From positions 1 to 35,877 of the IMG/VR virus record IMGVR_UViG_3300025286_000058: 35,877 nucleotides of DNA; one strand, written 5' to 3'. Every line of letters starts with the position of its first letter. The first letter of the stretch is position 1. The stretch is from a virus. The position numbers and the translations under genes were made by a program. The notes under the pieces are model-generated. The model saw only the letters and a program-made list of their open reading frames with translations, had not been told where the DNA came from and did not search any database. Positions 1-35,877 of this stretch are shown here, piece by piece.

Positions 1-6
1 GGCCAA

Positions 7-201
7 ATGAGAAAACAGATTAAAGACTGGCTCTATCAGAATCGTCGCTCCGAAGAATGGCTGGCCAGGGAGGCTGATTGCTCTGTGTTTCACCTGAGCA
101 AAATCCTCAACGGCCACCGTCCTCCAGGGGCTGACCTGCTGGACAGATTAGAAAATGTGACAGGCTTAGACCTAAGTAGTAAGGAGGAGACCAATGGTTA
201 G
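7..201 (+). CDS. XRE-family helix-turn-helix regulator
   Basis: This 64-residue protein has the size of a Cro/XRE DNA-binding domain. Residues 18-36 (EWLAREADCS...LSKILNG) fit the HTH pair, and LLDRLENVTGL fits the closing helices. It is the first gene of the rightward arm, so a Cro-like early regulator or a control of the divergent late arm is a reasonable inference. The ATG lies only 6 nt from the window edge, so the ribosome binding site cannot be seen and a longer N-terminus outside the window is possible; the visible domain looks complete. It overlaps the next gene by 8 nt, suggesting translational coupling. Confidence 0.7.
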   Translation: MRKQIKDWLYQNRRSEEWLAREADCSVFHLSKILNGHRPPGADLLDRLENVTGLDLSSKEETNG

Positions 202-841
202 TTCAATGTCAAAGACGATACAGTGTCGGCTCTGCGGAGAGTGGATAAAGCCCTACGGCTTGGGGCCACACTATGGTGCCGCCCACCCGGTTGACGATGC
301 GGAAGCGGCGAGGATAGTGGGGTTGGCAAAGGCCAATCTGGACAAGGGCATAGCCTGGCTCATTGAGGAGACGGGGCGGGGTTATATAGCACTCCGCAAT
401 CTCTTGGTTGATGCCGGTGTGCGGATGAAGTACATGCAGAAAGGGCCTTACAAGAAGCGAGCCGGGCAGAAAGAAGGGGAGGTTGGCACCAAGGCCCATT
501 GCGCTACCCCGGAAGAGCATATCGAGGGGGAGGCTGAGGATTTTGTGCCAGCCACTCAGGTAGCATCTACGACTTCCTCTGGCTACACCCTGGAGCAGCT
601 TGGTGATGCGGTGGTCGAGAAGTTGATAGCTATGGCGCTAGAGATAAAGAGTCTCCGAGGCGACCTGCTAGCCGAGAAGGATGCGGCTAAGAAATACATG
701 ACGGCTACCGAGGTGGTGCTCCGGCAGAAAGACTCAGAAATCCAGCAACTCTCCAAGGCCATCAATGAGCTAGCTCTCAACAAGAAGTCCTGGCAAGAGA
801 AGCTGGAAGTTGCGGGGGTGTCGCTTGGTATCGGCCGATAA
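194..841 (+). CDS. zinc-finger plus coiled-coil protein, unknown function
   Basis: This 215-residue protein is not a family I can name. Residues 11-31 contain C11-x2-C14...H26-x4-H31, a C2H2-like zinc site. The middle is basic (YMQKGPYKKRAGQK), and residues about 130-205 are heptad-like and rich in E, K, L and A, so a coiled coil is likely. The start is set by a strong AAGGAGGAGACC element directly before ATG 194, although M5 is also possible. Nucleic-acid binding is inferred from the finger and the basic patch. Seven of its 12 isoleucine codons are ATA, notable beside the tRNA-Ile(UAU) gene at 6004. Confidence 0.75.
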   Translation: MVSSMSKTIQCRLCGEWIKPYGLGPHYGAAHPVDDAEAARIVGLAKANLDKGIAWLIEETGRGYIALRNLLVDAGVRMKYMQKGPYKKRAGQKEGEVGTKAHCATPEEHIEGEAEDFVPATQVASTTSSGYTLEQLGDAVVEKLIAMALEIKSLRGDLLAEKDAAKKYMTATEVVLRQKDSEIQQLSKAINELALNKKSWQEKLEVAGVSLGIGR

Positions 842-852
842 GCCTAGGGGGG

Positions 853-981
853 GTGACGGAGGCAGTTTGTAGCAAGTGTGGTGAGAGTGAGCGGGGGTTT
901 GTCCGTGGCGTGGACATTCGGGGCTGGAAGGTAACTTCCTGTGTCGCCATATGTCGCTTCCGTGTCGCTAACTGGCATTGA
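853..981 (+). CDS. possible small zinc-ribbon protein (42 aa, GTG start)
   Basis: This reading frame fills most of the 201-nt gap between two solid genes. It starts at GTG 853 and has the cysteine pattern C6-x2-C9 ... C30-x4-C35, resembling a small zinc ribbon. The G-rich stretch before the GTG (TAGGGGGG) touches the start codon, so the ribosome binding site is poorly spaced. Support is the cysteine pattern and gap filling only. The rest of the gap up to 1042 holds a TTGACA at 978 without a convincing -10, and the AGGTAGGAGG ribosome binding site of the next gene. Confidence 0.3.
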   Translation: MTEAVCSKCGESERGFVRGVDIRGWKVTSCVAICRFRVANWH

Positions 982-1042
982 CACGACGCTTACTACCGGG
1001 CAATCCATGACCTGGAGTTACCAACTTAGGTAGGAGGGAGCA

Positions 1043-1534
1043 ATGTCGAATCAAATATCGGATACCATCACGGCCCTTGTAAAAAACAAGAGCCAGGACA
1101 CCATTAAGACAGGAATCAACATTGGGCAGGCATACCTGAAATTCATGCTTCAGGTAGAGGGCCAGGCCCCTGAGGAGTACAAGTACTTCGACCCGGCACC
1201 GGCGGACTGGAACATCCAGCTGGGTGAGACGTGGACGTTTGAGGTTAAACTCAAACCCAGCAAGACGGGCACGAACATGTTCAAGAACATCGTGAGTGCC
1301 ATCGAGAAGGTGTCACCGGCCACCTACGAGCAGGTGGTGCAGAATGTGGCCAACCCGCCTGTGCCCATGGCTACGGACGCCAGAGGCCGCTCAATTGAAC
1401 GGCAGGTGTCACTCAAGGCTGCGGTGGAGTGGGTTGTAGCAACGCTATCCACAGGGGCGGAGTGGACGGTGCCTGACATCCTGGTAATTGCCCAGGCGTT
1501 TGATAATTGGATACAAGGTAAGGAGGAAGAGTAG
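1043..1534 (+). CDS. putative OB-fold single-stranded DNA-binding protein
   Basis: This 163-residue protein has an N-terminal half with alternating short beta-type segments (YLKFMLQVEG, WTFEVKLKPS, MFKNIVSAIE), as expected of an OB fold. A helical C-terminal region (SIERQVSLKAAVEWV) resembles the tail of phage ssDNA-binding-like proteins as I recall them. It lies directly before a RecB-like nuclease and the replication genes, where phages often place a ssDNA-binding or annealing protein. The start has a strong AGGTAGGAGGGAGCA element. The stop (1532-1534) abuts the next ATG. The OB-fold call is inference from pattern and context; no catalytic motif is present. Confidence 0.5.
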   Translation: MSNQISDTITALVKNKSQDTIKTGINIGQAYLKFMLQVEGQAPEEYKYFDPAPADWNIQLGETWTFEVKLKPSKTGTNMFKNIVSAIEKVSPATYEQVVQNVANPPVPMATDARGRSIERQVSLKAAVEWVVATLSTGAEWTVPDILVIAQAFDNWIQGKEEE

Positions 1535-2359
1535 ATGGTAACAATCAAGAGGGTAGATAAGGGGAAGAGCCGGTACTACATGGTTGAAGGTGACCCGGAG
1601 GTGGAGGGCATTCCCCTCCCCTCCGTCACCACAGTCCTGAACATCATCGCCAAGCCCGCCCTGGTGGGGTGGGCGAAGAAGATTAGTCTAGAGAAGGTGC
1701 GGGAGGAGATGCTGACAGAAGAAGTTAGGCATCAGCTAATACCGCACGATATAGGTTACGGGGAGTGGTTAGACGGAATGCTCTCCCGTGCCAAGGCCCG
1801 CCCTGACCAGGTGAGGGATGAGGCAGCGGAGTGGGGGACACAGGCTCACACCTGGCTGAGTGAGGTACTGGAGGGGAAGGTTGAGGAAGAGAAGGTGCCG
1901 GAGGAGTTTCAGCCTGTTGTCCAGGGCTTTAGCGCATGGGGGGCACTGAATGGGCTGGTGTTTGAACGCTCCGAATGGATGGTGTACTCCAAGCTGTATA
2001 AGTTTGCTGGTACGGTAGACATCGGAGGGTACGCTGTTGACGTGCCAGGCAAGCAAACCAAGCCCTTCATCGCCGACCTTAAGACAGGCTCCGGCGTGTA
2101 CAAAGAGGCGGCCCTCCAGCTAGGGGCATACGCCTTTTGCGATACTGAAATGACCGGCCAGCCAATCGAGGAGGGATGGATACTCCATATCCCCCGGAAG
2201 CAACCAGAGAAGGGCGAGAGCGCGTTCCAGGCGTACCGGATGGACGCTAGGCATTTGAAGATGGCCTATTGGAACTTCGTTAATGCCCTGGAACTCTGGC
2301 GTGGTATGAAGGAGGTGTTTTGGGACGGAAAAGAAAATACACAGACGAACAATTCCTAG
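1535..2359 (+). CDS. RecB/Cas4-like PD-(D/E)XK nuclease
   Basis: This 274-residue protein shows the ordered motifs of the RecB-like exonuclease family: GTQAH at 101-105, an acidic residue at E147 (ERSEW), GTVD with D162, the catalytic pair D181-x-K183 in ADLKTG, and QLGAY at 195-199. These predict a metal-dependent DNA nuclease; in phages such enzymes process DNA ends for recombination or replication. Its neighbours (ssDNA-binding-like protein, helicase loader, RusA) support that role. The ribosome binding site AAGGAGGAAGAG lies just before ATG 1535. An SD-preceded TTG inside its 3' end (2320) starts another frame. Confidence 0.85.
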   Translation: MVTIKRVDKGKSRYYMVEGDPEVEGIPLPSVTTVLNIIAKPALVGWAKKISLEKVREEMLTEEVRHQLIPHDIGYGEWLDGMLSRAKARPDQVRDEAAEWGTQAHTWLSEVLEGKVEEEKVPEEFQPVVQGFSAWGALNGLVFERSEWMVYSKLYKFAGTVDIGGYAVDVPGKQTKPFIADLKTGSGVYKEAALQLGAYAFCDTEMTGQPIEEGWILHIPRKQPEKGESAFQAYRMDARHLKMAYWNFVNALELWRGMKEVFWDGKENTQTNNS

Positions 2360-2569
2360 CTGCGGCATACATGGACGGCGCAGGCATTGGCTGCGGTCTC
2401 TAAAATACTGCGTGAGGAGGGGTACGTTGCCGACGAGTTTACGTTCGGTGTATGGCGATGGCGACTGGCAGAGCCTGGAGAAGCTGTATCCGGAGCTAGA
2501 CCTGGAGAGGGAGGCCCAGCACTGCCAGGACTGGTGGGAGGAGAAGGGAAGGGCGATGAAGCGTCCTAA
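2320..2569 (+). pseudogene. possible frameshifted helix-turn-helix protein
   Basis: An ideally spaced GGAGG (2311-2315) precedes TTG 2320 inside the end of the nuclease gene. That frame reads MGRKRKYTDEQFLAA and onwards, typical of a small HTH protein, but stops at TAA 2401-2403 after 27 codons. In the +1 frame the reading continues in the same style (AVSKILREEGYVADEF) and ends at 2569. A single-base skip between about 2380 and 2403 would join them into one HTH-like protein. Alternatives are a natural +1 frameshift at CTC-TAA, a decayed gene, a sequence error, or chance. The downstream half overlaps the next gene in another frame, so only the first roughly 100 nt are suggestive. Confidence 0.35.
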
Positions 2570-2699
2570 GACAGCGTTTAGTAACTGGCTGAAGATAGCC
2601 GCGAGGAGGGTACGTGAGCGAGGGACTAGGGGACGTTCTTCATCGGGTGGTGAAGCTCCAGCCCAAGGATATTCACCGCCTCGCATCCGCAGAGGATAG
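2427..2699 (+). CDS. replication-associated small protein upstream of the helicase loader
   Basis: The 90-residue product contains DWQSLEKLYPELD, then EAQHCQDWWEEKGR and AFSNWLKIAARR. This resembles a short conserved helical module I recall from phage proteins encoded next to DnaC-like loaders. I assign no activity, but association with replication initiation is a fair inference from context. TTG 2427 is preferred because GAGGAGGGG sits about 5 nt upstream; GTG 2412 is a longer in-frame alternative that overlaps that site. The last 86 nt overlap the loader gene in another frame, so the extreme C-terminus is less certain. Confidence 0.6.
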   Translation: MPTSLRSVYGDGDWQSLEKLYPELDLEREAQHCQDWWEEKGRAMKRPKTAFSNWLKIAARRVRERGTRGRSSSGGEAPAQGYSPPRIRRG

Positions 2700-3501
2700 G
2701 GAGCGGCGGGCATCGCTGCGGGCGATGAACCGTGACGAGCAACTTATCGCCGGGGCCAAGAAGTATTACAACCGAGACATCCTTATACCCTCCTATGCTC
2801 ACTGGTATGAGGAGGCGAAGTGCCCAACCTGCCGGGATGATGGGTGGGTGTCGCATCTTGTCGAGGTAGGACATCCCAACTTTGGCCATCTTTTCCCCTG
2901 CCTCGATTGCCAGGGGCCACGGATGCAAGCACAGCGGCTGAAGGCGTCGGGCATCCCCACCAAGGTACTCCAGACTTTCGATAGCTTTGACCAGGGGTGG
3001 CATCCGAAGGCGAAGGAGGCGTACCAGGCAGCGGTCTCTTTCGCCGCACCGAATGGGCTGCCGTGGCTCTGCTTTACCGGGCCAAAGGGGTGCGGTAAGA
3101 CTCATTTGGCGAGGGCAGCAGCGTATGACCTGCTCCAGCATGGATGGCAGGTGCGGTACTGCAAGGCTGTGACTCTCCATGATGCGTTCCACGCATCGGT
3201 AGGTGTGGGGGCGGAGCAGCCGCTCCGGTCTTTAATGATGTCCCTGGTAGACCTGGAGTGTCTGGTGGTGGACGACCTGGGAGTGGCCCAGGAGACGCCC
3301 TGGACGCTGGGGATATGGGAGAACCTTTTTGACCACCGCTACGATACGATGGCCCCAACTATTATCACCTCTAACATCCATCCGAAGGACATGGGTAAGT
3401 TCAGCGACCGCCTGGAGAGCCGGATGCGACAGGAGAGCCTATGCCGGTGGGTGGATATGGAGGGAGTACCGGATTTTCGCCAGAGAAAGGAGGCAGCATG
3501 A
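2614..3501 (+). CDS. DnaC/IstB-like helicase-loader AAA+ ATPase
   Basis: This 295-residue protein carries a four-cysteine zinc site (C70-x2-C73, C96-x2-C99), Walker A GPKGCGKT at 156-163, Walker B LVVDDL at 217-222, a sensor TSN at 252-254 and a possible arginine-finger region DRLESRM at 265-271. This order is that of DnaC/IstB-type ATPases, which load a replicative DnaB helicase onto origin DNA. No helicase, primase or polymerase is encoded in the window, so it probably recruits host DnaB. The GTG start has GAGGAGGGTAC in front. Its TGA overlaps the next ATG (ATGA), indicating coupling. Confidence 0.9.
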   Translation: MSEGLGDVLHRVVKLQPKDIHRLASAEDRERRASLRAMNRDEQLIAGAKKYYNRDILIPSYAHWYEEAKCPTCRDDGWVSHLVEVGHPNFGHLFPCLDCQGPRMQAQRLKASGIPTKVLQTFDSFDQGWHPKAKEAYQAAVSFAAPNGLPWLCFTGPKGCGKTHLARAAAYDLLQHGWQVRYCKAVTLHDAFHASVGVGAEQPLRSLMMSLVDLECLVVDDLGVAQETPWTLGIWENLFDHRYDTMAPTIITSNIHPKDMGKFSDRLESRMRQESLCRWVDMEGVPDFRQRKEAA

Positions 3502-3713
3502 CCAGGATCACCACGGGGACCGGGCGTGACGGGAACACCTACTGGGCCGTCCGGCGGGAGCCGGGCGACACCCAACTGGCCATCTGCCTGTCGGAGGCAG
3601 AGGCCGCTGAGGTGGCCCGGCCCCATCGCCCCGCTGGCGGGGCCCGCTGGCAACGGGCCGCAACCCTGGAAACAGGGTCGGCGGAAGCCGAATCAACCAT
3701 AGGAGGCGAGTAA
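3498..3713 (+). CDS. small protein of unknown function; 3' end overlaps a structured RNA
   Basis: This is a 71-residue protein with a strong AAAGGAGGCAGC site before ATG 3498, coupled to the helicase loader. The N-terminal 45 residues look protein-like (TYWAVRREPGDTQLAICLSEAEAAEV). The last roughly 25 residues are encoded by DNA that folds into several GC-rich hairpins, so codon choice there may be dictated by RNA structure. Function is unknown; there are no cysteine motifs or membrane segments. Its TAA overlaps the ATG of the following gene. Confidence 0.6.
   Translation: MTRITTGTGRDGNTYWAVRREPGDTQLAICLSEAEAAEVARPHRPAGGARWQRAATLETGSAEAESTIGGE
3618..3712 (+). promoter_or_regulatory. structured RNA leader, copy 1 (GNRA-tetraloop hairpins before an SD)
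   Basis: Four potential hairpins lie in 65 nt: GCCCC-GCTGGC-GGGGC (3628-3643), GGCCCG-CTGGCAA-CGGGCC (3641-3659, sharing 3 nt with the first, so they compete), ACCCTG-GAAA-CAGGGT (3663-3678) and TCGGC-GGAA-GCCGA (3678-3691). The last two have GNRA tetraloops. The array ends in AATCAACCATAGGAGG, whose first 11 bases also occur just before the SD of the gene at 4604. No U-run follows, so it is not an intrinsic terminator. A translation-control or processing element for the gene at 3713 is the inferred role. Confidence 0.5.
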
Positions 3714-3952
3714 TGAACGACAACGACCACAGGATCACGGCCATGCTACGAACCAGGAATCATCGAGGCCAAACCATCCGCGAATGTGAGCGCATCGCTG
3801 GGGAGCATGACGGGCTATGGCTGGTCCAGGCGTACCACAGCCCCACCGGCATGCCCTACTCTGACGAGACCTGCCCCCACTTCGTGTCCATACGGGAGGC
3901 CAGGAGGCATATAGACACTGTGCTGGCGCTTTCCCAGGAGGAGATACGATGA
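3713..3952 (+). CDS. small conserved-style phage protein, unknown function
   Basis: This is a 79-residue soluble protein that I do not recognise. It begins NDNDHRITAMLRTRNHRGQT and contains a DETCPHFVSIREARRHID segment typical of small accessory phage proteins. The start has AGGAGGCGAGTA directly upstream, placing the SD at the end of structured leader copy 1. The stop overlaps the next gene by ATGA. Being downstream of a dedicated leader suggests it is separately regulated within the early operon. Confidence 0.7.
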   Translation: MNDNDHRITAMLRTRNHRGQTIRECERIAGEHDGLWLVQAYHSPTGMPYSDETCPHFVSIREARRHIDTVLALSQEEIR

Positions 3953-4506
3953 AACATTTTGTCGCGTACTGCGAGGGAGAAGAGGCTGAGTTCGACGCCA
4001 ACACCTGGGCGGAGGCCGAAGCAGAGGCCCTTGACTGGGCCGTAGAGGGAATGGAGGGCTATTCCGACGGCCTCCCACATACTACATGGGTGGATTGCAA
4101 ACTGGTCGAGGAGGACGACGACGGGGAAGAGGTAGACAGCCATCGCTACCACAATATCCCCGTAGAACCGAAAGAGCCGGAGTGCGAAGGGGTGGAGGCG
4201 GGCCTACTTCAGGACCCAGATACTAATCGATGGGAAACCGACCCAACCGATGGGCGGCACGATTGGGAATCACCGCATGAGGTGGTCGGCGGAATGGCAG
4301 AAAACCCCGGTGTCCACGGCCACGGCGGAGGCGTAATAGTACGAGAGGTATGCCGGTGGTGCGGTATGTACCGTGTCGATGATAGCTGGGCGCAGAACCC
4401 AGAAAACGGCGCGCAGGGGTTGAACTCCATAGCCTACGAATGCGCGGACAACGAGAGCTTGGAATGGGTATATGCACGTCTCGCCGTCGCAGAGAATAGC
4501 GACTAG
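3949..4506 (+). CDS. acidic protein with C-terminal CxxC motif, unknown function
   Basis: This 185-residue, strongly acidic protein has an N-terminal half rich in D and E (KLVEEDDDGEEVDS). The C-terminal part contains HDWESPHEVVGG, a HGHGGG stretch and VCRWCGMYRVDDSW, an arrangement I recall from small uncharacterised phage and bacterial proteins. The CxxC with nearby histidines could bind zinc. The acidic charge is also compatible with DNA mimicry, which is speculation. AGGAGGAGATACG precedes the ATG, and the start overlaps the previous stop. Confidence 0.75.
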   Translation: MKHFVAYCEGEEAEFDANTWAEAEAEALDWAVEGMEGYSDGLPHTTWVDCKLVEEDDDGEEVDSHRYHNIPVEPKEPECEGVEAGLLQDPDTNRWETDPTDGRHDWESPHEVVGGMAENPGVHGHGGGVIVREVCRWCGMYRVDDSWAQNPENGAQGLNSIAYECADNESLEWVYARLAVAENSD

Positions 4507-4512
4507 CCCATC

Positions 4513-4603
4513 CCTAGGTGAGCCAGCCCCTTCGGGGGCCGTAACCCACGGGGCCGGTGGCAAGTCCGGCCAGGGGTAAATCAACCATACGGAGGAAAGA
4601 ACG
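4513..4603 (+). promoter_or_regulatory. structured RNA leader, copy 2 (UUCG hairpin before an SD)
   Basis: The 97-nt intergenic region contains GCCCC-TTCG-GGGGC (4526-4539), a perfect UUCG tetraloop hairpin, and GGCCGG-TGGCAAGT-CCGGCC (4552-4571), which can be closed by ACCC/GGGT (4544-4547 with 4574-4577). It ends in AATCAACCATACGGAGG, matching copy 1 (3618-3712) apart from one inserted C. TGGCAA also occurs in a hairpin loop of copy 1. No U-tract follows. It most likely controls translation or mRNA stability of the gene at 4604. It does not match a riboswitch class I can confirm. Confidence 0.5.
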
Positions 4604-4828
4604 ATGGCACGATACGAAGTCCTTAAAATACCCCACCCTTTCTACCTCGACAAGCCCTACGCCGCCTATACGGACGGCACCTGCTTCGACCGCTTCGCAG
4701 AACGCGACGAAGCCTGGGCCTGCTTGGAAGAGTTGAAGCTTGACTACTACCCGGACTTTCACCAACCCATCTTCTCTGCTGCCGTCAAGGACTTCCTCCC
4801 CGCAGAACAGGCTGCGGATGGCGAGTAA
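4604..4828 (+). CDS. small protein of unknown function
   Basis: This 74-residue soluble protein (YEVLKIPHPFYLDKPYAAYT...) has aromatic-rich segments and no recognised motif. The start is fixed by CGGAGGAAAGAACG immediately before the ATG, at the end of structured leader copy 2. The downstream HNH gene starts inside its 3' end (4818). Like the gene at 3713, it is a small product behind a folded leader, so the two may be co-regulated. Confidence 0.65.
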   Translation: MARYEVLKIPHPFYLDKPYAAYTDGTCFDRFAERDEAWACLEELKLDYYPDFHQPIFSAAVKDFLPAEQAADGE

Positions 4829-5141
4829 TGCCCACAAGACCCTACGCCGCCTCTGGCTGGAGGCCAGTGGGCTATGCCATTACTGCGGGGTGAAGACCAC
4901 CCTGGATAGGCCGGGGGAGGGCAAGCCGCAGATACAGCACATGGCCACGAAAGACCACTACATCCCCAAGGCTGAGGGAGGGAGTGGTGGAGATAACATT
5001 GTCCTGTCGTGCTATGCCTGCAACCATCAGAAGGGGGGCGGTCTGCCTGATGAATTTATACGAGACCCATACCCGCTCCGCGATGGGCCATGGGAGGGCA
5101 GGCCCGGCGTGGGGTGGGTGTGGGTTGGAGAGGAGACGTAA
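4818..5141 (+). CDS. HNH endonuclease
   Basis: This 107-residue protein has the HNH/zinc arrangement C20-x2-C23, D46-H47 (DHYIPKAEGG), N60, C65-x2-C68 and H70 (CYACNHQKGG). This predicts a metal-dependent DNA nuclease of the small single-domain type. Such enzymes serve as homing endonucleases or in recombination and packaging; it is far from the terminase here, so the role is open. ATG 4818 lies just before the upstream stop. The ribosome binding site is weak (AACAGGCTGCGG), which may mean coupling to the upstream gene. The final roughly 25 residues are G/W-rich and probably a flexible tail. Confidence 0.85.
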   Translation: MASNAHKTLRRLWLEASGLCHYCGVKTTLDRPGEGKPQIQHMATKDHYIPKAEGGSGGDNIVLSCYACNHQKGGGLPDEFIRDPYPLRDGPWEGRPGVGWVWVGEET

Positions 5142-5341
5142 TGCCTGACGAACTAACCCACGCAGCCCTGGAGCAACCCTACACCTGGGAGGAGATGATG
5201 GAACACGACATCCCAACTTGTCCTTGGTGTACCCTCCCAACCTATGGCCTAGGTGATTGGCACCCAGATTGCGAGGACGAGTACAACGCCCAACAGGCAG
5301 CACGGGACAAGCACTTTGAGGAGGAGGCACCCAATGGCTGA
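5141..5341 (+). CDS. small zinc-binding protein
   Basis: The 66-residue product contains CPWCTLPTYGLGDWHPDC, a C-x2-C...H-x2-C zinc-knuckle pattern, in an otherwise acidic protein. GGAGAGGAGACGTA precedes ATG 5141, which abuts the HNH stop. The function is unknown; a zinc-stabilised adaptor is the simplest guess. Its stop overlaps the next start. Confidence 0.65.
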   Translation: MPDELTHAALEQPYTWEEMMEHDIPTCPWCTLPTYGLGDWHPDCEDEYNAQQAARDKHFEEEAPNG

Positions 5342-5615
5342 CTTCACACCAGGGCCTTGGCATCGCCATGCAGACGGCTGCAACCAAATCTGGACAGATG
5401 TGGGACTCATCGCCGTGATGTATGACGGACAGGACATCTATATCAACGACACGGTCATCGTCAAAGCCAATGCGCTGCTAGTTGAGCAGACGCCAGCGAT
5501 GTACCGGATTGTGAAGCGCCTAGCTACGAACGAAGGACTACTCCCAATGGAAGTAGGATTCAGTGTGCGGGAAGCCCAGGCCATAGTCAAAGCCGGGGAA
5601 GGAGATACCGATTAA
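5334..5615 (+). CDS. small early protein with N-terminal FTPGPW motif
   Basis: This 93-residue protein starts MADFTPGPWHRH, an N-terminus I recall from widespread uncharacterised phage proteins, and continues with a short beta region (GLIAVMYDGQDIYI) and helical segments. The function of that group is unknown. GGAGGAGGCACCCA lies before ATG 5334, overlapping the upstream stop. Its TAA (5613-5615) overlaps the inferred AUU start of the RusA gene. Confidence 0.65.
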   Translation: MADFTPGPWHRHADGCNQIWTDVGLIAVMYDGQDIYINDTVIVKANALLVEQTPAMYRIVKRLATNEGLLPMEVGFSVREAQAIVKAGEGDTD

Positions 5616-6003
5616 GCGCATCTGCGCCTTCACCGTCCCTGGCCGTCCTGCGCCGAAGCCCCGGCCACGGGTGGGCAAGTTTGGCACTTACTACAAGCGT
5701 CCAGCCAAAGGCTCCAAGCGGCTGAGCTATCCGGATTACAAAGCGCTGGTGCAGGAACAGGCCAAAGCGGCCCTGGGAGGGCGTGAGGTGGACGGAGAGG
5801 GGCTTTACATGGTTGAGGTGGAGGCGTACCTTACCAGCCTCCGGGGGGATTGGGATAACATCGGCGGAACATTCTCGGATGCCTTAGAGGGGGTGATATG
5901 GGAAGACGATAGCCATGTGGTGCGGGGTGTGGTGAGAAAGTGGGTGGAGAAGAAGCGGAAGCGGTGCTGGGTGGAGGTAACAGTCTGGAAGATGAAAGGA
6001 TAG
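5611..6003 (+). CDS. rusA: RusA-like Holliday junction resolvase, apparent AUU start
   Basis: The frame encodes the RusA N-terminal signature FTVPGRPAPKPRPRV followed by the acidic region GDWDNIGGTFSDALEGV and EDDSHV. RusA cleaves four-way junctions; the paired aspartates match metal-binding D70, D72 and D91 of E. coli RusA. The only canonical in-frame start, GTG 5671, lies after the signature and would delete it. The frame is closed by TAG upstream (5582-5584), with no ATG, GTG, TTG or CTG between. GGAAGGAG ends 6 nt before ATT 5611, so AUU initiation is inferred (130 aa, normal length). The position of E. coli Lys76 is Gly here. Confidence 0.8.
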   Translation: MKRICAFTVPGRPAPKPRPRVGKFGTYYKRPAKGSKRLSYPDYKALVQEQAKAALGGREVDGEGLYMVEVEAYLTSLRGDWDNIGGTFSDALEGVIWEDDSHVVRGVVRKWVEKKRKRCWVEVTVWKMKG

Positions 6004-6079
6004 GCAGCAGTAGCTTAGCGGCCAAAGCCTCAGTCTTATAAACTGAAGACCGCCGGTTCGAGTCCGGCCTGCTGCACCA
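6004..6079 (+). tRNA. tRNA-Ile (anticodon UAU)
   Basis: This is a full 76-nt cloverleaf starting one base after the RusA stop. The acceptor is GCAGCAG/CTGCTGC (7 bp), the D-stem GCTT/AAGC, the anticodon stem TCAGT/ACTGA with loop CTTATAA (anticodon UAU), the T-arm GCCGG-TTCGAGT-CCGGC, the discriminator A, and the CCA end is encoded (6077-6079). UAU reads AUA isoleucine codons directly; most bacteria instead use tRNA-Ile with lysidine-modified CAU. Neighbouring phage genes use AUA often. Being cotranscribed with rusA, it needs processing at both ends. Confidence 0.95.
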
Positions 6080-6080
6080 T

Positions 6081-6098
6081 TTTGAGTTTCAACTCAAA
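6081..6098. promoter_or_regulatory. palindromic site, possible operator (copy 1)
   Basis: TTTGAGTT-TC-AACTCAAA is a perfect 8+8 dyad directly after the tRNA. Positions 6082-6099 match 16 of 18 bases of the dyad at 20705-20722 (TTGAGTTT..ACTCAAAT). Symmetry and non-coding position suggest a regulator-binding site; the similarity alone is not statistically decisive in a window this long. Confidence 0.3.
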
Positions 6099-6121
6099 TA
6101 AGACGGAGGAGTGATGGCGCT

Positions 6122-6301
6122 GTGACGTGCCCACGATGCGGGGAGGAGTTAGTCGAAGCCCAACGGGCCAAGAATCGCAGGGAACTGGTGACATGGCTGC
6201 GAGAATTAGACCGGCGGCACTCCGGGCGGCAGGGCGCTATATGGGCGGAGATCGTTGCTGTACTCGGATTGTTCGCTGACGACGGCGGGCATAATGAATA
6301 A
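6122..6301 (+). CDS. small CxxC protein (59 aa, GTG start)
   Basis: The frame begins MTCPRCGEELVEAQRAKN, giving a C-x2-C zinc-ribbon half-site, and continues as an R/E-rich helix. It is preceded by GGAGGAG ending 10 nt before GTG 6122, slightly long spacing. The stop overlaps the start of the Dam gene (AATGAATAA). It fills an otherwise empty 210-nt stretch between the tRNA and Dam genes. Function unknown. Confidence 0.5.
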   Translation: MTCPRCGEELVEAQRAKNRRELVTWLRELDRRHSGRQGAIWAEIVAVLGLFADDGGHNE

Positions 6302-6716
6302 GGGTCTGTACACCAGCCTAACTTGTGAATGGGAAACGCCCAAAGAGTTCTATGAGGGGCTGGATGCAGAATTTCACTTCTCGCTTGATGTTTGCGCTGG
6401 ACCTGGCAATACGCAATGTGCTGAGTACCTTTCGTCAGGGGATATGTGGAGCGCCTTGATCAAACCCTGGGTCGGCGTCTGTTGGTGCAATCCACCCTAC
6501 GGGCGAGAGATAGGGCAGTGGATGCGGAAAGCCTATGAGTCCAGTCGGCGAGGAGCAACGGTCGTCTGCCTAATCCCCAGCCGTACCGATACTCGCTGGT
6601 GGCATGATTGGGTGATGAAGGCAGACGAGATCCGATTCATAAAGGGGCGACTACATTTCTCCGGCTCAGGCCCCGCACCCTTCCCGTCAGCCATCGTCGT
6701 CTTTCGCAGCAGGTAA
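6294..6716 (+). CDS. Dam-like DNA N6-adenine methyltransferase
   Basis: This 140-residue protein matches the compact phage Dam type: a WETPKEFYEGL entry, LDVCAGPGNTQC (nucleotide-binding region), CNPPYG with catalytic NPPY at 66-69, then IPSRTDTRWWHDWV and IRFIKGRLHF. Such enzymes methylate adenine using S-adenosylmethionine and often protect phage DNA from host restriction; no partner nuclease is evident. ATG 6294 is chosen because homology begins there and it overlaps the previous stop. The ribosome binding site is weak. It is the last rightward gene, facing the leftward arm. It is slightly shorter than usual but has all visible motifs. Confidence 0.88.
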   Translation: MNKGLYTSLTCEWETPKEFYEGLDAEFHFSLDVCAGPGNTQCAEYLSSGDMWSALIKPWVGVCWCNPPYGREIGQWMRKAYESSRRGATVVCLIPSRTDTRWWHDWVMKADEIRFIKGRLHFSGSGPAPFPSAIVVFRSR

Positions 6717-6775
6717 TCTCGTAGCCGCACTGGCGTCATATGCGCTCCACATCCTCCCAGCCAACCCCACCTCGA

Positions 6776-6794
6776 CCCAGTAAATCCTACTGGG
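6776..6794. other. hairpin at the junction of converging arms
   Basis: CCCAGTA-AATCC-TACTGGG forms a 7-bp hairpin between the Dam stop (6716) and the end of the leftward -1-frame tail (6787). No U-run follows on either strand, so an intrinsic terminator is not supported, though the position is where bidirectional termination would be expected. Confidence 0.3.
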
Positions 6795-6957
6795 AGAGGT
6801 GAGGTTTGAACCACCGGTAAGTTGCACCAGGACGGCTTTCGTCTATAGGCGGGTCTCGAAGCAGGTCCCCCTCTTGGGCCAGCACGGTCTGGCTCATGCG
6901 CTTGGCTGCGAGGGCTAGAACGGCCAGAGACACCCTTTTCGCGTAGGCTCCCAGGGC
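6787..6957 (-). CDS. C-terminal part of the metzincin-like peptidase in the -1 frame
   Basis: This frame lacks its own credible start but reads like ordinary protein for 56 residues (ALGAYAKRVSLAVLALAAKR...TYRWFKPHLSQ). It begins exactly where the upstream peptidase frame crosses a G5 run (6957-6961 on the plus strand as C5). A -1 slip on GGG would fuse it to the peptidase, giving a 226-residue product. Whether the shift is programmed, a mutation or a sequence error cannot be decided here. A helix-rich basic tail after the zinc site would complete a C-terminal domain. Confidence 0.5.
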   Translation of the reverse strand, partial: ALGAYAKRVSLAVLALAAKRMSQTVLAQEGDLLRDPPIDESRPGATYRWFKPHLSQ

Positions 6958-7466
6958 CCCCGGACTCGCGGGAACTGCACGTACTCGGCCCCTGCCAGTC
7001 CGCCGTCCTCGTGCCGGAATCCTACAGCATGGCAGGCTTCGTGCCCCATCGCACCAATCTGGCGGTGTCGAGTACATAGGGTAGGGTGCCGCGATAATAT
7101 CCGCCTACAAGCACCTAGATGGCCGGAGAGCGCGTCGAGGCACGCGTCCGACAGTACCCCCATCTTCCCCTCGTAAGACCCACCGGCGTACCCGCCCGCT
7201 CCCCTGACCAGGAACAGCACGGTCTCGCCTGCCATCTGCTCTCGCTTCCATTGCCAGCACTCAGTCCAGGCGGAGTCGTCACCCTCCCGCATGTTCCGAA
7301 TGGTAGCGCCCGTGATGGACTCCTTGAACCTGAACGGCCCATCATGCTTCTCAAGCCAGGCGTTTAGTTCCTTGAGGGCAAAGAAGATGTAACGCCGGTC
7401 GAGCGGCTGGAGATTTATGCCAACGATAGAGATGAACTCGGCCATATCGCGCTCACTCGTTGACAT
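6915..7466 (-). CDS. metzincin-type zinc metallopeptidase (HExxHxxGxxH)
   Basis: The 183-residue zero-frame product contains H142-E143-A-C-H146-A-V-G149-F-R-H152, the complete zinc-binding signature of metzincin peptidases such as matrixins. Upstream are FLVRGAGGYAGGSYEGKMG and GVLSDACLDAL, compatible with the edge strand and preceding helix of that fold. A catalytic protein hydrolase is therefore predicted. There is no signal peptide, so it may be virion-borne or released on lysis. It is the last late gene, after holin-like proteins. The zero frame ends soon after the motif (GCLWPF), and a good -1 continuation exists, which would also supply a methionine for a Met-turn. The ribosome binding site is poor; its start overlaps the previous gene. 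Confidence 0.7.
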   Translation of the reverse strand: MSTSERDMAEFISIVGINLQPLDRRYIFFALKELNAWLEKHDGPFRFKESITGATIRNMREGDDSAWTECWQWKREQMAGETVLFLVRGAGGYAGGSYEGKMGVLSDACLDALSGHLGACRRILSRHPTLCTRHRQIGAMGHEACHAVGFRHEDGGLAGAEYVQFPRVRGPWEPTRKGCLWPF

Positions 7467-7626
7467 TGTACGGGCTGATTTGGAAGGTGCCCTTGCTCTC
7501 TATCCACTTCCTACCGTCCACGATGCCGCCCCAGAAGGTGCGTTCTGTGCCGCATATGCGACACCGCCCTGGCGTGGGCGGCGGTGAGGCTTCCAATTCC
7601 CAGTGGTGCTGGCACTCACTTATCAA
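7453..7626 (-). CDS. small zinc-ribbon protein (57 aa, TTG start)
   Basis: The frame reads MISECQHHWELE, then GRCRICGTERTFWGG and ends ISPYNVNE. C5, H7/H8, C22 and C25 form a plausible zinc ribbon of a kind common in small phage proteins. TTG 7626 has GAGGAGGCACGGGC upstream (about 8 nt), inside the end of the preceding gene. Its stop overlaps the peptidase ATG. Function unknown; probably an accessory protein translated in a coupled chain. Confidence 0.65.
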   Translation of the reverse strand: MISECQHHWELEASPPPTPGRCRICGTERTFWGGIVDGRKWIESKGTFQISPYNVNE

Positions 7627-8008
7627 GCCCGTGCCTCCTCTTGATGTCCAGGCCCCGCTGGTACAGGTAGTCCCACAGACTAGCGGGCCAATTCTCTTCG
7701 TGCAAGCCCCGTACTTTGTCTTTGTGGATGCCAGACCGGATTCTGCTGATGGACTCCTTCTCTACCGCCTCCATCCACCGCGCCCGCCGCTCCGGGTCTA
7801 TCTCTAGACTGGGCGCAGGCTGGCGGCAGTGGTCAAACCCGTAGGTACGGGAGTTCACGGTGTCGGCAATGGCCTGGTACATCTCCTCCTGGTGAGGCTC
7901 GTAATCGCTTGGCACAAACTGCCTACCGCCCTGGTGCTGCCCCCGGACTCCGGAGTTAAGGACTTCCCTGGGGTGATGTAGGAAAGGCTGTACAGGCCGG
8001 TGCCTCAC
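7616..8008 (-). CDS. unknown late protein
   Basis: This 130-residue basic protein, read from GTG 8008, includes SDYEPHQEEMYQAIAD and ENWPASLWDYLYQRG. I recognise no family. The GTG lacks a clear SD (AGTTCCTCCC is on the wrong strand for pairing), so an internal GTG just before PSDYEPHQ, with TAGGCAGTTT upstream, is a serious alternative. Between it and the previous gene (8009-8056) a short frame reads DFDPSTVCPAQTDKFLP, too short to assign. Confidence 0.5.
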   Translation of the reverse strand: MRHRPVQPFLHHPREVLNSGVRGQHQGGRQFVPSDYEPHQEEMYQAIADTVNSRTYGFDHCRQPAPSLEIDPERRARWMEAVEKESISRIRSGIHKDKVRGLHEENWPASLWDYLYQRGLDIKRRHGLDK

Positions 8009-8056
8009 GGGAGGAACTTATCAGTCTGTGCGGGGCACACCGTGCTGGGGTCGAAG

Positions 8057-8554
8057 TCAGGCTGTGTCTGCGGCGCTATCTTCGGCGCTGGGCGGACTCT
8101 CGGCTTTGTCGGTGACTTCACTGGCATCTTCTACAACCTCCGGTTCAGGTTCCGGTTCTAGGCTGGGCACACCCCGCAGGTAACGGGAGAGTTTCATCTT
8201 CAATGAGGCCCCACAGTCCACCCCGCTATTGCCAAATCGGAACGTAGTGGGCACGAGCGCCATCAGCAGCTTGGTCTCCTGGTCGTCCTTCAGATAGAGA
8301 GACCAGAGGGCGGTCGTGTGCTCTTTATTAGCCGAGTCCTTCCACTCCAATAGCCGCTCCGGGTCACTATCCCGCACTTCCCAGAGGAGTTCCCGCAGGT
8401 GAGTCCATTCCATCAAGGTGCCCATCTCGGCGTCCGGGTAGATGCCGGAGGCGGCGCACAGCACCCAGTCAATCAGCCACAGTTCGTCCTCAGATAGCAA
8501 CATAGGAGGATGTAGTTGAACCTGCTCCATGGCATTTAAGAACTTATCCACCAT
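8057..8554 (-). CDS. unknown late protein with acidic Pro/Glu tail
   Basis: This 165-residue protein has a helical, tryptophan-rich body (ELWLIDWVL, LRELLWEV, TTALWSLYLKDD) and a repetitive acidic tail LEPEPEPEVVED followed by a Ser/Ala-rich end. No catalytic motif is seen. It overlaps the previous membrane protein by 11 nt. ATG 8554 has only a weak AAGAAG element, so M9 (EQVQLHPP) is an alternative. It may be cytoplasmic and act with the lysis-end membrane proteins, but this is context only. Confidence 0.6.
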   Translation of the reverse strand: MVDKFLNAMEQVQLHPPMLLSEDELWLIDWVLCAASGIYPDAEMGTLMEWTHLRELLWEVRDSDPERLLEWKDSANKEHTTALWSLYLKDDQETKLLMALVPTTFRFGNSGVDCGASLKMKLSRYLRGVPSLEPEPEPEVVEDASEVTDKAESPPSAEDSAADTA

Positions 8555-8849
8555 TATGGAACATCTTCTTCACCCAGACTAAGTAGCTCGTTAGCCCCGT
8601 AACACTACCCACCGCAGCCACCACCCACTTCGGGATATGGTTCACTCGGATGCCCTCGTTGCCCAAGATGTCCATCACGTCTTTGTGGCGTTCCTCCTGG
8701 CGCTCGAACATGTCGTGCATGACCACCAGCATGTAATCCAGCGGGTCAGGGCGCGGCGCGCCGGAGCCATTATCGCGGGCCATCAGGTATTTATCAATCC
8801 TGTCCTGGGCCATATAGGCGTACCGCTCTATCCGGGACGCATCAGCCAT
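8544..8849 (-). CDS. holin-like or membrane-anchored protein with one C-terminal TM
   Basis: This 101-residue protein has a hydrophilic helical N-terminal region (residues 1-70; ERQEERHKDVMDILG) followed by one hydrophobic segment near the C-terminus (WVVAAVGSVTGLTSYLVWV) and a short basic end KKMFHNGG. The shape is like XhlA-type lysis proteins and other C-tail-anchored phage proteins. ATG 8849 is preferred (AAGGGCTAGCC upstream). It lies between the cationic-repeat protein and the metallopeptidase, a plausible lysis cluster. Holin function is inference. Confidence 0.55.
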   Translation of the reverse strand: MADASRIERYAYMAQDRIDKYLMARDNGSGAPRPDPLDYMLVVMHDMFERQEERHKDVMDILGNEGIRVNHIPKWVVAAVGSVTGLTSYLVWVKKMFHNGG

Positions 8850-8918
8850 GGCTAGCCCTTGTACTCCTGGCACTCGGGACAGAGTCCAGGACGAAGTGAT
8901 GCCGACAGTCACTACCCA

Positions 8919-10184
8919 TTAGTTAGTGGCAGGCTCCGCTATTGTTACCTCAACATTATCTTCGACCGTGATATTTGCTGCTGTTACGTTTGTAGCAATG
9001 ACGAACTCTTTTGTGCTGAATCCGTCTCCCATTCCCACCTCGTTCAGCAGTATCTCAACCGTCCCAGCGTTAATTTTAGCCAACACACACTCACCGCCCT
9101 TGGTGTACAGATTCGTCAAGCGCAAGGTGCCGATCTTCCCGTTCACTCCTGATGTAGGGGCCTGGATTAGTATACGGTCAAACGTCCCTCCGCTGTGGAT
9201 CATTTCGTCGGCCTGCTGATGGCCACCGCCGATTGCGAGCATCCGGCCAGTCCCTGCGGAGGGGGCTAGAGATTGGCCGTCTGCGGCATTACCGCGGACT
9301 ATCAGCGTATGAGCCTGGATATCACTGAGCGTCAGTTTTTTGCAGCGGCTCTTTTCGAAAATCAGATGCCCTATCTCCAGTCTGGTATTAGTCCCACCGC
9401 TAATCACGTTGCCACCGACATCTACCACATTCGCCTCTCCACTGGGGAGGGCCGAACCAGTGAAAACAGTCCCAACCGAAATATTCTCGAGCACGATGGA
9501 TCGGACACTCACACTACCTAAATCTACCCGGAGCGTATTGAAGCCATCTTGTCCTGGATCGGTGACATACGAGACCGGTATATCGTCCGGTGCCAAGTAA
9601 ATACCTGGGTCTCCATTTCTAAACGACCGCTCCGATAATATAGTTTCATTGACGATGACCCCTGTCCCCACCGTAGACCCCGCAAACAACAGACCCACCG
9701 CCATTTGTGGACTCAGCCCGCACGCACGTAACAAGCTATACGGACTCTTTAATATATTGAATGTGGTACGCCACTTAGCTGACTCACTCTGCACGTAATT
9801 TATTTTTGCCAGAACCCAATCCCTACCGACAGTCAGCCGTCTATAGGCTATGACCGGCGCGTACAGCGCAGCTCGTGGTGACGCCTTGATAGCCCTCCAT
9901 ACCCTGCCAACCGCCCATACCGGGGTGAATACAATCGCCTGGATGAACCGTTTGATACCGACCCCGACGACGCGGAGCGCCTTACCAGAGCCCTTGAGTA
10001 CAGCCTTTGGCCCGCGCTTTATCCCAGTACCAACGGCTCGACCAGAGACGCCGGGTGCTTTTAGCAAAGCCTTTGGCCCGCGCTTTATCCCACCGCCCAC
10101 GGCTCGGCTCACGGCGACCGGAGCCTTAATTAATGCCTTCGGGCCACGCTTTAGACCAGCGCCCAACACCCTGATTATATGCAT
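8919..10184 (-). CDS. cationic tandem-repeat, membrane-segment and beta-rich protein
   Basis: This 421-residue protein has three parts. Residues 6-115 are five degenerate 22-residue repeats with the register G-[IL]-K-R-G-P-K-A-[LV]-[LIV]-K-x-P, strongly basic and amphipathic. Residues about 158-177 are hydrophobic (MAVGLLFAGSTVGTGVIV), a likely transmembrane segment. Residues about 195-421 are rich in V, I, T, G and N with short repeated strands (GSVSVRSIVLENISVG, LRLTNLYTKGG), typical of a beta-helix. It starts 5 nt after a holin-like gene. I know no such architecture; membrane attack during DNA entry or lysis, or DNA binding by the repeats, are hypotheses. Confidence 0.75.
   Translation of the reverse strand: MHIIRVLGAGLKRGPKALIKAPVAVSRAVGGGIKRGPKALLKAPGVSGRAVGTGIKRGPKAVLKGSGKALRVVGVGIKRFIQAIVFTPVWAVGRVWRAIKASPRAALYAPVIAYRRLTVGRDWVLAKINYVQSESAKWRTTFNILKSPYSLLRACGLSPQMAVGLLFAGSTVGTGVIVNETILSERSFRNGDPGIYLAPDDIPVSYVTDPGQDGFNTLRVDLGSVSVRSIVLENISVGTVFTGSALPSGEANVVDVGGNVISGGTNTRLEIGHLIFEKSRCKKLTLSDIQAHTLIVRGNAADGQSLAPSAGTGRMLAIGGGHQQADEMIHSGGTFDRILIQAPTSGVNGKIGTLRLTNLYTKGGECVLAKINAGTVEILLNEVGMGDGFSTKEFVIATNVTAANITVEDNVEVTIAEPATN
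9840..10169 (-). repeat. five tandem 66-bp coding repeats
   Basis: The repeats encode the cationic N-terminus of the 421-residue protein at 8919-10184. The plus-strand 24-mer starting GCCTTTGGCCCGCGCTTTAT occurs at 10003 and, identical, at 10069, with a diverged copy at 10135, exactly 66 bp apart. The two units nearest 9840 are recognisable only at protein level. Near-identity of adjacent units suggests recent expansion or gene conversion. Confidence 0.85.
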
Positions 10185-10188
10185 CAGC

Positions 10189-10365
10189 TTAAGAGTCCTT
10201 CTCTACGTCGCTGGAAATAACATCTTTTGCGAGCGCTATGATTCCCGCCGCGCACACTCCAGCAATTTCATTGCTGCGCATGACCCAGATGCTGAACCCA
10301 GCAATGAGGCCCAGCAAGCCTATGGCTACAAGAATCTGCGGGCGTAAGGGGGACATTTTTAGCAT
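10189..10365 (-). CDS. holin-like small membrane protein (58 aa)
   Basis: The frame encodes LRPQILVAIGLLGLIAGFSI (first transmembrane segment, about residues 10-29), a short basic turn (VMRSNE), then IAGVCAAGIIALAKDVI (second segment) and a charged tail SSDVEKDS. Two-helix proteins of this size are typical of phage holins and related membrane proteins, and the neighbouring genes are membrane-related. ATG 10365 and ATG 10356 are both possible; GAGAGGATAGG lies upstream. A tail-tip anchoring role cannot be excluded. Confidence 0.65.
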   Translation of the reverse strand: MLKMSPLRPQILVAIGLLGLIAGFSIWVMRSNEIAGVCAAGIIALAKDVISSDVEKDS

Positions 10366-10395
10366 TTAATGCCTATCCTCTCAGGCAATCGTAAT

Positions 10396-10587
10396 TTAGC
10401 CCTCGTATTGATTACAGACGGCACAGCCAGGATGCAACGCCTTCAGCGCGGATACCATCGTCGCCTTGGAAGCCGTCTTGTAGTCATCACCATAATGCGC
10501 TAACTGGTGGACGATATTGATGCCGTCCGCAGCCTTCGCCTTCAGCTCGTTGAGGTGGGCAATGAGGTCAGAATCGCTTATCGGCAT
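10396..10587 (-). CDS. small late protein, unknown function
   Basis: This 63-residue helical protein (LIAHLNELKAKAADGINIVH...) ends in GCAVCNQYEG with a CxxC near the C-terminus. GTGGAGGAGTT directly precedes its ATG, within the end of the fibre gene (10-nt overlap). The coupling suggests a fibre-associated accessory or assembly factor, but there is no direct evidence. Confidence 0.65.
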   Translation of the reverse strand: MPISDSDLIAHLNELKAKAADGINIVHQLAHYGDDYKTASKATMVSALKALHPGCAVCNQYEG

Positions 10588-12695
10588 AACTCCTCCACTT
10601 GGGCTTCAAGTTCTTGGATGCGACGGTGCATCTGAAGCATACCCGACCAGGTGTACCACTGGGCTTCGATCGGGTTCATCCCGATCCAGGGAGACCCGTC
10701 GTTGTTGGTGCTGACTTCCATGATGCCTAGGTCTACCAAGTGCTGGACACCAGGTTCTCGCCCCGTGAGCGGTTGTCCTCGTAGACTATCCATAAGCGGT
10801 GCGAGAGCGGGTACGTCCGGATGGTACGCGACAATACCACAGCACGAGAACGAGGCAGGGCCATGCCGCCCGCACTCATCACACACGTAGTCAAACGTTC
10901 CAGTGGGGTGAGTCGTATTCCACGTCAGCACTGGCGTTGTGTCTGTAGTGATTCGGAACATATCTCTGCCACCGAGGGTTGCATCAGACCCAAGAGCAAA
11001 CCTGTTGCCGTTAGCGTTGTCCGCTCCCATGCCCCAGGTGATCCCACCGCTGATGTCGAACCGGAGATAGGCGTTCCCAGCAGAGGTGCCACCTGAAAAG
11101 ATTTGGATGTAAGCCTCAGAATTGGCATCACCGGAAGTGTTCTGGACGATTATGGACCGAGCACCACCGGAGTTGGCCGCCGTCATGTTTAGCGAGTGGG
11201 CGGAAAAATCGTTGCCCGCGTTGCCAATGTTGGAGATAGTATTCGCGTTCATGTCCAGTGCTGCGGCTATTTGGAACCCGCCAGAGTCGGTCAGCACACC
11301 GTCCGTGATGACCGTAGCGCCGATGGTGAAGTCAGTGGTGGCGTCAATCGTGGTACCTACGATGCTAGAAGCGCTGGCCGCACCAATGGCGGTGCCGTCT
11401 ATGTTGCCAGCATTAATGTCCACCGTATCTAGAGTCGCTGTCCCATCGACCCGCGCATCGGTCGCCACAAAGAGGTTTTTTGCGACCCCCAGGCCACCAT
11501 CGGTGTGTATGCTGCCCGTAGTGCCGCTGGTGCTATCGGTAGCGTCATCCACCGATAGTGCGCCAGGGAGAGTGATGGTAGTAGTACCAGTAGCCACTTT
11601 TAGCACGTCGGCATCGGCATCGTTCTTGATCGTGATATCGGACGTGCTTCCCTGCCCAGTAAGGATCAATCCTTCAGCGGAGGTGTACCCCAACGCCGCG
11701 TTATCCCCAGCAGCCGTGTCGCCTGTGACATGAATGCCGCCACCTGTAATGTCGCCCGTGGTGGTGATGTTGGACGCGCCGTTATCTATCGCACCAAAGC
11801 CAGAGGTGATGGAGCCGCTATTCAAAGCACCAACCGTGGTCAGGGAAGAGGTGACCACGCCTGTGCCGAGGGTGTTATTGGACAGCACGTTGGTGCCGTT
11901 GATTTGATACGTGTTCCCGGAAGCCAGGTTCAGCACCGAGGCGGTCATGGACATTTCGGTGGTGCCATCAATCTCGAAGGCAAGGGTGGTGCCGCCCACC
12001 ACGTCGATGTAAGCTGTGGTACCGTCGTGGTCTCCCAGCCGGAGGTAATCCGTTCGCGGGGTGGTGTTGGAATGGATGTAGGCGTTCGGGTGGGTCGTGG
12101 CTGCGATGTTCCAATCCGTGGCGATAGCGCCCAGGTCGGTGATATGCAACCCCTGGTTGCTATTGCCCACTGCCAGTACCAACGCGTGATTGTCAGCATC
12201 AGCGGTAGACCAGCGGAGTGCAGCGTCAGAGCTAGACCCTAGGTGTATATCCACCGTGTCGTTATGGATAGTGTCAGCGGTGAAAGTCTGCGAGGCAGTC
12301 CAGCTTTGAGCAAAACCCAACACCGCCATAGTGTCATTCCCCGTCAGGAGGGGGAGGGTGATGGTGCGGTTGGCCGCTATGGCAGCCGCCACCCACTCGT
12401 AGGTGAAGGTGTTACCCTCGGCGTCCGGAGGGTTACGCTGCTTGAGCACCGACACCTCAAGCTCTTGCATCTGCTCAGAGGAGTCATAGTTATGGAACCG
12501 AACGCTGGAACCGGAGGTTATCCGGACATCGTAGCGGTTCTCATCGGCCTCTGAGAACGACCAGACACCGGAGGCGTTGGTGTTGGTGGAGGCTTCCGCC
12601 GTGGTGGTAGTGTTCCGAGGGAATAGCTCCACCGTGGCACCGGCAATAGCGGTGCCAACGTTATCTCTTAGGATGCCAGCCCGTTCAATAGCCAT
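10578..12695 (-). CDS. long tail-fibre-like protein with C-terminal zinc and coiled-coil module
   Basis: This 705-residue protein begins with a beta-sandwich-like domain (ILRDNVGTAIAGATVELFP), followed by a very long S/T/G/A/D-rich repetitive region (about 130-590) typical of trimeric beta-helical fibres. The last 105 residues contain a C605-x2-C608...C618-C619 zinc-like site, the segment LGIMEVSTNNDG, QWYTWSGM and a terminal coiled coil. The same C-terminal module and a DGTTAYIDVVGGTTLAFEI-type block recur in the protein at 18360-19532, so the two are paralogues. A host-contact or decoration role is inferred; the C-terminal module may be a trimerisation or assembly cap. Confidence 0.75.
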   Translation of the reverse strand: MAIERAGILRDNVGTAIAGATVELFPRNTTTTAEASTNTNASGVWSFSEADENRYDVRITSGSSVRFHNYDSSEQMQELEVSVLKQRNPPDAEGNTFTYEWVAAAIAANRTITLPLLTGNDTMAVLGFAQSWTASQTFTADTIHNDTVDIHLGSSSDAALRWSTADADNHALVLAVGNSNQGLHITDLGAIATDWNIAATTHPNAYIHSNTTPRTDYLRLGDHDGTTAYIDVVGGTTLAFEIDGTTEMSMTASVLNLASGNTYQINGTNVLSNNTLGTGVVTSSLTTVGALNSGSITSGFGAIDNGASNITTTGDITGGGIHVTGDTAAGDNAALGYTSAEGLILTGQGSTSDITIKNDADADVLKVATGTTTITLPGALSVDDATDSTSGTTGSIHTDGGLGVAKNLFVATDARVDGTATLDTVDINAGNIDGTAIGAASASSIVGTTIDATTDFTIGATVITDGVLTDSGGFQIAAALDMNANTISNIGNAGNDFSAHSLNMTAANSGGARSIIVQNTSGDANSEAYIQIFSGGTSAGNAYLRFDISGGITWGMGADNANGNRFALGSDATLGGRDMFRITTDTTPVLTWNTTHPTGTFDYVCDECGRHGPASFSCCGIVAYHPDVPALAPLMDSLRGQPLTGREPGVQHLVDLGIMEVSTNNDGSPWIGMNPIEAQWYTWSGMLQMHRRIQELEAQVEELCR

Positions 12696-12698
12696 TCA

Positions 12699-14561
12699 TT
12701 ACACCTGCGCCAAGGTAACCAGGACTTCTCCGGTTTCGTCCAGACCAGTTTCTTCCTGGCCCTGGAGAGTCACGTCTACGTAATATGTCCTCGCGGTGTC
12801 ATCGCGGAAGGTGAAGTTCACCAAGGCGCTGGAAGCCACCGCCGTTCGCAAGTCCGCCCACATCTCGTTCGTGCTTTGCCCGGCATATTCGTCACTCAAG
12901 TCCAGCAACACACGCCAGGAATATTGCGGGGTGAGCTTTTTGCGGAACTCAAAATTGACGGCGATTACGTCAGGGGAGAGGAGTGTATTAGTGCCGCGTG
13001 CTAACGCTACACGGGGCCGGATGGCCCGGAAGGCCGTGCCGGTGGGCGTGGTGGCATTGGGGAAGTCATAGGTGGTGATTCCATCGGATGATATAGTGCC
13101 CAGGGTGGTGAAGCTCTCGGAAAAGTTGGTGGCGTAAGAGACCGCCACCGTCTCAGTGCTGGAGCTATCGGCAACGTGCACGTTCATCCGGAGAGCCAGT
13201 CCGTTGGTCTCCTCCCCCGCCACCAGCCAGGGATAATCATGGGTGGCAGCGGAGCCGTAGTTGCGGTCATTGGTCTCATGGGGATTAACGATGTCCACCG
13301 GCAAGTCCATATATAGCACCCGCCGGTTGTGCCCCCACCACAGCCGGTAGCCACCATCCGCATTGGAGACATACGATGCCGTGATGGCTTCCGTATTCGC
13401 CGCCGATTCCCATAGCACCTGCCAGCCACGGGTATCCCATGCCAAGAGCGTGCTGATTCCCACGTCAGGGTCGATAACGTCGCCCGCCGTAATCGCGCCA
13501 CTGCCCAGGAACACATCGAAGTCGTTAGCCGCCGCCGAGGTTGAATCCACCTTAGCTATCAGGTCGTTATGGGAACGTTCAAGACCGATAATCGTGCCTT
13601 TCCGCTCATCGGGGAGACCATCGTCTCGGTCAGGGCCATGTACGCTTATTGCCGCTGTGGGGCCAGGTTGATAACGATATATGCCGAGCCCTGCCGGATA
13701 ATACGTGGCCCCTCTCCATCGTTTAATGCCACGTCCGGCGTCGTTATGAAACGGCAAATCTAGCTCGGTGAGTACAAACCGGGAGTTGGCAACGTCGTGA
13801 GCGTACAGGCCCTCCTTGGTGCCTGCGTAGAGGATATGCTCACCACCCGCATCTCGCTCTACGAACAGGTCAGTGACATAATCTGTAGGTAGCGGAAGAA
13901 GAGCATCGTTCACCTCCGTGCCGACAGTAAGGGAGAACCAGAGTTGTCCAGCCTGCGAAATGCCCCAAAGCCGGTTATCCCAGAAAGCCAGAAATCTCGT
14001 ATCGGTGGTGTCGTCCGTCCAGGTGCTGCCGTCAGTGGAGTAGCTATAACCCCCGGTGTGTGCAACGAACAGATAGGTCGTGCCACCCAACGGCCCGGTC
14101 ACCGAGTCGGTTGCCACAGCAGGCAGGGTGTGCCTGGAAGTCCAGGTGTCAGTGGCGATGGCGTACTGGCGGAGAGACGTGCCGAAGCTGGCATAGATGG
14201 AATCAGATAGGTCGCCAATAAAGCCCACCTCAAAGATGCCAGAGACACCAGAGGCAGCGGTGGTGGTAGCCAGAGGCGGCAAGGTCATGTGCCGCTTGTG
14301 CCGCAGATAAGCCGATGAGTACCAGGAGCGGTCTAGGTCACGGCCCTGCGCCGCGTCCAGGTCGGTTATCCGGTCAACGCCGATGCCCCCGGTGTTGTCG
14401 CTCCACTGCACCACAGAGCGGCCCTGCTGCGACTCACCAGACACGTCCCCGGTGGTGAATTTGGGAGCGTAGCGGGGAATGACAATAGACTCCACCCGCC
14501 CCTTAATCGGGTAGCGGATGTCATTGATGATGACTTCTTGTGGTGCTTCTACTGTAGGCAT
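12699..14561 (-). CDS. beta-propeller-like tail protein (nozzle or tip candidate)
   Basis: This 620-residue protein has repeated W/Y-containing strand motifs (TYLFVAHTGGYSYSTDGSTW, RFLAFWDNRLWGIS, HILYAGTKEGLYAHDV, GYRLWWGHNRRVLYMDLP), as seen in beta-propeller proteins, followed by a beta-rich C-terminal domain (FTFRDDTARTYYVDVTLQG). In short-tailed phages a propeller protein of this size often forms the tail nozzle. It sits between fibre and connector-like genes, fitting that role. No hydrolase motif is seen. The ribosome binding site is weak and the gene follows the previous one by 1 nt, suggesting coupling. Confidence 0.65.
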   Translation of the reverse strand: MPTVEAPQEVIINDIRYPIKGRVESIVIPRYAPKFTTGDVSGESQQGRSVVQWSDNTGGIGVDRITDLDAAQGRDLDRSWYSSAYLRHKRHMTLPPLATTTAASGVSGIFEVGFIGDLSDSIYASFGTSLRQYAIATDTWTSRHTLPAVATDSVTGPLGGTTYLFVAHTGGYSYSTDGSTWTDDTTDTRFLAFWDNRLWGISQAGQLWFSLTVGTEVNDALLPLPTDYVTDLFVERDAGGEHILYAGTKEGLYAHDVANSRFVLTELDLPFHNDAGRGIKRWRGATYYPAGLGIYRYQPGPTAAISVHGPDRDDGLPDERKGTIIGLERSHNDLIAKVDSTSAAANDFDVFLGSGAITAGDVIDPDVGISTLLAWDTRGWQVLWESAANTEAITASYVSNADGGYRLWWGHNRRVLYMDLPVDIVNPHETNDRNYGSAATHDYPWLVAGEETNGLALRMNVHVADSSSTETVAVSYATNFSESFTTLGTISSDGITTYDFPNATTPTGTAFRAIRPRVALARGTNTLLSPDVIAVNFEFRKKLTPQYSWRVLLDLSDEYAGQSTNEMWADLRTAVASSALVNFTFRDDTARTYYVDVTLQGQEETGLDETGEVLVTLAQV

Positions 14562-14562
14562 A

Positions 14563-14838
14563 TTAGTCCAGCAGGATGGCAGCCCAGTCCACGCGGCCTA
14601 CCCCCAAAAAATGAACGTAGAAGGTGCTCAAAGGCACGGAGCCTTCCTCGAAATTGAATGGGATGCTGGCGTCCTTGGTTAGCTCATACCCGTTGGTGCT
14701 AGACACGCCGCTATCCCCCACGATGACAGAATCGGGGTTCGTACTGCGGGCATGGAAAGAGATGGCTTTCACCCGCGATTCATCCCCTTCCGCTATCTGG
14801 CCGGAAGCGGTTGCGGAGTCGCTAACAAACCGGGTCAT
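14563..14838 (-). CDS. small beta-rich structural protein
   Basis: This 91-residue protein consists mainly of short predicted strands (VKAISFHARS, SVIVGDSGVSS, TFYVHFLGVG). Size, composition and position between tail proteins suggest a small virion component such as a decoration or tail-assembly protein. GGAGGTGACGC precedes the ATG. No family recognised. Confidence 0.65.
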   Translation of the reverse strand: MTRFVSDSATASGQIAEGDESRVKAISFHARSTNPDSVIVGDSGVSSTNGYELTKDASIPFNFEEGSVPLSTFYVHFLGVGRVDWAAILLD

Positions 14839-15516
14839 CTAAAGCGTCACCTCCTCCCATACCAGGGTGGAGGCAAAGAGCGCCACCGACGCCTTGGTAG
14901 CCGCTACCCAAACCATCGTGCCGGGATAAACAACGATGCTACCGTCAAAGTCATACACCGCCGGGAGAGTCTGATGGGCCGTTCCCGTATCCGCCTCCAG
15001 GTTCATCCCAGCGATAGTACGTATCCACTCCGCCGCCACCCCCGCCGTGACCGTTACCGTGCCTGTATTGGAGGATTTCACCGCCGAACTGGCACCCTTC
15101 CCCTGCCCCGCCACACTGTTCACCAACCCCAGGTTACCATTCACCGGCACCGTCTCGGCGAACGCGGTAATCTGCGAACCCGTGGCAATCACAGAGCCAA
15201 CACCATTGCGGGCCATCAACCCAATGGCCCCGAAGTCCGCCGTCCCGCTGGCCCGCGTCGTGGCGAAGCTCATAAGTACCGCCTTCACACCAGAGCCAAT
15301 AGGATTCCAGAGAGGCATAGAGCCAGCCAGCGACGTGGCAGTATAGATAGGAATAGCAAGGCCCAGCGGAGTTGCGGACTGAGAGAAGACCCGGCCTTGC
15401 TCGTTCGCATGGTAATACTTCCCATGCAGCATATCTTGGAGCACTTGGCCTTCATCGCCAGCCCGCCCCTGAGACTCTCCGGTCTTCCCGCTTAGAAATG
15501 GTATCTGTAGCCTCAT
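14839..15516 (-). CDS. structural protein, possible decoration or fibre-base protein
   Basis: This 225-residue A/G/T/V-rich protein begins LQIPFLSGKTGESQGRAGDE. A helical N-terminal part is followed by repeated hydrophobic strands (GAIGLMARNGVGSVIATG, GTVTVTAGVAAEWI, GSIVVYPGTMVWVAA), consistent with a beta-barrel virion protein. GAGGAATAAAGC precedes its ATG, and its stop abuts the next gene. The specific role is unknown. Confidence 0.65.
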   Translation of the reverse strand: MRLQIPFLSGKTGESQGRAGDEGQVLQDMLHGKYYHANEQGRVFSQSATPLGLAIPIYTATSLAGSMPLWNPIGSGVKAVLMSFATTRASGTADFGAIGLMARNGVGSVIATGSQITAFAETVPVNGNLGLVNSVAGQGKGASSAVKSSNTGTVTVTAGVAAEWIRTIAGMNLEADTGTAHQTLPAVYDFDGSIVVYPGTMVWVAATKASVALFASTLVWEEVTL

Positions 15517-15519
15517 GCT

Positions 15520-15708
15520 TTATTCCTCACCAACCGATAAATCTTCGATGATTGCCGACTCTATAACCCCTGCCCTCACCATCCCGTTGTGCGTGGAGAG
15601 CATGACCCGGAGTAGCTCCCTATTCTCCTCGATAAGCTCCAGACGCAAGGAGTCACGTATCTCTTCCAATACGGGCCGATTACTGGTCGTCGCCGAGCCA
15701 ATCCGCAT
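15520..15708 (-). CDS. small helical protein
   Basis: This 62-residue protein is largely one amphipathic helix (EIRDSLRLELIEENRELLRV) and probably oligomerises through a coiled coil. GGAAGGCAGAGTA precedes the ATG, which overlaps the upstream TAA. Position in the connector/tail block suggests an assembly helper, by context only. Confidence 0.6.
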   Translation of the reverse strand: MRIGSATTSNRPVLEEIRDSLRLELIEENRELLRVMLSTHNGMVRAGVIESAIIEDLSVGEE

Positions 15709-16970
15709 TACTCTGCCTTCCTCACGCCCACCAGCGGTGGGAACCTACCCCACGCCTGCCCCGCCCGCCGACCAAAGTACCCAGCAAGCCTACGAAGCTC
15801 GTCTGCGTCCGTCTGAGGGCCTCCAGAGGCCGATAGGAGGGCAAGCTCAGTGGCCCGGTCAATCACGTACTGGTCGTTTATCTCGCATGTCCCGGCATCC
15901 GTGGTCAGCAGTGCCGGGTCGTCACCACCCTGGAGGCGGATAAGGTTGCTACCGACCGTATCAACCCCACCCTTGGTGAGCACCACGTCTCGGTTCTCTT
16001 TGTCTATCCGCCAGAGGTGCCGGGGCAGTTCCAGCCAGGTCATCTTGTCGTTATTCACACCCCGGAAGTACCCCAGGATAACCGTGCAGGCACCTATGTC
16101 CGAGGTGTACCGGAAGCCGATGCTGATGATGGCCGTATCGCTCTCAGGGTTAGCCAATGCCACCCGCGCATGTGTCCATGTGTTCGCAGTGAGCGCCGGA
16201 ACCGCCAGCGTCTCAAGAGGCGAAGCGCAGGCAGCCGTATCGTCCAGCAGGATGTCCAACTGGCCAGAGGTGGTAGCGACGGTGGATTTAATCCAGAACT
16301 CAAGGTGGGTATGCCCCGACATATCCAGTTCATCTATAACATCGGTGAGTAGGTCGTTCTCCGACGCACTGGCGGCAACGGTTATAGAGAGCGCCTGAGA
16401 GCCGTGCTTGAAGTCCTCATCCTGGACTAGCTGGGTGAAGGGTGTATCGGGATCGGTGGTCTCGTCGAACTCCCGGTCACAGGGGTGCACCTCATCCCCC
16501 ACGTAACCCGTCCGGTAGAAGACCCTTTTGACCATCGTAAAATCTGACGGCAGGGAATAACGGGCCTGGAACCTATCACCGTGGAGAGACAGGTCTTCGG
16601 TGGGGTCGTACACACGCCCGTAGGTCTCCATGATGGCCTGGTTAATGAAGTCATGGATGCGGGCTGGCGGGAACGGGGCTGCCCACTTCTCGTAGGTATC
16701 CCCGGAGGACGTAGAGTTAGAGAGAGCAGGCGCTAAGGTCAGGTCGGTTGCGGCCTGAGCGTAATCGTCAACGCGGGTAATTTGCCCATCGTTGTTGCCG
16801 GAGGTGGCAACTATCCACTCGCCGTTATGTTTGTCGTTGCCTCCCCTCAAAGTGTTATCAATCAGGGAAGTGGTATCGCCGCTAGAGGAGGCGGACGAGA
16901 CGTATAGAGCGCGAGGTAAGTTGTAGCCCACGCTCACCCGTATCTGTTCTCTCGTTCGTCCTACTGGCAT
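15708..16970 (-). CDS. head-tail connector or adaptor-like protein
   Basis: This 420-residue protein has an N-terminal region with REQIRVSVGYNL and a helical PPARIHDFINQAIMETYGRVY segment, as in tail-adaptor proteins, a central lectin-like beta region (LEFWIKSTVATTSGQLDILL, TWTHARVALANPES), and a C-terminal helical part ending GRRAGQAWGRFPPLVG. Such multi-domain connectors sit between portal and tail in some short-tailed phages. The call rests on composition and position. The ribosome binding site is weak (GGCCGGGGCTAATGC). Confidence 0.5.
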   Translation of the reverse strand: MPVGRTREQIRVSVGYNLPRALYVSSASSSGDTTSLIDNTLRGGNDKHNGEWIVATSGNNDGQITRVDDYAQAATDLTLAPALSNSTSSGDTYEKWAAPFPPARIHDFINQAIMETYGRVYDPTEDLSLHGDRFQARYSLPSDFTMVKRVFYRTGYVGDEVHPCDREFDETTDPDTPFTQLVQDEDFKHGSQALSITVAASASENDLLTDVIDELDMSGHTHLEFWIKSTVATTSGQLDILLDDTAACASPLETLAVPALTANTWTHARVALANPESDTAIISIGFRYTSDIGACTVILGYFRGVNNDKMTWLELPRHLWRIDKENRDVVLTKGGVDTVGSNLIRLQGGDDPALLTTDAGTCEINDQYVIDRATELALLSASGGPQTDADELRRLAGYFGRRAGQAWGRFPPLVGVRKAE

Positions 16971-16976
16971 CTAGCA

Positions 16977-17195
16977 TTAGCCCCGGCCTGCGGCATGTTC
17001 CGCCGTCTCCTCCACCAACTTCTTGGCTTTCTTCGCCTTGCCGTTCCCCTGTGTATTGGCTAGCTCCTGCTCCTTCTCCCGAAGCATCCTGAGCATGGCG
17101 ATGTTCTGCAATTGCGCTGCAAACAGCGGATTCTGCTGAATCAGCAGGGTGACGTCCTCCATCGTCAGGGAGACGTTAATTGGCGGCTGTGTCAC
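16977..17195 (-). CDS. small coiled-coil protein (GTG start)
   Basis: This 72-residue protein has a helical core (MEDVTLLIQQNPLFAAQLQ, MLRMLREKEQELANTQ) and a basic segment KAKKAKKLVEE. GTG 17195 has AAGAAGGTGCACA upstream, within the end of the zinc-finger gene (20-nt overlap). A structural or assembly factor is likely by location. Confidence 0.6.
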   Translation of the reverse strand: MTQPPINVSLTMEDVTLLIQQNPLFAAQLQNIAMLRMLREKEQELANTQGNGKAKKAKKLVEETAEHAAGRG

Positions 17196-17934
17196 TGTGC
17201 ACCTTCTTCTTGTGGATGGCTAACTTCTTCCCGGCTAGCATGGCCAGGCCCTTGTGGGAGAACTCCTCTCCACACTCCTCGCACTTCCGGGTGTAAACCG
17301 TGTCATCCTGGCGCTTCTTACCTGCTTTGCCCGCCGCCACACGATGGGCGTGGGCTGACTCAGCCTTAGTGGGCGCTATACCACCGTTCACGGCCATCAA
17401 CATGATGTTCCGCTGGAACTCTCGGTCGTCCATCCTCTCTTGGTCAGCCCGCTCCTGTTCCATCCCAGCCCACTCATCCTTATGGCGGTGAGCCATATGG
17501 CGGTTAAGCTGGTGAGTAGAGGTGAGGTTGCCCTTCATGCACACTGGGTATCCCAGGTAATCCCAACGCCCCCGCCGCAAGTCGTCCGGATGGAGGCGAC
17601 ACTTAATGCCACCGCGCCGAGGCTTCTTGTGGGGATTCAGCGTGGTGAAGAATGGCGTCCCGTTAGCCCTGAGCTTCTTTAGCTGCGTAGGGAGCATGTT
17701 CCGGTTGGTGATGGACTCCTCTCCAGTCTGGGTGTCCCACATCCGGACGTAGCCCGCCGAGGTGACGCTGGCCACCATCATCGGTGTCGGCATATCTTCT
17801 GTGCCTTCATGCACAATATCCTTCACCTTTAAGACGGCTGGGTCAGCCACCGCTTCAGCGGCCTGCATCTGCGCCATGATGTCGGCGTACTCCGACTGAA
17901 GCTCTTCCTGGCTTTCTACTGGCACCTGGGTCAT
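17176..17934 (-). CDS. zinc-finger protein in the virion module
   Basis: This 252-residue protein has two C2H2-like sites: C112/C132 with H146 and H151 (VCMKGNLTSTHQLNRHMAHR), and C218-x2-C221...H241-x4-H246 (KCEECGEEFSHKGL...HKKKVH). The second looks like a classical finger. The N-terminus is acidic and helical; a segment SVTSAGYVRMWDTQTGE is strand-like. DNA or RNA binding is inferred. Late position suggests a virion-associated or injected DNA-binding protein rather than an early regulator. TAGGAGCTAAC precedes the ATG. Confidence 0.7.
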   Translation of the reverse strand: MTQVPVESQEELQSEYADIMAQMQAAEAVADPAVLKVKDIVHEGTEDMPTPMMVASVTSAGYVRMWDTQTGEESITNRNMLPTQLKKLRANGTPFFTTLNPHKKPRRGGIKCRLHPDDLRRGRWDYLGYPVCMKGNLTSTHQLNRHMAHRHKDEWAGMEQERADQERMDDREFQRNIMLMAVNGGIAPTKAESAHAHRVAAGKAGKKRQDDTVYTRKCEECGEEFSHKGLAMLAGKKLAIHKKKVHSDTAAN

Positions 17935-17935
17935 G

Positions 17936-18379
17936 TTAGCTCCTAGTCTTTATCAAGGCGGGGCCAAAGGTGGAGGAGAAAGCTATCTGCTTCTTCATCT
18001 CCTCCGCGTCGTCCATGTACGCGCCTATCAGGTCTGTTGGTTCATGTTCCGCAGCCCTGGGCGACTGCGCCCGGAGGCTGTCCGCTATATCCCGAAGCTC
18101 CGCTACCGTGTGGAGAATTTCTACCCGGCCCGCGCTATCTATAATGCCGCCGGGCACCCGGAAGGGGCTGGCGGTGAAGGTACCAGCAGGCCCCAGGTCA
18201 CGCCAGTGCTCCACCAGATTATCCCCGCGCAGCACGTAGATAACCTGGTAGCGGTGAAAGCCCCTGGAATCCGGGCGGTTATGCGCAAGCTCCGTTAGAC
18301 AGAACGCAGGTTCATCCCTCTGAAGGGTAAACGTCCCGTGTAGAAGACTGGCCTTTTGGCTAGGCAAGGGCTTTTTCAA
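17936..18379 (-). CDS. unknown structural-region protein
   Basis: This 147-residue mixed alpha/beta protein (GFHRYQVIYVLRGDNLVEHW, FRVPGGIIDSAGRVEILH) has a helical, charged C-terminal part (YMDDAEEMKKQIAF). No family recognised. It overlaps the end of the upstream fibre gene by 20 nt and precedes the zinc-finger protein by 1 nt, so it is translated in a coupled chain. Confidence 0.6.
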   Translation of the reverse strand: MKKPLPSQKASLLHGTFTLQRDEPAFCLTELAHNRPDSRGFHRYQVIYVLRGDNLVEHWRDLGPAGTFTASPFRVPGGIIDSAGRVEILHTVAELRDIADSLRAQSPRAAEHEPTDLIGAYMDDAEEMKKQIAFSSTFGPALIKTRS

Positions 18380-19532
18380 GCTGCCTCTCCACCTTCTCTA
18401 GCCGAGTAGCAAGCTGCTTCATGCCCGACCAGGTGTACCACTGCGCCGGAACCATGTTCATCCCAATCCAGGGAGTGCCGTCATTGTTCTGGCTGACTTC
18501 CAGCACTCCCAAGTCGTGCATGTGCTGGAGAGCCTTGGAAGGTCGCCAGTCCACGGAGTCCGGGTCTATAACGGCCAAGTCAGTGACGAGGCCATGGAGC
18601 GCCGCTACGTCATCGTGCCATTTAACCTTGGCGCAGCACTTAAACTTCGTCAGGGAACTCTTCCCACACCCTTCACACACGAAGTCATAGTCGGAACCCT
18701 GGGTGGTGTCCATTGTTACCACCGATGGAGAAGCGTCAGTCATCCGCATCGCGTCGTCGGTGCCCAAGGCCGCTCCTCGACTAATGGCGAAGATGCTAGA
18801 GCTAGTGTCTACTCCAATGGTCAACTCATGGCCAGAGGTTTCCAACATGGATATGAGGGCGTCAACGGTGGCCGACGAACCACCGCAAGCAACCCGGATT
18901 CGGGCACCAGCGCCAGAATCGTTAGAGGTGTTTGTCACATCCAAGCTGGTCACCGCTCCTGAGTTAGCCGCCGAGTGAGCCAGGGCACTGGCTGCTACGG
19001 TAAGGTGGCTGGTGCCACCCACCTGGAGCGCCAACGTCGTCCCACCCACCATATCCACGTAGCCCGTAGTGCCATCATGGGCACCTATCCGAATGTAGTC
19101 AGAGGCCGGAGTCGTATTCGAGTGGATATACACCTCCGGATGGGTAGCCGCCGAAACGTTCCAGTTGGTATTCACGGCACCTTGGTCGGTGATATGAAAC
19201 TGCTGCGACGTGTTATCAAGACCCAGGACGAAAGAGTGGTTATCGGTGTCGCCTGTGCCCCAGCGGAAGCCAGCATCGTTGCCGGTGCCGAAGAGCATAT
19301 CCAGGTCATCGTCGAGAGACCAATCGCCAGCCACGCCAGCCAAGCCGCCAGCGGTAACGGTAATGCCGCCCGCTGTCACAGTCAGCCCACCTGTATCAAT
19401 GGTCAGACCGCCGGTGGCCACCGTGAGACCACCAGAGGCAATATGACCCACACGGGTGCCCTGGTAATAGTAATCAAGCCGGGAGTTTGAGGGGTCGTAA
19501 CGCCAGCCAGTGTGTGTAGGGGAAACAGCCAT
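18360..19532 (-). CDS. short fibre-like protein, paralogue of the long fibre
   Basis: This 390-residue protein has a run of about five 7-residue repeats after residue 33 (GGLTVAT-GGLTIDT and onwards), a beta-helix signature. It continues with DGTTGYVDMVGGTTLALQV, closely matching the long fibre at 10578-12695, and ends (residues 282-390) in a CEGCG...CC zinc-like site, LGVLEVSQNNDG, QWYTWSGM and a coiled coil. It probably forms a trimeric short fibre, head fibre or tip. GGAGTAGATAA precedes the ATG. Only 61 nt separate it from the next upstream gene. Confidence 0.75.
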   Translation of the reverse strand: MAVSPTHTGWRYDPSNSRLDYYYQGTRVGHIASGGLTVATGGLTIDTGGLTVTAGGITVTAGGLAGVAGDWSLDDDLDMLFGTGNDAGFRWGTGDTDNHSFVLGLDNTSQQFHITDQGAVNTNWNVSAATHPEVYIHSNTTPASDYIRIGAHDGTTGYVDMVGGTTLALQVGGTSHLTVAASALAHSAANSGAVTSLDVTNTSNDSGAGARIRVACGGSSATVDALISMLETSGHELTIGVDTSSSIFAISRGAALGTDDAMRMTDASPSVVTMDTTQGSDYDFVCEGCGKSSLTKFKCCAKVKWHDDVAALHGLVTDLAVIDPDSVDWRPSKALQHMHDLGVLEVSQNNDGTPWIGMNMVPAQWYTWSGMKQLATRLEKVERQLEKALA

Positions 19533-19593
19533 TTATCTACTCCTTAGCCGAAGGTCGGCACCTGATAAGGATTGATTACAGTTGGTTACTATA

Positions 19594-19794
19594 TTAGAGC
19601 TTGTATGGCCAGTCAGCCCTTACCGAGTTGCTTTCTGGCAGCTTGGTGAAGCTGGGGTCTCGCGCCCAGTTCACGTTCGGGTGGGATGCATCCACACCTT
19701 GCCGCTGTGGCGCTAATTCCGCCCGGAGACGGTCGTAAAGGTCGGCTTCGGGTTCGCTCCATGCACGCTGGAGGGTTGCAGAAATGTGTGGCAT
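19594..19794 (-). CDS. small protein, unknown function
   Basis: This 66-residue protein (MPHISATLQRAWSEPEADLY...) is soluble and R/P-rich at the end. Its ATG overlaps the previous TAA (TAATG), implying translational coupling to the 42-residue gene upstream. The late structural position suggests a minor capsid or connector factor. Confidence 0.6.
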   Translation of the reverse strand: MPHISATLQRAWSEPEADLYDRLRAELAPQRQGVDASHPNVNWARDPSFTKLPESNSVRADWPYKL

Positions 19795-19922
19795 TAGTTC
19801 TCCATGCGGGATAAAAGCTGAGCCGCCTTCTCTCCGCTAGTCCGGTCTGCTATCTGCTTAGCCTTGTCCCGCGACATCACCGTCTGGAGTGCCCGACGCA
19901 GGTTTTCTTTAATTGATGGCAT
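19794..19922 (-). CDS. very small protein (42 aa) in a coupled chain
   Basis: The frame reads MPSIKENLRRALQTVM, then SRDKAKQIADR and GEKAAQLLSRMEN: a fully helical, basic mini-protein. It is joined by TAATG overlaps to both neighbours (19922 and 19794), strong evidence that it is translated. Function unknown; a head-assembly or completion factor is possible. Confidence 0.65.
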   Translation of the reverse strand: MPSIKENLRRALQTVMSRDKAKQIADRTSGEKAAQLLSRMEN

Positions 19923-20656
19923 TAAGCTACCCTGCTCTTACCAACCTCGATGTAGTCCACGTCCAGGGAGCCATTGTCAACGGAGGCACGTAGCTCGTTG
20001 CCGATGTGGAAGGAGAGCGCCGCGTCCCGGTCTATGGTCGAGGTGTTCCGGTACTCCCAGTGGTTACCGTTCTCATCCTGCACCGAGAACTCAGCCACCA
20101 CCTGGTTGCCAGAACCGGCATCGTGAAGGTCACACCGGAGGGTGTACCAGGTGGTGTCCGCCAGAGCGATGTCCGACTGAAGAGTCGCTATCGCCACGGA
20201 GGTGTCGTTGTTGTCATCCACCCAGAAGACGTACCAGTTATCCGTGGTGGCGTCGGCATCGAAGACGAAGCCAATCCACTCACCGGCAGTGGAAGTCCAG
20301 GTGGTGCCGGATAGCTCCACCGGCAGGGAGTTGCCCGACTCAGTGGTTTCATCGTGGAAGCCCACGTTGACCGCCATGACAGACACATCATGCGGGGCAA
20401 CTCTGGCCTCAAAGTAGAGGTGACCATCGCTGACCCGGTAGCTGGTGTGGCCCGTGTCCACCTCAATCATGTCGTTGTCAGTGTTGTTGGAGTTATCCAA
20501 CCGGAGGATGGAGGAGCCTACCGCCTTGTTCCCGGTAAGACCCACGTTGACCGTGACAGTGCCGGTGTCACTGGTGCTGGCCAGTTCGTCCGGTATCAGG
20601 TCGCCGTGGAAGTCCTCAAAGTAGATGTCGTATCCCTTTTGCGTATCCCTTGGCAT
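19922..20656 (-). CDS. concanavalin-like (jelly-roll) virion protein
   Basis: This 244-residue protein opens YDIYFEDFHGDLIPDELAST and contains GHLYFEARVAPHD, WIGFVFDADATTDNWYVFWV and TWYTLRCDLHDAG, the strand pattern of LamG/ConA-like jelly rolls found in phage head or tail proteins. It directly follows the capsid gene, so a capsid decoration or head fibre is the best guess; carbohydrate binding is possible. CGAAAGGAGATAGATA precedes the ATG. The 141-nt gap before it holds a dyad and a plus-strand promoter. Confidence 0.7.
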   Translation of the reverse strand: MPRDTQKGYDIYFEDFHGDLIPDELASTSDTGTVTVNVGLTGNKAVGSSILRLDNSNNTDNDMIEVDTGHTSYRVSDGHLYFEARVAPHDVSVMAVNVGFHDETTESGNSLPVELSGTTWTSTAGEWIGFVFDADATTDNWYVFWVDDNNDTSVAIATLQSDIALADTTWYTLRCDLHDAGSGNQVVAEFSVQDENGNHWEYRNTSTIDRDAALSFHIGNELRASVDNGSLDVDYIEVGKSRVA

Positions 20657-20704
20657 TATCTATCTCCTTTCGTTATCACCACTGTTCCTACGAAGGGGAA
20701 TCAG

Positions 20705-20757
20705 TTGAGTTTAGACTCAAATGGTTGTTGCTATTCTCCCGACGCGTCGCTATAATG
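20705..20757 (+). promoter_or_regulatory. plus-strand sigma70-type promoter with operator-like dyad (copy 2)
   Basis: TTGCTA (20728-20733), a 17-nt spacer and a perfect TATAAT (20751-20756) form a good promoter reading rightwards, antisense to the capsid gene ending at 20798. TTGAGT-TTAG-ACTCAA (20705-20720) lies just upstream, and the spacer holds the palindrome CGACGCGTCG (20740-20749). No convincing plus-strand gene follows, so the transcript would be antisense or decaying. The dyad resembles that at 6082-6099. Confidence 0.45.
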
Positions 20758-20797
20758 GCGCTATTCGTCGTGGTGAGAAGTATCCTTAACGTTTTCC

Positions 20798-21673
20798 CTA
20801 ACTCGTTGGGGCAGTTGCATCTGAGTACAACTCTAGAAGCCAGTTGCCCGAACTGCGCTCACCGTAGGCGTACTCGTCGTACATGAACACGCTGTCCCCA
20901 CCACCGCCGATGTGCGGCTCCCGGCGGGTCTCCGTCCAGGGGGAGCGGCCCTGCACCAGCACAATGGCCTCCCGTGCGAAGGTGCCGCCCTTAGCGTCGT
21001 CTGAGGAGTCAATGGTGATGTTCCCGTCCTCATAAAGCTGAGAGGAACCCACCATGCCCTCGAAATGCTCCCGGAACACCCTGGCAGTCAGCCCCTCCGT
21101 GAGCACATCCGTGCCCACACCGGCCCGAATCTCGTCCTCAATGTCCTTTATCTGGAATCCGTGGAGGACGGTGCGGTAAGGCTTATTGCCCGGCTCAGTG
21201 GCGTTGGAGGAGATACGCCGGGTGGCAGCCTGGATGTGACCGGAGGTGAGGGTAGTGCCAGCGCCCGCCAAAGAGGTAGTAGCCCCGTCCAAGACGGTGA
21301 CGCCGTTCTCGTCCTTCAGCCGCTGGATGGCGTTCTGCGCCAGCCCGCCCATCTGAGACACAACAGGCTTGGCTATCCGAAGGCGTACCCGGTCAGATAC
21401 GAAGGTCTGGATACCCACAACCGTGGGGGTGATGGAGAAGAGAGTGTCCACGATTAGCTGCGGGTTATCCAGCGTCTGCGTCTCAGCGATGTTCTGAGCC
21501 GTAAGCTGGGCCAGGTCAATCTCGTTCCAGGTAAGGCCCATATTCCGCCCCAGCGTTTTCTTATCCACAAGCTGGGACATAACTCCCTCGAACTCCCGCA
21601 CCTGGCGGGCCGACATTATCATGGTCGGAAGGGAATCGTTTAGGGACGAAGTGTGTACTCTGCCTGCTGGCAT
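20798..21673 (-). CDS. major capsid protein (probable)
   Basis: This 291-residue protein lies immediately after the scaffold-like gene. Features fitting a capsid subunit are an N-terminal helix region (IMSARQVREFEGVMSQLVDK), a central EIDLAQLTAQNIAETQTLDN, a strand pair VGIQTFVSDRVRLRIAKPVV, and a C-terminal half with REAIVLVQGRSPWTETRREP and a glycine-rich loop. Length and position after scaffold suit an HK97-fold capsid. No motif is unique to the fold, so the call depends largely on context. AGGAGGCAGATAG precedes the ATG. Confidence 0.7.
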   Translation of the reverse strand: MPAGRVHTSSLNDSLPTMIMSARQVREFEGVMSQLVDKKTLGRNMGLTWNEIDLAQLTAQNIAETQTLDNPQLIVDTLFSITPTVVGIQTFVSDRVRLRIAKPVVSQMGGLAQNAIQRLKDENGVTVLDGATTSLAGAGTTLTSGHIQAATRRISSNATEPGNKPYRTVLHGFQIKDIEDEIRAGVGTDVLTEGLTARVFREHFEGMVGSSQLYEDGNITIDSSDDAKGGTFAREAIVLVQGRSPWTETRREPHIGGGGDSVFMYDEYAYGERSSGNWLLELYSDATAPTS

Positions 21674-21686
21674 CTATCTGCCTCCT

Positions 21687-22478
21687 CTATCGAAGAGTTT
21701 CTTTGAACTTCTTTGCCCGCACATGGTCGGCGGGAGAAGCGACGTAATCGGGGTCACCGTATACCGTATTCACCCACTCCTCATCGTCACTGAGCGCGGC
21801 GGCTGAGGGTTGGCTATTATCAAATGTCTGTCCTGCGGGCACCTGCGCCCGTTTGAGTCCTGCTATCTCCTTCTTTAATGAGGATATTTCCGTGGCTGAA
21901 CGCGCCGCTGCCTCCATAGCCTGGGGCGAGTCGTACTGGAAAAGCATCTTCGGGTCAGCGCCAGGATGTCGGGCTGCATAATAGAGGGCCGCGTTCATCT
22001 TGCCCTGGAGATGTTCCGATTGGGACTGTGCCTGCCTTTGTAGCTCCACCTCCCTGAGACGATAGCTCTGGCGCTCACGGGACATATAATCAGCTTGGTC
22101 TTGCGGGATGCCCTGGTTTTCAAGCTGCTGCCGATACGCCATGGCCTCCTGGGCCATCTGTAGCTGCTGCTGTTGGTGCTCTAGGTAGGCTCGCTGTTGG
22201 CGCTCACGGGCTAGCTCTTGGGCTAGATACTGCTCTTGCGAAGGAAGGGCAGGAGCAGGTGGGGCAGCCGGGACAGAATCCGCCGCAGGGGGTGCTTGCG
22301 TTCCCTCCACAGCCGCCTCACCACCTTCTCCCGTGGCGGACGGTGTGCCCGGAGCCTCTGCACTAGGAGCGCCGTCAACTCCAGTAGAGCTAAGGTCTTC
22401 CGCGTCCGCCATCTCATCCAGCCCAAAGATGGCTGGAGTATCTTCTACGGGTTCCGTACTTAATGGCTGGATTGTCAT
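21687..22478 (-). CDS. scaffolding-like protein
   Basis: This 263-residue protein has an acidic N-terminus, an A/P/G-rich linker (about residues 30-80), and a long Q/E/R-rich coiled-coil region (YLAQELARERQQRAYLEHQQ, QLQMAQEAMAYRQQLENQG), ending in a short charged tail. This composition and position just before the capsid gene are typical of scaffolds. Its SD (TGAGGCGAT) lies only about 12 nt after a strong hairpin-terminator, so its mRNA must come from read-through or a processed transcript. Confidence 0.7.
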   Translation of the reverse strand: MTIQPLSTEPVEDTPAIFGLDEMADAEDLSSTGVDGAPSAEAPGTPSATGEGGEAAVEGTQAPPAADSVPAAPPAPALPSQEQYLAQELARERQQRAYLEHQQQQLQMAQEAMAYRQQLENQGIPQDQADYMSRERQSYRLREVELQRQAQSQSEHLQGKMNAALYYAARHPGADPKMLFQYDSPQAMEAAARSATEISSLKKEIAGLKRAQVPAGQTFDNSQPSAAALSDDEEWVNTVYGDPDYVASPADHVRAKKFKETLR

Positions 22479-22490
22479 ATCGCCTCAGAT

Positions 22491-22526
22491 AGAAAAGGCC
22501 CAAAGGCTTACGCGCCTTTGGGCCTT
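22491..22526 (-). terminator. strong intrinsic terminator within the late operon
   Basis: AAGGCCCAAAGGC-(6 nt)-GCCTTTGGGCCTT is a perfect 13-bp hairpin (22495-22526), followed on the minus strand by TTTTCT. It lies between the 59-residue gene and the scaffold gene, 12 nt before the scaffold ATG. It would act as an attenuator or mRNA-end element separating packaging/ejection genes from head genes. Confidence 0.8.
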
Positions 22527-22552
22527 GCGACCATGTGCGGTGCTGTATGGGC

Positions 22553-22732
22553 TTACAGCTTAGAAGCTAGCATAGCTCCTTTCTCAGTGTCAACCATACA
22601 TCCGCCTTGTTCCTTAAGAACCACCTTCATGGCCTGGTTCTTACGGATGCCACGCCGATGAAGTTCCTCCCGGCACGCCTTATAGATAGTCTGGTTGGTA
22701 GCCGGTTGATGGCTACTGGCGGACTCGCACAT
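22553..22732 (-). CDS. small basic protein (59 aa)
   Basis: The frame from ATG 22732 reads MCESASSHQPATNQ, then KACREELHRRGIRKNQAMKV and a C-terminal KGAMLASKL. It is basic and helical with cysteines and is unrecognised. It overlaps the end of the 1362-residue gene by 20 nt and ends 27 nt before the terminator hairpin. Longer in-frame starts exist but lie inside the large gene. Confidence 0.5.
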   Translation of the reverse strand: MCESASSHQPATNQTIYKACREELHRRGIRKNQAMKVVLKEQGGCMVDTEKGAMLASKL

Positions 22733-25700
22733 ACTGTCTCTCTTGCCTCCATCGGCGGCGTGCATCCTCTGAGTCCTCAAACCGGCGGCGCTCCCATCCA
22801 GGGAGCCGCCGGAATAGCTCTTGAGGAGGACGCCTAGTATTGGTCTCAGCCTGGATATACCACCACTCCTCGGAATCCGTGCCGTACTTAAATTCCAGGT
22901 CACGCAAGGCCCTACGCCACTGTTGGCTGCGGTTGCGGCCCGGCGTACCAAAGATAGCCTCCTGGACGGCGTAGTAGTCCTCTAGCGCCTTCTCGTTGGC
23001 GTTACGCGCTGCCGGGAACTCCGCATCCCGACCAAAGTGAACAAGCCGCGTCTGGTCACGCCGAATCCCAAACTCTTTCTTAGCGGAGAAGTATTGCTCC
23101 ACCATATCGGATTTGGGGAGGCGAGGGCGGGCATCCAGGATACCCTGCCACGCCTTTATCTCCTCAGCGTCCAACTGCACTATCTCCTCAGTGTACGGAG
23201 AGAGCTTATGCTCCGGCCTGTCCGCGTTGTATTCCTCCCACACCTCATCCTTCTCAAAGCGAGCCAGTCCACTATCCACCGATAGGCCAGCAGGTGCTCC
23301 ATACGCCACCCCCCTGGAGTCGCGACTGAAAGCATCTACCGTCTTATAGCTCCCGACGGTGGCACCGAACATTCCAGGCGATGCCACCAAGCCCCCAAGG
23401 AGACCCTCCTCTCGTATGGCGTCAATCAGGTCTTGGATGAACAGAGGTGTGAGATGATTCCACGTCTCCCGCTGAATGGCGGACATCTGTGGGGTAATCG
23501 CTTCGCCAATGAAGCTGGTTCCAGTTGCCACATCCACAACCATACCAACGGGCGGGCCTAGCTTAGAGCGGATAAGCCTCATAAAGACATCAAATCGGTC
23601 GGCATCGCGTACCTGTTTCGTGCCAACGCCCTTAGTCTGACCCGCAATTATCTGTGCGGCGTAGCGGGCAACAGGCTGATAGCCCGCCCAGAAATCAATC
23701 CGCACGGCCCCAATCCTAATTTTGCCAAAGTCCGCAGAGCGAGGGTCAAGCTCCACGTCCGCCTTCCCAGATAGCTTAGCCAGAGATAGCACGCCAATCC
23801 CAGTGCCCACGAACACCGCCAGGTCTTTCATCACCATCCGCCGCACACCGGGGTACTGCCAAATCATCGGCGCGGTAAACCGAGAGGTGAAAAGACGCGC
23901 CGCGAAGAATATGCCGTTCAATACAGGCGCTATTTCTTCCAACGGCCCCAGCGGGCCACGGCCCGTCGCTCGATTAACCCACTTAGCCCACGAGTGTGCG
24001 TTGCGGGCCAGCGTGTCTTTATCCAGCCCCTGTCGCACCCACCCTTGGTAAGCGTCGTTCCACACGTCAAACCGGAGCTTATTAAGAAAGGTTGTATACG
24101 CCCGCGCCCAGGGGCGGATGAGAGGCAGCTTCCGGGCCCAACGGGACATAAACACTTCTTCTTGCTGCGCCAGGCCCGCCCCCACACCACGGCTCATGTC
24201 CGCGATAAACAGGCCGGCCTGCTGCGCTGCGCCCCAGTTCGGATGCGCCCGTATTCCTCGGTCCGTTGCCTGCGCATTCGCCTCCCTCATCAACGCCTTG
24301 AACATCGGCACATGATTCTGGAGGAACCGCTGAGGATGGCCAATCAGCAGGCCTCCCTGCCGTAGCGGAGCAGACAAGTCATGAGATGTAACGAGCGAAC
24401 GGGGGAAGTTCCAAATATTCATCGCCAGTTCCCACGACTTCGCACCAAGAGAGCGTTGTCCCAGCACCGCCTTGGCAAACTGTGTGCCAAAGATACGCTC
24501 CAGAATGACTAGCTGGCTCCGCTGGGGAACGCTCCCAAGCAAGATATTCTTCAACCCATCATCCGCCTGGAGGATGTTGAGCAAGGTCTCATCAGAATAA
24601 CGCACCATGTCCTTGAGTTGATTCACCTCAAGGCCCGTCAAACCCTCTTGCGGCGGCAGGAACGACGGTTCACGTAGTGGCCCCGCCATAGCACCACGGG
24701 CACGGCCAAGCGCCCTTGTGGCATCTGCGCCTCTCGTTAGACGCTCACCCGCTGCTGCCACACGCTGTCGCAGGCGTGCCCGCTCAGTGCCCCGGCGCTT
24801 AACATCCAGCGGCTTGGCCTTCTTAATAAGGGCGGTGAGCTTATTCACCACATCCGGCTGAGCAGGGTCTGGCACCGCTCCTGCAACCCCAGTAGGCGGC
24901 TGCGCACCGCCACCAGTACCACCACCACGCAACTTACCCAGCACGTCTCTCACATACCCCAGCTTCTTCCGGCCTGCATTACCCAGGCCAGGCGCTGTCA
25001 GCTTCAGCCCAGCCTCACGAGCCTCAAGATGCGCTATCTGGCGCTGAGGCGTACGCTCTCCCAAAGCAATCCGGCGCACCTCTTCAACAGCATCTTCGCC
25101 CCGGCGTGTAGCCGTGCGGAGCGGCCTCGCAAACGCCCGCTCCACGGTCTGTTCCGCAGGTGTTAGCGGCTGAGGGCGAGCACGTTCGGGCTGGAAGAGA
25201 CGGCCCAAAGGAGTTGGGGCAGGCGCCACCGTTGTAACCCCAGGTCTTAATTGACTTGGTGTATGAACTAATGGCTGACGCGGGGTTTGACCAGCCAACT
25301 GAAACTTACCAGTTCGGATAAGCGCCTCACGTACCGCATACGCGTCAGTATAGATATTGTCGGCTATGCCCACGCGAGTAAATTGTGCAGGCTGCTCCAG
25401 TGTTCGCTTGAAAAGTACATCCCTAACATGGTCTCGCGCACCCTCCGGTGTAACACTGCCTTCGCTACGCGAGTAGGTAGAACCCGTGATGCGCCTTTGA
25501 GCAGGGTATCCTACTTCTGGCAAGCCCTTATAAATACCCTTATCTTTGTATTGAGGCCAATACCTCGTACTTTTTATCGGCTTTCCACGCTTGCCTAGAT
25601 GAGTTGGCACAATCTCTATAATGTCATTCATTGCTGCGTCAATAGCTTCGTCTAGCTGTTTTGCAGGCATAGCATTGATAGCATCAAGCAACCGCTGCGC

Positions 25701-26801
25701 TCGTGTCACAGGTTCAATAGGCATAGGTTCAGCGGTTCTACGCGCCACACCACCTACTCGCCCCGGTTGGGCCACCCGCGACCTCTGGAGGATACCTCTA
25801 AACGCTTGCTCTACGACCTCTTCCGCAGATGTTCGCTCGCGCACTACATGAAATGGAGCCACACGTCCTATATCTTGCGGAACTATACGTGGAGGTTCTA
25901 CCGGCCCAGGGACGAACTCCTGTAGTGGGCGCTGGCCACCGGGAGGAATGCGCTGGAGCGCCTCCTCCGCTGGTGTCAGAATACGTGGCGGCTCACGGAG
26001 TAGCTCCTGGCGGGCAGCACGCACTTGCCCTTGCGTGCGAATCGGCACTGGTGCCTGCCGCGTCGTACTCACGGGTGGACTTGGCCGGAGGGCACCACCA
26101 GCTAATCGCGCACCGGCTTTGAAAGGCAGCCCCAGGAGGAACTCCGCGCCAGCAGGAATCGCAGCACCCACCTGCCCCACGCGGGCAGCACCCGCCAGAC
26201 CTTGAAAGCCAAGCTGTCGTAGTCCACTACCTCCGGCGGCAGCAGCGCTCGCTGCGGCGGCACCCCGTCCCAAGCCACGGAAAACACCCCCGGCTGTCGG
26301 CCCACCGATAAGCAAGTCAACACCAAATCCGTGTCCGAAAAGTTCACCTAGCTTCCCCTCGGCAGGAATGTCTTGAGTTGTCAAATGACGCGGCGCACCG
26401 ACCATGCGCCGCTGTGCCCACCGGCTCTGTAGGAACTGCTGCCGCTCCTGACTAGATAGGTCGCGGTAAGCGGGCACCCGCGTCATAAAGGCATCTAAGA
26501 CTTCAGGAGCAAACTGGCCATGCCCAGCACGAGCTACCTCAGCTAGCTCCGGGCGAATACGGCCAGTCGTCTCATCATAAAGCACCCGGTTTAACAAACT
26601 AACCTCACGTAAGAGATGTTCTTGACGTGAGAGGGCAGGCGGCAGCTTTGCTGTTGGCTGTGCTGTTGGCTGACCTGCACCTTGAGTCGGAGCAGGTTGC
26701 TCCCAAGTCGCTACAGGGGACTCACCACCGCCGGGCTGCTTGAGGCGTTCTAACTTCTCAATAAGCCGTCTGCGCCGTTCCTCATCGAGAGGTTCAGGCA
26801 T
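22713..26801 (-). CDS. giant internal-virion/ejection-type protein (1362 aa)
   Basis: Residues 1-150 are helical and Q/R-rich. Residues about 155-235 are G/A-rich and hydrophobic (GGPTAGGVFRGLGRGAAAAS). Residues 240-730 are P/R-rich and low complexity. From about 770 it becomes globular, with SHDLSAPLRQGGLLIGHP near 806, a motif I recall from very large phage proteins of the polyvalent-protein type, and a hydrophobic segment near 985-1005 (LAVFVGTGIGVLSLAKL). The last 200 residues are charged and helical. A capsid-internal protein ejected with the DNA is inferred; no lysozyme or protease motif was found. It starts by TAATG overlap. Confidence 0.7.
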   Translation of the reverse strand: MPEPLDEERRRRLIEKLERLKQPGGGESPVATWEQPAPTQGAGQPTAQPTAKLPPALSRQEHLLREVSLLNRVLYDETTGRIRPELAEVARAGHGQFAPEVLDAFMTRVPAYRDLSSQERQQFLQSRWAQRRMVGAPRHLTTQDIPAEGKLGELFGHGFGVDLLIGGPTAGGVFRGLGRGAAAASAAAAGGSGLRQLGFQGLAGAARVGQVGAAIPAGAEFLLGLPFKAGARLAGGALRPSPPVSTTRQAPVPIRTQGQVRAARQELLREPPRILTPAEEALQRIPPGGQRPLQEFVPGPVEPPRIVPQDIGRVAPFHVVRERTSAEEVVEQAFRGILQRSRVAQPGRVGGVARRTAEPMPIEPVTRAQRLLDAINAMPAKQLDEAIDAAMNDIIEIVPTHLGKRGKPIKSTRYWPQYKDKGIYKGLPEVGYPAQRRITGSTYSRSEGSVTPEGARDHVRDVLFKRTLEQPAQFTRVGIADNIYTDAYAVREALIRTGKFQLAGQTPRQPLVHTPSQLRPGVTTVAPAPTPLGRLFQPERARPQPLTPAEQTVERAFARPLRTATRRGEDAVEEVRRIALGERTPQRQIAHLEAREAGLKLTAPGLGNAGRKKLGYVRDVLGKLRGGGTGGGAQPPTGVAGAVPDPAQPDVVNKLTALIKKAKPLDVKRRGTERARLRQRVAAAGERLTRGADATRALGRARGAMAGPLREPSFLPPQEGLTGLEVNQLKDMVRYSDETLLNILQADDGLKNILLGSVPQRSQLVILERIFGTQFAKAVLGQRSLGAKSWELAMNIWNFPRSLVTSHDLSAPLRQGGLLIGHPQRFLQNHVPMFKALMREANAQATDRGIRAHPNWGAAQQAGLFIADMSRGVGAGLAQQEEVFMSRWARKLPLIRPWARAYTTFLNKLRFDVWNDAYQGWVRQGLDKDTLARNAHSWAKWVNRATGRGPLGPLEEIAPVLNGIFFAARLFTSRFTAPMIWQYPGVRRMVMKDLAVFVGTGIGVLSLAKLSGKADVELDPRSADFGKIRIGAVRIDFWAGYQPVARYAAQIIAGQTKGVGTKQVRDADRFDVFMRLIRSKLGPPVGMVVDVATGTSFIGEAITPQMSAIQRETWNHLTPLFIQDLIDAIREEGLLGGLVASPGMFGATVGSYKTVDAFSRDSRGVAYGAPAGLSVDSGLARFEKDEVWEEYNADRPEHKLSPYTEEIVQLDAEEIKAWQGILDARPRLPKSDMVEQYFSAKKEFGIRRDQTRLVHFGRDAEFPAARNANEKALEDYYAVQEAIFGTPGRNRSQQWRRALRDLEFKYGTDSEEWWYIQAETNTRRPPQELFRRLPGWERRRFEDSEDARRRWRQERQYVRVRQ

Positions 26802-27160
26802 TAGAAGAAGAACTGTGCTTGAGGATTAAAGCGGGCCTGCTGACGGCCCGCGAAAGACGGGGGCTGTGCGCCAAAGAAGGCGTCAAAGCCCGCAAACTGG
26901 TCGGGGAAACCTCCCTCCAGGAAGGATGATTGCTCTGGGCGGAAGGGGTCTTGCGTGGCGAAGCGGGCGGTGGGAGCCTCCCCACCAAGTATCTGCTGCC
27001 CCAAGACACCCAGGAAACGGTTATGGATGGGCGCGAACTGGGACTCAAAGAACCGACGCTGGTTAGGCGACCCGCCAAACTGGTTCTGGAACGACTGGAA
27101 GCCAACCCGTGGGCTGGTCTCCAGGAAGTCCTCGAAGCCCTGCTGGAAGAAGTTAGCCAT
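26801..27160 (-). CDS. F/Q/G-rich small virion protein
   Basis: This 119-residue protein is rich in F, Q, G and P (FFQQGFEDFLETSPRVGFQS, PPSFAGRQQARFNPQAQFFF). The composition resembles the end of the 576-residue upstream protein (DPFRQFTEQRFGLTPGGRRD), suggesting a shared low-complexity module or duplication. Its stop overlaps the giant protein's ATG and its start abuts the upstream stop. Likely a minor internal component. Confidence 0.6.
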   Translation of the reverse strand: MANFFQQGFEDFLETSPRVGFQSFQNQFGGSPNQRRFFESQFAPIHNRFLGVLGQQILGGEAPTARFATQDPFRPEQSSFLEGGFPDQFAGFDAFFGAQPPSFAGRQQARFNPQAQFFF

Positions 27161-28891
27161 TTAGATGTGCCCAGTAGCGCCCAGGAATCGCCGGAAGAGC
27201 GACTCTCCGGATATGTCAGCGCCCGCCTGAAGCGTCGCCAACCGGCTGGCCGCTATATCTTCGGCGAAGGGAGCGAGGAAGGGGTTCACCTGACCCCGCG
27301 CATTAGCCAAAATCATCTCCCTGGCTACAGCCGGGTCGGATAGCGCGGCTAGCTGTGCCTGTTGAGCATTGCTAACCTCCCCTTGCGTGAAGAGGTCCGC
27401 CAGTTCGTCAAACCTAGCAGGCACAGCACTCCGGTTAAACGGGAGGCTCCCACCACGCAAGAAGTCTGCGAAGTTAGACGACTGGACAGCCCCCGGATTC
27501 AAGATGTTTTGAAGCTGGAACTGCGCCGATATGTCCGGGAACTGCCCCGCCACAACACCTCGCGTGGCCGGGTTGAAATCAAAGGGGGATGCCCCACCAA
27601 AGGCGAAGGCGTTGAACTGGTCACGCCGCCCACCCGGCGTAAGGCCAAACCGCTGTTCCGTAAACTGACGGAACGGGTCTGTTTGTGTAGGTAGTCCCGT
27701 CGCCGAAGGTGCCCTGAAAAAGCTGGTCATGTCTCTGCCTCCTATATCGCCTACACCAAGGGCCGCTACGCCACCCATGCTATCATCCAATGCGGTCTTC
27801 GGTACAGGGTCGCGTTCGTAGAATAGTTCATCCGCCCACTGGTCTGCCTGTTGCTGCGCCAAGAACCTGGCCCCGCCAGATGTACCACCTGGCGAGAAGT
27901 CAAAGAACTCCCGCCGCACATCCTCACGGAGCGTATTGAAGTCCGTGTACGGCGTCCGGGAATGGCGAGTCTGAATATGCTGTAGCGCCAGAAACAGCTC
28001 AACGAGCTTATCGTCCTCCGCCGCCTCCGCGCTTAGCTCCGCTAGTCCGCCTGTTTCCGTAACATCTAACCCAAGTTGCGTTAGAAACTGCTGAGACAAT
28101 TCCTCCGCCCGGGACGACGATGACCCCTGGCTTTCATAATAGAGTCCCAACTCCGCCAACGCTTCATCGACCGTTAGGTCATCCAGCGCCAGAAGGTCTT
28201 GCACGTTCTGCGGCGTCAGCACCGTGGGCGGCTGATTGCGTGGCTGCTCTTCCTTGGCTCTCAGCATATCGTCAACGCCACCCTGGGGGAAACCAAGAGC
28301 CAGCAGGCTATTCACCGCCTGTTCGCGACCCATACCCTGCTCCCCGCGCAGGTGAGCACTGTAGCTATCCATAATGGCATGGAAGGTATTGCCTCTTAGC
28401 AGGTCTTGCACTCGCTCCGAGACTTCTCCCTGTACTGTTGGTTTAGGAGCATCCATCTCAGCCCGGATGTTCGACTCACGCCAGGCGTCGTACTCAGAAG
28501 CAGGCAGCCCCAAAGATAGGGCTAATGTCTTCAACGCCTCCGCTGAGATAAGGAGGCGCTGTGCCCAGAGAGCATCCAAGGCAGCGTAATTAGGGCCAGG
28601 GGGCGGGGGAGGCTGAGCGCCAAAGTCACCACCCCCTTCATCTGTCGGAGCCGTCACCGTCACCGGAGGAGGCTCACCAAATCCCGTACCCAGCTGAAGA
28701 CCCAGTGACGCCACATCTGGAGCCGTTCCCTGCGCCTCCATAATAGCGGTGGCCCGTGCCGTCGCATCCGCCTCCGTGTGCCCTCTGTCCAGAAGTAAGG
28801 ACTGAATAAGCCCGAACTTGTCATACAGCCCGTTGTCAGGCAGAGCCAGGATGTCCCGAACAGATACAGATGGTGAACTAAAGCCGACCAT
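27161..28891 (-). CDS. internal-virion-like protein (576 aa), unknown
   Basis: This is a long, helical, E/A/L-rich protein with a P-rich linker near residue 90 (GAQPPPPPGPNYAALD) and a C-terminal F/G/Q-rich region. No enzymatic motif is found. It is encoded directly after the portal, overlapping its stop by one base, and before the giant 1362-residue protein. It is therefore probably part of the ejection or internal-core complex. Confidence 0.6.
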   Translation of the reverse strand: MVGFSSPSVSVRDILALPDNGLYDKFGLIQSLLLDRGHTEADATARATAIMEAQGTAPDVASLGLQLGTGFGEPPPVTVTAPTDEGGGDFGAQPPPPPGPNYAALDALWAQRLLISAEALKTLALSLGLPASEYDAWRESNIRAEMDAPKPTVQGEVSERVQDLLRGNTFHAIMDSYSAHLRGEQGMGREQAVNSLLALGFPQGGVDDMLRAKEEQPRNQPPTVLTPQNVQDLLALDDLTVDEALAELGLYYESQGSSSSRAEELSQQFLTQLGLDVTETGGLAELSAEAAEDDKLVELFLALQHIQTRHSRTPYTDFNTLREDVRREFFDFSPGGTSGGARFLAQQQADQWADELFYERDPVPKTALDDSMGGVAALGVGDIGGRDMTSFFRAPSATGLPTQTDPFRQFTEQRFGLTPGGRRDQFNAFAFGGASPFDFNPATRGVVAGQFPDISAQFQLQNILNPGAVQSSNFADFLRGGSLPFNRSAVPARFDELADLFTQGEVSNAQQAQLAALSDPAVAREMILANARGQVNPFLAPFAEDIAASRLATLQAGADISGESLFRRFLGATGHI

Positions 28892-30717
28892 TAGCCTCTA
28901 GGCCCCGTAAGGCCAATACCCGCCAGGCGTTGCTCCATACTGGCCTGCGCCCCCGGCCTAGCCTGACCTGGGAGGGTAGGCCCGCCCGCGTTGGAATTAT
29001 TCGATTGCCTGGGCGACGGGGGCGCTCCCTGGGCAGAGTTGGAGAAGACCTCTGGCGCTGGCCCACCAGGACTCACCCCGCCTCCATTTATCTGGTTACC
29101 CTGGAAAAGTCCTCCACCCACCATGCCCATCATCTGCATCTGCACTATCCGCTGCTGGTAGAGCATCATTAGCTGGTCAAAATACATCTGGGCCAGCATA
29201 GGCTCACCACGCTCCGCCAGCGCCATCCCCATCGTGTAGAGCGTGGTCTCCGGCAGCATCCGCTCCCCTAGCTGCGCCTTCACCGAATCGGCTATCACGC
29301 TCGTCTCCGGGAAGCGCATTATCTTCTCGCGAATATACGTATCGTCCGCCAGAGGTACAGGCCCCTCCCTGAGCATCTGTGCCACCGTTATCTTGGTCAT
29401 ATCGTCTTCCGGTAGCTGCGGGATGAGCTTTACCTCCGGATGGCACCCCTCCCGCACCACCCAGGCGGGGATAATCTTGGTCTCGCTGCGGATGTTCTTA
29501 CACGGAATGGCGAATTCAAAGAACCTCTCAGAGCCGTACATCTCCGCTATGATGTCCAGAATCTGCTCGTAGGCGTTCTGGACGGCATCCAGACGCGGGG
29601 TAAGCGCCGTATCCGCGCCTTGCTTCAGAGAGTTGATGGCGAAGCCGGAAAGCTGAAACTGAAGTTCCCCGAAGACGGCGTGGGAAAGCCCGCCCCGCTG
29701 CATCTCCCCAGAGATTAGGCCAAGAATGTCACCCAAGCGTTGTGACATTTCCGCCACTTGCACGGGTTCCAGCGACTCCCCTTCCGCCAGCGCAATCTCC
29801 AGTGACGAGCGGTTGGGGTCGCTCTCAAGCACCTTGGAGCCATCCCGCGAGGTGAGTACCCAGGAGCGGTCACGGGTCTTGAGCACCAGGTCGAATACCG
29901 CCGACATAAGCTGGTTGTTCTTCGGAATGATGCCACGGTTCTCCTCAAAAATGGACTCCATGTACGCATCAATCATATCGTTAGCGGAATCGCGCTGAAT
30001 CATCGGTGCGGTCTCTACTGGCGCAAAGAACACCGGCACTTTATCCGCCCCGTGAGATGTGCGCTTCTTCAGAATCCGCCCATCCATGACCACGGCGTTA
30101 ATATTTCGGTCGTAGTAATCGTAGACATCTATCCCCACATCCATCCCCTGGTCATCCGGCAGAGTCAACCGCCGGAGACCGTACTCCGCCATGATAGCCC
30201 CTTTGGTTTTCTTGAGCTTATTACAAGCCCAATCCAACTCCCCATCCCCACCCACTTCCCAATAGGTGTGGAGGATGTCCCAGGGCATAATGTCGGCAAA
30301 AGTATTCTCGTGCCGGTCTGTACGGAGAAGTGCCCGCCCCACCACACCACCACGGACGGTAACGTACCAAGCCAACTGGCTCCGTAGCCGACCACGCTTT
30401 CTGAGCCGACCATCCGCCATCTCCAACGCCCCGGTGAGGAACATCTCCTTAGCATCGTCTATCATCCGCTGGTGTTCTAGGTCACCGGGGTGGCTGATCG
30501 AGACGATAAGTTCAGCCTGGGTAATCCAAGCGATTATCTTCTTGGCGACAACCTTGGGCATATTGGAGGTATAGAAGCCGTAATCGGCGGGTGCATCATC
30601 CGCCGTCCGCTCCAGCATGAAGAGCTTCTCATCAGCCCTCATCCTATCCCGGAGGGCGCTGGTCTGCCGGTGGTGCCTATCTACCCGTTCGCGGATTTCG
30701 TCTGGTAGCGATGCCAC
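28891..30717 (-). CDS. portal protein (probable)
   Basis: This 608-residue protein follows the large terminase with a 41-nt overlap, the usual terminase-portal order. It contains helical and strand segments typical of portals: an N-terminal RERVDRHHRQTSALRDRMRA, a central VPVFFAPVETAPMIQRDSAN and DAYMESIFEENRGIIPKNNQ, and long C-terminal helices with ILDIIAEMYGSERFFEF. The last roughly 80 residues are G/N/P/Q-rich, as in a flexible tail. Length suits portals of short-tailed phages. The call relies on gene order and size. Confidence 0.75.
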   Translation of the reverse strand: MASLPDEIRERVDRHHRQTSALRDRMRADEKLFMLERTADDAPADYGFYTSNMPKVVAKKIIAWITQAELIVSISHPGDLEHQRMIDDAKEMFLTGALEMADGRLRKRGRLRSQLAWYVTVRGGVVGRALLRTDRHENTFADIMPWDILHTYWEVGGDGELDWACNKLKKTKGAIMAEYGLRRLTLPDDQGMDVGIDVYDYYDRNINAVVMDGRILKKRTSHGADKVPVFFAPVETAPMIQRDSANDMIDAYMESIFEENRGIIPKNNQLMSAVFDLVLKTRDRSWVLTSRDGSKVLESDPNRSSLEIALAEGESLEPVQVAEMSQRLGDILGLISGEMQRGGLSHAVFGELQFQLSGFAINSLKQGADTALTPRLDAVQNAYEQILDIIAEMYGSERFFEFAIPCKNIRSETKIIPAWVVREGCHPEVKLIPQLPEDDMTKITVAQMLREGPVPLADDTYIREKIMRFPETSVIADSVKAQLGERMLPETTLYTMGMALAERGEPMLAQMYFDQLMMLYQQRIVQMQMMGMVGGGLFQGNQINGGGVSPGGPAPEVFSNSAQGAPPSPRQSNNSNAGGPTLPGQARPGAQASMEQRLAGIGLTGPRG

Positions 30718-32077
30718 CCCAACTCCTCATCTGTACGCGCTGGCGGTGCTGGCTAGTTACGTAGCCGTACCTGTCCACCAACCCGTAAATTATGGCCTTG
30801 ATGCCGTGGTTGAAACGGTCTTCAGGCTCTTGTCCTATGATGTTATCATTTCTATCCAACCGCCAGCGGTATGCCTGTAGCTGCTCCGTGTGGGGGTTGA
30901 GCGCCACCCCCATCTCAGAGAGCACGCCCTGGCAGTGAGGCGCTATCACGATGCTTGTCCAGTTCCGGAGCGGGTCGAACTTAAGGAAACTCTTTAGGCG
31001 TTCCGTGCCCTGGTTTATCGGTATCTTCTGGCTCCGGAGATACACCTGGGCCTTGGATTGCCACACCTCCGCCGGAGCGGGCATCGCCTGGTGATACGTT
31101 CCAGAGATGTCAATAGCCCCACCACGCACATCTGACCACCAAGGCTTATTCACGGCGATGCCGATAATGTCATCGGTAATAAACCGCTCGTAAATCTCAT
31201 CAATTATCCAGATTTGGCCGTTTATCTCCTGGGCTACCTCCACCGCGTAGGCCCCCGCATACCCAGGGTCAATCCAAAGATAGACCGGCTCGCCCCTCAC
31301 GTAAGAGATGTTCTTGACGTGATAGTTGGCGTTGAACTCAGGGAATACCAAGCCCTTCGGCGGCACCGCCCGGCCCTCAATCCGCTCCATGAAGAAGGTG
31401 TCAGAGGACAGCCTCTTGAGGCGCTGGATTTTCGGGTCGTTGATACCTCCCTCGTAGAGATAGACGTTAGTGTACGAAGGGAGCCGGAAGGAGGCGCAGC
31501 CCTCCTCATGCTTCCACGCCTCCGCCACCTGCGGATACCATCCCAACGAGCCTTCCAGTGTTCCCGAAATGAACACCCAGGCATCTTTTGGCGCGGCGCG
31601 GCCTATAACGCGCTCAAAGGACTCCAAATCAAGACCCGCACCCTCACAGACGATAATCCCACGCGGGGCTTCCATCCGGAGCTTGGAGGGGTCGTTGGCA
31701 GACTTGGATTTCACCACCAGCATCGGCTTGGCGTCGGTGTTAGCACCGAACACCTCAATCTGGCCTGGGTCTAGCCTTTTGGTGGTCTTGGCGTTGTTGC
31801 CGAATATCGCCTGCATATCCGAGGCGATATATTCAAACTCCCGCCGGTTCCCCTCATAATCGGCGGAAACCAACCAGTAAATGGCTGGCTCCTCATCCAC
31901 CTCACCAAACCGGGAAAGGAAATATTTAGAAGCACAAATGGATTTGCCAGCCTGCTCACCTCCGGTAACGATGGTGAACTGCTGGCGGGACTCTAATATG
32001 GGCCGCTGGGCATCTGTCGGGGCGAACTTAACCGCCTCAAACAGAGCCTCCTGGACATCCTGGGTAGCGGTGGTCAG
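30677..32077 (-). CDS. terminase large subunit (TerL), no canonical start before the P-loop
   Basis: Read from CTG 32077, the 466-residue protein has Walker A GGEQAGKS (39-46), a Walker-B-like GIIVCEGAG (Cys144-Glu145), coupling motif FISGTLEGSLGWY (about 170-180), and nuclease acidic residues in LWIDPGYAG (Asp270), WIIDEIYE (293-294) and GAIDISG (Asp323), then NHGIKAIIYGLV. This is the DNA-packaging motor and headful/cos nuclease. GTG 31900 would remove the P-loop. Above it the frame has only CTGs, back to a TAG at 32078-32080 that ends the preceding gene in the same frame. Asp is replaced by Cys before the Walker-B Glu. Confidence 0.9.
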   Translation of the reverse strand: MTTATQDVQEALFEAVKFAPTDAQRPILESRQQFTIVTGGEQAGKSICASKYFLSRFGEVDEEPAIYWLVSADYEGNRREFEYIASDMQAIFGNNAKTTKRLDPGQIEVFGANTDAKPMLVVKSKSANDPSKLRMEAPRGIIVCEGAGLDLESFERVIGRAAPKDAWVFISGTLEGSLGWYPQVAEAWKHEEGCASFRLPSYTNVYLYEGGINDPKIQRLKRLSSDTFFMERIEGRAVPPKGLVFPEFNANYHVKNISYVRGEPVYLWIDPGYAGAYAVEVAQEINGQIWIIDEIYERFITDDIIGIAVNKPWWSDVRGGAIDISGTYHQAMPAPAEVWQSKAQVYLRSQKIPINQGTERLKSFLKFDPLRNWTSIVIAPHCQGVLSEMGVALNPHTEQLQAYRWRLDRNDNIIGQEPEDRFNHGIKAIIYGLVDRYGYVTSQHRQRVQMRSWGGIATRRNPRTGR

Positions 32078-32224
32078 CTACTTATTCTTAGCCTTCCCCC
32101 CCCTGGACTTGCCCGCTTTGGAAAGACTTATAGCGACGGCTTGCTTCGTAGGGCGGCCCTCGCGTTTTAGCTTCCTTACGTTCTTCCCGATAGCTTTCCG
32201 GGATGAGCCACGCTTAAGAGGCAT
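32078..32224 (-). CDS. small basic phage protein (48 aa)
   Basis: The frame reads MPLKRGSSRKAIGKNVRKLK, then EGRPTKQAVAISLSKAGKS and a lysine-rich end. It matches a small basic protein type I recall as widespread in phage genomes and often near packaging or replication genes; its function is unknown. GAAAGGAGCGTTCTG precedes the ATG. Its stop is immediately followed in the same frame by the terminase. Confidence 0.8.
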   Translation of the reverse strand: MPLKRGSSRKAIGKNVRKLKREGRPTKQAVAISLSKAGKSRGGKAKNK

Positions 32225-32558
32225 CAGAACGCTCCTTTCGCCGCCTCCCGGCGTATCTGTAGCACACACAGCCGCCGATAGGCTGATAAGACTCCTCGCC
32301 CCCAGCCCTATGGTACACGACATCCGGCTCCAGCCCAACCATCCCCAGCCATTCCCGCCCACACCGGCTCCTGGCCCAATCAGGGTGTGGGTTCGTCCAG
32401 AGAAAGCGACTTTCGCCTCTGCCAGCCTGCTTCCTTGGATATTCGGGCTGATGAAGACCAACCTTAATCACAGCACCCACCAGAGCGTAGTACCCCTCCT
32501 CCACACTCTCAACCCGGTAGTCGCTCAACCGCAGCATCCGCGTCCGTTTCCCTCTCAT
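32214..32558 (-). CDS. unknown protein upstream of TerL
   Basis: From ATG 32558 the 114-residue product is basic, reads MRGKRTRMLRLSDYRVESVE and contains several Cys (SRCGREW, GGCVCYRY). AAGGAGG lies about 12 nt before this start; ATG 32537 (107 aa) and ATG 32570 are alternatives. It overlaps both neighbours. Function unknown. Confidence 0.55.
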   Translation of the reverse strand: MRGKRTRMLRLSDYRVESVEEGYYALVGAVIKVGLHQPEYPRKQAGRGESRFLWTNPHPDWARSRCGREWLGMVGLEPDVVYHRAGGEESYQPIGGCVCYRYAGRRRKERSDAS

Positions 32559-32769
32559 CTTGGTGGCCATCCTCCTTAACCTCCGCTAGAAAGTCCGCCT
32601 GTTCGTAGAAATACTCCCACTGAGGCGCTTCCCCCACTTTCTGAATCGGCTCCTCCAAGCGTATCTTCACCAGGGCGTTCAGGCCGTTCTCCACTACCAT
32701 GCCCACACAGTGCTGGAAAAGAGACGTGTGTTTATCGCCCTCTTCGGAGAGCGTTGGATACACCACCAT
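32509..32769 (-). CDS. first gene of the packaging transcription unit, unknown function
   Basis: This 86-residue acidic protein reads MVVYPTLSEEGDKHTSLFQH and contains EYFYEQADFLAEVKEDG. It begins about 25 nt after the predicted start of transcription from the extended -10 promoter at 32801-32809. The SD is weak (GCAAGAGAGTC). An in-frame GTG a few codons upstream is possible. It may be a short-leader product; no motif is recognised. Confidence 0.6.
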   Translation of the reverse strand: MVVYPTLSEEGDKHTSLFQHCVGMVVENGLNALVKIRLEEPIQKVGEAPQWEYFYEQADFLAEVKEDGHQDERETDADAAVERLPG

Positions 32770-32800
32770 GACTCTCTTGCCAACAGCTATCACGGTGGCG

Positions 32801-32831
32801 ATTATAGCAAACGGGGTTAAAAAGAGAACCC
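32801..32831 (-). promoter_or_regulatory. extended -10 promoter for the packaging/structural operon
   Basis: On the minus strand TGCTATAAT is a perfect extended -10 (TGnTATAAT; plus-strand 32801-32809). The -35 region is poor, as is usual for extended -10 promoters. It lies immediately downstream of an intrinsic terminator and about 25 nt before the operon's first ATG. Confidence 0.65.
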
Positions 32832-32860
32832 CCTGCCGGTGAGGGAACAACGACAGGGGG
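32815..32860 (-). terminator. intrinsic terminator ending the small-terminase operon
   Basis: On the minus strand CCCCCTGTCG and CGGCAGGGGG form a 10-bp stem (one G-U pair, 12-nt loop) followed by TTCTCTTTTT. The equivalent plus-strand stem has a C-A mismatch and no U-run. It lies 53 nt after the stop of the 201-residue gene. Confidence 0.85.
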
Positions 32861-32912
32861 CTGTAAGGAGGTGATGGAGGCCGCTGCGGAAGCCTCCACT
32901 CCGAATTATATC

Positions 32913-33518
32913 CTACTCCAACAGGAAGTCCACCGTTTTTCCAATCTGCACCTTCCCCACGTAATCCAAATATTCGCCATAGTGCTTCTTCAGCCAGTCC
33001 TGGATACACCCTGCGCAGGCAAACAGCCCACCCGGGACGCCCGTCAGCTTCACCTCAGTCATAAGAAAATGGCTCGGCTGCGGCGGCTTACAGCACGGAC
33101 TTTTAGATGGCTTCGGTAAGTCCTTAAGATTCACACCAGAGTGTATTATCAGCATCTGAAGGTGTGGTTTCTTAGAGATGGCCTGCTCTGTAACATTCTT
33201 GCCCAACACGGATTGCGCCTGCTCAGCAGACACTAACGGCACACCCGCTGAATTCATGATATGAAGGTTGGCATAGCCCGAAATCGCCAGCTTCACACTC
33301 TGCTGTCCGGCGGCGGCGCTGGAAGCCGCCGCCGCCGCGTTGGCTTTGTCTACCATCTTGTCACCAAACTGCTCCCGTATCATCCGGTCGTAGGCCCCCC
33401 GGTGCGGGTTGACCTTGGTAGGCTTGTTCTTCTTCTTATACGGCCCATTATCTTGCGCCACAATAGCGTTCTTAATGATTGTAGGGTCAAAGAGCGGCGG
33501 TATCTCATCTTTAGCCAT
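32913..33518 (-). CDS. unknown protein with Cys-rich C-terminus
   Basis: This 201-residue protein has a basic N-terminal part (YKKKNKPTKVNPHRGAYDRM), an Ala/Ser-rich linker (NAAAAASSAAAGQQ), a central VKLAISGYANLHIMNSAG, and a C-terminal Cys cluster (SPCCKPPQPSH, LFACAGCIQDW) that could bind zinc. AGGGAGAAGATAA precedes the ATG. It is the last gene before the operon's terminator. Function unknown. Confidence 0.7.
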   Translation of the reverse strand: MAKDEIPPLFDPTIIKNAIVAQDNGPYKKKNKPTKVNPHRGAYDRMIREQFGDKMVDKANAAAAASSAAAGQQSVKLAISGYANLHIMNSAGVPLVSAEQAQSVLGKNVTEQAISKKPHLQMLIIHSGVNLKDLPKPSKSPCCKPPQPSHFLMTEVKLTGVPGGLFACAGCIQDWLKKHYGEYLDYVGKVQIGKTVDFLLE

Positions 33519-33717
33519 TTATCTTCTCCCTCCTTACGTCTCTGCCACAGTCCCGACAGGCATATATCCACCACCGACCGAACCGCCGCCTGGAGAGCCA
33601 GTACACCCCACCACAGTCCTCGGTGTGCCCTTCAATCACCGGAGCGCCTGGCCTATCCCATACGCCAGGCAAAACAGGGCTAACATCGCTATCGCCAAGA
33701 GGAGCGTGCCCAACCAC
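33511..33717 (-). CDS. small Cys-containing protein (68 aa)
   Basis: The frame contains EGHTEDCGGVYWLSRRRFGR and IYACRDCGRDV: H31, C35, C54 and C57 could form a zinc site. GTG 33717 overlaps the TAG of the HTH gene by one base and has CCGGAGCGG upstream; a TTG at 33762 is an alternative with GAGGTG upstream. Function unknown. Confidence 0.55.
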   Translation of the reverse strand: MVGHAPLGDSDVSPVLPGVWDRPGAPVIEGHTEDCGGVYWLSRRRFGRWWIYACRDCGRDVRREKING

Positions 33718-33941
33718 TAACCGCTCCGGCCCAGAGGCTGCGGGGATTTCATGTCCCTCCAACGCACCTCAATGGCTTCCCCCATCATAATAGCCAGGGC
33801 GTTCTCCGGGATGAACCTCTTCCGTGCGGAAAGCTTCACATACGGCACCCTCCCGGCCTTCATCGCCTGCTGGATGGTAGATAAGGACACGCCAACTTTG
33901 ACGGCGAACTCATTTTCCGTTAGAAATGCGATTTCGTTCAT
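33717..33941 (-). CDS. excisionase/MerR-like HTH DNA-binding protein
   Basis: This 74-residue protein begins MNEIAFLTENEFAVKVGVSL and continues STIQQAMKAGRVPYVKLSAR plus FIPENALAIMMG, the pattern of the HTH_17/excisionase winged-helix family. Such proteins are small DNA-binding regulators or directionality factors; no integrase is present, so regulation is more likely. CTTAAGGAGAATT precedes ATG 33941 (ideal SD). Confidence 0.75.
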   Translation of the reverse strand: MNEIAFLTENEFAVKVGVSLSTIQQAMKAGRVPYVKLSARKRFIPENALAIMMGEAIEVRWRDMKSPQPLGRSG

Positions 33942-33949
33942 AATTCTCC

Positions 33950-34219
33950 TTAAGGCGGGTCTAGCTGCGCGTATTGCTGGCAGGGGATGCCGAAGTCTTC
34001 CTTGTACTTCTTTCTCCGCCACATGCATGAATCACAGAGCACCTTCCCCGCTTGCTCCGCCGTCCCATACTTCTTCCAGGGGCCTACCAGCCGGTAGAAA
34101 CCGGCGGAGCCAACGGCGCTCTCAAAGCCCTTGACCTGCTGTTTGCATCCCGCGCACCGGACGGTCAACGGGCCGAAGCTGGGAGCATCGGTGAACTGGC
34201 GGTAGGTGTATCTAACCAC
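33950..34219 (-). CDS. small four-cysteine zinc protein
   Basis: This 89-residue protein (GTG 34219) has C22-x2-C25 (CAGCKQQVKG) and C62-x2-C65 (LCDSCMWRRKK), a four-cysteine zinc arrangement with basic flanks. GGAG lies about 10 nt upstream; TTG 34246 is a longer in-frame alternative. It overlaps the end of the preceding gene. Probably nucleic-acid or protein binding; function unknown. Confidence 0.6.
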   Translation of the reverse strand: MVRYTYRQFTDAPSFGPLTVRCAGCKQQVKGFESAVGSAGFYRLVGPWKKYGTAEQAGKVLCDSCMWRRKKYKEDFGIPCQQYAQLDPP

Positions 34220-34580
34220 GCTTATCGAACTCCACGGCCCACGCAACAGGCAGGATGTGGTGAGAGGCCATCGTGCACCCTAAGTTAAACATCTCAGCCA
34301 GCGACACACAGTAATACCTCGGCTCGACATGTTCATGTGGTGACCAAGGCCGGTGAACCATCCGGCTCAACGTCCAGTGCGCACCCTGGAATAACCCATA
34401 AGGCACTACCACCACCCTGGATAACACCTTCCTCCAGCGCGGCCAAGCAAAGTAATTCCCTTCCATCACCATCGTACAGCCCGGAAAGGCGACGGCCTCA
34501 CCCTCCCGGTATACACGGAAGGAGCACGCCAAAAATATCCAGAGGTGTCTACCAAAGTCCAGCATTACGGTAAACCGCAT
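34212..34580 (-). CDS. unknown protein, possible permuted papain-like fold
   Basis: This 122-residue aromatic-rich protein reads MRFTVMLDFGRHLWIFLACS and contains GCTMVMEGNYFAWPRW, SPHEHVEPRYYCVSLAEMFN. The His and Cys order (H near EHVEP, C in YYCVSL) is faintly like permuted NlpC/P60-type phage proteins, but this is weak. There is no SD (TTCCTTGGTTTA before ATG). Function undetermined. Confidence 0.5.
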   Translation of the reverse strand: MRFTVMLDFGRHLWIFLACSFRVYREGEAVAFPGCTMVMEGNYFAWPRWRKVLSRVVVVPYGLFQGAHWTLSRMVHRPWSPHEHVEPRYYCVSLAEMFNLGCTMASHHILPVAWAVEFDKRG

Positions 34581-34620
34581 TAAACCAAGGAAGGAGCCAA
34601 AAAGCAACCATTAACCAGTG

Positions 34621-34800
34621 TTAGACGTTAAAACGGGTAGTCTGATGCTGAATGGCCGGTATCAACAGGGATTGCTTGCACTTCTTGCACCGGCCCTTGC
34701 GGCTATCTGGCTGGAGGATGATGTGATGAGGCGTGCCGTTAGGGCAACGGACAAGGTTCTTCCAGTGCGTCTGTTCCCGCCGAATCTGCGACTCAGGCAT
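34621..34800 (-). CDS. small zinc-knuckle-like protein (59 aa)
   Basis: From ATG 34800 the product reads MPESQIRREQTHWKNLVRCP, then HHIILQPDSRKGRCKKCKQS. C19, C38 and C41, with HH nearby, suggest a zinc site. GGAAGG lies 7 nt upstream, adjoining a G9 run. A TTG/GTG extension upstream to 34908 stays open but begins beyond the homopolymer. Function unknown. Confidence 0.55.
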   Translation of the reverse strand: MPESQIRREQTHWKNLVRCPNGTPHHIILQPDSRKGRCKKCKQSLLIPAIQHQTTRFNV

Positions 34801-35039
34801 AGCTGGCCTTCCCCCCCCCTGGCTGGCGTCCTCCCGCCAAATAAACTCTTGCACCCCTGGGCCACAATAATGGCCCGCCTGGTGATATTTACCTGGAACC
34901 CCGTCCAAGGAGGGCTATTAGTCCTCTCGCAGCCACCAGTGAGACGCTGCGTGTCACATCTTACCGGGTTCATCCGGAGCAGCTTATTTATTTTCCTTGG
35001 CTGGCTATCTGCGGGCCAGCCAGAAGTCAGTTAGTCAGC

Positions 35040-35069
35040 TTGACTTTATCGGCTGGTGGGAGTTACGAT
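35040..35069 (+). promoter_or_regulatory. sigma70-type promoter for the putative small RNA
   Basis: TTGACT (35040-35045), an 18-nt spacer and TACGAT (35064-35069) match the consensus at 5/6 and 4/6 positions. It points rightwards into the hairpin array at 35073-35148, which ends in a good plus-strand terminator and contains no start codon-led gene. Confidence 0.5.
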
Positions 35070-35072
35070 ACT

Positions 35073-35148
35073 GGGGCTTGTACCCCGTATCGTGTCCTCC
35101 CACGATATGTAAGAGGCCCCTGGAAGTGACGCCAGGGGCTTTCTTATT
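35073..35148 (+). ncRNA. putative small RNA with UCCUCC loop
   Basis: This is about 75 nt with three consecutive stem-loops: GGGG-CTTGTA-CCCC (35073-35086), TATCGTG-TCCTCC-CACGATA (35088-35107, perfect 7-bp stem), and a terminator hairpin (35116-35139). The exposed UCCUCC is complementary to GGAGGA Shine-Dalgarno cores, which precede many genes here. Upstream DNA (GTGGGAG 35056-35062, ACGATAC 35065-35071) can pair with the same bases, so a longer transcript would have an alternative fold hiding the loop. No ORF is present. Function as a translation regulator is inference. Confidence 0.5.
35114..35148 (+). terminator. plus-strand intrinsic terminator of the small RNA
   Basis: GCCCCTGG (35116-35123) pairs with CCAGGGGC (35132-35139) around an 8-nt loop, followed by TTTCTTATT. 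On the minus strand the hairpin is followed by CTCTTACAT, a poorer U-tract, so the plus orientation is favoured. Confidence 0.7.
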
Positions 35149-35265
35149 GTCTGGGAATCCATCGGCGCGATGTTAGCGCGCCCATGGCGAAGGAGTCAAG
35201 TCCTCGGAGTCCCTGGCTGAGTTGGGGCTGGTGTACGTTTCCAGTATGGCCATTCCTCTCCTTTC

Positions 35266-35790
35266 TTATACCGAGGGCGTCATCTCCTCAATCTCTTCCT
35301 CTTCCTTCTTCTTCCCCTTCTTCCCCCCTGCCCGGATGTACTCCCGTATCTTCTGCATCGTCTCCTTCGCTTGCTCGTCACTCATAGCCGCCGCAGGCCG
35401 GTACTTGTTCGGCAGATTCGAGTTCAATAACGTTATCAAAAGAATCGGACTCACGTTATCCCCCTGCCTCTTTACCCTCTCCCACGCAAATACCTCCAAC
35501 CTGTCGTTCCACCTGTGCTCCGCCTCCGCCCTCCTCGCCTTGAACCTCAATACGTCGTTCGTATACCACGCCTTCGCCGTTCCCGCACTCACCCCCGCCC
35601 TGTCCGCCGCTATCGAGTTTACCTTCACATCTGCGTAATGCCTAAGATACCGGTTCTGGTTCTCCCAACTCTTCTTCTGGTTGGGTTGCAATAAGTCTAG
35701 GTCTACTCCGTAATCACCTGGGTCGCTCCCCTCCCAGATGGAAGGCTCCAGAGCGCCATTAGGTGGTAGTTCTGGCTTAGGCGTGGGCAT
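35266..35790 (-). CDS. terminase small subunit-like DNA-binding protein
   Basis: This 174-residue protein has an HTH region (VKVNSIAADRAGVSAGTAKA) followed by a long helix and ILLITLLNSNLPNKYRP, the tail signature of phage small-terminase HTH proteins, then a Lys/Glu-rich C-terminus (KKGKKKEEEEIEEM). It would recognise the packaging site and recruit TerL, which is encoded 3.2 kb downstream, an unusually large separation. GAGGATAGAGAGG precedes the ATG. It is transcribed from the putative promoter at 35823-35831. Confidence 0.75.
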   Translation of the reverse strand: MPTPKPELPPNGALEPSIWEGSDPGDYGVDLDLLQPNQKKSWENQNRYLRHYADVKVNSIAADRAGVSAGTAKAWYTNDVLRFKARRAEAEHRWNDRLEVFAWERVKRQGDNVSPILLITLLNSNLPNKYRPAAAMSDEQAKETMQKIREYIRAGGKKGKKKEEEEIEEMTPSV

Positions 35791-35822
35791 CCTCTCTATC
35801 CTCCCAGGCGTCAGATAGCCCC

Positions 35823-35831
35823 ATTCTACCA
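35823..35831 (-). promoter_or_regulatory. putative extended -10 promoter of the late arm
   Basis: On the minus strand TGGTAGAAT matches TGnTATAAT with one mismatch. Its predicted start of transcription is about 26 nt before the small-terminase ATG, the same geometry as the promoter at 32801-32809. The -35 region is weak. Confidence 0.5.
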
Positions 35832-35877
35832 GACTGGCTCTCCGGGCGTCTCAGACCGGCAGGGATGCCCGTAGGTG

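Follow-up and report, generated by a model that had tools for sequence, protein, structure and literature searches.

Layout of the record and of the terminase interval

IMGVR_UViG_3300025286_000058 is an uncultured-virus contig of the IMG/VR collection; its 35,877 bp were analysed as a whole and are called the window below. Its left end carries plus-strand genes, and the remainder of the record is mainly a minus-strand structural block which includes TerS and TerL. Between terS and terL, a gene-free stretch of 110 bases resembles a complete small-RNA gene, and we found no coding signal at 35040-35150, the three frames of each strand being scored non-coding. This had been presented in a preliminary description as the only long gene-free stretch, which is overstated, as the 4.5-6.8 kb region around the tRNA-Ile gene is likewise poor in genes. 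On the other hand, the promoter-like pair, the stem-loops and the U-tailed terminator reported there are all present, and so is the perfect stem that closes a TCCTCC loop. The features are the following:

left end to about 4.5 kb, plus strand: genes for an HTH protein, an exonuclease and a DnaC-like helicase loader
6,004: tRNA-Ile
30677 to about 32080, minus strand: TerL
35040-35069, plus strand: promoter-like site, sigma-70-like (TTGACT at 35040-35045, 18-nt spacer, TACGAT at 35064-35069)
35056-35071, plus strand: upstream arm (GTGGGAG ... TACGATAC), a possible sequestering partner of the loop; it overlaps the -10 box
35073-35086, plus strand: 5' hairpin GGGG-CUUGUA-CCCC, which needs an RNA start at or before about 35073
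35088-35107, plus strand: central hairpin, perfect stem TATCGTG/CACGATA, loop TCCTCC at 35095-35100
35109-35147, plus strand: intrinsic terminator (stem 35113-35142, given here as extended), followed by CTTATT
35266-35790, minus strand: terS, terminase small subunit, start at 35790 (phrog_4044, E 1.3e-5)

Relatives of TerL were found at three loci of the GTDB species genomes, with 32-36% identity, and since all three lie in Chloroflexota/Dehalococcoidia assemblies, the host of this virus is likely a Chloroflexota bacterium. The TerL frame itself (30677-32080, minus strand; Walker A TGGEQAGKS) runs open for about 60 codons 5' of the first ATG, GTG or TTG, so that a rare start codon is probably used. 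We also observe, at the right end of the window (35875-35877), that three further contigs, drawn from three data sets, stop at 35875, and that none of the contigs compared extends beyond this end. Such a common stop suggests that the genome has a fixed end there, or else that the assemblies break at the same place; the minimum of the cumulative GC skew lies at this end too.

Promoter, hairpins and terminator

The promoter-like site matches the consensus at 9 of 12 positions, its -10 box at only 4 of 6, and would start an RNA at about 35074-35078. Over its full length the plus strand of the window has just five sites of comparable quality, so that one would fall by chance in the 110 nt preceding the terminator with a probability of about 1.5%. 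The terminator has an 8-nt loop and a U-rich 3' side (CUUUCUUAUU), its stem core reaches -20.1 kcal/mol, and with its T-rich tail it is oriented on the plus strand, as expected at the end of a small-RNA gene read from this promoter. Besides it, the window has a single credible intrinsic terminator, and stems of -18 kcal/mol or lower were present in 2 of 20 whole-window shuffles. A strong match at 33308 was discarded: it is a GGC-repeat hairpin within a gene, with a poor tail. On the minus strand, a strong terminator-like hairpin of 13 bp stands at 22495-22526, between the gene of a 1,362-aa protein and putative scaffold/capsid genes. Just past the plus-strand terminator, at 35160-35191, there is an inverted repeat CCATSGGCGCG/CGCGCCCATGG; in the near-identical contig L006 a G replaces C at 35163, which makes its stem perfect.

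The same stretch stands out by its folding. When 109-nt windows were tiled across the record (n=651), the tile 35036-35144 had the lowest z of all against shuffles (-6.33, rank 1 of 651); a separate calculation on 35040-35148 gave -5.73, and the subregion 35054-35106 taken alone -5.7. Considering this rank, the terminator, the nearby promoter, and the fact that the last credible plus-strand gene 5' of the terminator ends at 4,506, a dedicated plus-strand unit is likely, with an RNA product of about 73-76 nt. An antiterminator role, by the pairing GGGGCUU/AGGCCCC, was rejected: the pairing appears in no minimum-energy (MFE) fold, and the window has no downstream plus-strand gene to control.

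The loop sequence, taken alone, tells much less. Of the 22 perfect hairpins of the window (stem of at least 7, loop of 4-8), only that at 35088-35107 has an anti-Shine-Dalgarno (anti-SD) loop; however, 0.54% of 6-mers contain CCTCC, so that about 0.2 such loops are expected by chance among the window hairpins of both strands, and the loop by itself is no evidence.

Exposure of the loop

It had been proposed that the bases at 35056-35071 sequester the loop in an alternative fold and that the RNA acts as a switch. The alternative pairing does exist: 35056-35071 pairs with 35087-35103 over 15 bp, around an inner GGGG/CCCC helix of 4 bp, and this is the MFE structure of the full stretch. The arm, however, lies upstream of the predicted start: with the -10 box at 35064-35069 transcription would begin near 35075, which leaves 35056-35071 outside the RNA. 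The partition function separates the two situations clearly: with a start at 35064 or further downstream the UCCUCC loop is 95-100% unpaired, and with a start at 35054 or further upstream, where the arm is part of the RNA, its CUCC is about 99% paired. According to these models the exposure of the loop is decided by the start site, without any refolding event.

A bistable switch, in which the arm of a longer RNA would alternately hide and show the loop, agrees with the existence of two mutually exclusive pairings that have 35088-35094 and the loop in common. But in the longer RNA the hidden fold (-31.6 kcal/mol) is better than the exposed one (-20.3 kcal/mol) by about 11 kcal/mol, so that no balanced switch results even with the arm present; its inner part would moreover be the first to form during transcription, and the sole nearby promoter-like site, the one put forward together with the switch, starts the RNA 3' of the arm. 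We thus consider such a switch highly improbable. What is kept of the initial proposal is the self-contained gene with an exposed anti-SD loop, as the best reading of the anatomy.

Comparison with relatives

A TerL profile search of IMG/VR gave 446 relatives, the best 80 of which were retained. Three contigs are about 99.9% identical to the record and carry the element unchanged; they show 1-9 differences per aligned 6-15 kb, so few that this conservation says nothing about selection. Beyond them, the TerL of the relatives is 44-56% identical, the nearest standing at 56%. Their TerS-TerL gap (L015-L071) may be nil, the genes overlapping, or reach as much as 1.9 kb, compared with 3.2 kb here (32080-35265), and its content, where examined, is unrelated: this interval is a variable slot occupied by different small genes in each relative.

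The covariance search that had been recommended was run with two models, R1 for the long fold and R2 for the promoter-defined fold. Neither found a credible match in the loci of the relatives, and a search of their whole records was empty as well, but had no positive control. Among 32 terminators of the relatives, none is preceded within 140 nt by an anti-SD hairpin, and in IMG/VR neither the terminator pattern nor a 22-mer spanning the loop matched anything but the three near-identical contigs. These contigs were also the only ones recovered by single-protein scans with TerS, TerL and a 201-aa protein; INPHARED contained no phage related by DNA. In Rfam, at gathering as well as relaxed thresholds, the window gave the tRNA-Ile only and nothing credible in the RNA region. 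As the homologues are limited to contigs about 99.9% identical, there is no covariation, and conservation neither supports nor refutes a function. Within the collections searched, the element thus appears to be an orphan of this phage lineage; at present it is a well-formed orphan candidate.

Several resemblances were set aside. The 14-mer CGTGTCCTCCCACG occurs in at least 120 stretches; among the matches listed, none is followed by a convincing terminator and most hairpins do not extend, so that we ascribe them to chance. In L068 a terminator-like hairpin of the gap sits within an open frame of 382 aa, and that of L018, an AT-rich palindrome placed directly behind TerS, has no anti-SD hairpin with it. 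Several relatives (L018, L029, L034 and L039) have a stretch in common just 3' of TerS, which reads ATTAATCTGTCAGAGG in L034 and L039 and is similar in L029; it is possibly a promoter or a regulatory site.

This lack of conservation bears on the reading in which the unit is just a barrier: the terminator would halt antisense transcription before terS, and the hairpins and the loop would have no function as RNA. The terminator is indeed the best supported single part of the unit, and the loop has neither conservation nor statistics on its side. A mere barrier, however, leaves unexplained the exceptional fold of 35054-35106 as well as the nearby promoter, and we regard it as unlikely.

The relatives also bear on a function at the level of DNA. 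The segment 35056-35103 forms a 48-bp imperfect palindrome with repeated ACGATA boxes, which might be a protein-binding site beside terS—a terminase recognition site, the operator of a regulator or a replication site. Both strands fold equally well, as a palindrome predicts; the palindrome takes in both the -10 box and the start, adjoins terS, and lies about 770 bp from the contig end common to four assemblies. Against this, no homologous palindrome is seen in the TerS-TerL gap of the relatives, several of which have almost no gap, and a directional terminator adjoins the palindrome. A DNA element seems quite unlikely.

Predicted targets of the loop

Sites of the GGAGG(A) type precede most plus-strand genes and several minus-strand ones, terS among them, which bears out the earlier remark that many genes here use ribosome binding sites complementary to the loop. 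When the loop was paired with 31 gene starts, terS ranked first, with 10 bp including one G-U and -17.7 kcal/mol: its ribosome binding site TGGGAGGATA, located immediately before the 35790 start, gives the best predicted pairing, that of UGUCCUCCCA with UGGGAGGAUA. About 0.85% of random 43-mers reach this energy, so that among 31 genes a best match this good is expected about one time in four, and the statistic is weaker still because gene starts are rich in SD sequences. Averaged over all 31 starts, the pairing energy shows no clear excess (36 of 200 shuffled loops did as well), and the intermolecular helix between terS and the loop is absent from the minimum-energy co-fold of both RNAs.

Relation to described RNAs

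The CcsR or "cuckoo" RNAs, small RNAs of Rhodobacter and other alphaproteobacteria, carry a C/U-rich anti-SD loop motif and resemble our unit in this respect. By contrast they derive, by processing, from a transcript shared with a DUF1127 protein gene (PMC10253847), whereas here a lone promoter-terminator unit is found. The DUF1127 Pfam family was absent from TerS and from the proteins encoded at 34621-34908, 33717-34028 and 32913-33518.

NfeR1 of Sinorhizobium meliloti, of the alpha-r14 family, is an anti-SD RNA with CCUCCUCCC motifs that represses translation (PMC10746234), and SisA of Caulobacter, with an anti-SD loop, also represses translation (PMC12559287). The likeness to alpha-r14/NfeR1 lies in the three-hairpin RNA with an unpaired anti-SD sequence which pairs with translation initiation regions. 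However, CCUCCUCCC is present in all three hairpins there, whereas the present unit has one UCCUCC loop and up to three hairpins; the alpha-r14 RNAs are moreover alphaproteobacterial and not from phages. By analogy our unit might then be likened to the functional class of NfeR1 and SisA, without membership in those families. A weak alignment to the mmgR/suhB RNA (RF00519), over a CUCCC stretch and the terminator, scores 13.2 bits against a gathering threshold of 41 (E 4.9), and membership was rejected.

Among phage-encoded regulatory RNAs, lambda OOP, P22 sar, aQ and PreS are likewise short phage RNA genes, of which OOP, sar and aQ act antisense on phage mRNAs (PMC12197685). They occupy genome positions other than the TerS-TerL interval, and are not known to have an anti-SD loop.

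Possible role of the RNA

Our tentative reading, which we hold at somewhat less than an even chance, is that of an orphan plus-strand phage small-RNA gene whose exposed UCCUCC loop blocks GGAGG-type sites, terS being the best predicted partner. The gene would lie within the late block of the minus strand, between TerS and TerL and in antisense orientation. Transcription would start near 35075, from the promoter-like site at 35040-35069, and stop at the terminator; the product would measure about 73-76 nt and fold into two or three hairpins according to where exactly it begins. The central one would then offer an unpaired UCCUCC, a copy of the anti-SD sequence of the ribosome, which might base-pair with GGAGG-type ribosome binding sites and thus block the translation of one or few mRNAs; the terS of the phage itself would be the first candidate target. 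A broader version, in which the RNA mimics the 3' end of 16S rRNA, its loop acting widely on SD sites so as to restrain translation in the host or to set the timing of terminase synthesis, while an upstream start gives a locked inactive form, appears very unlikely to us.

Next in line comes a cis-antisense role, since the unit has an antisense orientation within the terminase interval; together with the bare terminator, this role is the closest rival of the reading we prefer. terS and terL are on the opposite strand with the RNA between them, so that a late transcript spanning the interval would be its perfect partner over 73-76 bp. The mirror hairpins, with UCCUCC and GGAGGA loops, could begin a kissing interaction, and the pairing could uncouple terS from the downstream genes or process its transcript. 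In this direction, the minus strand folds as strongly as the plus strand (-31.9 vs -31.6 kcal/mol), and OOP, sar and aQ are precedents (PMC12197685). On the other hand, the putative late transcript must span 3.2 kb, a promoter-like site at 35199-35170 (minus strand) could start a new one, and the partner sequence is untranslated; a cis-antisense function is in our opinion rather unlikely, though a serious contender. The minus-strand GGAGGA loop was also considered as a ribosome binding site, and rejected for want of a start codon at usable distance downstream.

Returning to the anti-SD reading, should the RNA be produced and functional, a virus of Chloroflexota-like bacteria would possess a phage-borne anti-SD small RNA; to our knowledge, little work on phage regulatory RNAs exists in this group. 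An RNA placed in the variable slot between the terminase genes could, if this reading is true, set terminase levels. Besides, an open frame of 26 codons, whose ribosome binding site, AAGGAGAGGAATG, is strong, lies right after TerS (35175-35253, minus strand) and possibly encodes a short peptide.
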